The notes beneath the pieces are model-generated. The model did not search any database, was not told the origin of the DNA, and saw nothing but the letters and a program-made list of their open reading frames with translations. Positions 1-64,000 of a stretch of DNA of 64,000 bases are shown piece by piece. The stretch's first letter is position 1. Each line of letters opens with the position of its first letter. A program made the translations under genes and the position numbers. The stretch comes from Cyanobium sp. Morenito 9A2. Lineage in GTDB: Bacteria; Cyanobacteriota; Cyanobacteriia; PCC-6307; Cyanobiaceae. Location: the NCBI RefSeq assembly GCF_024345575.1, contig NZ_JAGQBJ010000009.1:1-64000 (forward strand). Reading direction: 5' to 3'.

Positions 1-70
1 AGCCACTTGTAAGCACTGCGGAGGCTGATCCCGGCTTCCGCCGCTAGGGTCTTGGGACGGCGGTGACACT
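1..70 (-). mobile_element. IS481-type transposase fragment, cut by the left edge
   Basis: On the minus strand the first 70 bases encode a helix-turn-helix stretch containing TLAAEAGISLRSAYKWL, which matches from memory the N-terminal DNA-binding segment of IS481-family transposases. The remaining catalytic part would lie to the left of the window. Upstream of it (70-100) the expected N-terminal residues appear only in another frame, so the element may be frameshifted. No terminal inverted repeat could be recognised. Only the short motif supports the call. Confidence 0.5.
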
Positions 71-865
71 CCGACCCTGGCGACCTCACACCCCCGTGTC
101 AGCTGAGCAACGTGGTGGGGCGACACACTTAGTAGGGAATTACCGCAGCCAGAGCCGTGATGGCGACAGCCTAAGTGGAGGCTCATACAATGATTTTGCC
201 AGCGTGAAATTGCATGACTGCATAAGAGAGCGCGCCCAAATCCTAAGCACGCTGCTTTGATGGCAAAGAGAACTCTGAATCACCAATCACCATCTAAAGC
301 ATCAGAAGAACTGGGACATCGGTCGAAATAGTAGCCATAAAGACCAACCAACTGAAAACCAAAGATCTTGTCTACTAGTCAAGCGCTCAGGGGTGACTCG
401 ACGATCTGAAAACGCATTCCGGGCATCTGGGTCTCGCGGAAACCGGGAGCCAAGCAGAACCCCCCTGGCCAGGCCCGACGTGGGTACGAGGAGAAGACGA
501 ACGACAAAATCGTTACAACCACAAGGAGATCAGACAATCTGATTCCGGCCATCAAATGGAGGCGAATCCGCCTCCATTTCGCCTAAATCAAGCCCAGAAA
601 CCGAGTCCAATGAGTCAGCAGATGCCAACAAAAGCGTCGCTGCGGCAGAGAGTCTTGTTGAGACGCCTTCCGGACTCAAACCAGGCCGCCGCCAGTCATC
701 GGTGTATCGAATAGAACATCGTCCACGCAAATCCAATGCATCTTCTTGGCCCAGCTGATTAAGGACAATTCCAAGAGCATCACACATGCAGCAAAGGGTG
801 ATCGGCTCCATCGGTTTGCGTACCCAAACAGCGGCGCATCGCGCCAATTCTGTGTGAGGACTCCC
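71..865. other. gene-free stretch upstream of the porin gene
   Basis: No open frame here resembles a protein and base composition is less GC-rich than in the neighbouring genes, especially at 170-400. It presumably holds the porin promoter and leader. A GTGAGGA purine-rich sequence at 854-860 is a plausible ribosome binding site for the ATG at 866. No tRNA, repeat array or clear terminator was seen. Confidence 0.4.
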
Positions 866-2488
866 ATGAAACTCGTCCAGCAACTCCTGCTGGCCCCAGC
901 AGCCCTGGGTCTTCTGGCCCCGATGGCTGCATCGGCCGCCGATTTCAACCTTGACGCCGTCAACAAGTACGCCGGCACCGAGGAACAAGTCACCAGCATC
1001 ACCCAATTCTCCGACGTCCAGCCCACCTCCTGAGCCTATCAAGCACTTTCAAACTTGGTTGAGCGCTACGGCTGCGTCGCCGGCTATCCCAACAGCACCT
1101 TCAAGGGCTCTCAGCCCCTGACTCGCTGGGAAGCTGCTGCCCTGCTCAACGCCTGCCTTGATCGGATCACCGAAGTGACCGACGAACTCAAAAGGCTCAT
1201 GGAGGAATTCAAGAAAGAACTCGCCGTGCTGCGCGGCCGCGTCGATGGCCTCGAAGCGAAGGTGGGTGAGCTGGAGGCCAATCAGTTCTCAACCACCACC
1301 AAGCTCCGTGGTGTAGCCACCTTCGTGGTCGGGGGCAACTCCTTCGGTGGCTCCAACAACCCCCTGGTCGAGTTCAACAAGGCCGCCCAGGGGGCCGTCA
1401 CGTTCAACTACGACCTGCGCCTCGCCTTCGACACCAGCTTCAGCGGCAAGGATTTGCTCCGCACCGAGCTGAGGGCCGGCAACTTCCAGGTTTCCCGCTT
1501 CGGAGCAGGGACGACCGTCCTCAACCTCCTCTCCAACGCCTGGCAACAACCGCCAACCGCGGACACGGTAGCGATCAATCGCCTCTTGTATCAGTTCCCG
1601 ATCGGCTCAGAGTTCACCGCCACCGTCGGCACAAAAGTCCGTCAGGACGACATGCTGGCCCTGTGGCCGACGGTGTGCTCATCCGATCCGATCCTGGCCT
1701 TCTTTGTCCACAACGGCACCTACTCCGTCAACCTCGGCTCCGGCGCCGGCCTGTGGTGGAAAAGAAACAACTTCTCGGTCAGCGCCAACTACGTCAGTGC
1801 GAACGGGAATCAGGGCAATCCCAACCTGGGAGGCATCGGCACCAGCGGATCGCAATCCACCGGTACGGTGCAACTGGCCTACACACAACCCCGCTGGGCG
1901 ATCTCAACCGCCTACACTTACAGCCAGAGCCAGGGCCCCAACATGGGCACGTGGAACGGCGCTGTTCCACTGGTTGCACTCGGCGGTGGTGGTAACACCT
2001 CGCTCAAGACCAACGCTGTTTCCATCAACGGCTACTGGCAGCCTTCCACCACTGGCTGGACCCCCTCGATCAGCGCCGGATGGGGCTACATCAGCTACAG
2101 CTCCGACAGTTTTGATGGGGGCCCAGGCGTGGGTTCTTTCTCCGCCAACGGTCTCAAAAGTCAGTCGTGGTTCGTAGGCCTGAACGGGAAGGATGCGTTC
2201 GTCAAGGGCAACGAACTCGGTGCTGCCGTCGGCCAGGCACCGTTCATCACCAGTTATGGCGGTTACAGTGGTTGGGAAAACCAGTTCGGCGACACACCTC
2301 GCGACTCAAACTTCATCACGGAGCTCTGCTACAAATTCCAGATCACTGACAACATCAGCGTGACTCCAGCAGTTTTCTACATCAGCAATCTCAATGGACA
2401 GGGACAACAACCCACTGCCAACGTCGCCGGTCCCGGTCAGGGCTTAAACAACTTCGGAGCCCTGGTGAAGACCACCTTCAAGTTCTGA
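866..2488 (+). pseudogene. SLH-domain OprB-type outer-membrane porin with an in-frame TGA
   Basis: The frame starts with a signal peptide (MKLVQQLLLAP...AASA) and enters an S-layer homology domain. After residue 55 (ending QFSDVQPTS) there is a TGA at 1031-1033, after which the same frame continues as AYQALSNLVERYGCVAGYP and stays open to 2488. In cyanobacterial SomA/SomB-like porins the TGA position is a conserved tryptophan (DWAYQAL), so a single TGG-to-TGA change explains it. After the SLH domain come a coiled coil (about residues 100-135) and an OprB-like beta barrel ending in the typical terminal phenylalanine (TTFKF). Apart from the stop the gene is full length, about 540 codons. It could be a recent null allele, a sequencing error, or read through. 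A terminator follows. Confidence 0.85.
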
Positions 2489-2536
2489 GTCTTGCCCCAG
2501 GCCACGGCCAGATTTTCACACACACAAACCGCTCGA

Positions 2537-2566
2537 GCCGTGGCGATCCGCCACGGCTTTTCTTCT
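2537..2566 (+). terminator. intrinsic terminator after the porin gene
   Basis: A perfect 8-bp stem GCCGTGGC/GCCACGGC (2537-2544 and 2550-2557) with a 5-base loop is followed by TTTTCTTCT. It lies about 50 bases after the porin stop codon. Confidence 0.85.
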
Positions 2567-2795
2567 GGGGCTGATGCAGACGTTGATCCAGCCAGGGGCC
2601 GCCTTCAGCCGCTGGTGGTGGATCTGAGGCGGATCGGGCGGTTGTTTCGACCGGACAGTGGGGGAGGCCGAACCGGTGGGGGGCACCGTACCGGGCCGGT
2701 CGGTTCTCCCCATCGATGTCCCCAGGGACCTTGGCCACAGTGTCGTCACGGGTGAAGCGTTCTCACCCCCAACCACTCCAACCCGAGGACAACCC

Positions 2796-3209
2796 ATGCT
2801 GACCCTGCGCCAATCCCCCCTCGATCTTTTCGGTCGCCTGGAGCAACAGGTGCTCCAGGCCGAGCGGGTTCCCGCTGCCGAAATCCATGACAATGAGCAG
2901 GCTTACACGATCGTTCTGGAGCTCCCTGGCGTGGACAAGGGCTCCATCGACGTCAAGGCCACCGACCGATCCCTGGTGATCAGTGCTGAGCGCAAGTCCG
3001 AAACCTGCCTGCGCTCCGACGACGGCGCTGCCGAATCCAGCGGCCCCCTGCACAGCGAATTCCGCTATGGCACCTGGAGCCGCACCTTCCGCTTCCCTGG
3101 CGGCCTCGACAGGGAGCGCCTGGAGGCCCGCTACCGCGATGGCCTGCTCACCGTCACCGCCCCCAAGGCCCAGACCAGCACCACGGTGTCGGTGAAGGTG
3201 GAGGACTGA
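2796..3209 (+). CDS. Hsp20/alpha-crystallin family small heat shock protein
   Basis: This 137-residue protein is a small heat shock chaperone that holds unfolding proteins in the cytosol. The alpha-crystallin domain spans roughly residues 30-130, with the typical strand ELPGVDKGSIDVKATDRSLVI and the FRFPGGLDRERLEARYRDGLL segment that resembles the conserved G-L-L motif region. Length fits bacterial class A Hsp20. The ATG at 2796 is chosen because GAGGA at 2785-2789 is well spaced and the upstream in-frame extension is not Hsp20-like. It is monocistronic between two terminators. No CIRCE element was seen upstream. Confidence 0.93.
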   Translation: MLTLRQSPLDLFGRLEQQVLQAERVPAAEIHDNEQAYTIVLELPGVDKGSIDVKATDRSLVISAERKSETCLRSDDGAAESSGPLHSEFRYGTWSRTFRFPGGLDRERLEARYRDGLLTVTAPKAQTSTTVSVKVED

Positions 3210-3270
3210 GGCGCCCAGGCGACGCCGGGATGGCCCCCGAGCCCACGAGACGGTTCAGTGTTAGGTCCCA

Positions 3271-3295
3271 GCCCCGGCTCTTGCCGGGGCTTTTT
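3271..3295 (+). terminator. intrinsic terminator after hsp20
   Basis: Stem GCCCCGGC/GCCGGGGC (3271-3278 and 3283-3290) with loop TCTT and a T5 tail. It lies between the convergent hsp20 and nrtD genes and is oriented for the plus strand. Confidence 0.88.
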
Positions 3296-3339
3296 GCTGG
3301 GGGCTTGAGACTGGGCCGAGCCGATCTGAACCCGACGGC

Positions 3340-4179
3340 TCATTCGGTGTCGTCGTGGGCGAACCGGCTATAGAGGAAATCGAGCGCCCGGTTGCGCAGG
3401 TCGTAATAGAGGGGGTCCTCCATGATCTCCTCACGGTTGCGGGGCCGCGGGAAGCTGATCTCCATGATTTCGCCGATCTTCGCGGCCGGGCCGTTGGTCA
3501 TCATCACCAGCCGATCGGCGAGGAACAGGGCCTCGTCGATGTCGTGGGTGATCATCAACACGGTGCACTTCTGGGTGTTCCAGATCGTGAGCAGCTCCTC
3601 CTGCAGTTCCTCCTTGGTGATCGCATCGAGGGCCCCGAAGGGTTCATCGAGGATCAGCACCTCCGGCCGGATCGCCAGGGCCCGGGCGATCGCCACCCGC
3701 TGCTTCATGCCGCCGGAGAGCTGCAGGATCTTCTTCTCGGCCGCCTCGGTGAGCCCGACCATCGCCAGGTGCTCCCGGGCAATCTCCTTCTTCTCCCGCT
3801 CGGGAAGATGCGGCTTCGCCGAATCGATCGCCAGATACACGTTTTCGTAGGCGGTGAACCAGGGCAGCAGCGCATACCCCTGGAACACCACCATGCGGTC
3901 GGGCCCCGGTCTGGTGATCGTGTTGCCATGCAACACCACCTGGCCCTCGCTAGGGGTGGCGAAGCCCGAGACCATGTTCAGCAGGGTGGACTTGCCGCAA
4001 CCGGAGTGGCCGATCACGCACATGAACTCCCCCTGGTTCACGGCCATGTCGATGCCATCCAGCACCGTGTAGGGCCCCTTGGCCGTGGGGTACACCTTGC
4101 TGACGTTTTCGAAACGCAGGAACGCTTCGGTGGGCGGCGCGCCGAGGTCGGGCACGGGGGACTGGATCACGGCGGACAT
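3340..4179 (-). CDS. nrtD: Nitrate/nitrite ABC transporter ATP-binding protein NrtD
   Basis: This is the simple ATPase subunit of the NrtABCD nitrate/nitrite importer, acting with NrtC on the cytoplasmic face of the NrtB permease. It has Walker A GHSGCGKST, the signature LSGGMKQR and Walker B VLILDEP in the order expected for an ABC ATPase, and the PGPDRMVVFQGYALLPW Q-loop typical of the nitrate/taurine ABC class. The 279-residue start (MSAVIQ) at 4179 matches usual NrtD length; an in-frame ATG at 4251 would add 24 unlikely residues and overlap nrtC by 4 bases. It is last in the nrtABCD operon. Confidence 0.95.
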   Translation of the reverse strand: MSAVIQSPVPDLGAPPTEAFLRFENVSKVYPTAKGPYTVLDGIDMAVNQGEFMCVIGHSGCGKSTLLNMVSGFATPSEGQVVLHGNTITRPGPDRMVVFQGYALLPWFTAYENVYLAIDSAKPHLPEREKKEIAREHLAMVGLTEAAEKKILQLSGGMKQRVAIARALAIRPEVLILDEPFGALDAITKEELQEELLTIWNTQKCTVLMITHDIDEALFLADRLVMMTNGPAAKIGEIMEISFPRPRNREEIMEDPLYYDLRNRALDFLYSRFAHDDTE

Positions 4180-4247
4180 GGGAGGGATGCGGTGGAGAGA
4201 AACTGGACTGGAAACGAAGCCATCAAGGGGAGGTCCGCTGGCCGGCG

Positions 4248-6251
4248 TCAACGGCGACTGGGGGGCGCCAGGGGGATCTCGGCAACGCTGAAATCACGCT
4301 TGATCACCTGGGCATTGAGGTAACCAATCGGGTCATCGGCGTTGAAGGGGAGGCCGTCGAACAGGTCGATGCCCTGGCGCTGGTAGCTGACCGCCTCGAG
4401 CCCCAGTTCCCGGGCAGCGGTGCTGAACACCCCCACCTGGCAGACCCGCTCGAGGATCTCCACCCAGTTACGCGGCAGGGGGATCTCACCCCAGCGGGCC
4501 ATCTGGGTCATCATCCAGAGGTGCTCAGTGCGGCTGGGACGGTTCAGGCCTTCGCCGAAGAAGAGGTGATGGGGCACGGCCGCCTCGCTCTCCGGGCCGG
4601 CCCGGTCAACGTCGGGGCTGCCCTCACTGAAGCGGATCAGCTCCGGCTTGATGCCGAGATAGCGGCGATCACTCAGCAGCTCGCTCAGCTCCGCCCAATG
4701 GGCCGGATCAGCGCAGTACTGGCAGGCCTCCAGCAAGGCCTTGGTGAGGGCGATGTGGGTGTTCGGGTAGGCCATCGCCCAGTCTTCACGCACGCCCAGC
4801 ACCTTGCCGGGGTGGCCGGGCCAGATCGCCAGGTCGCCCGCCATCGCGATGCCATGGCCGTCGCGGATCGCCCGGTCCAGCCAGGGGGCGCCCACGCAAT
4901 AGCCATCGATGCTGCCGTCCTTGAGGTCGGCGAGCATCTGGGCCGGCGGCAGGGCCTGCAGGTGCACGTCCTTGTCGGGATCGATGCCGTTGGCCGCCAG
5001 CCAGTAGCGCAGCAGCAGATTGTGCATCGAGGCCTCATGCACGATTCCCATCGTGTGGGGCTCGCGCTCATGGCTCTTGAGATAGGCGCGGTAGTCCTCC
5101 ACGGTGTGCACGCCCTGCTCAGCCAGGCGGCGCCCCAGGGTGATGCCGTTGCCGTTGCGGCTCAAGGTGAGCGCCGAAACGATCGGCAGCGGCGCGCCCC
5201 CATGGCCGCCGGCCGTCATCCAGGTGGGCATGCCCGCAGGCATCAGCGAGGCGTCGAGGGTGCCATCCACCAGCCCATCGACAATGCCGCGCCAGGTGGG
5301 TTCGCGGATCAGCTGCACCTCGTCGAGGCCATGCTTGGCGAACAGGCCGTGGGCTTCGGCCACCGCCAGGGGCGCACTGGCGGCCAGGGGCAGGAAGCCC
5401 AGATCCAGGTTCACCTTCTCGAGGCCGTGGCGGGCCACCGTCTGGTGGGGCCGGGCCCGCCACTGCTTCACCCGCTTCTGGCGGTTGAGGAAGTAGATGA
5501 TCTCCGAGCGCAGGCTGTAATAGCTGGGGTGGTGCACCACCTCCAGCCGCTGGCGTGGCCGGGGGATGTCCACCTCCAGGATGCCGCCGATCCCCGAGCC
5601 CGGGCCGTTGGTGAGCATCACGATGCGGTCGGAGAGCAGCACCGCCTCGTCCACGTCGTGGGTGACCATCACAGCGGTGAGTTCGTGCTCATTGCAGATC
5701 TGCATGAGCTTCTCCTGCAGGTTGCCCCGGGTGAGGGCGTCGAGGGCACCAAAGGGCTCGTCGAGCAGCAGCAGCTTGGGGCGGATCGCCAGGGCGCGCG
5801 CGATCGCCACCCGCTGGCGCATGCCACCGGAGAGCTGCTGGGGCAGCTTGGCCTCGGCGGGACCCAAGCCCACCATCTCGATGTGCTCCTGAACGATGGC
5901 GTTGCGCTCCTCCCTGGGGAGATCGCCCATCACTTCATCGACGGCCAGGCCGATGTTCTCGCGCACCGTGAGCCAGGGCAGCAGGGAATAGTTCTGAAAC
6001 ACCACCATCTTGTCGGGGCCGGGGCGCTTGACGGCTTCGCCGTCGAGCAGCACAACACCTTCGGTCGGAAGATCCAGACCGGCGATCATGTTCAGCAGGG
6101 TGGACTTGCCACAGCCGGAGTGACCTATCAGGGAGATGAACTCTCCCTTCGTGATCTCTAGATCGATACCCTTGAGGGCCAGGTAGGTGCCGCCGCCGCG
6201 CAAGTCGAAACTCTTGTCGATTGTGCGGACGTCAACCAGGGATGTCGTCAT
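4248..6251 (-). CDS. nrtC: Nitrate ABC transporter ATPase with NrtA-like sensor domain, NrtC
   Basis: About 667 residues. The N-terminal 260 residues are an ABC ATPase (GHSGCGKST, LSGGMRQR, LLLLDEP). The C-terminal 380 residues resemble the NrtA substrate-binding protein but lack a signal peptide, so they face the cytosol. In Synechococcus this domain is known to mediate inhibition of the transporter by fixed nitrogen such as ammonium. NrtB and NrtD complete the complex. The start MTTSLVDV at 6251 is chosen by alignment with NrtD-like ATPases; an ATG nine codons upstream is possible. The spacer to nrtB is 64 bases. Confidence 0.95.
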   Translation of the reverse strand: MTTSLVDVRTIDKSFDLRGGGTYLALKGIDLEITKGEFISLIGHSGCGKSTLLNMIAGLDLPTEGVVLLDGEAVKRPGPDKMVVFQNYSLLPWLTVRENIGLAVDEVMGDLPREERNAIVQEHIEMVGLGPAEAKLPQQLSGGMRQRVAIARALAIRPKLLLLDEPFGALDALTRGNLQEKLMQICNEHELTAVMVTHDVDEAVLLSDRIVMLTNGPGSGIGGILEVDIPRPRQRLEVVHHPSYYSLRSEIIYFLNRQKRVKQWRARPHQTVARHGLEKVNLDLGFLPLAASAPLAVAEAHGLFAKHGLDEVQLIREPTWRGIVDGLVDGTLDASLMPAGMPTWMTAGGHGGAPLPIVSALTLSRNGNGITLGRRLAEQGVHTVEDYRAYLKSHEREPHTMGIVHEASMHNLLLRYWLAANGIDPDKDVHLQALPPAQMLADLKDGSIDGYCVGAPWLDRAIRDGHGIAMAGDLAIWPGHPGKVLGVREDWAMAYPNTHIALTKALLEACQYCADPAHWAELSELLSDRRYLGIKPELIRFSEGSPDVDRAGPESEAAVPHHLFFGEGLNRPSRTEHLWMMTQMARWGEIPLPRNWVEILERVCQVGVFSTAARELGLEAVSYQRQGIDLFDGLPFNADDPIGYLNAQVIKRDFSVAEIPLAPPSRR

Positions 6252-6315
6252 CGTTGGGGGTTGGCTCTGATGGGCCAAGGCAAAGGAACGGGGCGATCAA
6301 GAGGCGGGGTGGCGG

Positions 6316-7149
6316 TCACTGACCCGGGGAGATGCGGGTCTGCAGCCAGGCCATCAGGCGATCGAGCACCAGACCGATGGCACCGATCCAGATCACACCG
6401 AGCACGATCTCGCCCACGTAGTTCTGCTGGTAGGCGTCCCAGATGAAGAAGCCGATGCCAAGGGTGCCGGGCATCACGATCTCAGCGGCGATGATCGCCA
6501 GCCAGGCCAGGCCGATGGAGATGCGCAGGCCGGTGAAGATGTAAGGGAGAGCCGAAGGGATCAGCACCTTGGTGAAGAAGCGCCGGTTCGACATCTGCAG
6601 CACGAGGGCCACATTGCGGTAATCCTGGGGAATCTGGCGCACCCCTTCGGCGGTGTTGATCAGGATCGGCCAGATCGCGGTGATGAAGATCACGAAGATG
6701 GCCGCGGGCTGGTTCTTCTGGAAGAGCACCAGGGCGATCGGCACCCAGGCCAGGGGCGCCACCATGCGCAGGAACTGAAACAGGGGATCGAAAGCCCGGT
6801 TGATCGTGGGCTTCAGCCCGATGGTGATGCCCACGGCGATGCCCACCAGGGCGGCGAGGGTGTAGCCCTGGGCGACCCGGCCCAAACTGGCCATCGTCTG
6901 CCAGAACAGGCCCTTATCGAGGCCGCCCCGGTCATAGAAGGGGTAGAGGATCAGGTTGCGGGTGCGCTCCTCGGTGAACAAGCTGGTGGGCGCCGGCAGG
7001 GCGATCATTTTGGTGATCGAAAGGATCTGCCAGAGCAGCAGGAACCCACCGATGCCGAGCAGCGGCGGCAGCCAGCTGCCGGAGCTGCGGGTGAGCCATC
7101 CCAGGGGACTGGGGGTCGCACCCGGGCGGCGCGGTGAGGTGGGGACCAT
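6316..7149 (-). CDS. nrtB: Nitrate ABC transporter permease NrtB
   Basis: A 277-residue integral inner-membrane protein of the BPD_transp_1 class with about six hydrophobic helices. The characteristic EAA-like cytoplasmic loop is visible as NTAEGVRQIPQDYRNVALVL, where the ATPases dock. It forms the channel of the nitrate importer. It lies between nrtA and nrtC on the same strand. A hairpin with a T-run (7258-7287) separates it from nrtA, which suggests it is expressed at a lower level than the binding protein. Confidence 0.95.
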   Translation of the reverse strand: MVPTSPRRPGATPSPLGWLTRSSGSWLPPLLGIGGFLLLWQILSITKMIALPAPTSLFTEERTRNLILYPFYDRGGLDKGLFWQTMASLGRVAQGYTLAALVGIAVGITIGLKPTINRAFDPLFQFLRMVAPLAWVPIALVLFQKNQPAAIFVIFITAIWPILINTAEGVRQIPQDYRNVALVLQMSNRRFFTKVLIPSALPYIFTGLRISIGLAWLAIIAAEIVMPGTLGIGFFIWDAYQQNYVGEIVLGVIWIGAIGLVLDRLMAWLQTRISPGQ

Positions 7150-7257
7150 GAAAGGAAGACTCCGAAAAACGAGGAAGGGGAAGGGATTCGGTCCGCAGCG
7201 GCCGAGACCGGGCAGTGGACCTTAAGGGAATTGGAGCCGAAGTGACTCAGTGTCTTG

Positions 7258-7287
7258 AAAAACTCCAGGGGTTGGAAGCCCCTGGAG
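7258..7287 (-). terminator. attenuator-like hairpin between nrtA and nrtB
   Basis: Read on the minus strand, a perfect 9-bp stem (CTCCAGGGG pairing with CCCCTGGAG, 7279-7287 and 7263-7271, 7-base loop) is followed directly by TTTTTC. It has the form of an intrinsic terminator but sits inside the operon, 17 bases after the nrtA stop and 109 bases before nrtB. It probably makes most transcripts end after nrtA, or protects the nrtA 3' end. Confidence 0.8.
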
Positions 7288-7303
7288 ATGGATCAATCCA
7301 GAC

Positions 7304-8641
7304 TCACTTCTTAATCTTCAGGCTGTCGAGATAGGCCTGGGGATTCTCCGGGTCATAGACGACGCCATCGAAGAAGGTTTCCTTGCCGCGGCTGGAGCCG
7401 GTGGGGATATCGGCGGCGGGTAGGCCCAGTTCCTTGGCCGCCTGGAGCCAGAGATCGTCGCGAACCGTTCTGTCGTTGATCGCCTTGGCCTGTTCGACCG
7501 AGTCGATCACCCCCGGATAGAACTTCCAGCGCATCGATTCGAGCAGGAACCACAGGGTCAGGCTCTTGTAGGGGTAGGAGATCACGCCCCGATCGCTGGC
7601 CCAGTAGAGCGGTCCCATGGCCGGGTCGGTCTCGGGCTTGCCGGCGGCACCCATCAGGTACTCACCCTTGAGCGACTGCTCCAGCACCGGCACCGGAATG
7701 TTGTACCACTTGCGGGAGCTGAGGATCTTGGCGGCTTCGGCCTTGTTCTCAGCCTTGTCGAGCCACTGCTGGGCTTCGATCACCCCCTTGAGCAGGGCCA
7801 CGGCGGCCTTGGGGTGCTTGTCCACCCAGTCGGCCCGCACCGCCAGATACTCCTCAGGGTGCACCTTCCAGAGCTGGGCGGTGGTGGCCGCCAGGTAGCC
7901 CACCTTGTCCTTGACGATCCGGGAGGGCCAGGGGTCGCCGGTGGAGAAGGCCTGCATCGTGCCGTTCTTCATCCCCTGGAGGGTTTCAGTGGCGGGCACC
8001 GTGAGCAACTCCACCTGCTTGTCGGGGTCGACGCCGCCTGCCGCCAGCCAGTAACGGATCCAGATCTCCTGGTTGGCCTTCGGGAAGGTGTAGGAGGCCT
8101 TGAACTTGTTGCCCGTCTTCTGGGCAAAGGAATCGAAGAAGCCCGGGGAGGTCTTCTTGAGATCGACGCTGAGGTTGCCGTCCTTGACGGCGTTGGCGGC
8201 GGCGATGCCGTTGCCCTGGCTCATCAGCATCGCCAGCACGACCATCGGAACCTTCTTGCCATCGGTGATCGCGCCTTCACTGATCATCTGGGGCATCGGC
8301 ATCTGCCACTGACCACCGTCGATGCCACCCCCGGCGGAGCCGAGTACCACGTTGTCGCGGGCGGAGGGCCAGCTGGCCTGCTTGGTGAGGTTCACATCCA
8401 GGCCATGCTTGGCGAAGAAGCCCTTCTCGACCGCCACCACCAAGGGCGCGGCCTCAAGGATGGGGATGAAGCCAAGACTGATCGTCTTGGTCTCCAGGCC
8501 CTTATCAGTTGCGGCCGAAGGAGCTGTCTTGTCGCCCCCACCGCCTGCGGTGTCTGGGGGATTGCCCAAGCACCCCCCCAGCATCACACTGCCGACCAGG
8601 GTTGCGCTCATGAGAGCAAGGAATTGACGACGCTTTGACAT
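7304..8641 (-). CDS. nrtA: Nitrate/nitrite-binding lipoprotein NrtA
   Basis: 445 residues. The N-terminus has a double arginine (SKRRQF), a hydrophobic stretch and a lipobox LGGC with cysteine at residue 24, so it is a periplasmic lipoprotein anchored to the plasma membrane, possibly exported by Tat. After a Gly/Ser/Thr-rich linker the substrate-binding domain follows the NrtA/CmpA pattern (LGFIPILEAAPLVVAVEKGFF). It captures nitrate and nitrite for NrtBCD. It is first in the operon. No Shine-Dalgarno sequence is visible; instead an 11-bp hairpin lies just upstream. The C-terminal half of NrtC is its cytoplasmic homologue. Confidence 0.96.
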   Translation of the reverse strand: MSKRRQFLALMSATLVGSVMLGGCLGNPPDTAGGGGDKTAPSAATDKGLETKTISLGFIPILEAAPLVVAVEKGFFAKHGLDVNLTKQASWPSARDNVVLGSAGGGIDGGQWQMPMPQMISEGAITDGKKVPMVVLAMLMSQGNGIAAANAVKDGNLSVDLKKTSPGFFDSFAQKTGNKFKASYTFPKANQEIWIRYWLAAGGVDPDKQVELLTVPATETLQGMKNGTMQAFSTGDPWPSRIVKDKVGYLAATTAQLWKVHPEEYLAVRADWVDKHPKAAVALLKGVIEAQQWLDKAENKAEAAKILSSRKWYNIPVPVLEQSLKGEYLMGAAGKPETDPAMGPLYWASDRGVISYPYKSLTLWFLLESMRWKFYPGVIDSVEQAKAINDRTVRDDLWLQAAKELGLPAADIPTGSSRGKETFFDGVVYDPENPQAYLDSLKIKK

Positions 8642-8664
8642 CGAATCAAGGGCAAAGGAAAGGA

Positions 8665-8708
8665 GCTGATCGACAACCTGTTGATCAGCGAGGGAATGTG
8701 AACGTTCA
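8665..8708 (-). promoter_or_regulatory. nrtA leader hairpin and TGAACGTTCA palindrome
   Basis: Starting 23 bases upstream of the nrtA start codon is an inverted repeat with arms GCTGATC/GATCAGC (8665-8671 and 8683-8689) that extends to 11 pairs with one G-T wobble. Next to it, at 8699-8708, is a perfect palindrome TGAACGTTCA. A canonical NtcA box (GTA-N8-TAC) was not found in the 8642-8934 spacer. The palindrome may be an operator for the adjacent Crp-type regulator, whose own upstream region carries AACGTTC at 10088-10094. The role is inferred. Confidence 0.4.
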
Positions 8709-8934
8709 AAAAAGCTGGGGAAAATTCAGCCTGCCAATGGCAAAACCAGTGGCCGAATCAGGGGGCCCTAGGGATGGATCATGGGTCACCGTTGCGGCGG
8801 TCGAGAGAAGTTAATGGCTGGGCGAGCCGGTTGGGTGCTTTGGTAACGCAGGATCACCAATGGCAGCGATCAGCGCAGCCAATCAATCCCCGCCGCCGTC
8901 AAACGTCGACTTCGCCCACCCGCCTGTGGCCCGG

Positions 8935-9447
8935 TCAGTGCTCGCTCAAATGCCGCACCCGCGCTGACATCTTCCCCTCTGGGTCGACCCCGGCGAAGGT
9001 GGGCGGCAGCCAGACCCTGACCACCAGCAACACGGCCATGGCCATCAAAAAGGCGCAGACCGCCAGAATCTGACGCCAATCGGCTTCGAGCACGCCTTTG
9101 ACGATCACCTCCCGCAGGGCCGAAACGATGGCAATCTCCACCGACACCCCGATCGACACCCGCTGCTCCTGCAAATAGATGATCAACAGGCGGAACAACT
9201 CCACCAGGATCAGGATGTAAAGGATGTCGGCCGTGACCTCATGGAATTGGGGCGCGGAAAGCAGGGCCATGAAGATCGAGCGCAGCTCCAGCACCATCAC
9301 GCAGAAGAGCCCCATGCAGAGGCAGATGGCGATGAGGTCCTGAATCGACTCGAGGGCCTGAACGATCTGGACCCGCCTGAACTGCTGGTGCCAGGGCACC
9401 GCTGGGGCTGGGATGACCGGGGTCTCGGTCGTGGTGGCTTGGGTCAT
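8935..9447 (-). CDS. PsiE-like four-helix membrane protein
   Basis: 170 residues with about four transmembrane helices (roughly residues 38-60, 72-92, 102-118 and 126-148). The pattern, including SVGVEIAI-like VSIGVSVEIAIVSALREVI, resembles the phosphate-starvation-inducible PsiE family, whose molecular function is unknown. It follows the Crp-type regulator gene by 37 bases on the same strand, so the two are probably co-transcribed, and lies 293 bases upstream of nrtA. Its presence here suggests a link with nutrient status, but this rests only on position. Confidence 0.75.
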   Translation of the reverse strand: MTQATTTETPVIPAPAVPWHQQFRRVQIVQALESIQDLIAICLCMGLFCVMVLELRSIFMALLSAPQFHEVTADILYILILVELFRLLIIYLQEQRVSIGVSVEIAIVSALREVIVKGVLEADWRQILAVCAFLMAMAVLLVVRVWLPPTFAGVDPEGKMSARVRHLSEH

Positions 9448-9484
9448 GGCGGTGGGTTAACGGGAGAAGAAGGGAAGAGAGTGG

Positions 9485-10060
9485 TCACAGGGTCCAGGGG
9501 TGTCCGTGGATTCCATGGGGAAGCAGCAGGTCGACCTCTCTTGTGGCCACGATCAGGCCCCTGGATTTGAAGCGGCTCAGGGCCTTGGTCACGCTCACCC
9601 GGGTCATGCCGGTGAGATCAGCCAGCGTGCGGTGGGTCAGGTTCATCTCCTGAAGGGACAAGACGGTGCCCTGGCTGTTGATGATCCCGAAGCGCGCTCC
9701 GATCCAGTGCAGCAGGTGAATCAACCTGGTATCAACAGGGCGAAGCCTGCCGATCCGGAGCAGGGTGATCGCCTGGGCCATCTGGTTGTTGAGGCAAACA
9801 GTCAGCTCCTCATTCGAGGGGCTGACTTCCTCGACGCTGACCCTGGTGAGGCAGACGATCTCGCTTGCTTCCCCCGCTAAATTCAGGGGGGCGATCAGGT
9901 CGCCGGGACCCGCCAACCCGATCGTCACCACATCACCCTCCGATGTCCAGGTGTTGGAACGGATGTAGCCATCAGCCAATCTCCAACAGAGATGGGAGGG
10001 GAGGAGGCTTGAGGGTTCCAGCGTAAGCTGAAGATTCTTTACATTTAGGCTGTTCATCAT
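9485..10060 (-). CDS. Crp/Fnr-family transcriptional regulator
   Basis: About 191 residues. The N-terminal two thirds follow the cyclic-nucleotide-binding-like beta roll (DVVTIGLAGPGDLIAPLNLAGE), and the C-terminus has a Crp-type winged helix, LTHRTLADLTGMTRVSVTKALSRFKSRGLI. It is shorter and more divergent than NtcA, so it is not the global nitrogen regulator itself. It is the first gene of a probable operon with the PsiE-like gene and lies immediately upstream of nrtABCD on the same strand, which makes it a candidate local regulator of nitrate uptake. ATGs at 10060 and 10057 look better than 10072. Confidence 0.8.
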   Translation of the reverse strand: MMNSLNVKNLQLTLEPSSLLPSHLCWRLADGYIRSNTWTSEGDVVTIGLAGPGDLIAPLNLAGEASEIVCLTRVSVEEVSPSNEELTVCLNNQMAQAITLLRIGRLRPVDTRLIHLLHWIGARFGIINSQGTVLSLQEMNLTHRTLADLTGMTRVSVTKALSRFKSRGLIVATREVDLLLPHGIHGHPWTL

Positions 10061-10259
10061 GGCCCATGGCAAGGGGAAAACACATCAAACGTTCGTATTC
10101 GTGTGGCGTCTCGCTGGGTGGTGGTGAACACTAAGGACTGGAGCGTGACCTTGGACTCAATCTGGCCACAGGATTCTTAATCCAGGCAATCAGCTCTCGT
10201 GATCGGATAACCTGTTCCCCCATTCCTCACACATTTGGGTTCACGAATCAGCCTCGAAG

Positions 10260-11183
10260 ATGATGTCCACCGATCCCAATGATGGCGCTCCGAGCGTGAG
10301 TCCCGGGCAGGGAACTGATCCCTCGGGCCTGGGCTGGCTGGTCCGGGGTCGGCCCGTGAGCCTGGCCACCCGGCATGGCAAGGAGCGCGTGATCGCCAGG
10401 CCTTTTCGCAAGGGGCTGGGGTCTGAGCTGGTGCTGGCCACCAGCTTCGACACCGACAGCCTCGGCACCTTCAGCGGCGAGCGCCCTCGGCTGGAAGCGG
10501 CCGAAACCACCTGCCGCCTCAAGGCCGAAGCGGGGATGGCGGAAACCGGCCTGGATCTGGGCCTGGCCAGCGAAGGCAGCTTCGGGCCCCATCCGGCCCT
10601 CCCCTTCCTGCCCCTGGCAATCGAGTGGATGACCTGGGTGGATCAGGCGCAAGGCCAGGTGATCACCGAACGGCTGGTGGGTTGTCGCACCAACTTCAAT
10701 CACTGCACCGCCGACGCCGGCAGCGACCTGGATCCATGGCTGGAGCGGATCGGCTTCCCGGCCCATGCCGTGATCGTGCGGCCCCATCAGAGCGACGCGC
10801 AACCCTTCCTGCGCAAGGGTCTCCAGGGCAGAGCCGAGCTGCGGGAGGCGATCGCCCTGGCCAGCCATGCCTCCACCGATGGCCTTGCCCTGGTCGAAAC
10901 CGACATGCGCGCCCACCGCAATCCCACCCGGATGGCCTCGATCCGCCGCCTCGCCTTCCGGCTGGTGCGCCGGATCGCCACGCCCTGCCCGGCCTGCGGC
11001 GCTCCGGGCTGGGGGAAGGTGGATGTGGTGGCTGGTCTGCCCTGCGGGTGGTGCGGATCCCCCACCGAATGGATCCAGCACGAGCTCTTCGGTTGCCCCA
11101 GCTGCCCTCACACCGAGCCACGGCCGCGCTCTGACGGACTGACCCAGGCCGATCCCCAGCACTGCCCCTTCTGCAATCCCTGA
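10260..11183 (+). CDS. DUF6671-like protein with C-terminal zinc ribbons
   Basis: 307 residues, no signal peptide or membrane helix. The C-terminus contains CPACGAPGWG, GLPCGWCGSPT, CPSCPH and CPFCNP, eight cysteines in four CxxC pairs that should bind two zinc ions. The N-terminal part (GRPVSLATRHGKERVIARPF, then LGSELVLATSFDTDSLGTFS) fits the DUF6671 family as I recall it. Function is unknown. It is divergent from the Crp-type regulator gene with a 187-base spacer and is not obviously in an operon with flv3, which starts 119 bases downstream. The minus-strand frame over the same region has no family features. Confidence 0.75.
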   Translation: MMSTDPNDGAPSVSPGQGTDPSGLGWLVRGRPVSLATRHGKERVIARPFRKGLGSELVLATSFDTDSLGTFSGERPRLEAAETTCRLKAEAGMAETGLDLGLASEGSFGPHPALPFLPLAIEWMTWVDQAQGQVITERLVGCRTNFNHCTADAGSDLDPWLERIGFPAHAVIVRPHQSDAQPFLRKGLQGRAELREAIALASHASTDGLALVETDMRAHRNPTRMASIRRLAFRLVRRIATPCPACGAPGWGKVDVVAGLPCGWCGSPTEWIQHELFGCPSCPHTEPRPRSDGLTQADPQHCPFCNP

Positions 11184-11302
11184 GCGGCCCTTCCTATCGG
11201 AACCATTAGCGAGGCCAATGGCCGGAGGCCTTGCAGGGGCTGGAATGGGACCAAAGAAAACCGAGGGTCTTTCTAGAGTTCAGCCATCCGCAGGAGTTGT
11301 CG

Positions 11303-13042
11303 ATGAGCGTTGCCACCGCCGCCCCCAGCCGCCTTTCGCTCCAGTGCGAAGCGATCGGGCCCGACACCACCACGATCCGCTCCCTCGACTGGGACCGCAG
11401 CCGCTTCGACATCGAATTCGGCCTGCGCAACGGCACCACCTACAACGCCTTCCTGGTCCGCGGCGAGCGCACCGCCCTGGTGGACACCAGCCACGCCAAA
11501 TTCCGTGACACCTGGTTGCCGCTGTTGGCCGAGCAGATCGATCCGGCCACGATCGACCATCTGATTGTTTCGCACACCGAACCCGACCACTCGGGCCTGA
11601 TCGGCGACCTGCTGGAGCTCAACCCAGAGATCGAAATCGTCGCCTCCAAGGTGGCGATCGCCTACCTGGCCGATCAGGTGCACCGGCCCTTCCGCAGCCG
11701 GGCGGTGAAGAGCGGCGAGGAGCTCGATCTGGGCACCAACCCCGAGAGCGGCGTGCAGCACCGCTTCGAATTTCTGAGCGCCCCGAACCTGCACTGGCCC
11801 GACACGATCTTCTCCTTCGACCACGGCACCGGCATCCTCTACACCTGCGACGCCTTCGGCCTGCACTACTGCGGCGATGACGTCTTCGACGTCGATCCCG
11901 GCGCCATCGCCCCCGATTTCCGCTTCTACTACGACTGCCTGATGGGCCCCAACGCCCGCAGCGTGCTGCAGGCCCTCAAGCGCATGGACGCCCTGCCGGA
12001 GATCACCACGATCGCCACCGGCCACGGCCCCCTGCTCAGGGAGCACCTGAACCTCTGGGTGGGCGACTACCGCGACTGGAGCAGCCAGCGCAGCGCCAAT
12101 GAGACCTACGCGGCCGTCTGCTACATCAGCCAGTACGGCTTCTGCGACCGGCTCAGCCAGGCGATCGCCCGGGGCATCGGCAAGACCGAGGCCGAGGTGC
12201 AGCTGGTGGACCTGCGCGCCACCGATCCCCAGGAGCTGGCGGCCCTGGTGGGGGGTGCGGCGGCGGTGGTGGTGCCCACCTGGCCGATCAGCCCCGACGC
12301 CGACATCCAGCAGTCGATCGGCACCCTGCTGGCGGCCCTCAAGGCCAAGCAGTTCGTGGCCGTCTACGACGCCTACGGCGGCAACGATGAACCGATCGAC
12401 AGCATCGCCACCCAGCTGCGGGGCCTGGGGCTCAAGGAGGCCTTCAGCCCCCTGCGGGTGCGCCAGGTGCCCGATGCCACCGACTACCAGCGCGGTGAGG
12501 AGGCCGGCACCGACCTGGGCCAGCTGCTCACCCGCGACAAGACGATCGCGGCGATGAAGAGCCTCGACGGCGACCTGGACAAGGCCCTGGGCCGGATCAG
12601 CGGCGGGCTCTACATCGTGACCGCCCAGCAGGAGGAGCGCAGCAGCGCCATGGTCGCCAGCTGGGTGAACCAGGCGAGCTTCGATCCGCCGGGGATCTCG
12701 ATCGCCGTGGCCAAGGACCGGGCGATCGAGGCGCTGATGCAGGTGGGCGACCGCTTCGTGCTCAACATCCTGCGGGAGGACAACCACCAGGCCCTGCTGC
12801 GCCATTTCCTCAAGCGCTTCCCGCCGGGGGCCGACCGTTTCGCCGGTGTGGCGACCCTGGAGGGAGCCGCCGCCGGCGGGCCGGTGCTGAGCGAGGCCCT
12901 GGCGTTCCTGGGCTGCCGGGTGGTCCAGCGCATGGAGGGGCCCGACCACTGGATCATCTATGCCGAGGTGGAGGAGGGCACCGTGGCCGACAGTGAGGCC
13001 GCCACCGCCGTGCACCACCGCAAGGTGGGGAACCACTACTGA
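11303..13042 (+). CDS. flv3: Flavodiiron protein Flv3 (canonical diiron ligands)
   Basis: 579 residues in three domains: metallo-beta-lactamase (1-260), flavodoxin (270-410) and a C-terminal flavin-reductase domain (430-579) found only in photosynthetic flavodiiron proteins. The iron ligands are complete: H91-x-E93-x-D95-H96, the histidine in LHWPD, the aspartate in TCDAFG and the histidine in TGHGPL. With Flv1 it transfers photosynthetic electrons to O2 without making reactive oxygen (Mehler-like reaction). The ATG at 11303 has GGAG upstream. Its stop overlaps the next start (TGATG), indicating translational coupling. Confidence 0.93.
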   Translation: MSVATAAPSRLSLQCEAIGPDTTTIRSLDWDRSRFDIEFGLRNGTTYNAFLVRGERTALVDTSHAKFRDTWLPLLAEQIDPATIDHLIVSHTEPDHSGLIGDLLELNPEIEIVASKVAIAYLADQVHRPFRSRAVKSGEELDLGTNPESGVQHRFEFLSAPNLHWPDTIFSFDHGTGILYTCDAFGLHYCGDDVFDVDPGAIAPDFRFYYDCLMGPNARSVLQALKRMDALPEITTIATGHGPLLREHLNLWVGDYRDWSSQRSANETYAAVCYISQYGFCDRLSQAIARGIGKTEAEVQLVDLRATDPQELAALVGGAAAVVVPTWPISPDADIQQSIGTLLAALKAKQFVAVYDAYGGNDEPIDSIATQLRGLGLKEAFSPLRVRQVPDATDYQRGEEAGTDLGQLLTRDKTIAAMKSLDGDLDKALGRISGGLYIVTAQQEERSSAMVASWVNQASFDPPGISIAVAKDRAIEALMQVGDRFVLNILREDNHQALLRHFLKRFPPGADRFAGVATLEGAAAGGPVLSEALAFLGCRVVQRMEGPDHWIIYAEVEEGTVADSEAATAVHHRKVGNHY

Positions 13043-14871
13043 TGGCCCTGATACCCACCGCGCCGGCCCCCGGCAGTGATCGCCGCGTGATCGTCCTTCC
13101 CGTTGATGACGGGTTGGCCTGCCTGCGCGGGCTCAGCCCGAAGCGGCTGCGCTTCGAGGTGGAGTACGGGCTGGAGCGCGGCACCAGCGCCAACAGCTTC
13201 CTGTTCAGCGCCGGAGCCAACAGCGCTGGCCAACCCGTGCCACCGGTGCTGGTGCACCCCCCCGGTGAATCCTTCGCCGCGCCGTTCCTCGAGCAGCTCT
13301 CGGCGCTGGTGCGCCCCGGCGCCGCCCTCAAGGTGGTGGTGGGCCACGTCAATCCCAACCGGGTGGGGCTGCTGCGCCTACTGGCCCAGCGCTGGCCCGA
13401 GCTGATGCTGGTGGCCTCGAACGCCGGCGCCCGGCTGGTGGAGGAGCTCTGGGAGCTGCGCAAGCCCAGCGCGGAAGGCGCCGCCCAGGAGCCTTTGCCG
13501 CCCCTGCCGCCGATCGATGTGGTCAAGCAGGAGGTGAGCCGCGATCTGGCCTCTGGCCACCGCCTCACCCTGATTCCCGTGCCCACGCCCCGCTGGCCCG
13601 GAGCCCTGGTGGCCTTCGAAGAACAAACCGGCCTGCTGCTCAGCGGCAAGTTCTTCGCCGCCCACCTCTGCAGCGAGGCCTTCGCCGAGGCCAACTCCAG
13701 CAGCACCGAAGAAGACCGGCGCTACTTCTACGACTGCCTGATGGCGCCGATGGCGCGCCAGGTGGAGTCGGTGGTGGACCGGCTCGAAGAGCTGCCGATC
13801 CGCACCATCGCCCCGGGCCATGGACCGGCGATCGAGCAGAGCTGGCGCAGCCTGCTGGCGGACTACCGTCGCTGGGGCACCAGCCAGGGGAAGGCCAAGC
13901 TGGCGGTGGCCCTCCTCTATGCCAGCGCCTACGGCAACACGGCCACCATCGCCGACGCCCTCGCCCAGGGGGTGTCGCGCGCGGGGGTGCGGGTGGAGAG
14001 CATCAACTGCGAGTTCGCCCCCACCGAGCAACTGCTGGCGGCGATCCGCGGCTGCGACGCAGTGCTGATCGGCTCCCCCACCCTCGGGGGCCATGCCCCC
14101 ACCCCGATCGTTTCGGCCCTGGGCACCCTGCTGGCGGAGGGTGACCGCGACAAGCCCGTGGGGGTGTTCGGCAGTTTCGGCTGGAGCGGCGAGGCGATCG
14201 AGCTGCTCGAGAGCAAGCTGCGCGACGGCGGTTTCCGCTTCGCCTTCGAGCCGATCCGGATCAAGTTCAGCCCCGACGGCCCCACCCTCAGGCGCCTGGA
14301 GGAAACGGGCACCGGCCTGGCCCGGGAGCTGCTCAGGGGCCAGCGCAAGCAGCAGCTGCGCAGCGGTGGCCTCGGGGAAAGCCTCTCCAACCCGGCGCTG
14401 CTCGCCTTGGGCCGTGTGGTCGGGCCCCTCTGCGTGCTCACCGCCTCCAAAGGCGGCGGCCCAGAGCGGATCAGCGGCGCCATGGTGGCCAGCTGGGTGG
14501 CCCAGGCCAGCTTCTCGCCGCCGGGGCTGACCGTGGCGGTGGCCAAGGACCGGGCCGTGGAGGAGCTGATGCACGTGGGCAGCGTCTTCGCCCTCAACGT
14601 GCTGGCCGAAGGACGCTCCAGCGCACCGATGAAGCAGTTCCTGCAGCCCTTCCCCCCCGGCGCCGACCGCTTCGCGGGCCTGGAGCTGGAGGAGACCCCC
14701 GGCGGCCAACCGGTGCTGCCGGAGGCCCTGGCCTGGCTGGAGGCGCGCATCACCCAACGGATGGAATGCGGCGACCACTGGCTGGTCTACGCCCAGGTGA
14801 GCCACGGCGGCCTGCTCGATGGCAGCGCCACCCCGGCGGTGCACCAGCGCCGCAGCGGCGCCTTCTACTGA
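13042..14871 (+). CDS. flv1: Flavodiiron protein Flv1 (substituted diiron ligands)
   Basis: 609 residues with the same three domains as the preceding gene. The diiron site is altered: HxExDH is replaced by H102-V-N104-P-N106-R107, the later histidine position reads TPRWPG, and the aspartate position reads SGKFF. Such basic and neutral replacements are the known mark of the Flv1 class, the partner of Flv3. The pair protects photosystem I from fluctuating light. The start overlaps the flv3 stop by one base. The stop overlaps the end of the convergent phosphatase gene. Confidence 0.93.
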   Translation: MALIPTAPAPGSDRRVIVLPVDDGLACLRGLSPKRLRFEVEYGLERGTSANSFLFSAGANSAGQPVPPVLVHPPGESFAAPFLEQLSALVRPGAALKVVVGHVNPNRVGLLRLLAQRWPELMLVASNAGARLVEELWELRKPSAEGAAQEPLPPLPPIDVVKQEVSRDLASGHRLTLIPVPTPRWPGALVAFEEQTGLLLSGKFFAAHLCSEAFAEANSSSTEEDRRYFYDCLMAPMARQVESVVDRLEELPIRTIAPGHGPAIEQSWRSLLADYRRWGTSQGKAKLAVALLYASAYGNTATIADALAQGVSRAGVRVESINCEFAPTEQLLAAIRGCDAVLIGSPTLGGHAPTPIVSALGTLLAEGDRDKPVGVFGSFGWSGEAIELLESKLRDGGFRFAFEPIRIKFSPDGPTLRRLEETGTGLARELLRGQRKQQLRSGGLGESLSNPALLALGRVVGPLCVLTASKGGGPERISGAMVASWVAQASFSPPGLTVAVAKDRAVEELMHVGSVFALNVLAEGRSSAPMKQFLQPFPPGADRFAGLELEETPGGQPVLPEALAWLEARITQRMECGDHWLVYAQVSHGGLLDGSATPAVHQRRSGAFY

Positions 14872-15566
14872 GCTCGAACCCTGGGAGGGGTGGTCGCTTG
14901 CACAGGGAACGGGGGCAGGGGGGAGCGGGCCCTGAGGAAGCAGGGGGCCCGGAACAGGCTGAGCTGATTGAAACGATGCACCCTGGGAGGGGAACCGGGG
15001 CGGCCGTAGCGCAGCACATAGAGCCCGTCGAACTCCATCGGGCCGATGGGTGCCATGGAGGCCCAGCCCAGCCCCCTGGCCAGCTCAGGCATCCGACGGT
15101 GCTCCCAGAACAGCACCACGGTGCCGCCCTGGTAGGCCGGTTCGCCCAGGATCTCCTGGCCATCGAGGAAGGAGTCATCGCGTGAGGACTGGGCGATCGA
15201 GATGTTGACGCCCGTGGCCACCCCGAGAGGCACGGCGCTCTGGTAGCTGCGGGCGTTCTTGCTGGTTTCTGGATTGAGGAAAAAGGTGCGGATGTGCGTG
15301 GGGCTGCCGAAACAGGCGGGGATCAGGCGCGCCAGGTTGATGGAGCGCAGAAAGCCGTTGACCGAGAGGTTGTAGTTGCCATCCCCGGCAGCCACCTTGT
15401 CGCCATGGCGCAGCAGGATCACCTGCCGGGGCGTGGCGGCGGTGGGCGGAGGCGCAGCGGTGCCGAGCAGCAGCACCAGGAGGCTCCAGCCCGCTGCCCT
15501 GAGGGCGACCAGAGGACGCCGGCGCTGGGGCGGCCGGCACAGGAACGGGGTTGGGCGAGGGGGCAT
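14865..15566 (-). CDS. Secreted histidine phosphatase superfamily protein
   Basis: 233 residues with a basic N-terminus and a hydrophobic segment near residues 20-45 that looks like a signal peptide. The catalytic LLRHGDK motif follows, and a second conserved histidine is probably in FWEHRRM. The arrangement matches the phosphoglycerate mutase-like/histidine acid phosphatase superfamily, but the substrate cannot be predicted. It is divergent from the rubrerythrin gene across a 201-base spacer carrying a strong palindrome, and convergent with flv1, overlapping it by seven bases. The ATG at 15566 gives the full signal sequence. Confidence 0.75.
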   Translation of the reverse strand: MPPRPTPFLCRPPQRRRPLVALRAAGWSLLVLLLGTAAPPPTAATPRQVILLRHGDKVAAGDGNYNLSVNGFLRSINLARLIPACFGSPTHIRTFFLNPETSKNARSYQSAVPLGVATGVNISIAQSSRDDSFLDGQEILGEPAYQGGTVVLFWEHRRMPELARGLGWASMAPIGPMEFDGLYVLRYGRPGSPPRVHRFNQLSLFRAPCFLRARSPLPPFPVQATTPPRVRAQ

Positions 15567-15715
15567 GGGATCCCTGCGTTCACAGGGACCTTGGACGACC
15601 CTGCCCAGGCGCTGGGCCCATTGTGACGCCGGGGGGGGCCGTCGGTGGTGATGCCGGAGACAGCCGCATTCCCGCTGCGGCCCTGGAGTGGAGAGACGAT
15701 CGAAAGGCCCTAAGC

Positions 15716-15734
15716 CGAAGTCGCTCCGACTTCG
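15716..15734. promoter_or_regulatory. 19-bp palindrome in the rubrerythrin upstream region
   Basis: CGAAGTCG-CTC-CGACTTCG is a perfect 8-bp inverted repeat with a 3-base centre, ending 33 bases before the rubrerythrin start. Size and symmetry suit a Fur/PerR-type or other dimeric repressor operator, but the bases do not match the usual AT-rich consensus. It could alternatively be a leader hairpin, as no T-run follows. Confidence 0.45.
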
Positions 15735-15767
15735 TGTAAGCTTCTTCGCATCCTTCAGCCCTCCCCC

Positions 15768-16478
15768 ATGGACCTCTCCAAGCCCAGCACCACCGCCAAC
15801 CTCGAAGCCGCCTTCGGCGGTGAGAGCATGGCCAACCGCAAATACCTCTTCTTCGCCGATGTGGCCAAGCAGCTCGGCAACTCCGAGCTGGCCAAACTCT
15901 TCCGCGACACCGCCGCCCAGGAAACCGAGCACGCCTTCGCCCACTTCCGCCTGCTCCACCCCGAGCTCGTCGTGGCCGATCCCGCCACCCTGAGCGATGC
16001 CGAAAAGCAGGCGGTGCTCAGCCGCTGCCTGGAGCTGGCGATCGAAGGCGAAACCTATGAGTACACAACGATGTACCCGGAGTTCGCCGATCAGGCCCGC
16101 GCCGATCGCGATGGCGGCGCTGAAGCCGAGTTCAACGAGCAGATCGCTGAATCCACGGAGCACGCCGGCCTCTTCCGGAAGGCCGCCAGCAACTTCGGCC
16201 TGCTCACCCCCATCGAGCACCACCACGCCGACCGCTACAGCGTCGCCCTCGAAGCGCTCCAGGGCCTCGGCACCGCCGGCGAAACCGAACCCGTGGCCGG
16301 CAAGTGGATCTGCAAGGTCTGCTCGGTGATCTACGACCCAGAACTGGGCGACCCCGATTCCGGCCTCGCCGCCGGCACCCCGTTCGAGGCCATTCCCGAC
16401 GACTGGAGCTGCCCGCTCTGCGGCACCCGCAAGGCCAACTTCATCCCCTACCGGGAGCCTGAGTTGGTGGCGGCCTGA
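15768..16478 (+). CDS. Rubrerythrin with C-terminal rubredoxin domain
   Basis: 236 residues. The ferritin-like diiron domain (1-170) shows ESMANRKY, the [11 protein letters not shown] helix and [14 protein letters not shown] and ESTEHAGLF, supplying the glutamate and histidine ligands. The C-terminal rubredoxin domain has CKVC and CPLCG around an FeS4 site (about residues 185-230). Rubrerythrins reduce hydrogen peroxide using electrons from NAD(P)H reductases. Proximity to flv3-flv1 and the HxlR redox module suggests an oxidative-stress neighbourhood. Its 3' end overlaps the convergent K+ channel gene by 31 bases. Confidence 0.93.
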
Positions 16479-17407
16479 TCGGCGCAGGCGCTGCAGGGCA
16501 CCGTCTCATTGAAGCGGCTGAAGTCAAGCACCCGACTGTCCTCGTCGTCCACGACGATGTCGGCAAAGCGGGCATTCAGCCTCAGGTCGGCGGGCCGGTA
16601 GGTCCAGCGGGCGTGGACGGGACTCTGCAGGGTCTCGTCCACCCCCTGGAAGGCCGCGAGCAGCTCCCCGTGGCGGGCGGCCAGGCTTTCCGCAGTGTGT
16701 CCCTGGAGCGGACTTTGATCATCGATCGTGTGCATCAGCGTCCACATCAGCTGGAAGTGAATCGACTGCTCCCGCAGCAGGGTCAGGGGCACCAGGCGCC
16801 GCAGCCTGAACCCCTCGCTGCTGAGCTCCTCCAGGGCCAGGTAGAGCCGCATGCGCCCATCGAGGATGCCGTTGCGGCGCACGTTGGCGATCCGGAAGGT
16901 GAGCGTGGGCACGCCGTTCCAGGGCTCGACCGTGGCCACGGTGCTGAACAGGATGCGCGCCCGGCTGCGAGAAAACCGGGCGAAGGCCAGGCCCGTGGTC
17001 ACCGCGATGAAGATCAGTCCCCCCAAAGCCTCGAGGGTCACCACCAGATTCACCCAGAGGCTGGCGGGATGGAGAACGCCGTAGCCGATCGAACCCAGGG
17101 TCTGGACGCTGAAGAAGAAGGCCTCGGCGAACCCGGCCGGGCCTCCACCGGGAACCCCGCCGATGCCGCCCGGATCGAGCAGAAAGAGCAGGGCGAAGAC
17201 GAGATTGAGGACCAGATAACTGGCCGCGATCAGCCCCACGAAGCCCGGCCAGGGGATGGCCAGCATCAAGTGGTAGGGCTCGCGCCAGTGGTGGCGCCAG
17301 TCATCGAGCTTCTCGGCCCGAAACACCCCGTCCTGCTTGCGCAGCCGCAGGGACCGCAGCACGGGGGCCCTGGGAGTGGACCGGCGCTTCCCCAGGAACC
17401 GGACCAT
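16448..17407 (-). CDS. Inward-rectifier-type (KirBac-like) potassium channel
   Basis: 319 residues. Two transmembrane helices (about 52-78 and 116-142) flank a pore loop with filter TLGSIGYG at residues 103-110. A C-terminal immunoglobulin-like cytoplasmic domain (about 150-300) contains [22 protein letters not shown] and the [15 protein letters not shown] segment, both typical of Kir channels. The N-terminal amphipathic slide helix precedes TM1. The filter has Ser-Ile-Gly-Tyr-Gly instead of the usual Thr-Ile-Gly-Tyr-Gly. The start overlaps the stop of the upstream HxlR regulator gene by one base (TGATG on the minus strand), so the two are probably translated together. Confidence 0.9.
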
Positions 17408-17775
17408 CAGCGCTGGGAGGTTGCTGGCTTGGGCCGCCCGGCCTGGAGGCCATCGGCCCCCCAGGCATGGAGGCTCCGGAGCACGGGCACCAGATCCAGG
17501 CCCCGCGGCGAAAGCCTGTACTCCACCCGGGGCGGCACTTCGGGGTAGATGGTGCGCTCCAGGACACCATCGGCCTCCAGTTCCCTGAGCTGTTGGGTGA
17601 GCACCTTCGCGCTCACCCCTGAAAGGGCGCGGCTGAGATCGGAGAAGCGCCGCATCCCGATCAGCAATTCCCGCAGGATCGCCAACTTCCAGCGCCCCTG
17701 CATCACCCGCAGGGCCAGCTCGGCGGGGCACTCCCCCTCGCCGTTCCGGGCCACGAACTCGTTGGGGAGCCCCAT
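17407..17775 (-). CDS. HxlR-family winged-helix regulator with an N-terminal cysteine
   Basis: 122 residues with the HxlR fold: VMQGRWKLAILRELLIGMRRFSDLSRAL, GVSAKVLTQQLRELEADGVLERTIY, and VEYRLSPRGLDLVPVL. A single cysteine, Cys16 in GEGECPAEL, sits where the redox-sensing thiol of YodB/HypR-type HxlR proteins lies. The start MGLPNEF at 17775 is chosen because the family begins close to this cysteine. It is coupled to the K+ channel gene and divergent from the CDGSH gene across 103 bases, so it likely controls both directions. GTTCGAAC at 17843-17850 in the spacer is a palindrome and possible operator core. Confidence 0.88.
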   Translation of the reverse strand: MGLPNEFVARNGEGECPAELALRVMQGRWKLAILRELLIGMRRFSDLSRALSGVSAKVLTQQLRELEADGVLERTIYPEVPPRVEYRLSPRGLDLVPVLRSLHAWGADGLQAGRPKPATSQR

Positions 17776-17878
17776 GGTTTCGCTCAGGTAAGGAAGGCAC
17801 GTTGGGGTGCGTTCTTGCGGTGCGCTGGCGGGTGGCTGCACAGTTCGAACGTTGATGGTGCGACACGCTCTGCAAATC

Positions 17879-18169
17879 ATGGCCGACTCCAGCCCAAAAC
17901 CAACAGCCCTCGCCCTGGACGCCGGCACCCATGCCCTCTGCCGCTGCGGGCTGAGCAAAAACGGCGCCTTCTGTGACGGCAGCCACAAAGGCACGGGCAC
18001 GACCCCTGGGATCCTCAGCCTGGAGGCCCCCCAGACCGTCTACCTCTGCAGCTGCGGCTCCAGTGCCAACCCCCCGTACTGCGACGGCAGCCACACCAAG
18101 CTGGCGGCATCCGCTGTCCCGTCGCCACGGGCCGCTGCCGCGAAGCCCTGGTGGCAGTTCTGGGGCTGA
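17879..18169 (+). CDS. Tandem CDGSH iron-sulfur protein
   Basis: 96 residues with two CDGSH motifs: CRCGLSKNGAFCDGSH and CSCGSSANPPYCDGSH. Each should bind a redox-active 2Fe-2S cluster through three cysteines and one histidine, as in mitoNEET-related and bacterial tandem CDGSH proteins. No membrane anchor is present. Roles of the family include electron or cluster transfer and sensing of redox state. The start at 17879 (MADSSPK) removes a cysteine-containing extension that looks non-conserved. It leads a unit with OYE (41 bases downstream) and pirin. Confidence 0.9.
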   Translation: MADSSPKPTALALDAGTHALCRCGLSKNGAFCDGSHKGTGTTPGILSLEAPQTVYLCSCGSSANPPYCDGSHTKLAASAVPSPRAAAAKPWWQFWG

Positions 18170-18210
18170 ACCGTCCCCTCGCCCCCTGTCCTCCCCCAGC
18201 CATCCCCCCC

Positions 18211-19272
18211 ATGACCGACCTGTTCAGCCCCCTGCGTCTCGGCTCCCTGGAGCTGCCCAATCGGGTGTGGCTGGCGCCGCTCACGCGCTGCCGCGCCGAG
18301 GAGGACCACATCCCCGGCCCGCTGATGGCGGAGTACTACGGCCAGCGGGCCAGCGCCGGCCTCTCGATCGCCGAGGCGACGATGGTGATGGAGGGGAATT
18401 CTGCCTTCTGGCATGAGCCCGGCATCCATTCGGCGGCCCAGTTGGCGGGCTGGCGCCTGAGCACCGACGCCGTGCATGGGCGCGGCGGCCGGATCGTGCT
18501 GCAGATCTGGCACGGGGGCCGCGCCTGCCACCCCCTGCTCAACGGCGGCCGCCAGCCGGTGGCCCCCAGCGCGATCGCGATCACCGGCGATGAGGTGCGC
18601 ACCCCGGAGGGCAAGCAACCCTATGTGCTCCCCCGGGAGCTCGCCGACGACGAACTCCCGGGGATCGTGGAAGGGTTCCGGCTGGCCGCCCGCAACGCCA
18701 TCGCCGCCGGCTTCGATGGCGTCGAAGTCCATGGCGCCAACGGCTACCTGCTCGATGAATTCCTGCGCGATGGCAGCAACCAGCGCAGTGGCCCCTACGG
18801 CGGGCCGATCGAGAACCGGGCGCGGCTGCTGCTGGAGGTGCTGGAGGCCGTGCGGGCCGAGACCGATTTGGTGGGCCTGCGGATCTCTCCGTTGAACAGC
18901 TACAACGCCATGGTGGACAGCGATCCGATCGGGCTCTCCACCTGGCTGGCCACGCGCCTGAACGACGCGGGCCTGGCCTACCTGCATGTGATGCGCGGCG
19001 ACTTTTTCCAGCAGCAGCACGGTGACGTGCTCACCCCGATCCGCTCCCACTTCCAGGGGGTTCTGGTGGCCAACATGGGCTACGACGCCGCCGAAGCCAA
19101 CGCCGCCATCGGCGCCGGCGCCATCGATGCGGTGGCCTTCGGCTCCAGCTTCCTGGCCAACCCCGACCTGCCCGAGCGCCTGCGGCGTGGCGCTCCGCTC
19201 AACGCCCCCGATCCCACCAGCTTCTACAGCCCCGGCCCCGCGGGCTACACCGATTACCCCTTCCTGCCATGA
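18211..19272 (+). CDS. Old Yellow Enzyme family alkene reductase
   Basis: 353 residues forming a flavin TIM barrel. Recognisable parts are LGSLELPNRVWLAPLTRCRA at the N-terminus, LQIWHGGR, the substrate/FMN segment EVHGANGYLLDEFLRDGSNQR, and the phosphate-binding LVANMGYDA and VAFGSSFLANPDL. These fit the NemA/classical OYE group, which reduces activated C=C bonds of quinones, enals and nitro compounds with NAD(P)H. The stop overlaps the pirin start (ATGA), so the two are translationally coupled. Divergent HxlR control is likely. Confidence 0.93.
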   Translation: MTDLFSPLRLGSLELPNRVWLAPLTRCRAEEDHIPGPLMAEYYGQRASAGLSIAEATMVMEGNSAFWHEPGIHSAAQLAGWRLSTDAVHGRGGRIVLQIWHGGRACHPLLNGGRQPVAPSAIAITGDEVRTPEGKQPYVLPRELADDELPGIVEGFRLAARNAIAAGFDGVEVHGANGYLLDEFLRDGSNQRSGPYGGPIENRARLLLEVLEAVRAETDLVGLRISPLNSYNAMVDSDPIGLSTWLATRLNDAGLAYLHVMRGDFFQQQHGDVLTPIRSHFQGVLVANMGYDAAEANAAIGAGAIDAVAFGSSFLANPDLPERLRRGAPLNAPDPTSFYSPGPAGYTDYPFLP

Positions 19273-20015
19273 CAAGCCTCAGCAGCCTCACCCGCCCGGT
19301 CTTCCGCCCCGCCGCCGAGCGCTTCCACAGCCGCCTCGATTGGCTCGACAGCTGGCACAGCTTCTCGTTCTCCAACCACTACGACCCCGCCTGGATGGGC
19401 TTCGGGCCCCTGCGGGTGATCAACGACGACACCATCGCCGCCGGCCGTGGGTTTGGGATGCATCCCCACAACGACATGGAGATCGTCACGGTGATGGTGG
19501 AGGGCGAGCTCAGCCACCGCGATTCGATGGGCAACGGCGAGGTGTTGCGCGCCGGTGAAGTGCAACGCATGAGCGCCGGCACCGGGGTGGTGCACAGCGA
19601 GATCAACCAGAGCGAGCGCCCCTGCCGGCTGCTGCAGATCTGGATCGAGCCCAGCCACCGCGGCATCCCCCCCGCCTACGAGCAGAAACCTTTCAGCCCC
19701 AGCGAGGACTGGACCCTGCTGATCGATCCCAGCCGGGAGGCCGGCGCCATGGCGATCGACCGGCCGCTACGGCTGTGGCGGGCCCAGCCCGGGGCCGGCC
19801 AACGGCTCGTGCTGCCGCAGGAGGAAGGCCACCACTACTGGTTGCAGCTGATCAACGGCGCCGGACGGCTCGACCCCAGCGACGGCGCTCCCGGGAGCTT
19901 GGAGCGGGGCGATGGCTATGGGTTTGCCTCAGGGCGCAATGGCGGCGACGGCGCCCTCTTTGGCCTCACCGCCCTGGATCAGGGGGCTGATCTGCTGCTG
20001 TTCGAGCTGGATTGA
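19269..20015 (+). CDS. Pirin family bicupin (YhhW-like)
   Basis: 248 residues of two cupin domains. The N-terminal metal site shows GFGMHPHNDMEIVT and GTGVVHSEIN, giving the histidines and glutamate that bind the metal in YhhW. Members of this family have quercetin 2,3-dioxygenase activity in vitro, and their natural substrates are unknown. It follows OYE with a 4-base overlap in the HxlR-linked redox cluster. The C-terminal cupin (LPQEEGHHYWLQLINGAG) is degenerate as usual. Confidence 0.92.
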   Translation: MTSLSSLTRPVFRPAAERFHSRLDWLDSWHSFSFSNHYDPAWMGFGPLRVINDDTIAAGRGFGMHPHNDMEIVTVMVEGELSHRDSMGNGEVLRAGEVQRMSAGTGVVHSEINQSERPCRLLQIWIEPSHRGIPPAYEQKPFSPSEDWTLLIDPSREAGAMAIDRPLRLWRAQPGAGQRLVLPQEEGHHYWLQLINGAGRLDPSDGAPGSLERGDGYGFASGRNGGDGALFGLTALDQGADLLLFELD

Positions 20016-20081
20016 AGCGAAGGATGCAACACGGCCGCGGCCAGCCCGCTAAAGAGATGAAATCACCACCTGAAGCGGGCG

Positions 20082-20330
20082 ATGGCGGAGCAGCGCAAGC
20101 CGTACGGGAGCCAGGCCCAGCGGATCTTCCGCGAACCCCGTACCCCGGGGCCCCAGCTCGGGGTGGTGCGCTATCGAGGCTTCCTGCTCATTCCCCAGGA
20201 CGATCTCACCTGGCTGGTGCGTCCCGAGCGCAGCCCCATGGAGGTGCTGCCCTTTCGTACCCCAGCCAGCTCGGTGGCTGATGTAAAGGCCCTGGTGGAC
20301 TGGCGCCTGGGCGGAGCTCAGGCCGCCTGA
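20082..20330 (+). CDS. Small conserved-looking hypothetical protein
   Basis: 82 residues, basic, no signal or membrane segment. The core GVVRYRGFLLIPQDDLTWLVRPERSP and the tail SVADVKALVDWRLGG look like a folded small domain, and a similar protein seems familiar from picocyanobacteria, but no function is recognised. It starts 66 bases after pirin. Its 3' end overlaps the convergent gene by 13 bases. Confidence 0.55.
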   Translation: MAEQRKPYGSQAQRIFREPRTPGPQLGVVRYRGFLLIPQDDLTWLVRPERSPMEVLPFRTPASSVADVKALVDWRLGGAQAA

Positions 20331-20644
20331 GGCGGGGTGGGGTTGGAGCCATCCACCTGGAACGGCAGCACGAGGGTGGCCCAATGCTCCGGGCGCTCGG
20401 GCCGCTTTCGGCGGGCCTGACGCACGCCGAAGGGAACACGAATCACATTCGTCCCCTCCACCGTATGAATTTCACCGCGACTGGCGGATTGTTGAAACGC
20501 CGCCATCAGGGGCGGAAGATCAACCGAACGGGCCGGAAATCGGCTGGCACCGCCCTTTGTTCCGCCGGCCTCAGCCGTGAGGGAGGTGGAGGGGGCTTTG
20601 GGCCCTTCGGTTGTCGGTGTGCCGTCTCCGTTCATGATCCCCAT
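20318..20644 (-). CDS. Hypothetical protein, 108 residues
   Basis: The N-terminal 40 residues are low-complexity, and the remainder (LPPLMAAFQQSASRGEIHTV, VIRVPFGVRQARRKRPERP and HWATLVLPFQVDG) looks like real coding sequence. I do not recognise the family. A second ATG lies at 20635. It is about 107 bases downstream of the gcvP stop on the same strand, so it could be a late operon member. Confidence 0.5.
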   Translation of the reverse strand: MGIMNGDGTPTTEGPKAPSTSLTAEAGGTKGGASRFPARSVDLPPLMAAFQQSASRGEIHTVEGTNVIRVPFGVRQARRKRPERPEHWATLVLPFQVDGSNPTPPQAA

Positions 20645-20751
20645 CGATCAAGCGGTGAAATGATGAAACCCCCCAAAAGAGGGGAGGATTCATAGCCTTG
20701 AAGGCCGGAATGTAGCGCCTTTTGGCAAGGGAGCCCACGCTGCCCGGCAAC

Positions 20752-23658
20752 TTACACCGGTGTGAGCACCGGCACAGCCAGCTCCTCCACCGAAGGGCAG
20801 GTGCATGCAAGGTTGCGGTCGCCGTAGGCGTTATCAATCCGGGCCACGGCGGGCCAGATTTTGTTGTCTTTGAGCCCCTCCACGGGGAAGGCGGCCTGCT
20901 GGCGGCTGTAGGGCCGATCCCAGACCTCGGCCGTGACGGCCTCAACGGTGTGGGGGGCGCGCTTGAGCGCGTTATCGAGCGGATCAGCCGCACCCGATTC
21001 AATCGCCGCCGCCTCGGAGCGGATGGCCACCATGGCCACGCAGAAACGATCGAGTTCGGCCAGGGATTCACTTTCGGTGGGCTCCACCATCACCGTGCCG
21101 GCCACCGGCCAGCTGACGGTGGGGGCATGGAAGCCGTAATCCATCAGCCTCTTGGCCAGATCCTCCACCTCGACGCCGGCACTGCGCTTGATCGGCCGCA
21201 GATCGAGGATGCATTCGTGGGCCACCCGGCCATTGGCGCCGCGGAACAGCACCGGAAAGTGGGGCTCCAGCTGCTCGGCGATCCAGTTGGCCGAGAGCAG
21301 GGCCACACTGCTGGCCTCCCGCAGGCCGGCGCCGCCCATCAGGCGGATGTACATCCAGCTGATCGGCAGGATCGAAGCGCTGCCCCAGGGGGCCGCCGAC
21401 ACCGGGCCGATCGCCTGATCGCCGCCACAGTCCGCCAGGGGATGCCCGGGCAGAAACGGAGCCAGGTGCGCCGCCACCCCAATCGGCCCCACCCCGGGGC
21501 CGCCGCCACCGTGGGGGATGCAGAAGGTCTTATGAAGGTTGAGGTGGCAGACGTCGGCGCCGTAGAGGCCCGGCTTGGCCAGGCCCACCTGGGCGTTGAG
21601 GTTGGCGCCATCGAGGTACACCTGGCCGCCGTGGCGGTGCACCGTCTCGCAGAGCCGGCGGATGCCGGTCTCGAACACCCCGTGGGTGGAGGGATAGGTG
21701 ACCATGACCGCCGCCAGGCGCGCGGAATGGAGGGCGGCCTTGGCCTCTAGATCCATCAGGTCGATGTTGCCCTGCCCGTCGCAGGCCACGGGCACCACCT
21801 GCAGGCCGGCCATCACGGCGCTGGCCGGGTTGGTGCCGTGGGCGCTGGTGGGGATCAGGCAGACGGTGCGCTGGTCATCGCCGCGACTGCGGTGCCAGGC
21901 CCGGATCACCAGCAGGCCGGCGTACTCCCCCTGGGAGCCCGCATTGGGCTGCAGCGACACGGCGGCAAACCCGGTGATCACCGACAGCCAGCCCTCCAGA
22001 TCCGCCACCAGCTTCTGGTAGCCGGCCGTCTGGGAGGCGGGGGCGAAGGGGTGGATGTTCGCGAAGGCGGGCCAGCTCACCGGCGCCAGCTCGGCGGCGG
22101 CGTTGAGCTTCATGGTGCAGCTGCCCAGGGGAATCATCCCGTGCACCAACGAGAGGTCTTTGGCGACCAGCCGCTGGATGTAGCGCAGCAGCTCGGTTTC
22201 GCTGCGGTGGCGGTGGAACACCTCCTGGCGCAGCCAAGGGCCCGAGCGCAGGGGGAGGCCCGCCAGCAGCTGACGCTCGGGTTCAGCCTCGGTAAGACCC
22301 GCCTCCAGCTGCTCCAGCAGGGCGGCGGCAGGTGTCACGGCCTGTCCGGCGGCCAGGGCCGCCAGCAGCGCGTCCAGCTCGGCGGGGCTGCTGAGTTCAT
22401 CGAGACTGATGGCCAGGCGATCGGGGGCCTCCAGGCGCAGGTTGAAGCCGGCGGCCTCGGCCCGCGCCAGCAACGCGCCGGCCTGGGGCGTCACAAGGCT
22501 GACGGTGTCGAAACCTGGGCCGCCTTCGGGCTCCAGCCCCAGCTGCTGGAGGCCCAGGGCGAGGGCCGCGCGCAGGCGCAGCACCCGGCGGGCGATCGCC
22601 GCCAGCCCATCGGGGCCGTGGTGCACGGCGTAGAAGCTGGCCAGCACCGCCAGGAGCACCTGAGCGGTGCAGATGTTGCTGGTGGCCTTGTCCCGGCGGA
22701 TGTGCTGCTCGCGGGTCTGGAGGGCCAGGCGCAGGGCGGGGTTGCCCTCGGCGTCGAGGGAGCGCCCCACCAGGCGGCCGGGAATCTGGCGCTTGTGCGC
22801 TTCGGTGGTAGCGAAGAAGGCGGCGTGGGGGCCGCCGAAGCCCAGGGGAACGCCGAACCGCTGGGCGCTGCCCACGGCGATGTCGGCGCCGAGGGCGCCC
22901 ACGGGCTCCAGCAGCACCTGGGCGAGGGGATCGATCGCCACCGTGACCAGGGCACCGCCGGCATGGGCGGCCGCGATCACCCCGCTGGGATCCCAGAGCA
23001 GGCCCCGGCGACCGGGCAGCTGCAGCAGCACCCCGAACACCTCGGGGGCGAAAACGAAGCTGTCCGGATCGGCGACCACCAGCTCAATCCCCAGGGGTTC
23101 CGCCCGGGTGGTCAGCACCGCCAGGGTCTGGGGCAGCACCTGCTCGTCCACCAGGAAGCGCAGGGCGCTGGAGCGCTTGCAGGCGCCGCGGCTGAGGGCC
23201 ATGGCCTCGGCGGCCGCCGTGCCCTCATCGAGCAGGGAGGCATTGGCGATCGGCAGACCCGTGAGCTCGCTGATCAGGGTCTGGTAATTGAGCAGGGCCT
23301 CCAGGCGCCCCTGGGCGATCTCGGCCTGGTAAGGGGTGTAGGCGGTGTACCAGGCGGGATTTTCGAACACATGGCGCTGCAGCAGCGCCGGGGTGGCGGT
23401 GCCGTGGTAGCCGAGGCCGATCAGGCTGCGGCGCCCCCGGTTGGCTGCCGCGATCGCCGCCAGCTCGGCGAGGGCCTGGTTCTCATCACAGCCCTCGGGC
23501 AGGCCGGCGGCGGCCTCAGCCGGATCGAGCAGGATGTCGGCTGGCACCACCTCAGCGACGAGGCGCTCGAGATCGGGGGCCCCCAATTGCCGCAGCATCT
23601 GCTCCTGTTCGGCAGCTGAAGGGCCGATGTGCCGGCGGGCGAAGGCTCCTGAACTCAC
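20752..23658 (-). CDS. gcvP: Glycine dehydrogenase (decarboxylating), P protein
   Basis: 968 residues, the length of a fused single-chain P protein. It decarboxylates glycine with pyridoxal phosphate and passes the aminomethyl group to lipoyl-GcvH, as part of the glycine cleavage system used in photorespiration. The PLP lysine is in [18 protein letters not shown] (about residue 711), and both halves show the family signatures (FARRHIGPS at the N-terminus, GSCTMKLNA in the C-terminal half). The gene is on the same strand as and 104 bases downstream of gcvH. GcvT is not in the window. Confidence 0.98.
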
Positions 23659-23762
23659 GCCAGCGGCCCAAAGATGGCGTGGATCCTAAGGAATCCCCAC
23701 GGGGCTGGAGCGCAGAACGACCGCTGCGAGCGCCGGCCCCGGCAGGCTTCCCTCGGCCTATG

Positions 23763-24152
23763 TCAGGCGCCTTCCACCTTGGCGCGGTAGCTGGGGCCAT
23801 CGAGAAGGTCCCCCAGCTGGGCGGGGTCGCTGGGGCGCACCACCAGCAACCAGCCCTCGCCGTAGGGGTCGTTCTGCAGCTCCTCGGGGCTGGCGAGCAC
23901 GGCCTCGTTGCGCGCTTCCACCGTGCCGCTGATCGGGGCGTAGACCTCCTCCACCGCCTTGACCGATTCCACAGTGCCGAAGCTGGCACCGCGCTCCAGG
24001 GCGCTGCCGGCCTCGGGCAACTCGACGAAGACAATGTCGCCCAGTTGATCGACGGCAAATGAACTGATGCCGATGCGCACCAGCTCGCCTTCGGAGCGCA
24101 CGAACTCGTGGCTGTCGGCGAAACGCAGGTCGTCGGGGATGCTCAGGGCCAT
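23763..24152 (-). CDS. gcvH: Glycine cleavage system H protein
   Basis: 129 residues, the normal length for the lipoyl carrier. The lipoylated lysine is K65 in TVESVKAVEEVYAPISGTV, and the C-terminal DPYGEGWLLVVRP is typical. It shuttles the aminomethyl and reducing groups between P, T and L proteins. The start MALSIPDDLRFADSHEF at 24152 fits the family; the longer frame upstream overlaps the preceding lyase gene and is not H-like. The gene lies between the PLP lyase (14 bases upstream) and gcvP. Confidence 0.97.
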   Translation of the reverse strand: MALSIPDDLRFADSHEFVRSEGELVRIGISSFAVDQLGDIVFVELPEAGSALERGASFGTVESVKAVEEVYAPISGTVEARNEAVLASPEELQNDPYGEGWLLVVRPSDPAQLGDLLDGPSYRAKVEGA

Positions 24153-24165
24153 CGCGGTGAGGCGA

Positions 24166-25434
24166 TCAAGGGCCCCCCAGTGTGGCCGACGTGGAGCGCA
24201 GGGGCGCCAGGGCGACCAGCGCCCGCTCCAGGGCCAGCTCGGCGTGGCAGCGGTGGGTGCCCCCCTGGGCGTAGAGCACGAAGGGCTCCCGCAGGGGGCC
24301 ATCGGCGGAGAATTCGCTGGTGCTGCCATCAATAAAGGTGCCACCCGCCATCACCAGCTCGCTGGCGTAACCCGGCATCGGGGCGGGCACCGGATCGAGG
24401 TAGGAGCCCACGGGCGAGCAGGCCTGGAAGGCGCGGCAGACGGCGATGAGCGGCTCGGGGGCCCCGAAACGCACCGCCTGGATCAGGTCGCTGCGCGGGC
24501 CACCCACCAGCGGATTCACCCCGTAGCCCAGGTCGCTGAACACCGCCGCCACCAGCTCGGCGCTGACCAGGGCCTCGGCCACCATCTGGGGCGCCAGGAA
24601 CAGCCCCTGGAACAGCAGGCGGTGCAGGTCGAAGCCCGTGCCCCCCTCGCTGCCGATGCCCGGGGCGGTGAGGCGGCAACAGGCCTGCTCCACCAGCTCA
24701 GAGCGGCCGGCCACGTAGCCGCCGGTGGGGGCGATCGTGCCCCCGAGGTTCTTGATCAACGAGCCCGCGATCAGGTCGGCCCCCACGGCGGTGGGCTCCT
24801 GGTCTTCGACGAGTTCGCCGTAGCAGTTGTCGACGAAGCAGACGCAGCCGGGCTGGAGGGCCTTGACCCGCTCGATCAGCCGGCCGATCTCCGCCACTGC
24901 CAGCGCCGGCCTCCAGCTGTAGCCGCAGCTGCGCTGGATCAGCACCATCCGGGTGGGCACGGCCAGGGCGTCCGCCAGGGCGGCCCCATCGACGGCACCG
25001 GCGGCGGTGAGCGGCAGTTCGTCGTAGGTGATGCCGAAGTCGATCAGGGAGCCCTGGCCCGAGCCGCGGAGGCCGATCACCTCTTCAAGGGTGTCGTAGG
25101 GGCGCCCGGTGATCGCCAGCAAGCGATCCCCCGGGCGCAGCACCCCGAACAGGGCGGCGGCGATGGCGTGGGTGCCGCTGACGAACTGCAGACGCACGGC
25201 GGAGGCCTCGGCCTGGAGCACCCGGGCGAAGACCCGATCGAGGGTGTCGCGGCCCAGGTCGCCGTGGCCGTAGCCACTCACCGAGGCGAAGTGGTGGGTG
25301 CCCAGGCGCTCAGCGGCGAAGGCCGCCAGCACCCGCTCCAGCCGCGGCCGCACCGCCGCCGTGCGCTCTGCCGCCAGGGGCGCCGTTCTCTCGATTGCAG
25401 CAGCCACACAGTCGACCGCCCAGCCCCTGCCCAT
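24166..25434 (-). CDS. PLP-dependent methionine gamma-lyase/aluminum resistance family protein
   Basis: 422 residues of the aspartate-aminotransferase fold. The Schiff-base lysine is in GSLIKNLGGTIAPTGGYVAGR, preceded by CVCFVDNCYGE with the cofactor aspartate; GTHAIAAALFGVLRPGD forms the phosphate-binding region. The family is annotated as aluminum-resistance or methionine-gamma-lyase-like; the true substrate is unsettled. It is 14 bases from gcvH on the same strand and probably heads an operon with gcvH and gcvP. The start MGRGWAV at 25434 is preferred to 25485 for family length. Confidence 0.88.
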   Translation of the reverse strand: MGRGWAVDCVAAAIERTAPLAAERTAAVRPRLERVLAAFAAERLGTHHFASVSGYGHGDLGRDTLDRVFARVLQAEASAVRLQFVSGTHAIAAALFGVLRPGDRLLAITGRPYDTLEEVIGLRGSGQGSLIDFGITYDELPLTAAGAVDGAALADALAVPTRMVLIQRSCGYSWRPALAVAEIGRLIERVKALQPGCVCFVDNCYGELVEDQEPTAVGADLIAGSLIKNLGGTIAPTGGYVAGRSELVEQACCRLTAPGIGSEGGTGFDLHRLLFQGLFLAPQMVAEALVSAELVAAVFSDLGYGVNPLVGGPRSDLIQAVRFGAPEPLIAVCRAFQACSPVGSYLDPVPAPMPGYASELVMAGGTFIDGSTSEFSADGPLREPFVLYAQGGTHRCHAELALERALVALAPLRSTSATLGGP

Positions 25435-25524
25435 CGATCCAACGTTTCGACCGCGGCCATGGTGGCCCGCCGGGGCGAGACGCACGGGTAGATTTTCCGC
25501 TCAAGCATTTCGGTTGAGAGTTCG

Positions 25525-26478
25525 TTGGTCGCCGTTCCTACCGAAGGCACCCGCCTGTCCGTGGCTCAGGAAGCCCGGATGCGCGCCGCCGTCACCGCCC
25601 CCCGTGTGCGCCTCCCCCGGGATCAACGGGTCTACAAGGCGGGCACCACAGGTTTCATGCTGGCGATCCATATCGGAGCGGTGGCGGCGCTATTGCCGAT
25701 GTTCTGGAGCTGGCAGGGGGTGGCCGTGCTGGCGGTCCTCTACTGGGTCACGGTGATCGGCGTCACCTTGGGGTTGCACCGGCTGGTGGCCCACCGCAGC
25801 TTCGTCGCCCCCCCCTGGGTGGAGCGCACCCTGGTGGTGATGGGCACTCTCGCCTGCCAGAGCGGTCCGATCGAATGGGTGGGCCTGCACCGCCACCACC
25901 ACAAATTCTCCGACCAGCCCAACGACCACCACGACGCCGCCCGGGGCCTCTGGTGGTCCCACAGCGACTGGATGCTGCACGAGATCCCGGCGGTGCGGGA
26001 GGTGGAGCGTTTCACCGGCGACCTGCAGCAAGACGGCTTCTACCGCTGGCTCGACCGCTGGTTCCTGCTCCTGCAGCTGCCCCTGGGGCTTGCCCTTTAT
26101 TGGTACGGACAGCACGCGGGCGTGCACGGCGGTGGCCTCGGGCTGGTGCTCTGGGCGATCCCCCTGCGCCTGTGTGTCGTGTATCACGTCACCTGGCTGG
26201 TGAACTCGGCCACCCATGCCTTTGGTTACCGCAATTTCGATTGCCCGGATCTGTCGCGCAACTGCTGGTGGGTGGCGATCCTCTCCTTCGGTGAGGGTTG
26301 GCACAACAACCACCACGCCCACCCCTCGAGCGCCCGCCACGGCCTGCGCTGGTTCGAATTCGACATCACCTGGCAGCACATCAAGCTGCTTCGGGCCCTG
26401 GGCTGGGCCAAGCGCATCCGCGAGGCCAGCTACAGCGCCGCCTTCGGGGCCAAGGTCGGGGCCTCCGCCAACTCCTGA
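25525..26478 (+). CDS. Acyl-lipid delta-9-type fatty acid desaturase (copy 1)
   Basis: About 300-317 residues. The three histidine boxes of membrane desaturases are present: HRLVAHR, HRHHHKF and HNNHH, with four hydrophobic helices between them. It belongs to the DesC/acyl-lipid delta-9 class that introduces the first double bond into membrane lipids using ferredoxin. The 5' end is uncertain: the frame opens with TTG at 25525, and the first ATG at 25579 (MRAAVTAPRV) still leaves a complete enzyme. It is paralogous to the gene at 27280. The last 49 bases overlap an opposite gene. Confidence 0.92.
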   Translation: MVAVPTEGTRLSVAQEARMRAAVTAPRVRLPRDQRVYKAGTTGFMLAIHIGAVAALLPMFWSWQGVAVLAVLYWVTVIGVTLGLHRLVAHRSFVAPPWVERTLVVMGTLACQSGPIEWVGLHRHHHKFSDQPNDHHDAARGLWWSHSDWMLHEIPAVREVERFTGDLQQDGFYRWLDRWFLLLQLPLGLALYWYGQHAGVHGGGLGLVLWAIPLRLCVVYHVTWLVNSATHAFGYRNFDCPDLSRNCWWVAILSFGEGWHNNHHAHPSSARHGLRWFEFDITWQHIKLLRALGWAKRIREASYSAAFGAKVGASANS

Positions 26479-27227
26479 CGGATCGCCGCCGCCAGATCAT
26501 CGCTGCCCGTCTGCTCCAGCAGGCGGGCTTTCTGGCGCAGCAACTCAAGGAAGAGATCGGCGCTGAGCTCCTGGTCGGCCGCCACCCCCAGGGCGGTGAG
26601 GGTGCGGTGCAGATCGAGCAGTTCCCCATCCAATTCGGCGGCGGAGTAGTCGCTCTGGCCGGCGATCACAGCGGCGAATCGCTCGCGCCGCTGGCGCTTC
26701 TCGGCCGGATAGGCCGCCAGCAGCTGCTCCCTGCAGGCCCGCCAAGGTCGGCCGGCGGAGAGCAACTGGGCCAGGGCGGCGCTGAGGGGGGCGGCCTCAC
26801 ATTCGGCGATGCGCAGGTCAAAGGCGGCGGGCAGGGGCTCAAGGCCCACGAAGATCGCGAACAGCTCGGCGGGTCCGAGCACCTGGCCGTCCTCGCCGGC
26901 GAGGGCCAGGGCGGAGCTCTGCAGGGCGGCGAGCAGATCCGGGTGGCGCGCGAGGGGATCGGCGAGGGCGGGGGTGAGCGCGCCCGAGCGCACCTGCTCG
27001 GCCAGCAGCCGGTTGACAGCGCCGAGGGCGAGGAACACCTCCGGGCCGGGGGAGGCGAGCTTGCGGTTGCGCAGATTCGAGAGCTGGGAGTTGTGGATCC
27101 GGCCCAGGTCGAAGACCTCGGCGAGACCCGGGAGCACGCGGTGGGACCAGCCGTTGCGCCCATGCCAGGCGCTGATCAGATGGGCGAAGGCCTCGCGGCC
27201 TGATGCGAGCTGGTCTTGATATCCCAC
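26430..27227 (-). CDS. Unknown protein with a possible N-terminal helix-turn-helix
   Basis: 265 residues, soluble, largely alpha-helical, rich in alanine and leucine. Residues 38-75 (LGRIHNSQLSNLRNRKL followed by GPEVFLALGAVNRLL) look like an XRE-type helix-turn-helix, but the motif is weak. The rest has no recognised domain. It lies between two desaturase genes, with a 52-base divergent spacer to the second one, so it could regulate it. The 3' end overlaps desaturase copy 1 by 49 bases on the other strand. Confidence 0.65.
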   Translation of the reverse strand: MGYQDQLASGREAFAHLISAWHGRNGWSHRVLPGLAEVFDLGRIHNSQLSNLRNRKLASPGPEVFLALGAVNRLLAEQVRSGALTPALADPLARHPDLLAALQSSALALAGEDGQVLGPAELFAIFVGLEPLPAAFDLRIAECEAAPLSAALAQLLSAGRPWRACREQLLAAYPAEKRQRRERFAAVIAGQSDYSAAELDGELLDLHRTLTALGVAADQELSADLFLELLRQKARLLEQTGSDDLAAAIRQELAEAPTLAPKAAL

Positions 27228-27279
27228 TCGATACGGATTCGTACTGCTACCATTTTATCGACCGATCAGGAGTTGGCCC

Positions 27280-28215
27280 ATGACGGCCTCCGTCGCCCTA
27301 CCCCCCACCGCCCTGCGCCAAGCCCAGGCCCTGCACCAGCCGCGCCGCGGCGAGCCCCAGGCCCGCGTGCCCAAGGGCGCCCACTGGCTCACCATCGGCT
27401 TCATGGTGGTTATCCATGCCCTGGCCCTGGTGGCCCTGCTGCCCCAGTTCTGGAGCGTGCCCGCCGTGGCGAGCTTCCTGGTGCTCTATTGGGTCACCGC
27501 CTGCCTGGGCGTGACCATCGGCTACCACCGCCTGCTCAGCCACCGCTCCTTCCGGGTGCCCCTGTGGCTGGAGCGCTTCTTCGCCACCTGCGGCGCTCTC
27601 AGCTGCCAGCACGGCCCGATCGACTGGTCGGGGCTGCACCGCCACCACCACAAGTTTTCTGATACGGAAGCGGATCACCACAACAGTCACAAAGGCTTCT
27701 GGTGGAGCCACATGGGCTGGATGTTCCACCAGATCCCGGCCATGGCGGCCGTGCCCCGGCTCACGGGCGACCTGGCCCGCGACCCCTATTACCGCTGGCT
27801 GAACAAGAATTTCCTGCTGCTGCAGGTGCCCCTGGGGCTGCTGTTGTTCACCATCGGCACCCTCACAGGCGCCGGCGGCTGGGCCCTGGTCCTCTGGGGC
27901 ATCCCCCTGCGCCTGGTGGTCGTCTACCAATGCACCTGGCTGGTGAACAGCGCCACCCACAAGTGGGGCAAGGTGACCTACGCAAGCGGCGACGGCTCCC
28001 GCAACAACCCCTGGGTGGCGGCGCTCACCTTCGGCGAGGGCTGGCACAACAACCACCACACGTTCCCCCATTCGGCCCGCCACGGCCTCAAGGCCAGCCA
28101 GATCGACCTCACCTGGCTGCACATCCGCGCCCTGCAACGCCTGGGCCTGGCCACCGCGGTGCGCCTGCCGGCCTCTGGCCCCGCCGGCGGGCGGGCCGTC
28201 CGGGCCGTGGCGTAG
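27280..28215 (+). CDS. Acyl-lipid delta-9-type fatty acid desaturase (copy 2)
   Basis: 311 residues with the boxes HRLLSHR, HRHHHKF and HNNHHTF and the same helix pattern as the gene at 25525; the two are clearly paralogues that align end to end. It should desaturate acyl chains of membrane glycolipids at the thylakoid or plasma membrane. A ribosome binding site (CAGGAG at 27265-27270) precedes the ATG at 27280. The short spacer upstream carries the near-palindrome ATACGGATTCGTAC, a possible operator. rplI follows 43 bases downstream. Confidence 0.93.
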
Positions 28216-28258
28216 GGTTGACAATCGCCTCACCGCAGCACGTTCCGCAGGAAGATCC

Positions 28259-28717
28259 ATGGCCAAGCGCGTATCCGTCGTCCTCAGCGAAGACATCCTG
28301 AGTCTCGGCAAAGACGGCGATCTGGTGGAGGTGGCCCCCGGCTACGCCCGCAACTTCCTGCTCCCCACCGGCAAGGCCCTGGCCGTCACCCCGGCGGTGC
28401 TGCGCCAGGTGGAGCACCGCCGGGCCAAGGAAGCCGAGAAGCAGGCCGCCCTCAAGCAGGCGGCCGTGGATTTCCGCACCGCCCTCGACACCATCGGCCG
28501 CTTCACGGTCAAAAAGCAGACCGGCGGCGACGATGTGCTCTTCGGCACGGTCACCAATGGCGATGTGGCCGAAGCGATCGAAGCGGCCACCAAAAAAGAA
28601 GTGGAGCGCCGCGACATCACCGTTCCCGAAATCCATCGCACCGGCACCTACAAGGTGCAGGTCAAGCTCCACCCCGAAGTGGTCGCCGAAATCAACCTCG
28701 AAGTCGTGAGCCACTAG
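28259..28717 (+). CDS. rplI: 50S ribosomal protein L9
   Basis: 152 residues. The N-terminal domain shows the L9 signature [21 protein letters not shown], and the connecting helix and C-terminal domain are complete. It binds 23S rRNA at the base of the L1 stalk. The neighbouring dnaB is downstream, an order common in bacteria. A strong terminator lies between rplI and dnaB. Confidence 0.98.
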
Positions 28718-28754
28718 CCCCCAGGCAAGGGCCAAGGTGGGCTCAAGCAACGAG

Positions 28755-28784
28755 GCCGGACCCCCCAGGGGGTTCGGCTTTTTT
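28755..28784 (+). terminator. intrinsic terminator after rplI
   Basis: GCCGGACCC pairs with GGGTTCGGC (28755-28763 and 28770-28778, one G-T pair, further G-C pairs possible in the loop) and is followed by T6. It lies 38 bases after the rplI stop. Confidence 0.88.
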
Positions 28785-28888
28785 GTGGCCAGCGGCACCC
28801 TGGGCGGCGTTCCAGGGTGCCTTGGGATGGAGGGCGATTGGCGTCTGGAGAGACAGGAGCCTCTGCCGGTGGGGCCTAGCTTGGGGCG

Positions 28889-30349
28889 ATGGCGCACGCT
28901 CCCCTCCACGATCCCGACGGTCCCGAACCCTCGGGCGCCAGCGGTTCGGGGACAGGAAACACCCTCACGCCGGCGTTCCGGCGGCGGAACCAGGGCAGCG
29001 ATGAGGCGCGCTTCGAGGCCCTCCCCGATTCGGTGCCGCCCCAGAACCTGGAGGCGGAGGAGGCGGTGCTCGGCGGCATCCTGCTCGACCCCGACGCCCT
29101 CGGCCGCATCGCCGACGTGCTCCAGCCGGAGGCCTTCTATCTCAGCGCCCACCGGGAGATCTACCGCACCGCCCTGATGCTCCACGGCCAGGGCAAACCC
29201 ACGGACCTCACGGCCATGGCCGCCTGGCTGGCGGACACCGGTGCCCTGGAGAAGGTGGGCGGTAGCACCCGGCTGGTGGAACTGGTGGAGCGCACCCTCT
29301 CCACCGCCTCGATCGACCAGGTGGCGCGCCTGGTGATGGACAAATACCTGAGGCGCCAGCTGATCCGCTCCGGCAACGAGGTGATCCGGCTCGGCTTCGA
29401 TCAGAGCAAGCCGATGGAGCAGGTGCTCGATGAGGCCGAGCAACAGATCTTCGCGATCAGCAACGAGAAGCCCTCGGTGGGTCTCACCCCCACCGCCGAG
29501 ATCCTCACCAGCACCTTCAACGAGATCGAGAGCCGCTCCCTGGGCACGGCGGTGGCGGGCCTGCCGGTCAACTTCTACGACCTCGACGCGATCACCCAGG
29601 GGCTGCAGCGCAGCGACCTGATCATCGTCGCCGGCCGGCCGGCGATGGGGAAGACCTCGATCGTGCTCAACATCGCCAAGAACGTCGCCCAGCTGCACCA
29701 GCTGCCCGTCTGCGTGTTCTCCCTGGAGATGAGCAAGGAGCAGCTCACCTACCGGCTGCTGTCGATGGAGGTGGGGATCGAGAGCGGCCGACTGCGCACC
29801 GGGCGCCTGCACCAGGAGGAATGGCCGCTGCTGGGCCAGGGCATCAACACCCTCGGCCAGCTGCCCCTGTTCATCGACGACAAGCCCAACTCGGGCGTGC
29901 TGGAGATGCGCTCGCTCTGCAGACGGCTGATGGCCGAGCAGGGCAAGGAGCTGGGGCTGATCGTGATCGACTACCTGCAGCTGATGGAGGGCTCCAGCCC
30001 CGACAACCGGGTGCAGGAGATCTCGCGGATCACCCGGGGCCTCAAGGCCATGGCCCGGGAGCTCAACGTGCCGGTGATGGCCCTCTCCCAGCTCAGCCGC
30101 GGGGTGGAATCACGCACCAACAAGCGGCCGATGCTCAGCGACCTGCGCGAATCGGGCTCGATCGAGCAGGACGCCGACCTGGTGCTGATGATCTACCGCG
30201 ACGAGTACTACAACCCGGAAACCCCCGACCGGGGCATCACCGAGGTGATCGTGACCAAGCACCGCAACGGACCGGTGGGCACCTGCAAGTTGCTGTTCGA
30301 ACCCCAGTTCACCCGTTTCCGCAACCTGGCCGCCCCCGTGGGGCACTAG
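28889..30349 (+). CDS. dnaB: Replicative DNA helicase DnaB
   Basis: 486 residues. The N-terminal primase-binding domain begins after about 45 unstructured residues (PPQNLEAEEAVLGGILLD). The RecA-like C-terminal domain has Walker A GRPAMGKTS near residue 250, Walker B LIVIDYLQLM and the ALSQLSRGVE and SGSIEQDADLV motifs of DnaB. It unwinds DNA at the replication fork as a hexamer. No intein is present, which is worth noting because many cyanobacterial dnaB genes carry one. The stop overlaps the convergent GST gene stop. Confidence 0.98.
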   Translation: MAHAPLHDPDGPEPSGASGSGTGNTLTPAFRRRNQGSDEARFEALPDSVPPQNLEAEEAVLGGILLDPDALGRIADVLQPEAFYLSAHREIYRTALMLHGQGKPTDLTAMAAWLADTGALEKVGGSTRLVELVERTLSTASIDQVARLVMDKYLRRQLIRSGNEVIRLGFDQSKPMEQVLDEAEQQIFAISNEKPSVGLTPTAEILTSTFNEIESRSLGTAVAGLPVNFYDLDAITQGLQRSDLIIVAGRPAMGKTSIVLNIAKNVAQLHQLPVCVFSLEMSKEQLTYRLLSMEVGIESGRLRTGRLHQEEWPLLGQGINTLGQLPLFIDDKPNSGVLEMRSLCRRLMAEQGKELGLIVIDYLQLMEGSSPDNRVQEISRITRGLKAMARELNVPVMALSQLSRGVESRTNKRPMLSDLRESGSIEQDADLVLMIYRDEYYNPETPDRGITEVIVTKHRNGPVGTCKLLFEPQFTRFRNLAAPVGH

Positions 30350-30975
30350 GGCTCGATGCCGTGCACGGCCAAGGCCGCCTGCACGCCGGGATCCGAGACC
30401 ATGCGGGCGTAGAAGCGATCCACGGCAGGCCAGGGGGCGCGGCCCCCCTCGATCACCCGGCCCACCCAACGCAGCATCGGCACCGCGTAGGCATCCACCA
30501 GGGTGAGCTGCTCGCCCACGAAGGTGGTGCGTTCGCTCAAGTGGGCGTCGAGGGTGGCCAGGTGGCCCTTCACCAACCCCACGGCCGCCGCCTTCACCGC
30601 CGCTTGGGCAGCTTCGGAAGAATCGGTGGTGTAGCGGGCGGGAACGAACAGGGGGAAGAAGGCCGGGTGGAAATCTCCGGTGAAGAAGCATGACCACTGC
30701 AACACCCGGGCCTGGTGGGCCGGTTCAGGCCCACCGAGCAAATCTTCGCGGCCGGCGCTCTGGGCCAGATGCTGCAGCACGGCTCCCGCCTGGGTGATCA
30801 CCTGGCCGTCGTCGAGCTTCAGGGCCGGTACGGCACCGGAGGCATTGATCGCTCGGTAGCTGGCGTCCCGGGGGGCGTTGATCGCCTCGTAGGGCGACCC
30901 GATCCACTCCAGCAGGATGTGGGGAGCGAGGGCGCAGGCGCCGGGGCGGTAGTAGAGCGTGACCACGGCAAACAC
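30346..30975 (-). CDS. Glutathione S-transferase family protein
   Basis: 209 residues. The N-terminal thioredoxin-like domain begins VTLYYRPGACALAPHILLEWIG and contains the glutathione-binding ASGAVPALKLDDGQVITQAGAVL; the C-terminal all-helical domain follows, with the conserved TLVDAYAVPMLRW. The S/C-x-A-L start resembles the beta class. It probably conjugates or reduces electrophiles with glutathione. It is convergent with dnaB, sharing three bases at the stop codons. Confidence 0.92.
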   Translation of the reverse strand: MFAVVTLYYRPGACALAPHILLEWIGSPYEAINAPRDASYRAINASGAVPALKLDDGQVITQAGAVLQHLAQSAGREDLLGGPEPAHQARVLQWSCFFTGDFHPAFFPLFVPARYTTDSSEAAQAAVKAAAVGLVKGHLATLDAHLSERTTFVGEQLTLVDAYAVPMLRWVGRVIEGGRAPWPAVDRFYARMVSDPGVQAALAVHGIEP

Positions 30976-31072
30976 CAGGGGTTGCCCGACCCTAGGGAAG
31001 GGTCCGACGGCGGGGCCGCTGGCTGATGCTCACAGGCGGCTTACGCTCCGGCTCCCTGCGGCTGCCGGTCCC

Positions 31073-31360
31073 ATGCGCCACCTGATCGGATTGGGTCTGA
31101 CCGCCCTGCTCGCGGGCTGCAGCCTGGTGGAAGAAACGAAACGCTCCTTTGACAGAAGCTTTCGCCCCTCGTTCATCAGCTCGTTCGTGACATCCTGCGT
31201 GAAGTCTTCAAGCGGCAAGGTGGATGAGGCCACCTGCCGGTGCATCGCCATGGATCTGGTGGATCACCTCTCGGCGCCTGACTTACTCAATCAAGAGAAG
31301 GTGCTTTCGCGCATCAACGAGACATCGCTCGATCGCTGCCGGCGCCCTGCGCTGAGCTGA
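31073..31360 (+). CDS. Small lipoprotein of unknown function
   Basis: 95 residues. MRHLIGLGLTALLAGCSLVEE is a clear lipoprotein signal with cysteine at residue 16. The mature part has three further cysteines (SFVTSCVKSS, ATCRCIA) and a final one near the C-terminus, and looks like a compact helical domain. No family is recognised. The ATG at 31073 is the only start that gives a signal peptide. It is divergent from the GST gene and convergent with the FecR-CAP gene. Confidence 0.6.
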   Translation: MRHLIGLGLTALLAGCSLVEETKRSFDRSFRPSFISSFVTSCVKSSSGKVDEATCRCIAMDLVDHLSAPDLLNQEKVLSRINETSLDRCRRPALS

Positions 31361-31369
31361 GCCCCCGCC

Positions 31370-32479
31370 TCAGGGGCTGGTCGCCGGCACCCAGAACGTG
31401 CAGAGGGCCCCGGTGCGGCCGCCTTCGCTCAGCTGCAAGCAGGCGGCGTGGCTGGTGCGCGGTCGGTTGAGCAGGATGTCGGTGTGATGGGAGGAGCTCA
31501 GCCAGAGCTTGAGCACGCGTTCGGGGTTCCAGCGGCCGCTGGGCACCGGGCAACCGAGCACCTCACTCACTGGCCGAAAGGATCCACTGGCGGAACGGGC
31601 CTGGAAAGCCTGCCAGGCCCCCAGGTCGTGGTCGCAGCTGCCGCTGGCGATCAACTGCCGCAGCACGGGTTCGGCGTAGGCGCTGTTGGCGCTCGCCAGG
31701 GTGACCGGCAAGGACTGGAACGGGGCGCGGCCACCGCCGGCGCGAGTGCCGTTGACCAGGTCCAGCAGCGGATCACTGGGGGGGACCGCTGCGGTGGGGC
31801 CTGGAGCCGCCGGGATGCTGGAGGCCAGGGAGCGGGTCAGGCGCGCCAGGGCCTCGCCATCGGGCAAGGGCGAGCGGAACCCCTGCACCAAGGGGCCTTC
31901 GAGGATCTCCCGCAGGGCGGCGGCGCTGAGCAGCTGGCGGCTGAGCAGGGCGCCGCTCGCTGAGAGCCGCACCCGTTGGCCCGACTCCACCGCCACCGGC
32001 GGCTCACCTGTGGGGACGCCATCGCGCAGGGATTGCACCGCCACCGTCCCCTCCAGCACGCTGAGCTCCAGCTCACCGAAGGTGAGCAGATCGAGGACGT
32101 AGTTGGTGCCGCGCACACTCAGGCGGCTGGAGCGCGTGCAGGCGTTCTGCTTGCCCGACACCAACACCTGGCCGGCCCCGAGCAGGAAGCAATCGCTGCC
32201 CAGGCGCAGCCTGGAGAAGCGGTTGAGCCGGCCAGCGGCGCCGCTGGAGAAGGCGAGCTGGGCACGGCTGTCGCCTGTGCTCACCTGCTGGGGGCTGTGG
32301 GCCCGCGCCCCCACCCGCACCTGGCGCTCATCGATGGCGACCTGGCGACCATCAAGGATTTCCTGGACGGTTGCTGTTGAAGAGGTTGCTGTTGAAGCGG
32401 GAGCCGTGGAAGGAGCGGCGACGGTGGGGACGGCCCACAGCAACGCGAGAACTGGCACCAGGGCCCGCAGACTCGCCAT
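31370..32479 (-). CDS. Secreted FecR-domain protein fused to a CAP/SCP-like domain
   Basis: 369 residues with a signal peptide (LRALVPVLALLWAVPTVAA). Residues 60-170 resemble a FecR domain (STGDSRAQLAFSSGAAGRLN, SRLSVRGTNYVLDL, LEGTVAV). The C-terminal 120 residues look like the CAP/cysteine-rich secretory fold, with LPVTLASANSAYAEPVLRQL, CDHDLGAW and LKLWLSSSHHTDILLNR near the end. A FecR-CAP fusion in the periplasm or outside is unusual. The start is one base after the cbpM stop on the same strand, so it is the third gene of a cbpA-cbpM-fecR/cap operon. Confidence 0.8.
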   Translation of the reverse strand: MASLRALVPVLALLWAVPTVAAPSTAPASTATSSTATVQEILDGRQVAIDERQVRVGARAHSPQQVSTGDSRAQLAFSSGAAGRLNRFSRLRLGSDCFLLGAGQVLVSGKQNACTRSSRLSVRGTNYVLDLLTFGELELSVLEGTVAVQSLRDGVPTGEPPVAVESGQRVRLSASGALLSRQLLSAAALREILEGPLVQGFRSPLPDGEALARLTRSLASSIPAAPGPTAAVPPSDPLLDLVNGTRAGGGRAPFQSLPVTLASANSAYAEPVLRQLIASGSCDHDLGAWQAFQARSASGSFRPVSEVLGCPVPSGRWNPERVLKLWLSSSHHTDILLNRPRTSHAACLQLSEGGRTGALCTFWVPATSP

Positions 32480-32480
32480 C

Positions 32481-32789
32481 TCAGTGGGGCTGGCTGGCTT
32501 CCAGCACCCGCAGGCGCCGTTCCAGCTGCTCGATGCGCTCCAGGTAGGTGAGCGCCAGGGCCATGCCGGGCGTGTTGAGGCCGAAGTCGTCGCGCAGGCG
32601 GGCGGCGCGGCGGCCCTGGACCACGGTGCGGGAATAGAAGAGGAAGCCCGTGCGGCCGCCGCAGGTTTCGAGCACCCCCAGCTCCACCAGCTCGATCACC
32701 TCGTCGCGCTCGAGGCCCGTGCTCGCCAGCAGGTCGTCGAGCTCGATCGCCTCCTCGGGGCTCGACGGATTCAGGGGACGGTCAGACAT
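32481..32789 (-). CDS. cbpM: CbpM-like chaperone modulator
   Basis: 102 residues from the ATG at 32789. It has the MerR-like helical region LDDLLASTGLERDEVIELVELGVLE, then YSRTVVQGRRAARLRDDFGLNTPGMALALTYLERIEQLERRLRVLE, the pattern of CbpM, the specific inhibitor of the DnaJ-like protein CbpA. The start overlaps the cbpA stop by 8 bases, so production is coupled to the chaperone. It follows cbpA as in Escherichia coli. Confidence 0.85.
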   Translation of the reverse strand: MSDRPLNPSSPEEAIELDDLLASTGLERDEVIELVELGVLETCGGRTGFLFYSRTVVQGRRAARLRDDFGLNTPGMALALTYLERIEQLERRLRVLEASQPH

Positions 32790-33753
32790 GGCTGGGCTCT
32801 CCGGTGAGGTGGGCACGGGGATCGAAGCTGGAGCTGGCGGACAGTTCCTCGAACAGCTGCTTCTCCTTCTCGCTGATCACGCTGGGGGTGACGATCTGGA
32901 GCACGGCGTAGAGGTCGCCGGCCCCCTCGCCGCGCCGGGGCAGACCCTTGCCCGCCAGGCGCAGCTTCTGGCCGCCGCGGGCGCCTGGTTTCACGGTCAG
33001 CTTCAGGCGCCCATCGAGGGTGGGCAGCTCGATCTCGGCGCCGAGCACCGCCTCCCAGGGGGCAAGGGGCACCTGCAGATAAAGATCGTGGCCCGCCACC
33101 TCGAAGCGGGGATGGCGCGCCAGGCGGATGTCGATGTAGAGATCCCCCGGCTTGCCGCCCCCCAGCCCCGGGCCGCCCTTGCCCGGCACGCGCAGGCGCT
33201 CGCCATCGCTGACCCCCTTGGGCACGCGCACCCGGACGGTGTGGGGGCGACGCTGCACCCGGCCGTCGTCCCCCAGCTCGGCGACGCTGAACTCCACGCT
33301 CACCTCGGTGCCCGTGGCGGCGTCTTCGAGGCTGAGGCTGGTGGCGATCTCGAAGTCCTGGCCGCGGCGGGGGGCCCGGCCGCCACCCCCCGGTCGCTGG
33401 GGGCCGCCCGCCCCGCGCTGGGCGCTCCCATGGAAGCCGATGCGCTCGAGCAGCTCGGCCAGGTCGATGTCTTCGCCGGGGGCACCCTGCCAGAAGCGGC
33501 TGTCCCACTCGGCGCTGGGCTGGACGTTCTCGCCCGGACGGTGGCGGCCGAGCTGGTCGTAGGCCTCGCGCTTCTCGGGATCGGAGAGAGTCTCGTTAGC
33601 CTCGCTGATCGCCTTGAAGCGCTCCTCGGCGTCGGGTTCCTTGGAGACATCCGGGTGGTAGCGCCGCGCCAGGCGCCGGTAGGCCTTGCGGATCTCCTCG
33701 GCCGTGGCGCCGCGCTCCACCTCCAGGGCGGCGTAGTAGTCGACGTAGTTCAT
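32782..33753 (-). CDS. cbpA: CbpA-type DnaJ co-chaperone
   Basis: 323 residues. The J domain (1-70) contains the essential HPD in RRYHPDVSKEPDAEERFKAI. A Gly-rich linker (about 110-130) is followed by the two C-terminal substrate-binding domains (VRVRVPKGVSDGERLRV, LAPWEAVLGAEIELPTLDGR). The zinc-finger domain of DnaJ is absent, which fits CbpA/DnaJ-C class co-chaperones of DnaK. It heads an operon with cbpM and the FecR-CAP gene. Confidence 0.94.
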   Translation of the reverse strand: MNYVDYYAALEVERGATAEEIRKAYRRLARRYHPDVSKEPDAEERFKAISEANETLSDPEKREAYDQLGRHRPGENVQPSAEWDSRFWQGAPGEDIDLAELLERIGFHGSAQRGAGGPQRPGGGGRAPRRGQDFEIATSLSLEDAATGTEVSVEFSVAELGDDGRVQRRPHTVRVRVPKGVSDGERLRVPGKGGPGLGGGKPGDLYIDIRLARHPRFEVAGHDLYLQVPLAPWEAVLGAEIELPTLDGRLKLTVKPGARGGQKLRLAGKGLPRRGEGAGDLYAVLQIVTPSVISEKEKQLFEELSASSSFDPRAHLTGEPSHV

Positions 33754-33868
33754 AGCGCCTCAGCCGGGCGCCGGGCCGCCTGGGGAACCTGAATCCACAC
33801 GGCCATGGGGCGGTGGCGGGGGACGCTCCATCTTTGTAGCGCGCTGGGCGGTTGGAAAGTTGGGGCGT

Positions 33869-34176
33869 GGTGGGTAAAGGAGATCGTCAGGGCCTATGCC
33901 CAGCAGCCCATCCCCCGCGAGGCGCGCGCCCAGCAGGCCCGTCTATACATCCATTCCAGGTTCACCAGCAAGCAGCAGCTCTTCCTGGATTTCGTGCTCC
34001 AGCACTACGTGACGATGGGCGTGCAGGAGCTGGCCCAGGACAAGCTCACGCCCTTGCTGTGCCTCCGCTACCAGAACTCCATTGCCGATGCCGTCGCCGA
34101 TCTGGGCAGACCCAAAGTCATCGGCCAGCTTTTTTCAGGCTTCCAGAACTATCTCTATGAGGCCACCGCCCGATGA
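33869..34176 (+). pseudogene. C-terminal remnant of type I restriction endonuclease HsdR
   Basis: The frame ends in FTSKQQLFLDFVLQHYVTMG, VQELAQDKLTPLLCLRYQNS and IADAVADLGRPKVIGQLFSG, which reads like the EcoEI-R C-terminal domain of type I restriction subunits (normally followed by FQKYLY; here FQNYLYEA). Only about 100 of roughly 800-1000 residues remain; no motor or nuclease domain exists upstream, where the cbpA gene starts in the other direction. It should be inactive. Matching remnants of hsdM and hsdS occur at 45.6-46.2 kb. Confidence 0.75.
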
Positions 34177-34265
34177 GGGCTGCTTCGCCAACACCCGGCA
34201 CCGCAAGCAGATCATGCCGACTAGCCCATGCGCCCGTAGTCCCAGAGCACCGGAGAAAGTCGATA

Positions 34266-34742
34266 GTGGCGAAGAACACGATCTGCCTGTGGTGCGACGG
34301 CACAGTGCTCGAGGCGGCAACGTTCTACACCTCAACGTTCCCGGATAGCGAGCTGGGCGCCATCTTCCATGCCCCAAGCGATTATCCCTCCGGGCGGCAG
34401 GGCGATGTGCTGACCGTGTTGTTCACGGTCTCCTGAATCCCTTGCCTGGGCCTCAATGGCGGCTCCGCCTTCCGCCCCAGCGAAGCCTTCTCCTTCCAGA
34501 TCGCCACCGACAACCAGGAGGAAACGGATCGTCTCTGGCACACCATCACGGCGAATGGAGGCCAGGAGAGTGCCTGTGGCTGGTGCAAAGACCGCTGGGG
34601 AGTGTCGTGGTAGATCACCCCACGGGTGCTCACAGCGGCCCTGGCGCATCCTGACCCCAGCGCTGCCCAGCGTGCCTTTGCGGAGATGATGGGGATGACG
34701 AAGATCAACATCGCCACGATCGAAGCCGCCCTCCAGAAATGA
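34266..34742 (+). pseudogene. PhnB-like VOC-fold protein with two nonsense codons
   Basis: The frame from GTG at 34266 reads AKNTICLWCDGTVLEAATFY, then TGA at 34434-34436, then IPCLGLNGGSAFRPSEAFSF, TAG at 34611-34613 and ITPRVLTAALAHPDPSAAQR, ending at 34742. Without the stops it is a full-length 158-codon PhnB/3-demethylubiquinone methyltransferase-like (VOC superfamily) protein. The second stop lies where the family has glutamine (SWQITP), consistent with CAG to TAG; the first replaces a glycine-type position. There is no frameshift. DinB follows 45 bases downstream. Confidence 0.8.
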
Positions 34743-34787
34743 CAGTTTCAGCGACGCGATGGTTGGCCCCGGCATCGAGAAGAGAGC

Positions 34788-35297
34788 ATGATTGACAGCG
34801 ACTACTGCCGATGGATGGCAACGTACAACGCATGGATGAACCGCAAGTTCTACATGGTCTGCGCCTCACTTCCCGAGGCAGACTTATACGCGGATCGTGG
34901 TGCCTTCTTCCAATCCATCTACCTCACGTTGAACCACATCGCCTACGCCGATCTGGCTTTCCTTTCGCGCTTCACAGGCGACCCGGCTGACGCTCCATCG
35001 CTGGGAACCGATCTGTTGGGCAGCTTCGAGGCTTTGCACACCGAACGACAGCGACTTGACGATCGCTTGCTGCACTGGGTTGAGTCGATTTCAACCGACT
35101 GGCTGGCAAGCTCACTGACCTACACCAGCAAGGTCGACGGCCAAGCACGGACCCTGCCCCGTTGGGTGCTGGTCAGCCATCTGTTCCAGCACCAGACCCA
35201 CCATCGCGGACAGGTGACCACCCTGCTCAATCAGCTCGGCCATGACGTGGGCAGCACGGACCTGCCGTTCATGCCGACGTTTCCCAGTGAGGCCTGA
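34788..35297 (+). CDS. DinB family protein
   Basis: 169 residues forming a four-helix bundle of the DinB/YfiT superfamily. The expected metal histidines appear in LNHIAYADLAF and VSHLFQHQTHHRGQVTTLL. These proteins are often thiol-transferases or stress-induced enzymes of unknown substrate. It is downstream of the broken PhnB-like gene on the same strand; PhnB-like and DinB genes sometimes occur together. Confidence 0.88.
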   Translation: MIDSDYCRWMATYNAWMNRKFYMVCASLPEADLYADRGAFFQSIYLTLNHIAYADLAFLSRFTGDPADAPSLGTDLLGSFEALHTERQRLDDRLLHWVESISTDWLASSLTYTSKVDGQARTLPRWVLVSHLFQHQTHHRGQVTTLLNQLGHDVGSTDLPFMPTFPSEA

Positions 35298-35365
35298 GCC
35301 CAGCCGCAAGCGTTGCCCGAACGCTCGGCCGCAGCCTCCGCCATGCTCTTGGTAGGGCTCTCACC

Positions 35366-35836
35366 ATGACGTTCCCCATTCCCTCCGATGTTCAGGCCGC
35401 CTGGGACCGGGGCGACAGGATCGGAGCCCTGCGCACCTTGCGCGAGCGCACGGGCCTGGGCCTCAAGGAAGCCAAGGAGGCCCTGGAATCCGGTGCGGTC
35501 GCGATCCGCCCTGGAACGGCGTTCCTGGGCACGCCGCTCCGCAGGCCCCTGGGGACATCCCTGCCAGCCGCCGTCCACGCCGCCATCGCCCGTGGGGCCA
35601 CGATCGAGGCGATCAAGCTCACCCGCCAAGCCACCGGCCTGGGCTTGAAGGAGGCCAAGGAGGCCGTGGACGCTGCGGCCAGGGGGGCGGAGACAGGAAC
35701 CTCCCGACGCCGGTCCGCGCGCCATGGGGTGTCCGGTGAGACGCCGCCCCAGAACCTCCACTGGTCGGAGCTGGCCCAGGCCCTCGCCCTGGTGATGCTT
35801 GTGCTGCTCGTCGTCCGCAGGCTGCTGGGCCCATGA
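35366..35836 (+). CDS. Membrane protein with two ribosomal L7/L12 C-terminal-like repeats
   Basis: 156 residues. Two copies of the L7/L12 C-terminal motif are visible: RERTGLGLKEAKEALES (about residues 26-42) and RQATGLGLKEAKEAVDA (about 92-108), each preceded by a short helix. A predicted transmembrane helix near the C-terminus (LAQALALVMLVLLVVRRLL) places them on a membrane surface. It is not the ribosomal protein itself. Function is unknown; L7/L12-like domains bind translation factors and other proteins. Confidence 0.75.
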   Translation: MTFPIPSDVQAAWDRGDRIGALRTLRERTGLGLKEAKEALESGAVAIRPGTAFLGTPLRRPLGTSLPAAVHAAIARGATIEAIKLTRQATGLGLKEAKEAVDAAARGAETGTSRRRSARHGVSGETPPQNLHWSELAQALALVMLVLLVVRRLLGP

Positions 35837-35883
35837 GTCCCCCAGCAGGATGGCCCACAGATCCGCCGGCCCTCCCCCTCTCC

Positions 35884-36584
35884 ATGCCAAAGCCGAGCCT
35901 GCTCCATTCCCTGCGCACCTCGTTCGACGCCTCGATCGGGGATGTGTTCTTCGGGATGGAGGACGGCACCGTGTCGATCTTCGGCCTGGTGGCCGGGGTG
36001 GCGCTCACGGCCAGCTCCGGCAAGAGCGTGCTGATCGCGGGTGCTTCCGGGACCGTGGCCGCCGCCGTCTCGATGCTGGCAGGGGTGTTCCTCGACCTGC
36101 CGTCGGAGCAGGACAAGGAGCGGGTGAACACCCGCCGCCGTCTGGCGGCGGTGCGGGCCGATCCCACGGGTGAGATCGCGGCGCTGATGGGGTGCCTGGG
36201 CCGCACGGGCCTGCAGCCGGCCACCCTGGCGGCGATTGAGAGCGACCTGCCGGAAGGCCGGCGACGCTGCCGGACCTGGAGCGCCGGGCGGCGGTGCCCT
36301 CTGAATCCAGTCGCCAGCAGCCCTGGGCCCATGCGCTCTGGATGCTCGTGTCGGATCTGTTCGCGGGGCTGACGCCGGTGCTGGCCTTCGCCCTGTTGCC
36401 CCGGGAGCAGGCCCGGCCAGTGTCGTTGCTGATGACCCTGGCGCTGCTGGTGCTGCTGGGCTACGGCCGCGCCCGGATCGGGGAGCGCGCCCTGCTGACC
36501 ACGGTGCTGACCACGGTGTCGATCGCCGGCTGTGCCGCCCTGGCAGGGGTGGCGATCGGCCTCTGGCGGAACCGGATCGGCTGA
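35884..36584 (+). pseudogene. VIT1/CCC1-family transporter with a frameshift
   Basis: The first frame reads SLRTSFDASIGDVFFGMEDG and TVSIFGLVAGVALTASSGKS, the N-terminal signature of the VIT1/CCC1 iron/manganese transporter family. Near 36256 the coding shifts by one base (a missing C in GGCCGG would restore it) into the frame reading PATLPDLERRAAVPSESSRQ and then three more transmembrane helices to 36584. Both halves are otherwise well conserved. The product as written would lack the last helices. A sequencing error is possible. Confidence 0.75.
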
Positions 36585-36613
36585 GGGGGCATGAGGGCGC
36601 GCAGGCCCCCCGC

Positions 36614-38885
36614 TCAGCCGGGGCCCCGGGCCCGCAACGCCGACACATCCCAGGCGCGGTCCTGGTCGGTAGGCAGCTCCTGCAGGTCGGATTGCAGCAG
36701 CTGCTCGAGATCCCGTTGCAGCTGGCGGGAGCGGGCGATCCGGGCGCTCTCGTCGTCCTCGAAGGCGGCCCCCTCCTGGAGGCCAGTTCATCGTGGTGGC
36801 GGAAGGTCTGGGCGAGGCGGTGGGCGCGGTGGGCACGCACCCCCAGCAGCCGCAGGGCATCGACGCCGACTTCGAGGGCGGAGCCGAAGGTTTCCCGCCG
36901 CACCACGGCCACCCCCTGGCGGATCAGGGCGTAGGCATGGCGGCGGTCGCTGGCGCGGGCGAGGATCTGCAACGGCGGGAAATGCTTGCGGGCCAGCGCC
37001 ACGATCTCCAGGGCCTTGGCGGGGTCATCGATCGCCACCACCAGCAGCCGGGCCCGCTCGGCGCCGGCGGCATGGAGCAGATCAAGGCGGGAGGCGTCGC
37101 CTAGAACACCGTTAAGCCGAAGTGCCGCAGCAGATCGATCTGGGTGGGGCTGTGGTCGAGCACGGTGAGGCGGCAGCGGTTGGCGAGCAGCAGCCGCCCG
37201 ACGATCTGCCCGAAGCGCCCGAAGCCGGCGATGATCACCTGGGTGTCGCCGTTGTCGATCGAATCGGGCTCCCGCTGGGGTGCCCGGGCCAGCAGGAGAG
37301 GCTGAATCCAGCGTTCGTGGGCCATCAGCATCAGTGGCGTGACCACCATCGAGAGCGCCACCACCAGCAGCGCCGAAAGCTCCTGCGGCAACACCTTCGA
37401 TGTGGTGGCGAAGGAGAACAGCACGAAGCAGAACTCTCCCCCCTGGGCCAGGGCCAGGGCGAACAGCAGGTTGTCGCCGCTGCCCAAGCGGAACACCCGC
37501 CCCAGGGCCAGCAGCACCAGGAACTTCACCAGGGCCAGGCCCAGCACCAGGGCGAGCACCAGCACCGGACTGCGCTGCAGCAGCTGGAAATCGATCGAGG
37601 CCCCCACGGTGAGGAAGAACAGCCCCAGCAGCAGCCCCTTGAAGGGGGCGATATCACCCTTGAGCTCGTGGCGGTATTCGTTGTCGGCCAGCACCACCCC
37701 GGCCACGAAGGTGCCGAGGGCCGGGGACAGGCCCACCTGTTGCATCGCCAGGGCAATGCCGATCACCAGCAACAGGGCCGTGGCCGTGAACACCTCCCGC
37801 AGCTTCGTGGCGGCGATCACCCGGAACACCGGGCGCATCAGGAAGCGCCCGCCCACGATCATCGCCAGCACGATCCCGATCACCTGCGGCGCCTGCTGCA
37901 GCGGCGCACCTGCCGCAGGCGCATGGGAGCCTGTCTGCAGGGCCTCCGGTGCCTTCGAGGCCAGCAACGGCAAGAACGCCAGGATCGGGATCGCGGCGAT
38001 GTCCTGGAACAAGAGCACCGAAAACGACGACTGGCCGGCGTCGGTCTTGATCAGGCCCACCGCCAACGCCACCGGGGGGCTGAGCCCCAGCAGGGCGCCC
38101 ACCAACGCGATCGCCAGGGCCGTGACCAGCACCTGCAGACCGCCCAGCCCGAGGATCGGCAACCGCAGGCGCCAGAGCAGCGAGGGCTGCAGTTCGAGGC
38201 CCACCAGGAACAGCATCATCACGACGCCGAATTCGGCGAAGTGCATCACGTCCTGGCCTTCGCGGCCGACGACGTGGAGGCCGAAGGGGCCGATCAGCAC
38301 CCCGGCGATCAGATAGCCGAGAACGGAGCCGAGGCCGAGGCGGTTGGAGATCGGCACCACCAGCAGGCTGCGGTAGTCGTCGGCGTGGGGGTCGAGGTCG
38401 GCGGCCTCCCGCAGGCGATGGGTGCCGAAGACCACGAGGGGAGGCAGGTAGTCCATGCCGCAGAGGGCGGCGGTCTGCTGGAAGGGGGCGAGCAGCTCCA
38501 GGATCGAGAAGCGGTTGGCGCCCTGCGGGCAGTAGGCCTCCTTCGGCCCACCCGTCGTGATCGCACTGAGACACCGCTTGCCGCGCAGGGCGTTGCCCCC
38601 CTCGCCGTAGGCGAAGCCGTGCTCAAGCACCAGGTCCTGCCATCCCTTGAGGATCGCCGGGGAGCTGTACCAGTAGAAGGGGTGCTGGAAGACGATCAGG
38701 TCGTGCCGTCGCAGCAACTCCTGCTCGCGGGCCACGTCGATGTGGAAGCTGGGGTAGTGCTCGTCGAGGTCATGGAGCGTGATCCCCTCCACGCCTTCGA
38801 TCGCCTGCACCAGCCGCCGGTTGACGCGTGAGTTGTGGAACGCCGGATGGGCGAACAACACGAGCACGCGCGCCGGGTCGCCCAT
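36614..38885 (-). pseudogene. KefG/KefF-like reductase fused to a KefB/KefC K+/H+ antiporter, disrupted
   Basis: Residues 1-190 are a flavodoxin-like NAD(P)H quinone reductase of the KefF/KefG type (LVLFAHPAFHNSRVNRRL, FQHPFYWYSSPAILKGWQD). The frame then passes directly into a Kef antiporter (NRLGLGSVLGYLIAGVLIGP) that appears to lack its first helix. A segment of roughly 20 residues normally preceding KT.AGQ.SFSVLLFQD also seems missing. The TrkA-N domain is split by two one-base deletions, near 37103 (after HFGLTVF) and near 36780 (after FRHHDEL); the last part ends at 36614. Together these changes mark a decayed gene. Kef systems export K+ in response to glutathione adducts. Confidence 0.75.
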
Positions 38886-39447
38886 GGATGCGCTCGCTCT
38901 GGGGGTTGCGGGAGTTTTTTTTGGGGGGGGGGTGGACGAGACGGGTTGTTCGCCCGCCACCCCGGACGGCAGGCTCCGGGAGAGTGATGGCAGCAGCGGT
39001 CCGGCCCCATCCATCCCGCTCCCGTCGACGTGCCGCCAGGAAGCAGACGGTCGTTGGATCAACGCGGAGCGGAGCGAGCAGGCATGGTCGCCCGGGGAAG
39101 TTCCCTGGCTGAGGCGAGATCAAAGCCTGAAGTCCTGGACCCTCCCCCTATCCCCGATCGGCTTGCCCCTGGGGCCTCCGAGCCCGAGAGCCGCCGGGTT
39201 TTGCGTGCACTCCCGGCGGGAGCCCATGGCCGTCTGGCCATGCCCAAAAGTAGGGCAGCCCTGCCGTTCACTGGATGGAGCGATAAGCGTCCGCCAGGGT
39301 CCACCTAGAGCCTGCCCAGGCGGGCCCTGTCCGTACAGTGCACAAGAGCGAGGCGGGTGCTACCTGTGCGCTGAAGGGCGCCAGCGGCCACAACGAAAGC
39401 CTGCAGGTGTGCCGACTCGAGCGAAGCTGGGGTTTCAAGAAAAGCCA
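38886..39447. other. gene-free stretch with homopolymer tracts
   Basis: No frame here resembles a protein. Around 38911-38935 there is a run of eight T followed by about eleven G, unusual for the region and prone to slippage. GC content falls after about 39400, where a decayed tautomerase gene begins. No promoter or terminator could be assigned with confidence. Confidence 0.4.
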
Positions 39448-39838
39448 GCGGCACAAATCAAGATCCACGGACTCAATTTGACCCTGGTTCCTGGAATTCA
39501 GCCCTGGTCCGATGCCATCCATGCTTCAGCCATCGAGGCACTTCAACAACCAATCGACAAGCACTTTCATCACTTGATCGGCCTGGGGAGAACCGAATTC
39601 ATCTACCCTTCGGATCGAAGTGAAGATGGCATAAATCATTAAAATCTCTATATTTGCAGGGCGGGCCAGCGAAACCAAAAGGCCCTACTTCGCCGTCTCC
39701 TTGCCAACATCGAAGCGCAGCTCGAACTCAAGGCAGACGATATCGGAATCACACTCTTCAAAACCCAGAAAGACAACTGGAAAATCCAGCGGGCTTCCGG
39801 CGGACGAACTCAGACTCGCCTGCAACATTGAGGTGTGA
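39448..39838 (+). pseudogene. Tautomerase-family gene with three frameshifts and no start codon
   Basis: Pieces of a 4-oxalocrotonate-tautomerase-like protein appear in order but in different frames: AQIKIHGLNLTLVP and LGRTEFIYPSDRSED (39451-39624), then IIKISIFAGRASETKR (39635-39682), then ALLRRLLANIEAQLELKADD and IGITLFKTQKDNW (to about 39783), then GLPADELRLACNIEV ending at 39838. The shifts are +1, -1 and +1. The start is not ATG; the place where M would stand reads GCG. GC content is lower than in the surrounding genes, suggesting transfer followed by decay. Confidence 0.7.
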
Positions 39839-39958
39839 CAGCCCGCAAGCCCATAGAGTTGAACGCTCCGTGCGGCGTTGCGGCTGCTCAGGTGGAAGCG
39901 GCAGGGATCGATGGGCGGCAGGCAGGGCGATCCCCCCCAGGCCGAAGGTCGGCCCCCA

Positions 39959-41395
39959 TCAGGCGCTGGTGTCCGCTTCCTCCCCCTTGATCGTCGCCAC
40001 CGGCGGGCGGCCCGCCAGCACCCGCCGCAGCCTCTCCCGGAACCACTGCAGGGGATGGTTCAGATCGAAGTCCCCGAGCAATCCCCGTTGGCGCAGGCTG
40101 TCCTCATAGCTGCGCAGCACGTCCCTGCGCCGGGCCACCTCAAGGGCCACAGCGTCGGCGAAGTCAGACCGGGAGGCCAGCAGGGCGTGGAAGCTCCCGC
40201 TGGGAACGACGAATAGCGTCGAGTCCTCGGCCGCCACCATCGTGGTGGGGTAAGGCACCTGGAGCAGCAGCGGCAATTCTCCGAAGAACTCACCGGCAAC
40301 GAAGGTGAACAGCTTCCGGCTCACCTGCTCCGTCTCGTGGATGGCATCCACGGCACCATGGAGCACCATGTGGAAGCAGCGACCCTCCTCGCCCTGGCGG
40401 ACCAGCACCGTGCCGGCTCCCACGGAGCGGCGGGCGCCGCTGCCCACCAGCTCCCGCAGGTGGCGCTGGTCCATGGTGCGAAAGCATGGATGTTCAGGCA
40501 AGGCCAGCTTCAGCGGATCCGGATGCGCGGTTGCGCTGGCGTCCCCCTGACCCCGCCGGACAGGCAGCAGCTGGACCTGCTGACGGGATCCGGCCAGTTC
40601 AATCTCCCGCTCCCGCAGCCCCTGTTCGATCGCGTAGTTGAGCGAACTGCGCAGGCTGAGGCTCGCCTGGATCGCCGAGGTCCAGGCCCAGAGCTCGAAG
40701 GCCAGCCCCTGAACCTGGAGTCCGTGGAGCAGCACCTTGGGTGGCGGATCGGCCAGCACCGATGGCTCGGCAAGTGCCGCTTCCAGCAGCACTTCGGTCA
40801 CCGCCAGAGGATCGCTGCCATGGGCCACGGTCACCTCCACATCCACCCGGCCATCCGGGCTCTGGTAGCTGAGGTTCTTGACCGGCGCATTGGTGATGGC
40901 CGAGTTGGGGACCACGATCTCGGCGCCCTGGAAGGTGCGGATCACAGTGGAGCGAATCGAGATCTCGCGGATGTATCCGGTGGTGTTGCCGAACTCGATC
41001 AGGTCCCCCACGTTCAGCTTGCCTTCCATCAGCAAGGTGAGGCCGCTGCTGAGGTTGCGGGTGAGCTCCTGCAACCCAAAGCCCACCCCCACACCCAGGG
41101 CGCCGAAGAGCACGGCGAGGGCGCCGAAGTCGAGCCCCATTCCCTGGGCGACAACCACATAGCCCAGGGCGGCCAGGGCCAGGGACACGAGCGTGGCGAA
41201 CGCCTCGCGCCGCCCCTCCGGCAGGGCGAACCAGCGCAGCACCCGACCCGCCAGCAGGCGCTTCAACAGCCGCGCCGCCAGGCTCACGGCCACCAGCAGC
41301 AGCAGCACCTGCAGAACCCACAGCAGGGAAAAACTCTGGGGGCCCAGGGGAAACAGCGGCACCGTGAAGAATCTCTGGAGGCGCTCGAGAGTCAC
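39959..41395 (-). CDS. MscS-type channel with C-terminal cyclic-nucleotide-binding domain
   Basis: 478 residues. Two or three N-terminal helices lead to the MscS pore helix and beta domain (FGALGVGVGFGLQELTRNLS, MEGKLNVGDLIEFGNTTGYI, VVPNSAITNAPVKNLSY). Residues 310-440 are a cyclic-nucleotide-binding domain (GTVLVRQGEEGRCFHMVLHG, AGEFFGELPLLLQVPYPTTM, resembling the phosphate-binding cassette). This is the bCNG subfamily of MscS, thought to be gated by cAMP or cGMP rather than by tension. The cassette has the FGE core but pro-tyr-pro instead of the usual R-A-A, so nucleotide binding is uncertain. Confidence 0.9.
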   Translation of the reverse strand: MTLERLQRFFTVPLFPLGPQSFSLLWVLQVLLLLVAVSLAARLLKRLLAGRVLRWFALPEGRREAFATLVSLALAALGYVVVAQGMGLDFGALAVLFGALGVGVGFGLQELTRNLSSGLTLLMEGKLNVGDLIEFGNTTGYIREISIRSTVIRTFQGAEIVVPNSAITNAPVKNLSYQSPDGRVDVEVTVAHGSDPLAVTEVLLEAALAEPSVLADPPPKVLLHGLQVQGLAFELWAWTSAIQASLSLRSSLNYAIEQGLREREIELAGSRQQVQLLPVRRGQGDASATAHPDPLKLALPEHPCFRTMDQRHLRELVGSGARRSVGAGTVLVRQGEEGRCFHMVLHGAVDAIHETEQVSRKLFTFVAGEFFGELPLLLQVPYPTTMVAAEDSTLFVVPSGSFHALLASRSDFADAVALEVARRRDVLRSYEDSLRQRGLLGDFDLNHPLQWFRERLRRVLAGRPPVATIKGEEADTSA

Positions 41396-41512
41396 CCTGG
41401 GGCTCCAAAGACAACAGACGTTCTAGCCAGTGGGAAGCCGTCGAGACCGCCGCTCGAATGAACCCGGAACCCGGCCCCTCAGCTCCCGTCCAGGATCGGT
41501 TGCGCGGCGGCC

Positions 41513-41851
41513 CTAACGCTCCCGGTGGGACTGGCCCCAGGCGCAGAGGGTCTGGAGCACGGGAATCAGGCTGCGGCCGTAGGCACTGAAGCCATAGCTC
41601 ACCTGCGGCGGCCGGGTCGGCACCTCCTCCCGCTCCACCAAGCCATCGCGCACCAGGTCGCGCAGATGCTGGCTCAGCACCTTGTCGCTGATCTCCGGGA
41701 TCCCCCGGCGCAGGTCGCCGTAGCGCTGGGGACCCTGTCCCAACAGCCAGAGGATCGGCACGGTCCACTTCCCCACCAGCACCTTGAGGGCGGCGCGCAC
41801 GAAGAGGGTTCCTTCGATGGGATCCGCGCCCCTGGGCTGGATGGCGTTCAT
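41513..41851 (-). CDS. HxlR-family winged-helix regulator (second copy)
   Basis: 112 residues. VLVGKWTVPILWLLGQGPQR, YGDLRRGIPEISDKVLSQHL and RDLVRDGLVEREE follow the HxlR pattern. Unlike the copy at 17.4 kb it has no N-terminal cysteine; its only cysteine is near the C-terminus (LQTLCAWGQ). It is divergent from the SDR gene across 114 bases and presumably controls it. The start at 41851 (MNAIQPRGAD) is preferred to 41980 for family length. Confidence 0.87.
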   Translation of the reverse strand: MNAIQPRGADPIEGTLFVRAALKVLVGKWTVPILWLLGQGPQRYGDLRRGIPEISDKVLSQHLRDLVRDGLVEREEVPTRPPQVSYGFSAYGRSLIPVLQTLCAWGQSHRER

Positions 41852-41965
41852 GGGAGCTGAGGCGTCCTGCTCTGGAACGCACCTGACGGTAAGTTCTTCC
41901 CCTCCAAGGCGGATCGCCATAGGTTGCCCATCGCTTTCCCTCGCTTCTCGGCGACCACCCCGACC

Positions 41966-42700
41966 ATGACGCGACTGCAAGGCAAGGTGGCCCTGGTCAG
42001 CGGCGGATCCCGCGGCATCGGCCGGGCCATCGCCGAGCGGCTCGGCCGTGATGGCGCCGACGTGGCCCTCACCTACGCCGGCAACCGCGACAAGGCGGAA
42101 GCCGTGGCGGCCACGATCCGCGCCGGAGGGGTGCGGGCCCTGGCCCTGGCCTCCGATCTGCGAGAAGTGAGCCAGACCCGGGCCCTGTTCGCCGCCGTGC
42201 TGGAGCAGTTCGGCCGCCTCGACATCGTCGTCAACAACGCCGGGATCTCAGTGTTCAAACCCACCACCGACATCGACGAAGCGGACTACGACCGGGTCAT
42301 GGACACCAATGCCCGCGGCACCTTCTTCGCCCTCCAGGAAGCGGCCCGCCACGTGGCCGACGGGGGCCGGATCATCAACCTGGCCAGCGGCGCCACCCGC
42401 CAGGCCCTGGCAGCCGCGGGGGTGTATGCCGCCAGCAAGGCGGCGGTGGAGCAGTTCGGCATGGCCCTGGCCAAAGAACTCGGACCCCGCGGCATCACGG
42501 TCAACCAGATCGGCCCCGGGGTCACCGACACCGACGGTCTGATCATGCCGGCCGAGGCCCTGAAGCATCTGATCGCCTCCACGCCCCTGGGTCGCCTCGG
42601 CCAGCCCGCCGATCTGGCGGACGTGGTGGCCTTCCTGGCCTCCGATGACGCCCGCTGGGTGAACGGCCAGACGCTCCAGGTGAATGGCGGCATCCTCTGA
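41966..42700 (+). CDS. Short-chain dehydrogenase/reductase
   Basis: 244 residues of a classical SDR: cofactor motif SGGSRGIGRAIAERL, NNAG in VVNNAGISVF, and the catalytic YxxxK in YAASKAAVEQF with an upstream serine in NLASGATR. NADP preference is suggested by the residue after the second strand, but not certain. SDRs of this type reduce ketones or quinone-like substrates. It is divergent from HxlR copy 2 and closely followed by an ABM monooxygenase gene. Start at 41966 matches family length. Confidence 0.92.
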   Translation: MTRLQGKVALVSGGSRGIGRAIAERLGRDGADVALTYAGNRDKAEAVAATIRAGGVRALALASDLREVSQTRALFAAVLEQFGRLDIVVNNAGISVFKPTTDIDEADYDRVMDTNARGTFFALQEAARHVADGGRIINLASGATRQALAAAGVYAASKAAVEQFGMALAKELGPRGITVNQIGPGVTDTDGLIMPAEALKHLIASTPLGRLGQPADLADVVAFLASDDARWVNGQTLQVNGGIL

Positions 42701-42722
42701 ATCCACCCCCAGTAACCCCACC

Positions 42723-43163
42723 ATGGGCGAGTCTCCTGCCAGCATCGACAACCGCTTCCCCGTCAACGCGATCCGCGTCGGCGATGGCATCGTGTTGATC
42801 AACGTCTTCCACCTCGACCCGGACCAGGCCGAAGCCTTCGTCGCCACGCAGGTGGGAGAGTACAAGCGTTTGCAAGGCGTGTTCCCCGGCAGCCTGAGCG
42901 CCAACCTGCACCTCAGCCTCGATCGCACCCGGGCCGTCAACTACGCCCACTTCAGCTCGGTTGACACCTACCTGGCGATGCGGGACAGCCCTGCCTTTGC
43001 CGAGCATCTGCTGCGACTCAAGGGGCTGGTGCGCCAGGCGGAGCCCCAGCTCTACAGCGTGATCTACACCCAGGCCGCCGACCAACCGATCTCAGACGAG
43101 CCCCTGCCGCCGCTGGCGGATCCAGCCCAGGTCCCGTCACTCGGCGCCGTCACCCCTCAATAG
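42723..43163 (+). CDS. Antibiotic biosynthesis monooxygenase (ABM) domain protein
   Basis: About 146 residues, with an alternative in-frame ATG at 42684 inside the SDR gene. The ferredoxin-like ABM core is VLINVFHLDPDQAEAFVATQ, then FPGSLSANLHLSLDRTRAVN and YAHFSSVDTYLAMRDSPAF. Members include the quinol monooxygenase YgiN and related cofactor-free oxygenases. The C-terminal tail is proline-rich. It lies 22 bases after SDR and likely belongs to the HxlR-controlled unit. Confidence 0.85.
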   Translation: MGESPASIDNRFPVNAIRVGDGIVLINVFHLDPDQAEAFVATQVGEYKRLQGVFPGSLSANLHLSLDRTRAVNYAHFSSVDTYLAMRDSPAFAEHLLRLKGLVRQAEPQLYSVIYTQAADQPISDEPLPPLADPAQVPSLGAVTPQ

Positions 43164-43247
43164 GACTGGGCTCTTGGCGAGGTCCCCCCAGGGCGACCTC
43201 CCGGCGCCATCGCTCCGCTGTGGAACGATGGTCTCACCGACCCGTTC

Positions 43248-43775
43248 ATGCCAACGATGGGGAGACCAATCACCGGCTACAAGCTGCCGTCAGCCCAACG
43301 ATCCGGCCTGCTTCTGTCCGTCCTCAGCGGTGCTCTCGCGGCTTCCCTGGTGGGTGTCCTGCTGATCAAGGTCCTGCCGGGCGGATCGGGAAGCATCGAT
43401 CAGACCCTGCCCCAGACCGGTCCGCTCGGCAACCTGATCTCCACCATCGTGCCGTTGGTCTGGGTAGCTCTCTTCTCCGGTCTCGGCGCCGCCTTCTGGC
43501 TGGTCAGCGGCGGGGGCAACGATCCGCGCCGGGCGAGATGGGCCGTGCTCGGGCTCGTCGGCCTGTGCATGGTCTACCCGGTGCTCGCCAGTGGGGTGAG
43601 TCAGCTGAGCATCGCGATCGTGGGCAATGGGGTGACCATCGCTTGTGCGTTGCTGACCGCCAGGCTCTGCTGGCCCGTTTCACGGCTGGCGTCCCTGTTC
43701 CCCAGCCTTGTTGCGCTCTGGGTGGGCCTGGCCACCGCTGGCCTCGTGGCCTTGATGCTGGGCCTGCCGTACTGA
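43248..43775 (+). CDS. TspO/MBR family membrane protein (tentative)
   Basis: 175 residues with five hydrophobic helices. The C-terminal helices, ALLTARLCWPVSRLASLFPS and LVALWVGLATAGLVALMLGL, match the pattern ATIRAFWRVDRLA...LWVAFATALN of TspO proteins, and the third helix follows a P-x-V-W-V element. The order of helices fits TspO, although the tryptophan content is low. TspO binds tetrapyrroles and is a stress regulator. It is 84 bases from the ABM gene. Confidence 0.6.
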   Translation: MPTMGRPITGYKLPSAQRSGLLLSVLSGALAASLVGVLLIKVLPGGSGSIDQTLPQTGPLGNLISTIVPLVWVALFSGLGAAFWLVSGGGNDPRRARWAVLGLVGLCMVYPVLASGVSQLSIAIVGNGVTIACALLTARLCWPVSRLASLFPSLVALWVGLATAGLVALMLGLPY

Positions 43776-44013
43776 AGGGCGCACAACCTCTGCGAGAGGA
43801 GACGCAGCCAGGGCCATCGCGGAACAAGGCGCGTTTGGAGACGCTTGCATGCGTCGGACCCGGCAGCCCTTGGGGCAAGGAGAGGCAGGCGGCCGTTGCA
43901 GCATCTTGATGGAGATCGCTGCACGGCGGAATCGGATTCTGAGCGCGTTCCTCCCCCGAGGACAGGATCAGCACCATGAGTAGCCTGTAAACGACAACTC
44001 GTGTCGGCTGTTG

Positions 44014-44406
44014 ATGAAGCTCGGTTACACGATTCTGTATGTCGCCGATGTTGTCGCCTCCCTAGATTTCTACGGTCGGGCCTTTGGCCTTAACCAGCGC
44101 TTCCTCCATGAATCCGGGTCCTATGGGGAGCTGGAGACGGGGGAAACCACCCTCGCCTTTGCGCACCATGATCTGGGCGAGGCGAACGTTCCCGGAGGTC
44201 TCGTGCGCGCCGATGCATCGGCCCGGCCCCTGGGCATGGAAATCGGCCTGGTCACCGCTGACGTGCCTGCAGCCCACGGGCGGGCGCTGGCGGCAGGAGC
44301 CACGGAACTGTGCGCGCCGGTGAGCAAACCCTGGGGCCAGATCGTCTCCTATGTGCGCGCCCCCGATGGCTGCCTGATCGAACTCTGCACCCCGGTCGAG
44401 GCGTGA
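44014..44406 (+). CDS. Glyoxalase/VOC superfamily protein
   Basis: 130 residues from ATG 44014 (a TTG lies three bases upstream). Paired beta-alpha-beta modules are visible: MKLGYTILYVADVVASLDFY, then LETGETTLAFAHHDL, EIGLVTADVPAAHGRAL, and the C-terminal GQIVSYVRAPDGCLIELCTP with the typical glutamate ligand. It is related to bleomycin-resistance and glyoxalase I proteins. Substrate unknown. It is flanked by about 235 gene-free bases upstream and more than 600 downstream. Confidence 0.9.
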   Translation: MKLGYTILYVADVVASLDFYGRAFGLNQRFLHESGSYGELETGETTLAFAHHDLGEANVPGGLVRADASARPLGMEIGLVTADVPAAHGRALAAGATELCAPVSKPWGQIVSYVRAPDGCLIELCTPVEA

Positions 44407-45042
44407 TGGTCACGGGCAGGGAGCCACGCTCCGGCCCTGAACCCAACCAACCGACAGGACCAACGGGAACGCAGGAACCTCGCGAGCGTTCGATGCCTGT
44501 GGGACCACATCCACCCGTCAGATGGCTCAGCGGCAAGGTCAACGTCACCGTCGACAGATCATCGGACGATGGGACCCCACACGGCTCCAGGTCGTGGGGC
44601 TCGCCTCTCCTCAGCACCTGCCGCAGCCAACCCAGCGGGCTTGGAATGCCATCGCTTCGTTGGCTCCTAAGCTGCCTGGCAGGAGATCAGCAAGCTCTGC
44701 CACAGCAGGAAGACTGGCCTGGCCATGGAGCGCGGGGTGCATCCTTTGCCACCCCACCGCCCCCAGCGGCAACCCGATACCCGCCCCTGCGGCCCAACCC
44801 GGCGCCCCACGCCGAATTCGAGTCCAAGTTCCTCGCGGTGTCCGTTCCCTCTGTCACGACGTTCCCCGGCGTTGTCTCGGTCAGCGTGGGCCGCAGGGTT
44901 GGCCGGGGTGAATTGGAATCGGGCTGTCATTCCCCAGGGCATGGAACCGTATGTCAGTGAATGCTGGGTGCATCACTACGAGACGTTGGGGGGAGGGTCT
45001 TGCTGATGCCCCCGTTCCTGGCCCAAGGCGTTCACAATAACG
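44407..45042. other. gene-free stretch
   Basis: Several open frames exist on both strands but none has a domain, signal peptide or conserved-looking segment that I can recognise. The composition is GC-rich without a hairpin-plus-T-run terminator. It may be the remains of a gene too decayed to identify. Confidence 0.35.
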
Positions 45043-45534
45043 ATGAAACGAACCCTTCCCACCCTCGCCGCCTGCCTGGTGCTGGCGGCGCTACCCACCG
45101 GGATCGCGGCGGCGCGTGATCCCGTGGTGGCCCTACGCAGCGGCAGCAGCTTCGGCCATTGCGTGGGCTACTGCGACGAGGAACTGGAGCTGGTGGGAAC
45201 CCGCGGGCGCTATGAGCGCCGGGCCTGGCGCGCTCCCACCGGCACAACGCTGGCACCGCAAATCCTGCGCACCAGCGTTCCCCAGCAGACCTGGCTGAAG
45301 CTCGTTCGCCTGGCGGACAACCTTCAACTCACAAAACCCCAGGTCGTGATCGGCTGCCCCGATTGCGACGATGGAGGCTCGGAATGGATCGAACTGGTCC
45401 GCCAGAGCGGGGCCAAACGGCGCATCGTGTTCGAGTATCACCGCTACCCCGCAAACGCTGAGGCATTGGGCCCGCAGCTCGCCGCCCTGCGGGAGACGCT
45501 GGCCAAAGCAAGCGCCGCCCGCGGTGATCGCTGA
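45043..45534 (+). CDS. Secreted protein of unknown function
   Basis: 163 residues with a clear signal peptide (LPTLAACLVLAALPTGIAAA, cleavage near residue 24). The mature part contains four cysteines (GHCVGYCDEEL and IGCPDCDDGGSEWIELV), possibly two disulfides, and ends ALGPQLAALRETLAKAS. The FEYHRYPANAEALGPQL region looks like a small conserved domain seen in other secreted bacterial proteins, but I cannot name the family. Confidence 0.65.
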   Translation: MKRTLPTLAACLVLAALPTGIAAARDPVVALRSGSSFGHCVGYCDEELELVGTRGRYERRAWRAPTGTTLAPQILRTSVPQQTWLKLVRLADNLQLTKPQVVIGCPDCDDGGSEWIELVRQSGAKRRIVFEYHRYPANAEALGPQLAALRETLAKASAARGDR

Positions 45535-45594
45535 ACGGGAGCGCAGGGCTTGAGCGCTGGCCGCCGGCCCAGCGCGGCCCACGGCTCCTGCAAG

Positions 45595-45714
45595 GCCACC
45601 CCCAGCTCCATCGATCAGGCCTTTCGCACCATCGACGACTGCCTGCGCAAGGAAGTGGGCTGCGGCACCGAGCCCAACGAGACCGAGCAGACCTGGGGTG
45701 GGTGGAGGCGGTGA
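45595..45714 (+). pseudogene. N-terminal remnant of type I methyltransferase subunit HsdM
   Basis: The frame reads SSIDQAFRTIDDCLRKEVGC, then GTEPNETEQTWGG and a TGA at 45712. This resembles the extreme N-terminus of HsdM subunits (FK-ID-LRKE-GC-TELDYTEQTSW). The catalytic NPPF motif and everything after it are missing. With the hsdS tail 300 bases downstream it suggests a deletion that joined the two ends of a former hsdMS operon. Confidence 0.6.
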
Positions 45715-46006
45715 TCGGGGATTGCATCCGCTTCATCGACGATCGAAGCACAACCCCTTTAAAAACTCAAAGCGGCACTCGGCTCATGACGACTATCAAC
45801 GTGCAGATGGGATACCTGCAAGCGTTGCCAGTGGAGTCCATCGCATCATCATGCAGGCTGATGCTGCCGTTGTTGGTCGCACTTTCTCAACCATCCAGTT
45901 CCACCACAGCCCGTACAACATCAATTCCGAACCAAAGGGACTCTCTCCACTGTTAAAGGCATCCAGGCGAGTCTACTCAAGACGATTGAGTTTTTTCTTT
46001 CCAAAG

Positions 46007-46156
46007 ATGATCGATGATCAGACAATGGTCGTCGCCAAGTTCAATGCCCTCCCTGCCGAAATTCACCGCCTCGAAGCGATCGGCACGTACAAGCTGAACG
46101 GCTTGGCGGCACTGAAACAATCCCTGCTGCACCAGGCCTTCAACGGCGAGCTGTGA
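46007..46156 (+). pseudogene. C-terminal remnant of type I specificity subunit HsdS
   Basis: The frame reads MVVAKFNALPAEIHRLEAIG then LNGLAALKQSLLHQAFNGEL and a stop. This is the typical C-terminal helix of HsdS (IVAKFDAL-EI-RLE, LKQSLL-KAF-GEL). The target recognition domains are gone. Bases 45720-46006 between it and the hsdM piece are AT-rich and contain no recognisable domain. Confidence 0.7.
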
Positions 46157-46429
46157 GAGCGGGCGGGCACGGGGCCACCCGCACCCGGCGAAGGACCCAG
46201 ACGCCTGGGGCTGTTCGGGATCAGCAAACCCCGGGGGCAGCGAGGCGCCGCCCTGGCCCCATTTCGGTGTCAACGTAGACAGGCAAAGTCGGCGTCTTTC
46301 CGTCAGCCGCACCTAGCACGATTAAGCTGGCACCGAATCAACCTCATCCCATTGCCAACGGTCCCAAACGCACCGCTCCGTGCATCTGTCCTCGGCCTGG
46401 GCCACCACTTCATCGCTTCCCGTGAAGCG

Positions 46430-47004
46430 ATGAAACGATTCGCCCCCTGGCTTCCTTGCCTGGCCTTTTCCCTGACCCTGGGCAACCCCGCCCTGGCGCA
46501 GTAAGCCAAGCAACGGGTTCCCAGCCATTGCAAGCCCGGAGAGTTTGCGCTCTTGAATGCGAACCTCTCCAAAGTGGTGCGTCCCAGAAGCGGTCCCGTC
46601 AGCTATTCCCTGGTCAAAACGGGCAAGGTGGTCTCCCTCTGCGCCGATCGCAAGCAGGAACCATTCCGATCCGTGGCCTACAGGTTTGGGGCCCCTGGCA
46701 AGATCGAACTGGAGAAAATTGCCACTACCAAACATCCCTTCAGCCTCTACAGCCGCAGCACCACACCCCACACCGGCGAAAACCTGATCTTCTTCCAATC
46801 CAATGGCTCCACCACCTACATCTCAGAGGCCACGGGCATGGGATCGGGCATCGGCTTGATCGTCGTCCAAGCCGGGAAAAGCTGCTCGACCTCTTCTCCG
46901 GCAACAGCCCTGGCACGGATTTCAATGCACAGCTCCGTGATCTCGACTTCGAGCGCGCCCGTTCGCCTGTGTTCGCCATCCGCAAACCGGCGGACAAGTT
47001 CTGA
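46430..47004 (+). pseudogene. Secreted protein gene with a stop after the signal peptide and a frameshift
   Basis: ATG at 46430 starts a good signal peptide (FAPWLPCLAFSLTLGNPALA). A TAA at 46502-46504 interrupts the frame just after the cleavage site, and the frame then continues with KPGEFALLNANLSKVV and SYSLVKTGKVVSLCADRKQE. Near 46880 a one-base loss shifts it to the frame reading EKLLDLFSGNSPGTDFNAQL, ending at 47004 with RSPVFAIRKPADKF. The family is unknown to me. Confidence 0.6.
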
Positions 47005-47092
47005 AGGCCGCAGGCCCACAAGCCCGGCAAGCACCCGGCACCGGCCACCCGAACCAGGCGGTAGCAAGATAGGGGGTCCGCTGGATCGGCCC

Positions 47093-47236
47093 ATGAAAGA
47101 AATCAGCCTTCTGGAAGTGGTCCTCAGAGCCGGCGCCCGGGTGGCGGCGATCTCCGGCCTGGTGGCGCTCGTGATCTGGGGCACCTGGGTAATGCTCGAC
47201 CTCAGGAACCTTCAACCCGGCTTCACGCTGCCCTGA
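47093..47236 (+). CDS. Possible small single-helix membrane protein
   Basis: 47 residues with one hydrophobic helix (VAAISGLVALVIWGTWVMLD) and charged ends. No clear ribosome binding site and no recognised family. It is short, so a chance frame cannot be excluded, but the amphipathic-to-transmembrane pattern is convincing. Confidence 0.4.
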   Translation: MKEISLLEVVLRAGARVAAISGLVALVIWGTWVMLDLRNLQPGFTLP

Positions 47237-47294
47237 GCGGCATCACCCAGTACCCCGCCATGGGCTGAGGGGAGACGCCCTGAAAGCAAGGCTG

Positions 47295-47498
47295 ATGAGG
47301 ACCGGCCCTTCCCGTGGCCGCAGGCTTGCGAAGCCGCTCCTGGAAGCGGCAGGGCTCAGCGATGAAGTGGTGATCCATGCCGAGCCCGGGCTGCTGTTGA
47401 TTCGGGCCGTTGAATCACCGCGTGTGGGCTTGGCTGAGGTGGCCGCTACTCACCCCCCAAGGGCCTTCTCGATTCACCCGGCGCCACCACTTCGATGA
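47295..47498 (+). pseudogene. MazE/AbrB-type antitoxin remnant
   Basis: The frame contains SRGRRLAKPLLEAAGLSDEV and LLLIRAVESPRVGLAEVAA, close to the SRG-R-PKPLLE-AGL-DEV...I-P...PR-GW-EA pattern of MazE-like antitoxins. The N-terminal first strand and the GNS before SRG are altered (TGPSRG). A decayed mazF follows immediately, so this is the antitoxin half of a broken toxin-antitoxin pair. Confidence 0.6.
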
Positions 47499-47531
47499 CG
47501 CAGCCTGGAGCGGGCGATTCAGGATCCTGGG

Positions 47532-47787
47532 CGGCGTGGCGAAGTCCACCTCGTGGCCATGAAGCCAACGTGCGGCCAAGAGACAAGAGTGACAAGGCCT
47601 TGGGTTGGGCTTCTCCCGATGCACCCCATGCCCCCATGGGCACGTTCGTCGTGGCTCCCCTCTCCCCCGGCGGGCAGCCCTGTCCCTTCCGTATCGCCTG
47701 GGTCTTCGAGAGTTGAGCAGGAGCGGCTGATCATGCGGCTGAGCCAACGTCAAGCCGAAACCATGGGCAGCGTGCTGGTGGTTGTCA
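47532..47787 (+). pseudogene. MazF-type endoribonuclease toxin remnant with two frameshifts
   Basis: The parts of MazF appear in order: RRGEVHLVAMKPTCGQETRV and TRPW in one frame (47532-47606), then SPDAPHAPMGTFVVAPLSPG and GQPCPFRIAWVFES in a second frame (to about 47715), then RVEQERLIMRLSQRQAETMG and SVLVVV back in the first (to about 47787). The DQ-R segment between the last two parts is missing. The toxin cannot be made intact. Confidence 0.65.
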
Positions 47788-48245
47788 GGCGATGGTGGCT
47801 CCCTGCGGGTTGGGCTGGGCAGGAGCCCGGTGAATGGAGGCATGAATCGCTCCAACATCGCGTTCCAGGGCCAGAATCCGACCCAGCAGCCGGAGGCCAC
47901 TGGTAAGAGTCCCGCTGGAAACGGTCGCCATCGGGAAGCCCTTGATGGGCTGGATGCCCCGGCGGACCACTCCGCTTGTCGCAGCACCGCCCCCCTGGAC
48001 TCCGGCTCCTGCGCCATCAGAACTCCATCGCCGGTGCCTTTGCCGATCGGGGCCAACCCCAGGGAATCGGCCAGCTGTTTGCGGGGCTTCAGCGCTATCA
48101 CCACCAAGCCAGCACCGAGCCGGCGAGAACGTCACTCAACCCATGGATCGTTCAGCGGTCCTGGGACCTCCTGCCCGCAGGCGATTGGGGGTCGTAGCCG
48201 TTGCAGGCCCCATCCTTGGGGGCGACCTGGTCACCCCGTGAAACG
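47788..48245. other. gene-free stretch
   Basis: Open frames on both strands overlap here, but none shows recognisable conserved segments. It separates the mazEF remnant from the methyltransferase gene and should contain the latter's promoter. Confidence 0.35.
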
Positions 48246-49004
48246 ATGAACGAACGACCTGGCCCAGCGCTTGACGAAGCCCCCAATCCCCCGGGCGACG
48301 CCACGATCTTGGCGTCGTGGCATCGCCATGCAGAGGCCTGGGCTGTGGCCGTCCGAGAGAACCAGATTGAAAGCCGTTCGTTGGTCACCAACAACGCGAT
48401 CGTGGAGGCCGTGGCGTCTCGCGCTCCCCGGACCGTGCTCGATCTCGGCTGCGGCGAAGGGTGGTTGACGCGTCGTCTCGCCGATCAAGGTCGGGATGTC
48501 CTGGGCACGGACGCGATTCCGGCACTCATTCGCCAGGCCAAAGCAGGCGGGAAGGGGCGCTTTCAGGTTTTGTCCTACGAGGACCTGGCGAAAGGGGCGA
48601 TGACGGAACGGTTTGATCTGGCAGTGGGCAACTTCTCCCTGCTGGGCCATACCTCCGTGAACGGTTTGTTCAGGGCGCTTCCCCAGCTGCTGAGGAACGG
48701 CGGCACCTTCATCGTTCAGACGATTCACCCCCTGCTGAGTTGTGGCGACCTCCCCTATGCCGACGGCTGGCGCGAAGGATCCTGGGCCGGCTTCAGCAAC
48801 GCCTTCACGGACCCGGCACCCTGGTACTTCCGCACACTTGAATCATGGGTCAAGCTCTACACAGACCATGGCTTCTCCATCAAGGAGATCCGGGAGCCCC
48901 TCCATCCCCAGACCGGTAAGCCCGCCTCCGTCATCTTCATGGGACAAATCAACAGGTCATCGATCCCTGCCAACCGGCTTGGAAGCGGCGCTGATGCCTG
49001 CTAA
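48246..49004 (+). CDS. Class I SAM-dependent methyltransferase
   Basis: 252 residues. Motif I is TVLDLGCGEGWLTRRLADQG, followed by the acidic second strand VLGTDAIPALI, and FDLAVGNFSLLG and LLRNGGTFIVQTIHP are motifs post-I and III. The Rossmann core suggests small-molecule or protein methylation; the acceptor is unknown. The ATG at 48246 is preferred to the start 15 codons upstream, which adds non-conserved residues. The 3' end overlaps the convergent WD-repeat gene by four bases. Confidence 0.9.
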   Translation: MNERPGPALDEAPNPPGDATILASWHRHAEAWAVAVRENQIESRSLVTNNAIVEAVASRAPRTVLDLGCGEGWLTRRLADQGRDVLGTDAIPALIRQAKAGGKGRFQVLSYEDLAKGAMTERFDLAVGNFSLLGHTSVNGLFRALPQLLRNGGTFIVQTIHPLLSCGDLPYADGWREGSWAGFSNAFTDPAPWYFRTLESWVKLYTDHGFSIKEIREPLHPQTGKPASVIFMGQINRSSIPANRLGSGADAC

Positions 49005-50467
49005 CCCACCCGCCACACCCGCACCCCCACCCGGGGGATGAAGGCCGAGAGGGTGGTGCGATCGGCGCTCAGGGCGATGGGGCCGAGCGGCAGCCGGATC
49101 CCTGGCTGAGGGGAAAGGCCCGGTGGCTGCACCTCCAGGGTCTTCAGCTTCCGGCCGCCCTGGGGATCCCAGGCCGTGAGGTCCCCGTCCGCTGCCACGA
49201 GCAGGCCGCCACGGCTCCAGTGCAACGTCTCCGCCCGGGCGGCCTGGGGGAGGGTCCTGAGCGGTTGGCCCGAGCGCCAGTTCCAGATCGCCAGCGGCGG
49301 GCCCTGGGAGCCCGCCACCGCCAGGGAGCGGCCATCGGGGGAGAAGCCCAGGGCCCGAACCACGCCCGCATCAGGATGCTCCACCGTGCTGAGCAACCGA
49401 CGCCGGGGGAGATCCCACACCTCCAAGGGGTTGCCGTCGACCGCCGGCGCCACGGCGAGCAGGTGCCGATCGGGACTGAGCGCCAGCGGCAGATGGGGCT
49501 GTTGGTAGGGAGCAAAATTGGCCGGAATCGTCTGCAGGAGGCGGCCTGAGCCCAACTCCCACACCTTGAGGTCGTAGGGCTCAGGCTGGGGGGAACGGGT
49601 GTCAACGGCAGCCAGGGTCACCAGCCGATCGCCGGCCGCCGGCAGGGCCACGTAGGAGCCCTCCAGGCGCTGGTGCACCGCACCGCTGGGAAGCTGGCGC
49701 ACCTGCACCTGCTCGATGGCGGCGGTGAACAGGTCGCGGCCATCGGCGCTGAAGCCCACGGAGGCCAGGCTGTCCTTCAGGGTTCTGGAGCCGCCCGAGG
49801 CCGCCAGAAAGCTTTGCAGCCGCCGACGGCCGGGGAGGTCCCAGAGATCGACGGAGGCCTCGCTGTACTGCACATCGATAATCGCCAGCTGCTGGCCGTT
49901 GGGGCTCAGGGCGAGGTCGTTGGGGATGCCCTCGTAGCCCGTCAGTTCGGCCACGACCGGAAACAGATCACCGGCCCGGGCGGGCACGGTGCGCAGCACC
50001 AGCCCAGGGGAGCTCAGGCCGACGGCGAGCACGAGGAAGCAGATCAGGTAGGTGATCAGCACGGCAGCGCCCAGGAGCTGGGTCGGCCGGAAGCGCTTCG
50101 GGGGCCGCACTCCGATCCAGGCACCGAGCCCCGCCCCCGCCAGGGCGCCCGTGGGGGCCAGCAGCGCGAACAGCACCATCGCCCAGAGGGCGCCATAGGG
50201 CCCACCAACGCGGGAGGCGGGGTTGGCCTGGATCGGCAGGGTGCCGATCAGCAGCATCCCCAGAAAGGAGCCGGCGATGGCGGGCTTGATCAGCCAGCGC
50301 CGGGGGGACGGGCTGGGCTGGCCCCGCTGGGCGCGCCGCCCGATCAGCGTCGCCAGGGCGCCCACCACGGCGCCGACAGCACTGCCGACGACGAAGCTGA
50401 CCAGCGTCATCGTCAGCAGCCTGGGCAGCACGAGCTGCAGCAGGGCGCCAGCACTGAATGCGTCCAT
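49001..50467 (-). CDS. Membrane-anchored WD40-type beta-propeller protein
   Basis: 488 residues. Four transmembrane helices occupy about residues 10-160, followed by a periplasmic or cytoplasmic domain of WD-like repeats: LALSPNGQQLAIIDVQYSEA with VDLWDLPGRRRL, VGFSADGRDLFTAA, LALSPDRHLLAVAPAV with LEVWDLPRRRLL, LGFSPDGRSLAVAGSQG with LAIWNWRSGQPL, and a final IALSADRTTLSAFIPRVGV. Such domains mediate protein contacts. The start MDAFSAG at 50467 is the first in-frame ATG that leads directly into the helix region. Confidence 0.8.
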   Translation of the reverse strand: MDAFSAGALLQLVLPRLLTMTLVSFVVGSAVGAVVGALATLIGRRAQRGQPSPSPRRWLIKPAIAGSFLGMLLIGTLPIQANPASRVGGPYGALWAMVLFALLAPTGALAGAGLGAWIGVRPPKRFRPTQLLGAAVLITYLICFLVLAVGLSSPGLVLRTVPARAGDLFPVVAELTGYEGIPNDLALSPNGQQLAIIDVQYSEASVDLWDLPGRRRLQSFLAASGGSRTLKDSLASVGFSADGRDLFTAAIEQVQVRQLPSGAVHQRLEGSYVALPAAGDRLVTLAAVDTRSPQPEPYDLKVWELGSGRLLQTIPANFAPYQQPHLPLALSPDRHLLAVAPAVDGNPLEVWDLPRRRLLSTVEHPDAGVVRALGFSPDGRSLAVAGSQGPPLAIWNWRSGQPLRTLPQAARAETLHWSRGGLLVAADGDLTAWDPQGGRKLKTLEVQPPGLSPQPGIRLPLGPIALSADRTTLSAFIPRVGVRVWRVG

Positions 50468-50572
50468 CGGCCTCCTGCAGGGGTCGACACTAGGGTGCCG
50501 GCCGCAATCAACAGCGGCACGATCTAAGCCAGCACCAGCAACCGTTACGTTCCTCCGAACGGTGAAGGGGCG

Positions 50573-51109
50573 ATGCCGGAGCAGCACAAAAACGCGAGAT
50601 TCGTGATCACCACAACCGTGCTGATTGTCCTGGCCCTGGCGTTTTCTGGGTGCATGGAGATGGTGACACCCCCATCCACCGATCCCGGGGCGTTGCTGCC
50701 GGCGGCCGGAACGATCTCCGCAGGGACCAGCCCACTCGCCGCAGTCTTGATCGTGCCCGCTCTGGGGGCAGGCAATTTCGCTGATGCCCCGGGGTCGGCT
50801 TCGGGGTTTCCCTGGGGCGCGGCCTCGGGCCAGCCAAGCTGCGGGGGAGCCCACCCCCGGACCGCTCACTCATTCAGCACCGATGCCGGAACCTCGGTGG
50901 AGTTGTCGCCGCACCGCAGCACCCGGCCCTTGGGGTTGTCCACCAGGGTGCCCAGCACCAACTGGGGATCGGCGGGACGAAACTGGCCGGGTTGGTTGTG
51001 GCGGCAGATGATCGTGATCAGCTTCGGGGTCTGGTTGGGGGTCAGAAACGTCCCGCCCACGTACGCGTGGCGCTGGGCCACCGTCGGGCCCTGGGCGGGG
51101 ATCACATAG
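50573..51109 (+). CDS. Possible lipoprotein with a non-conserved tail
   Basis: The first 27 residues form a lipoprotein-like signal (FVITTTVLIVLALAFSGC). The following 60 residues are low in complexity, and from about 50866 the frame runs antisense to a convergent gene. It is therefore either a truncated lipoprotein gene or a chance frame behind a real signal sequence. No family is recognised. Confidence 0.3.
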   Translation: MPEQHKNARFVITTTVLIVLALAFSGCMEMVTPPSTDPGALLPAAGTISAGTSPLAAVLIVPALGAGNFADAPGSASGFPWGAASGQPSCGGAHPRTAHSFSTDAGTSVELSPHRSTRPLGLSTRVPSTNWGSAGRNWPGWLWRQMIVISFGVWLGVRNVPPTYAWRWATVGPWAGIT

Positions 51110-51453
51110 CTGTAGGCCGCCTCGGTGGTGGTGCGCACGGCGCTGTCGAAACGGGCCGGCAGGGTGAAGCCGAAGTCCTGCTGGATGGTGGCCACCGCGG
51201 CCCGGAAACGCCCGTTGGACTGGAAGTAGGTGCGCTGGCCCTCGGTCATGCGCGCCACGGCCGTCAGCGCCGCCTTCTGATCCGGGCTCGCCTGCTCGGG
51301 GATGGGCGGCGGCGTGGTCTGCGCCAGGGCACCGGCCGAGCCCGACAACGCCCCCAGGCCCAGGAGCAACCCCAGCAGCAGCCCGCGCGGAACAGGCACC
51401 CGGGCGACAACGACGGCGATCGGTCGACGGCGGGGGAAACGTTGGAACGGCAT
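50866..51453 (-). CDS. Type IV pilin-like G/H family protein with signal peptide
   Basis: 195 residues. A basic N-terminus and hydrophobic segment (LLLGLLLGLGALSGSAGALA) form a signal peptide. The domain from about residue 60, with TEGQRTYFQSNGRFRAAVAT, FGFTLPARFDSAVRTTTEAA and the cysteine pair in ITIICRHN and RVLRCGDNS, resembles the pilin_GH domain of cyanobacterial proteins, but the usual prepilin cleavage site is absent. It is probably an exported pilin-fold protein, not a pilus subunit. Start at 51453 is the only one with a signal. Confidence 0.7.
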   Translation of the reverse strand: MPFQRFPRRRPIAVVVARVPVPRGLLLGLLLGLGALSGSAGALAQTTPPPIPEQASPDQKAALTAVARMTEGQRTYFQSNGRFRAAVATIQQDFGFTLPARFDSAVRTTTEAAYSYVIPAQGPTVAQRHAYVGGTFLTPNQTPKLITIICRHNQPGQFRPADPQLVLGTLVDNPKGRVLRCGDNSTEVPASVLNE

Positions 51454-51598
51454 GGGAAGCAGCAGGTATGGGAAAGCAACGGCGGCTCCGCCAGGGCGGG
51501 CCAGGCCCAACGGACCAAGGGCACGATCCCGTAAGCGGCGACCGCTGACCAGGGGGCGGGGATGGGCGCCCACGCCGGCGGCTTCGACCACGCCGGTC

Positions 51599-52087
51599 TC
51601 AGTCCTGCAGGGCTTCGTAGAAGAAGGCGGCCGAGTGCCGCTCCCCTGGCCCAGGGCGATCTGGATGTTGAGGTGGGTCAGGGCCTCCAGGTAGCGCGCG
51701 CAGCACAGGGGGCCCACCAGCAGCGGCGCGAAACCCGCCACCGCCGCCAATTGGGCCACGATGGCACTGGCGGTGGCATCATCACCGGCCACGAAGACCG
51801 TGATCGGCCGGCCCCCCGGGCCGTGCAGCGGTCCCTCCATGGCATCGGCGAACATCGTGTTGAAGGCCTTCAGCAGCGCCGCGATCGACTCGGCGCCGGA
51901 GTTGTCGGCCCCCAGGCTCAGCGGCGACCAATCGCTCTGCAGGGGGTTGGTGGCATCGATCACGATCCGGCCCGCCAGCACCACCGCCTCCGCCCCGGCG
52001 ACCGCCGCCTCGAGGCTCGCCGTGGGCTGGGCCAGCCGGCGGCTGGAGCCCCCCGACGCTGCCCCCTCCAAGAATCGCGATCGTCAT
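51599..52087 (-). pseudogene. NADP-dependent F420-reductase-like oxidoreductase, decayed
   Basis: MTIAILGGGSVG begins a Rossmann fold at 52087, then the frame shifts. The following frame reads AVAGAEAVVLAGRIVIDATN and SDWSPLSLGADNSGAESIAA, lacking about 20 residues after VVLA and several before KAFNTMFADAMEG. The last residues (AAFFYEALQD) are in a third frame ending at 51599. It belongs to the NADPH-dependent F420 reductase/FNO-like family. It is divergent from a decayed HxlR gene, so a regulator-enzyme pair has been lost together. Confidence 0.65.
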
Positions 52088-52168
52088 GGTGGTGGCCCAG
52101 GCGGCGGTGGGCTGTGATCGTGGCGGGGGGCCCGTCGCCCTGGCAACCACGTACCCGCCGGTAAGTCG

Positions 52169-52437
52169 ATGCGTTCGCCCCAGCCCAACGCCTTCCTGGC
52201 GGCCTGCCCCTCCCAGGCCCTGCTGGCCCGCATCGGCCGCGAATGGACGTTGCTGCTGCTGGTGCGCCTGGCCCAGGAACCGGTGCGTTTCGGGCGGCTG
52301 CGGCGCGACCTGCTCGCCGTGGCGGTGCCCTCAAGGCCTGGGCCGAGGCCGATTGCCTGCTGGTGGAGCCGTTGCGCGCGCCAGCGGCCTGCGCCGGTGG
52401 GGAAGAGGATCTGTCCGGCGACGGGGTGCCGGGCTAA
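52169..52437 (+). pseudogene. HxlR-family regulator remnant (third copy)
   Basis: PNAFLAACPSQALLARIGRE and WTLLLLVRLAQEPVRFGRLR form the N-terminal half of an HxlR regulator, including the N-terminal cysteine. The recognition helix (LTQ-LRELE) is missing, and the C-terminal piece LKAWAEADCLLVEPL appears in another frame ending at 52437. The gene is therefore deleted internally and frameshifted. It is 81 bases from the divergent oxidoreductase remnant. Confidence 0.6.
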
Positions 52438-52806
52438 GGCCCCGGGGGGCGGGGCAGGGGAACCAGCGGGAGCGTTTCAGTTCCTTCGGCACCGGCCGGC
52501 GGTGGCCTGCCAGGGGCGGTGGCCGTGGAGCCGATCGCAGCAGGGGCGCGCGCCGATCCAACGCGTGCAGCATGGGGACTTCGTTGGGACGAGATCACGG
52601 GCAGCAGGATGCTGTTCGCTGCCTTCAAGGTCAATCGGCTGGAGGGAATGGGAGCAGGCCAGCGAGTTGCCAACCCGCAGCAATCAACAATCGGCACCTA
52701 CCGCGAAGGGAGTTTCTACGGCCCAACCTGTTCGCCTCAAATGGCCATCTGCTCGTAGGGAGCCAGCCTTCCAAGACACCAACGATCTTGGGGCGGGCAA
52801 TCATTG
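52438..52806. other. gene-free stretch
   Basis: I see no convincing coding sequence, terminator or repeat between the HxlR remnant and the GGDEF gene. The second half is less GC-rich than the flanks. Confidence 0.35.
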
Positions 52807-53556
52807 ATGAGAGAGCTTGTTCGAAAACCTGGCACGACCTACACAGTCGTGATCGCTACCGTCTTTTCCGTGGCCAGCTCCGTCGTGGTCCCGTCTTTGA
52901 TTTGCACATGAATTGGCTGCGAAGATCTCCTGAGCGCCATTGGCATCGCCGTTGCCGTTCTCTCACTGGAGGTGCCAGTCGCCCCATGGCCCCTCGCAGG
53001 GCTCGTCGCACCAATCGACGGTCCTGAAAAAGAAATGCGGAACCTGGCCACCTATGACGGCCTTACGGGTGTGCTCAGGCGGCATGCTTTTGTCGATCGC
53101 ATGGAAAGCTTCATGCATCTATCCAGACGCGAGGGGTTTTCCTTTTCTGTCATCGCCCTGGACATCGACATGTTCAAAAAGTCAATGAACGCCATGGCCA
53201 TGCGGCGGGCGACGAAGTCTTGAAGCACTTTGTGACAACTGCTCAATCAATCCTGAGAAAAGGCGATTGCATGGGTCGCATCGACGGAGAAGAGTTTGAG
53301 ATCATGCTTCTCAACACGTCCAAAGAGAGTGCCGATTCCTTTGCAACGCGACTGCATCAATCGATCACACAGTCTGCCGTTGCCTATGGGCACGCTTCCA
53401 TCCGCTATTCAGCGAGCATGGGCTTGGTCTGTCTTTCCCCCAGGGCATGATGTCAAGCTTGGGGATCTTTTCAAACGCGCCGATCAGGCCCTGGATCGAG
53501 CCAAAGGTGAAGGTCACAATTGCACTGTTTCCCTGGCCGTTGACATGGAGTCCTGA
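52807..53556 (+). pseudogene. GGDEF-domain diguanylate cyclase with three lesions
   Basis: The frame starts with a transmembrane region (TTYTVVIATVFSVASSVVVP), has a TGA at 52909-52911, then a second helix (LLSAIGIAVAVLSLEVPVAP) and a GGDEF domain starting EMRNLATYDGLTGVLRRHAF. A base is missing in the A5 run at 53176-53180; restoring it gives VNERHGHAAGDEVLKHF. An extra C in the run at 53437-53441 shifts it back. The active-site motif reads RIDGEEF instead of RxGGDEF/GGEEF, with an RKGD inhibitory-type site upstream. The gene would make cyclic di-GMP if intact. Confidence 0.75.
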
Positions 53557-53690
53557 ACCAGTTCTCCGTCGATCAAGACACCCCGCAGGCGGCCCAGCTG
53601 CTGGGTTCGCCGGGGGAGGCCCGCGGCGGCCGATCGCGCCGCACCCCTGCCACCCCTGGTCCATCGGCCAGAGCGAGTCCCCTGCGCGAC

Positions 53691-54954
53691 ATGGCCATGG
53701 CCCACCAACGCATCGTTGTGCTGGGCGCGGGCTTTGCAGGGCTCTGCAGCACCCTGGGGGCCTACCGCCAGCTCGACGCCCTCGGCATCGGGCCCGACCA
53801 GGTGCAGGTGTCGCTGGTGAACCGCGCCCGCTTCCACGCCATCCGCGTGCGCGACTACGAAAGCGACCTGGGTCCCCTGCGGGTACCCCTCGATGATCTG
53901 CTCACCCCGAGGGGGTGGAGCTGATTGAGGCGGAGGTGATCGGCATCGAAACAGCGGGCCGGCGCATGCAACTGCAGGGCACCGCCGGACCCAGCGAGCT
54001 TGGCTACGACCGGCTGGTGCTCGCCCTGGGCAGCGTGCTCGCCCGCCCCGACCTGAGGGGCCTGGAGACCCACGGCTTCGATGTGGACACCTACGCCGGC
54101 GCCGTTCGGCTGGATCAGCACCTGCGTTACCCGGTGCTCCAACCCGCCAGCCCTGGCCAGTTCACGGTGGTGGGGGGGGGGCCGGCCTCACCGGCCTGGA
54201 GCTGGCCTGTGAACTGCCGGGGCGGCTGCGGGATCTGCTGGCGCAGGCGGGGCGCAGCGAGCCCGTGCGGGTGGTCCTGGCGGATCACCAGCCCCGGGTG
54301 GGGTCAGGCCTGGGCGTCCATGCCCTGCCGGTGATCGAGGCGGCCCTGGCCGAACTGGGAGTGGAGAGCCGAGGCGGCCTGGAGGCCGTGGCCGTCACCC
54401 CGGAAGGCCTGGAGCTCAGGGGCGGCGAGACGATTCCGGCGGCCACCGTGGTCTGGTGCGCCGGCCTGCGCGCCCATCCGCTCACGGCCGCCTTCGGGGT
54501 GGACCTGGACAGGCTCGGGCGCCTGCCGGTGGAGAACACCCTGCGGGTGATCGGGGTGCCGGAGGTGTTCGACGCCGGCGATGTGGCCCGCGCTCCGATC
54601 GATCCGGGGCACGACTCGGTGATGTCCTGCCAGCACGGGCGGCCCATGGGCCGCTTCGCCGGCCACAACGTCGTCGCAGACCTGCTCGGCCAGCCCCTCT
54701 TGCCCCTCCACATCCCCACCTACGTCACCGTGGTCGACCTGGGCCCCTGCGGCACCCTCTACACCGAAGGCTGGGACCGCCAGGTGGTGGCCACCGGCGC
54801 CACCGCCAAGGCCACGAAACGTCTGATCAATGGGGTGCGCATCTATCCACCCGCCGGCGGCGATCGGTCCGCCCTGCTGGCCGCCGCCGCCCCCGAGCGG
54901 CAGACGGCACAGGCCGTGGCACCCACTCCGACGGCCATGACCGAGCCGGGCTAG
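53691..54954 (+). pseudogene. NDH-2-like FAD-dependent NAD(P)H dehydrogenase with two frameshifts
   Basis: The FAD motif IVVLGAGFAGLCSTLGAYRQ starts the first frame. At the G5 run 53911-53915 one G is missing; the next frame reads VELIEAEVIGIETAGRRMQL and FTVVGGG. At the G10 run 54172-54181 another G is missing; the last frame reads LTGLELACELPGRLRDLLAQ, ATVVWCAGLRAHPLTAAFGV, and FDAGDVARAP and ends at 54954. Adding one G to each run yields a full type II NADH dehydrogenase-like protein of about 420 residues. Either recent decay or sequencing error in G-runs. Confidence 0.75.
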
Positions 54955-56054
54955 CCGTTGTTCTGTGGAACGGCACCCGGCAGCGGCAGACCCAGCACAG
55001 GGGCTCCCTCCTCAGGGGCTGGATTGGGTGGGGTTTCCGGTCCAATCAGATCCACCGCGGTGCGCTGCACCAGCAGCCGGAAGCGCATCGGGGCCTGTTG
55101 CTGATTGATGAACTCCTGCACCGCCGCCACCTGCTTGGGGGTGGGCAGGTCGGGGTCGGTGACGCGGACCCTGGCGTCGATCTGGGGTGGATTCTTCTGC
55201 CAGTCGATGCTGATCCCCACCAGATCGATGGCCGGGTCACTACCGAGGGTGATCGTGCTGCTCCGCAGCCGCTGCTCGATCAGGGCCTCCACCCGCTGCA
55301 CCGCCGCCTGCTGGCGGTAACTGCTCACCAGACGGAAAAAGCTGCTGCCCAGGGGAATCACGAGCAGGGCGGTGAGTCCCACGCTGATCAGGCCGAGCTT
55401 GCTGTGGAACAGTCTGGAGCGGTACACCCGCTCGAGGGTGGCGAGGGCCGCCATCGCGCCCACCATGATCCCGAGCAGGTTGGTGGCGAACAGCAACAGC
55501 GCTCCGTAGGCCTCGGTCGTCAGGCCGGCCGACAGCAGCAGCCCCACCACGCACATCGGTGGCACCAGCGCCACGGCAATCGCCAGGCCGGCCAGAGCGG
55601 AGATCGCCTCCTTGCGCAACTTGGCGTACATCGCCACCGCTCCGGCCGCCAGGGCCACCCCCAGATCCAGCAGGTTCGGGCTCGTCCGGTTCATCACCTC
55701 CGTTCCGAAGCTGGGGAACGCCACCAGGGCACCCAACCCCATGGAGAGCACCACACAGATCAACACCCCGAGCATCAGGGTGCGGAACGCCCGCAGCAGC
55801 ATCCCCACCCGTCCGCGCAGGATCTCGAAGGCCATCGCCTGCAGGGGCATGATCCAGGGGGCCACCACCATCGCGCCGATCACCACGCCCGGGCTGTTGG
55901 CCAGCAAGCCGAGGGTGGCGATCAAGCTGGCGCCCACCGTTAGCACGACGAACACCTGGCTGAAACTGGCCTCCCGCTCGAACTCCTCCTTCAGGGCAAC
56001 GAGTCGGCCGTCCTCTGCGGCGGTCCCAATCCCAGCCATGGCAAGCACGGGCAA
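54951..56054 (-). CDS. DUF389 family membrane protein
   Basis: 367 residues; a second ATG lies at 56039. About six transmembrane helices in residues 35-235 include LTVGASLIATLGLLANSPGV with VIGAMVVAPWIMPLQ, and ALAGLAIAVALVPPMCVVGL, the recurring pattern of the DUF389 family (unknown transport or membrane role). A soluble C-terminal domain (about 250-367) follows. The gene is convergent with the NDH-2-like pseudogene, overlapping by four bases. Confidence 0.85.
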   Translation of the reverse strand: MPVLAMAGIGTAAEDGRLVALKEEFEREASFSQVFVVLTVGASLIATLGLLANSPGVVIGAMVVAPWIMPLQAMAFEILRGRVGMLLRAFRTLMLGVLICVVLSMGLGALVAFPSFGTEVMNRTSPNLLDLGVALAAGAVAMYAKLRKEAISALAGLAIAVALVPPMCVVGLLLSAGLTTEAYGALLLFATNLLGIMVGAMAALATLERVYRSRLFHSKLGLISVGLTALLVIPLGSSFFRLVSSYRQQAAVQRVEALIEQRLRSSTITLGSDPAIDLVGISIDWQKNPPQIDARVRVTDPDLPTPKQVAAVQEFINQQQAPMRFRLLVQRTAVDLIGPETPPNPAPEEGAPVLGLPLPGAVPQNNG

Positions 56055-56079
56055 AGGAGCAAGTATCGGCTGGGGCCGC

Positions 56080-56634
56080 CTACGCCGCCCCCAGCTTGAA
56101 GCGGCCCTCCAGTCGCCAGGGCCAGCCGTGGCGCCAACCGCCGGGCCCCGGCCGCACCAGGGCCAGGGCCTCGAAGCGGATCAACCGGGGCAGCTCCGGC
56201 ACCAGTTCCCCGGCCATAGCCTCCCGATCGATCGCACCGCCGGGTTGCCCTTGCTCCGGCTCGGCGTAGAGCAGGCTCAGGTGGGGCCCCACCGGCGGCC
56301 CGTCGCTGCCCGGGAAAGCCGCCTCGGCCTGCTCCAGCAGCTCGGCGGTACAAAGATTCGGCAGCGGCAGATAGAAAAACGTGAAAAAGTCGTCGCGCCA
56401 GGCGGGGGCTGCCAGCTCCAACTCCAGGGGCGCCAGGCGTTGGGCGAGCACGGCGGTGGCCTCCAGCAGAGACTTCAAAGCCCCCGACCGATCGCCAGCG
56501 CAAAGGGTCACGTGGGGAGCGAAGGTGGGAGCTGCGTAACGCTCGGCCAGGCGCTCGATCAACGCCTGCAGAACTTGGGCCTGCTCTGGCGCCGCCAACA
56601 GCCAGAGGGCATAGGGGCCGGCCGCTTCAGCCAC
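56080..56634 (-). CDS. 2H phosphoesterase-like protein
   Basis: 184 residues from a GTG start at 56634. Two H-x-S/T-h motifs characteristic of the 2H phosphoesterase superfamily are present, APHVTLCAGD and GPHLSLLYAE, about 110 residues apart as expected for the two lobes of cyclic phosphodiesterase-type enzymes. Substrates include cyclic phosphates of nucleotides and RNA. The GTG overlaps the arsM stop by eight bases, suggesting coupling; an ATG farther upstream lies inside arsM and adds non-family residues. Confidence 0.72.
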   Translation of the reverse strand: MAEAAGPYALWLLAAPEQAQVLQALIERLAERYAAPTFAPHVTLCAGDRSGALKSLLEATAVLAQRLAPLELELAAPAWRDDFFTFFYLPLPNLCTAELLEQAEAAFPGSDGPPVGPHLSLLYAEPEQGQPGGAIDREAMAGELVPELPRLIRFEALALVRPGPGGWRHGWPWRLEGRFKLGAA

Positions 56635-57652
56635 AACAGGCTGGCGCGGGAGCAGGATCCGCTTCAGCCGCCGCCGCCACGAACGGGCCCCGGTGGCGGG
56701 AGCGATCGCCCCGCAGCTCAAAATGGGGGGCCAGTCGGCTCTCGCTGAGCATCCGCGCCGTGTTGCCATCCACCCGTCGGCTCTCCCCGCGCCTGAACTG
56801 GACGTCCCGATCGAACGCCAACGTCTCCGGCTGCTCGACGATGGTGCCCAGGTACATCGCCGTCTGGCCGTAATCCTCTCGGGTTTCCTCCAGGTCGTCG
56901 AAGGCGAACAGCCGATAGGTGGCCGAGCGGAAGTGCAGCGCCCCCAGCTTCGCCGTCAGTTCCGGATCGCTGACGGCCAGGGGCCGCTCCTCCACCATCC
57001 GCGGATCGGCGAAGCCCGCCTGCCGCGCCAGCCGCAGGAAATCGGGGCCATAGAGCGCCCCGCCCAGGCATTCGCCGTAGAGCACCGGATCGCCCTGCAG
57101 CTCGATCGGCACCCGCCGGTCGGCGTAGACATCGGCGAAGTACAGCTCACCCCCGGGTTTCAGCAACCGCCGCACCCCCCGCAGCACGGCCAGCTTGTCG
57201 GTGCTGAGGTTGACCACGCAGTTGGAGACCACCACATCGAAGCTGGCGGGCTCCAGGGGCAAGGCCCCCAGCTGCTCGATCAGACCCGAAAGGAAGCGCA
57301 CGTTGGCGTAGCCGAAGGCCTCGGCCTGGAAGGCGCGGTGGGCTTCGGCCACCGCCAGTTGCTCGGGGGTCATGTCGACGCCGATCACTTCGCCGCTGGC
57401 CCCCACCAGCTGGGCGAGCAGGTACACATCCCGACCGCTGCCGCAGCCCAGATCCAGCAGCCGCATGCCTTCCAGCAAGGGCGGTGCCACCAGGCCACAG
57501 CCGTAGTAGCGCTCGATCACCTCGGGGTGGATCCGCGCCAGCAGCGGCTTCAAGTGCTCGGGCAGAGCGCTGGCATCGCAGCAGGCGTCGGTGCGCAGAT
57601 CATCCGTGCCCGCCAGGGTGCGTCCGTAGTACTCCTGAACGGCGCTGTGCAC
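56627..57652 (-). CDS. arsM: Arsenite S-adenosylmethionine methyltransferase
   Basis: 341 residues. The Rossmann SAM motif LLDLGCGSGRDVYLLAQLVG is preceded by CCDASALPEHLKPLLARIHP and YYGCGLVAPPLLEG and followed by FDVVVSNCVVNLSTDK, giving the conserved cysteines that bind As(III). The C-terminal domain carries ECLGGALY and ends in a CCG. It converts As(III) to methylated and volatile forms, as in Synechocystis ArsM. No other ars gene is in the window. Confidence 0.93.
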   Translation of the reverse strand: MHSAVQEYYGRTLAGTDDLRTDACCDASALPEHLKPLLARIHPEVIERYYGCGLVAPPLLEGMRLLDLGCGSGRDVYLLAQLVGASGEVIGVDMTPEQLAVAEAHRAFQAEAFGYANVRFLSGLIEQLGALPLEPASFDVVVSNCVVNLSTDKLAVLRGVRRLLKPGGELYFADVYADRRVPIELQGDPVLYGECLGGALYGPDFLRLARQAGFADPRMVEERPLAVSDPELTAKLGALHFRSATYRLFAFDDLEETREDYGQTAMYLGTIVEQPETLAFDRDVQFRRGESRRVDGNTARMLSESRLAPHFELRGDRSRHRGPFVAAAAEADPAPAPACCG

Positions 57653-57714
57653 GGGACGCGGGGCAAAGGGAACAGCCAGTCTGGCGTCGGGGGCCTAGAA
57701 CGACGTCCACCTCG

Positions 57715-58338
57715 GTGCCAGCTGTGGCGAGCTTCAGCGCGCTGATCCCCGGGGCCCTGGCCCTGGATCCGGCCAGCTTCCACGCCCTGCGGGAGCTGCC
57801 GGGACTGGGGCTGCCGCTGGTGCTGGCGGCGGGACTGAGCCGGGAGATCGCCCAGGGATTCATCCTGTTCATCAACCGGGTCACGCCCCTGCGTTTCCTG
57901 CTCACGCTGCTGGTGCAGACGCTGCTGTTCGCCTTCGGGTTCCTGGTCTGGGCCTTGAGCACGGCGTTGGTGGCGCAGCTGGTGTTCCGCAACCCCGTGC
58001 CCTTGGCCCTGGTGGTGCGCGCCCTCGCCCTGGCCTACGCCCCCCAGCTGCTCAGTTTCCTGGGGGTGCTCCCCTACCTGGGGGTGCCGCTGCTGTCACT
58101 GCTCTCGCTCTGGACCGCGATCGCCTTCGTGGTCGGTCTGCACACGGTCACCGGTCTGGGGTCCTGGAGCGCCTTCGCCTGTCTGATCGGCGGCTGGCTG
58201 CTGAGCCAGCTGCTGGAGCGCACCGCCGGCCAGCCCGTGATCGCCCTGGGCCAGCAACTGCTGGATCGGGCCGCCGGTGTGGCGGTGGTCAGCGACCAGC
58301 CGCAATTGCAGGCCCTGCTGCGCTCGGGGCGGCGATGA
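57715..58338 (+). CDS. Yip1-domain membrane protein
   Basis: About 207 residues from GTG at 57715 (GTG at 57724 also possible; no ATG). Five hydrophobic helices in the order LLTLLVQTLLFAFGFLVWAL, VPLALVVRALALAYAPQLLS and LGVPLLSLLSLWTAIAFVVG, then a final helix, match the Yip1/DUF1282 group. Function in bacteria is unknown. Its stop overlaps the start of the 942-residue protein gene (ATGA). Confidence 0.75.
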   Translation: MPAVASFSALIPGALALDPASFHALRELPGLGLPLVLAAGLSREIAQGFILFINRVTPLRFLLTLLVQTLLFAFGFLVWALSTALVAQLVFRNPVPLALVVRALALAYAPQLLSFLGVLPYLGVPLLSLLSLWTAIAFVVGLHTVTGLGSWSAFACLIGGWLLSQLLERTAGQPVIALGQQLLDRAAGVAVVSDQPQLQALLRSGRR

Positions 58339-61163
58339 AGCTGCCCCCCTTCTCCCGCCGCTGGTGGCTGCTGGTCGCCCTGGCCCTGGTGCTGCTGCCG
58401 GGCGCCGGCCTGGCCCTGGCACCGCTCTATGCGCTGCTGCATCGCACGTTCGGCGTCGCGATCGAGCTGGTCACGATCGGGGCGCTGCTGTTCCTGATCG
58501 CCGCCTTGCTCGCTCCGCTCGAAGCCCTGGGCTGGTGGGCGGGCTGGTATGGCGGCGGTGTCGAGGGCCACCCGGCGACGGGGGTGCTGGCCACACCGCG
58601 GCGCGGCGAGCAACCCCTGGCGCGCATGGTCGTCTACCTCGATGGCATCGGCCAGGCCTCCGCCGAGGCCCTGCCCGAAGGCGAAGACTTCCTGCGCCGC
58701 CTCGCCCAGCGGTTGCCGGATGACACGCCGATCGTGCGCGGAATCATGCCCTACTCGGTGGTCAACGTGCCGCTGACCGAAATGGGCTGGCTGGCGGTGT
58801 TCTGGCGCTGGGTGGATCGCCTGCGCCTCAAGAACCCCCGCAGCCTGCTGGGGCTGATCATCAACCTGCGCAACGTCACCGTGGTGGCGGTCTCCGCCGA
58901 CGAGCGCTACGGGCCGATCTACAACCAGGGCATCGCCCAGGTGATCGTCGACAGCCTGGTGGCCAACGGCTACCCGCTCGGCACGGGCCTGCCGATCACC
59001 CTGCTGGGCTTCAGCGGTGGCGGCCAGATTTCCCTGGGGGCCCTGCCCTACCTGCGCCGCGCCCTGGAGGCCCCGATCGAGGTGATCTCCCTGGGGGGGG
59101 TGTTCGCCGGCGGCAACCCCTTTCTCCAGGTCCAGCACCTCTACCACCTGGTAGGGGATCGCGATCGCGTCGAGCGCTTCGGGCGGATCATCTTCCCCCG
59201 GCGCTGGCCCCTGGTGGCGCTCTCCTACTGGAACCGGGCCCGGCGGCGGGGCAAGGTGAGCCTGATCCCCCTGGGTCCCGTGGGCCATGAGCTCCCCGGC
59301 GGCCTCCTCGATGGGGAGGCGCGGCTCCCCGATGGCCGCAGCCCTCTTCAGCAGACCTTGGATCTGGTGGCCGCGATCCTCAGCGAGAGGCAGGTGGTGC
59401 CGCCCCTGGCGCTCCCGGAGGGCAGCAGCTACGGCCTGGCCCGGGCCAACCGCTGGCACCAACTTGATCGGGCCCGCGACACTGGGCAGCTGGAGCCCAC
59501 CCCCGGCCCCTTCCGGCCCCTGGAGCCCTGGCTCGGCCGCCTGATCCTGCCGGCCCCTGGACAGCGTGACGGTGGCGTGGATTTCGAGGTGTTCCAGGCG
59601 CCCGCCGAGGCGGCCGAGCTGGTGGGCCGCACCCTGCGCCTGCACTGGGACGACCCCCGCCTGGCCGCCATCGTGTTCGATGTGCACTTCAGCGAGGAGG
59701 CGCGCCACAGCCTCCGCCAGGGTGGGGTGCACCCGGTGCGCCTGGAGGGCTGGCGCCAGGTGACGCCGCTGGAATCCCTCGCCGGGGCCCGTCCCTATGA
59801 CGACCAGTTCGTGGCCCTGCCGGAGCCGGTGCGGATCGAGACGACCAGCGGGGCATCAGAGCTGCACATCGTCGCCGAGCCGCGCCAGACCAGCGGGATG
59901 GCCCTGGCCCTGGTGCAGTTCCAGAAACCCCAGGGCGACGACCTCTGGCAAGCCGTGGCCTTCGACCCCCTGCGGCGCAGCTTCAGTGGCGCCGCCCTGC
60001 AGCTACGTTTGCCGGAGCCCATCGCCAACAGCGAAGGCCTGCCGCCCTCCACCAGCACCGACCTGAACCAACTGCCGCCGAATCGCGAGGGCTGGTACGT
60101 CGCCGGGGTGAGCGATGGCGGGGGCCGGCTGGTGGTGCAGTCGATGGCGCCGCGGGCGCTGATGCGCCTGGCGCCGGAGCGGGTGATCAGCGGCCGGCGC
60201 GCCGCCTGGCGCTACCTCAAGCGTGAGGCCTGGGCCGACACCACGGCCGGCAGCCTCAGCTCGGTGCTGGTCAGCGGCCGCCCGGCGAATCCCCAGGCCC
60301 CGCTCGCCGATTGGCGGATCGGCGATCGCCTGCTGGTGCTGCACGTCTACGGCGGCATCGGCGGCCAGCGGCGGGAGGCGGCCGCGGCCTCGGGCCTGAT
60401 CTTCGGCCACTTCGCCTACGGCACCGCCGAGGTGGTGCTCGAACCGCTCGCCGCAGAGCCGTCCCTGGCGATCGACTACCACCAGGTGTATGCCCACAAC
60501 GGCGATGGCGTGATCGCCGGCGCCCACAGCTGGTGGCGCTACATGGGCGATCGACAGGCGGGCTGGCTCGGCACCCGCCCCGTGGCCGACATCCTGATCC
60601 GCTTCCCGCCTTTCACCGCCCCCTACCAGGTGGGGGACGAGCTGCGCTCCCCCCTGGCCCTGTTCGAGTGCCAGTTGGCGGCGATGACCGCCCGCTACCG
60701 GGTGGGGGATGGCACCGGCGCCACCTTCGTCGGTCCCGCCAACAACTGCGCCCAGGACTCCAACCAGGCCCTGTTCGGCGCCATCCGGCTGCTGCTGGAG
60801 CAGATCCAGGCCGTGGATCCCTCCCTGCGCCGGGAGTGGGAGCGCGAGAACCCCGAGCCGGCCCAGCGGCTGGCGCAGTTGCTGCGGCTGGAGCGCGCCC
60901 TGAGGCGGGAGCTGCATCCCCTGGGGCGCACCCGCGCCGACTGGCGCCAGAACGCCTACCTGCTGGGGAGCAGCCTGGAGGATCGGCCCCTGGCCAACCT
61001 GGCCCGGGGATTGAGCAGCTGGCGGACGATGCTGCCGCGGCTCGCCTCCGACACCGTGATCAAGGTGTTCCTCGAGCATGGGGCCTCGGCCCTGGTGCTG
61101 CGCACCAACCAGGTGGGGGGCCGGCGGCCGGAGATCGAGCCCCTGGCACCCCTGACCCTATGA
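58335..61163 (+). CDS. Large membrane-anchored protein with a hydrolase-like nucleophile motif
   Basis: 942 residues. Two N-terminal helices (about 8-65) are followed by a region with LARMVVYLDGIGQASAEALP and, near residue 220, GLPITLLGFSGGGQISLGAL, a GxSGGG elbow typical of alpha/beta hydrolases. The C-terminal half has YHQVYAHNGDGVIAGAHSWW and RYRVGDGTGATFVGPANNCA, which I recall in cyanobacterial proteins annotated as predicted CAAX-type proteases. A catalytic histidine and aspartate cannot be placed with confidence, so hydrolase activity is an inference. It is translationally coupled to Yip1. Confidence 0.7.
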   Translation: MKLPPFSRRWWLLVALALVLLPGAGLALAPLYALLHRTFGVAIELVTIGALLFLIAALLAPLEALGWWAGWYGGGVEGHPATGVLATPRRGEQPLARMVVYLDGIGQASAEALPEGEDFLRRLAQRLPDDTPIVRGIMPYSVVNVPLTEMGWLAVFWRWVDRLRLKNPRSLLGLIINLRNVTVVAVSADERYGPIYNQGIAQVIVDSLVANGYPLGTGLPITLLGFSGGGQISLGALPYLRRALEAPIEVISLGGVFAGGNPFLQVQHLYHLVGDRDRVERFGRIIFPRRWPLVALSYWNRARRRGKVSLIPLGPVGHELPGGLLDGEARLPDGRSPLQQTLDLVAAILSERQVVPPLALPEGSSYGLARANRWHQLDRARDTGQLEPTPGPFRPLEPWLGRLILPAPGQRDGGVDFEVFQAPAEAAELVGRTLRLHWDDPRLAAIVFDVHFSEEARHSLRQGGVHPVRLEGWRQVTPLESLAGARPYDDQFVALPEPVRIETTSGASELHIVAEPRQTSGMALALVQFQKPQGDDLWQAVAFDPLRRSFSGAALQLRLPEPIANSEGLPPSTSTDLNQLPPNREGWYVAGVSDGGGRLVVQSMAPRALMRLAPERVISGRRAAWRYLKREAWADTTAGSLSSVLVSGRPANPQAPLADWRIGDRLLVLHVYGGIGGQRREAAAASGLIFGHFAYGTAEVVLEPLAAEPSLAIDYHQVYAHNGDGVIAGAHSWWRYMGDRQAGWLGTRPVADILIRFPPFTAPYQVGDELRSPLALFECQLAAMTARYRVGDGTGATFVGPANNCAQDSNQALFGAIRLLLEQIQAVDPSLRREWERENPEPAQRLAQLLRLERALRRELHPLGRTRADWRQNAYLLGSSLEDRPLANLARGLSSWRTMLPRLASDTVIKVFLEHGASALVLRTNQVGGRRPEIEPLAPLTL

Positions 61164-61571
61164 AAACCGTGGCACCTTGGCCGAGCGGTAGAGCTCCAGC
61201 CGCTCGGTCCAAGAGCCTTTCATGTACTCGTCGAGGAAGGTGCCGGGGGCCAGCAGACCCTCGCTGAACACCATCCCCAGCAAGGTGGTGAGGGGCGAGG
61301 GTGTCGACGACCAGCAGACCTGCACCGGCAGGGAGAGCTCCTGGAGGTTGTCCGCCAGCCTCACCGAGAGCACCCCAAGGGTGTCCTCCGCCACCACCGC
61401 CGTCTTGGAGAGGTAAAGGCAGGCGCCTGCGGCGCTGATATCCCAGAGGCGCCCGGTGAGCACCTCTCCAGCGGGGCCGCGGAACTCCGCCACCACCGGC
61501 GCCAGGGTGGTGGGCAAGGGGTAGCGGGTGTGCCTGCGCTCCGGAAACCCATTCGCCCCTGAAACGCCCAT
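61158..61571 (-). CDS. PilZ-domain protein
   Basis: 137 residues. The N-terminal RxxxR motif is in ERRHTRYPL, and the D/NxSxxG motif in LWDISAAGACLYL, the two signatures of cyclic di-GMP binding by PilZ domains. The remainder is a compact beta barrel (VSVRLADNLQEL and LPVQVCW). It is stand-alone and probably a c-di-GMP effector controlling motility or polysaccharide. It is convergent with the 942-residue gene, overlapping it by six bases. Confidence 0.85.
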   Translation of the reverse strand: MGVSGANGFPERRHTRYPLPTTLAPVVAEFRGPAGEVLTGRLWDISAAGACLYLSKTAVVAEDTLGVLSVRLADNLQELSLPVQVCWSSTPSPLTTLLGMVFSEGLLAPGTFLDEYMKGSWTERLELYRSAKVPRFS

Positions 61572-61732
61572 CCCGTCCGCCCCCTGCAGGGGAGTTGAAG
61601 TTCAGAGCAGGAGGTTAGGGCGTTCAGCACAAGCGATCGGCATCATCAACAACGGCCAGCTCCCAGCGCGGCAAAAGCTCGGATCCCAAAGCCTCTCGTT
61701 GAATGAAAAAGTGCCCGGTGGATGAGCGTCCG

Positions 61733-62160
61733 ATGACTGAAACCACTCCACGCCCAGGGGGTTTGCCATTCAAGGCCACGCGGCGAGTGCCTTGGCCCTG
61801 GCGGCGTTGCTGACCGGCTGTGGCGGCCCAGCGCCCATCACCTTTCTCTGCCAGGACACCCAGAACCCCGTGGGCACCCCAGGCCCCCCAGCTCCATGGT
61901 GATGTCACCCTGCAGGTCCGCGATGAAGCCCGACTGATCCAACCCGACCAATCGGTGCTGAGCGCCAAGGCCAAGGACGGCCGCTACGTGTTCATGGGAG
62001 AGAGTGCACCGCCGGCAACCCCCAGGACCATGACGGCGATGACGCCCCCGGCGCCAGGCAGGCGGAGCCCCGCTTTATGGGTTTCAAGGTCCACTTCGAC
62101 GGCAGTTTTGACCACAGCCACCGCATGACGATCGACCAGAAGAGCTTGAGCTTCAGGTAG
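61733..62160 (+). pseudogene. Lipoprotein gene remnant with frameshifts
   Basis: ASALALAALLTGCGGPAPIT (61783-61842) is a lipoprotein signal with cysteine in LTGC, but no start codon leads it in frame; ATG 61733 is in another frame. The coding then ends at PAPW-TGA; VTLQVRDEARLIQPDQS and AKAKDGRYVFMGESAPP continue in a second frame, and FKVHFDGSFDHSHRMTIDQK reaches TAG at 62158 in a third. The pieces look like one short secreted protein. mnmG starts 73 bases downstream. Confidence 0.35.
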
Positions 62161-62233
62161 AAGGCCCAGGCGGCCCTGGACTGCGAAGGCGCCCTGCATG
62201 GCGAAGGCCAGTGTCAACCCATACATTGAAAGC

Positions 62234-64000
62234 ATGAGATCCGAGCTGGCCCCCACCGAAAGCTTCGAGCTGATCGTTATTGGTGGCGGCCATGCGGGTT
62301 GCGAGGCGGCGCTCACCGCCTCGCGCCTGGGGATCAGCACGGCCCTGTTCACCCTCAACCTCGACCGCATCGCCTGGCAGCCCTGCAACCCGGCCGTGGG
62401 CGGTCCGGCCAAGAGCCAGCTGGTGCATGAGGTGGATGCCCTCGGTGGGGTGATCGGGCGACTGGCCGATGCCACCGCCCTGCAGAAGCGCGTGCTGAAT
62501 GCCAGCCGCGGCCCGGCGGTGTGGGCCCTGCGCGCCCAGACCGACAAGCGCCAGTACGCCCGCCAGATGCTGCAACTGTTGCAGCACACCCCGAACCTGG
62601 CCCTGCGGGAGGCGATGGTCACCGACCTGGTGGTGGAGGGCGACCCGGAAGCGGGGGACGCCCGGATCACGGGGGTGCGCACCTATTTCGGCAGTGTCTA
62701 CGGGGCCGGGACCGTGGTGCTCACCACCGGCACCTTCCTGGGGGGCCGCATCTGGGTGGGGGACCGCTCGATGGCGGCCGGCCGGGCCGGGGAGCAGGCG
62801 GCCGAGGGGCTCACCGAAGCCCTGGCTTCCCTGGGCTTTCGCACCGATCGCCTCAAGACCGGCACCCCGGCGCGGGTGGACCGCCGCAGCGTTGCCCTCG
62901 ATCAGTTGGAGGAGCAACCCAGCGAAGCCGCCGATCGCTTCTTCTCCTTCGATCCGGCCGCTTGGGTGAGCGGGGAGCCGATGAGCTGCCACATCACCCG
63001 CACCACCGCCGCCACCCATCAACTCATTCGCGACAACCTGCACCTCACCCCGATCTACGGCGGCTTTATCGACAGCAAAGGGCCGCGTTACTGCCCCTCG
63101 ATCGAAGACAAGATCGTGCGCTTCGCTGATAAAGAGAGCCACCAGATCTTCCTGGAGCCCGAGGGTCGCGACACCCCCGAGCTCTACATCCAGGGCTTCT
63201 CCACCGGCCTGCCCGAGAGCCTGCAGCTGGAGCTGCTGCGCACCCTGCCGGGCCTGGAGCGTTGCGTGATGCTGCGGCCCGCCTACAGCGTCGATTACGA
63301 CTATCTACCGGCCACCCAGCTCAAGCCGTCCCTGGAAACCAAGCGCGTGGCCGGGCTGTTCAGCGCCGGCCAGCTCAACGGCACCACCGGCTATGAGGAG
63401 GCCGCCGCCCAGGGGCTGGTGGCCGGCCTCAACGCCGCCCGGCGCCTGCGGGGCCAGGAGCCCGTGCATTTCCCCCGCGAGGGCAGCTACATCGGCACCT
63501 TGATCGACGATCTGGTCACCAAGGACCTCAAGGAGCCCTACCGGGTGCTCACCAGCCGCAGCGAGTACCGGCTGGTGCTCCGCGGCGACAACGCCGACCG
63601 GCGCCTCACCCCCCTGGGGCGGGAGCTAGGGCTGATCGATGGCCGTCGCTGGGAGATTTTCGAGGCCAAACAGGCGGCGATCGAGGCCGAGGCCCGGCGG
63701 CTGGACACCGTGCGCCTCAAGGAGTCCGATCCGGCGGCGGCGGCGATCGCCGCCGAAACCGACGCCCCGATCAAGGGCTCGATCCTGCTATCGGAGCTGC
63801 TGCGGCGCTCCGGCTTCCACAGTGCTGATCTGGTGCGCCACGGCCTGATGGAGGTGGCGCTGCCGGTGGCGGTGCGCGAGGCGGTGGAGATCGACATCAA
63901 ATACAGCGGCTACCTGGCCCGCCAGCTGCAGCAGATTGAACGGGTGAAACAGCAGGAGCACCGGCCGATCCCCACCGGCACCGCCTATGGCGCCATCGCC
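62234..64000 (+). CDS. mnmG: tRNA uridine-5-carboxymethylaminomethyl modification enzyme MnmG, partial
   Basis: 589 residues are present before the right edge; the enzyme normally has about 630-650. The FAD-binding [40 protein letters not shown], the catalytic-region [30 protein letters not shown] and [20 protein letters not shown] are all typical. With MnmE it modifies U34 of several tRNAs. The start at 62234 is chosen for family length; an in-frame ATG at 62198 would add 12 residues. The frame is uninterrupted. Confidence 0.97.

Follow-up and report, generated by a model that had tools for sequence, protein, structure and literature searches.

In Cyanobium sp. Morenito 9A2, the kefG-kefB operon located at 36614-38885 on the minus strand of the window (i.e. 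the whole stretch of 64,000 nucleotides analysed here) carries five deletions relative to its relatives and, judging from the comparison with homologous loci, is very likely a non-functional operon, that is, an ordinary pseudogene. The single reading frame in which the two genes now stand is best read as a deletion scar, one of the lesions, and not as a new kind of fusion protein, because all 87 homologous loci (the best 80 matches listed plus seven further loci) keep the SSTA motif and, in the 69 of them where KefG was found upstream, it always has an ORF of its own. A sequence-only reading of this DNA had delimited the locus correctly, had recognised a KefG/KefB pair, as borne out here by the Flavodoxin_2 and Na_H_Exchanger domains and by alignment to relatives, and had proposed inactivation, which is indeed the likely outcome; its account of why the operon was lost fared less well.

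The fused reading frame and its lesions

The open frame extends over 37101-39062 on the minus strand, encoding 653 aa from a TTG or 594 codons from the ATG at 38885, and ends at a TAG at 37103-37101. Flavodoxin_2 (residues 6-173) is directly followed by Na_H_Exchanger (residues 174-517), while the match to TrkA_N is weak, covering positions 1-44 of 116 with 21.1 bits for a cut-off of 23.8 bits, a score below cut-off being expected of a fragment. Three parts can be delineated, all on the minus strand. The kefG-like part (38364-38885, ~174 codons) lies in the right order, 5' of the antiporter part, but is truncated, lacking ~37 C-terminal residues and the stop codon compared with the homologous operon of G006 (CAIXBB010000005.1, an uncultured cyanobacterium MAG), and shares its frame with kefB. 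The kefB-like membrane part (37104-38366, up to the start of TrkA_N) lacks ~18 N-terminal residues. The remains of the RCK and C-terminal region (36614-37101) are out of frame and end at a stop codon aligned with that of G006; the RCK/KTN (TrkA_N) domain is not intact, being split over two frames (37238-37098 and 37125-36901) with a TAG. Just upstream of the kefG start, a T8G10 run is found at 38915-38932; the window has just one other 10-base run.

The deletion that joins kefG in frame to kefB, as alignment to G006 and other operons indicates, took away ~160 bp at 38360-38365 (~38363/38362), a junction placed only to within a few bases, and with them the end of kefG including its stop, as well as the kefB start and the N-terminal KefB residues; the loss of the first helix announced by the sequence-only reading thus holds for the start of that helix. 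A second deletion, at 38047-38051 (~38049), removed 57 bp, i.e. 19 residues, in agreement with the segment of roughly 20 pore residues said to be missing, as established by alignment to G006, other operons, KefB proteins and KefC. These residues align with residues 122-140 of the solved KefC and include the SSTA helix break (KefC 125-128), whereas the membrane domain keeps the QD motif (Q155-D156 in KefC numbering). In the KefC study, K+ is coordinated by S125 (backbone) and T127 together with Q155 and D156 (PMC11150392). A third deletion, seen against G006 and KefB proteins and additional to what had been noticed before, took 6 bp from a GTGGCG/GTGGTG run at 37364-37367 (~37366/37365). These three deletions all preserve the frame. 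Alignment with seven other operons reveals the 160- and 57-bp gaps every time, as does alignment with seven KefB proteins for the gaps of 57 and 6 bp. The two remaining lesions are the one-base deletions foreseen in the regulatory domain, one in TrkA_N at 37101-37103 (~37102/37101), which yields the TAG stop, and one in the C-terminal part at 36781-36782, both placed against G006 only. A variable linker 12 bp longer here than in G006 was not counted as a lesion.

Two Gly-Leu codon pairs lie 57 bp apart, and their mispairing is a plausible origin of the 57-bp deletion, though only that; the repeat that these pairs form is exact over 7 bp in G135 and over 8 bp in G042, but over no more than 2-5 bp in the remaining 54 of 56 loci fitting the search pattern (86 loci supplied). 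A search of the literature on slipped-strand deletions returned nothing pertinent.

Homologous operons and known Kef systems

Descent from kefGB is clear, the KefB part being 74% identical to four members of the family and 66-69% identical to G042, G055 and G048, which belong to the same class. In 60 genomes searched, source genome included, 57 gave some match (E 0.001) but close matches were restricted to four others, namely G006, G042, G048 and G055. Out of 400 family genomes, 23 match the KefB of G006 at 1e-60, of which five are orthologue-like (the source genome, G006, G135, G154 and G220) and 18 distant (30-35%), so that kefGB is rare in the family. Within the source genome itself, which comprises 3.10 Mb in 26 contigs, the fused protein has just one further match at a threshold of E 0.001, on contig 21 and 27% identical; a TrkA_N protein is present on contig 24.

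In G006, the end of kefG overlaps the start of kefB by a few bases; among solved structures, its KefB has a match in KefC (E 8e-155) and its KefG in NAD(P)H oxidoreductases and KefF. The 87 homologous loci, composed of the best 80 matches listed plus seven, correspond to 86 distinct ones, L078 and G006 being one record, and are not all proved intact: the KefB frame is short in L157 and L087 at least, and contig ends truncate some loci. The alignment reaches back to KefB residue 10 or earlier in 85 of them, the remaining pair of loci beginning at a contig end, and no kefG-kefB fusion was encountered in the 69 operons with KefG found. The fusion and the missing segments are therefore not normal features of homologues, and the frame-breaking or domain-removing lesions described above are absent from the homologues examined (G006 only for the single-base gaps).

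The glutathione-gated K+/H+ antiporters KefG-KefB and KefF-KefC share with this locus the gene order, the Flavodoxin_2 and Na_H_Exchanger domains and the QD motif. A review places the ancillary gene 5' of the antiporter gene, with an overlap of typically a few bases (PMC10224563), and the intact relatives match this small overlap. In Morenito 9A2, by contrast, a deletion connects the two genes, helix 5 has lost its break and the RCK domain no longer stands in frame. An ancillary subunit and Kef in one chain are otherwise met in the artificial KefC-CTD:KefF fusion (crystal structures 3EYW, 3L9W and 3L9X; PMC2920069), but KefF stands there behind the soluble KefC domain, whereas KefG here precedes a damaged membrane domain. 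A search for literature on a Kef pseudogene in Cyanobium returned none.

Sequence constraint on the remaining protein

The comparisons bearing on relaxed constraint point in both directions. At columns invariant in four other homologues, the Morenito 9A2 copy differs at 23 of 255, against 9-13 of 241-245 for those four. The dN/dS of KefB, with dS being rough in such GC-rich genes, amounts to 0.32-0.38 between the source and four g6 genomes, compared with 0.06-0.16 among those four; for the KefG part, computed without G154, G220 and G048, the values are 0.33-0.36 between the source and two g6 genomes and 0.17 between those two. Against relaxation, chi-square exceeded 3.84 in only 3 of 12 combinations of the relative-rate tests. 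Besides 19 deeply conserved columns that are absent altogether, the remaining protein deviates at only 1 of 103 (KefB) and 1 of 29 (KefG) columns conserved at 95% or more, and 50 of 84 homologues for KefB and 22 of 67 for KefG deviate as much or more. The remaining sequence is thus little eroded, since its deeply conserved columns deviate no more than in many homologues. The decay of kefGB is probably recent.

Neighbouring genes

The contig and contig 4 of G001, the one further genome of the genus compared, are largely collinear. G001 lacks the 8.5-kb block 36587-45069 that contains kefGB and has 64 bp between the flanking genes instead. Around kefGB in four g6 genomes (stretches of 16-19 kb), only kefGB matched and the neighbours did not. 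The block also holds an MscS-cNMP channel, a second HxlR gene (41516-41980), a short-chain dehydrogenase and a glyoxalase-like gene, and several of its members would fit electrophile defence.

Next to this block, three accessory genes on the plus strand are damaged: a VIT-family gene (35884-36584), open in G001 (233 aa), has a single-base deletion near 36255; a PhnB-like gene (3-dmu-9_3-mt, 34248-34739), also open in G001, has two in-frame TAG stops that are substitutions and not indels; and a C-terminal remnant (EcoEI_R_C, 33805-34176) corresponds to a type I restriction HsdR gene of 781 aa in G001. About 10.7 kb of contig 4 of G001 (~73-84 kb) are missing here, comprising a type I restriction system (the 781-aa HsdR and an N-6 methylase) and an AbiTii gene, with the HsdR tail alone left. 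From 45 G001 genes compared, four are disrupted in the source, PhnB and VIT being two of them, while the other two (82390-83403 of the contig and 30349-31065) are uncurated and possibly no more than shadow ORFs; conversely, and likewise without curation, 6 of 45 source ORFs look disrupted in G001. The kefGB operon sits in a stretch of chromosome with decaying accessory genes, an aspect that had escaped the sequence-only reading.

Alternative readings

Some or all of the lesions could be assembly errors concealing an intact kefGB in the living cell, which appears improbable. In favour of such errors, each of the five lesions is a deletion, single bases are missing at three places (36255 in VIT, 36782 and 37102) within 850 bp, a reading by eye of the list covering the 53 kb aligned to G001 picked out no further clear frameshift standing alone in a conserved gene, and the deeply conserved sites are little eroded. 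A local sequence error may account for the single-base gaps. Losses of 160 and 57 bp are nonetheless not base-call errors, the adjoining PhnB-like gene bears stops arising by substitution, and errors are not general because only 4 of the 45 compared genes, PhnB and VIT among them, are disrupted. It is still less credible that the cell produces the fused protein and retains it as a KefG-type reductase tethered to the membrane, K+ transport being lost and half of the Kef system repurposed. While three frame-preserving deletions leave 594 codons open from the ATG and 28 of 29 deeply conserved positions survive in the KefG part, KefG is short by ~37 residues, helices 1 and 5 have lost segments, nothing alike occurs in the 69 operons with KefG found (among the matches listed plus seven) and the KefG-part dN/dS is raised as well. 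Programmed frameshifting at the TAG was set aside by eye, as two uncompensated single-base losses and two larger deletions would remain.

The sequence-only reading further suggested that Kef was lost since a Kir-type channel, paired with an HxlR gene at 16.4-17.7 kb, had taken over K+ efflux. The channel (16451-17416) does carry IRK_C and the HxlR gene (17410-17730) does adjoin it, but the distribution of these genes makes the takeover extremely improbable. Taking two draws of 400 family genomes as one set, Kir homologues (1e-10) occur in 73, i.e. in all five genomes with kefGB (that of G006 being distant, at 27% identity) and in 68 of the 395 others, and most of the 400 have neither Kir nor kefGB; besides, Kir is present at 96% in G001, a genome devoid of kefGB. 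A check of the best Kir loci of 13 genomes, though not of every second Kir locus, found HxlR next to Kir only in the source and in G072, hence in one of 12 other genomes. The HxlR of G072 is 82% identical to the 17410-17730 gene, and G001 has no HxlR beside Kir. The expectation that relatives with intact Kef would lack the HxlR-Kir pair is borne out at the Kir loci checked in 4 of 4 other family genomes with kefGB, yet it does not discriminate because the pair is likewise missing there in 7 of 8 genomes that have no kefGB.

A probably dead kefGB operon in a decaying region

The account favoured is that of a dead kefGB operon. The ancestor would have had a normal kefG-kefB operon with overlapping genes for a quinone-reductase-like ancillary protein, KefG, and a K+/H+ antiporter, KefB. 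In the lineage of the source genome, deletions would then have removed the gene junction together with the start of helix 1, as well as the half of the broken helix 5 predicted to form part of the K+ site, and single bases would have been lost in the regulatory domain. A working K+/H+ antiporter is thereby unlikely to be made, and the product is very probably dead. The one-frame fusion would be a by-product of the joining deletion. Of the proposal that fusion came before inactivation, the joining stands and inactivation is the likely outcome, but the two-step order is unsupported, because the order is unreadable and the joining deletion itself removes the kefB start. We infer a loss that was neutral or nearly so, and the order and age of the lesions are likewise a matter of inference.

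In terms of significance, a tempting "Kef fusion protein" can be removed from consideration and a local cluster of decaying accessory genes is documented in a cyanobacterial genome. This locus also brings one more data point that Kef is dispensable in Cyanobiaceae, where it is rare anyway (5 of 400 genomes, source genome included).
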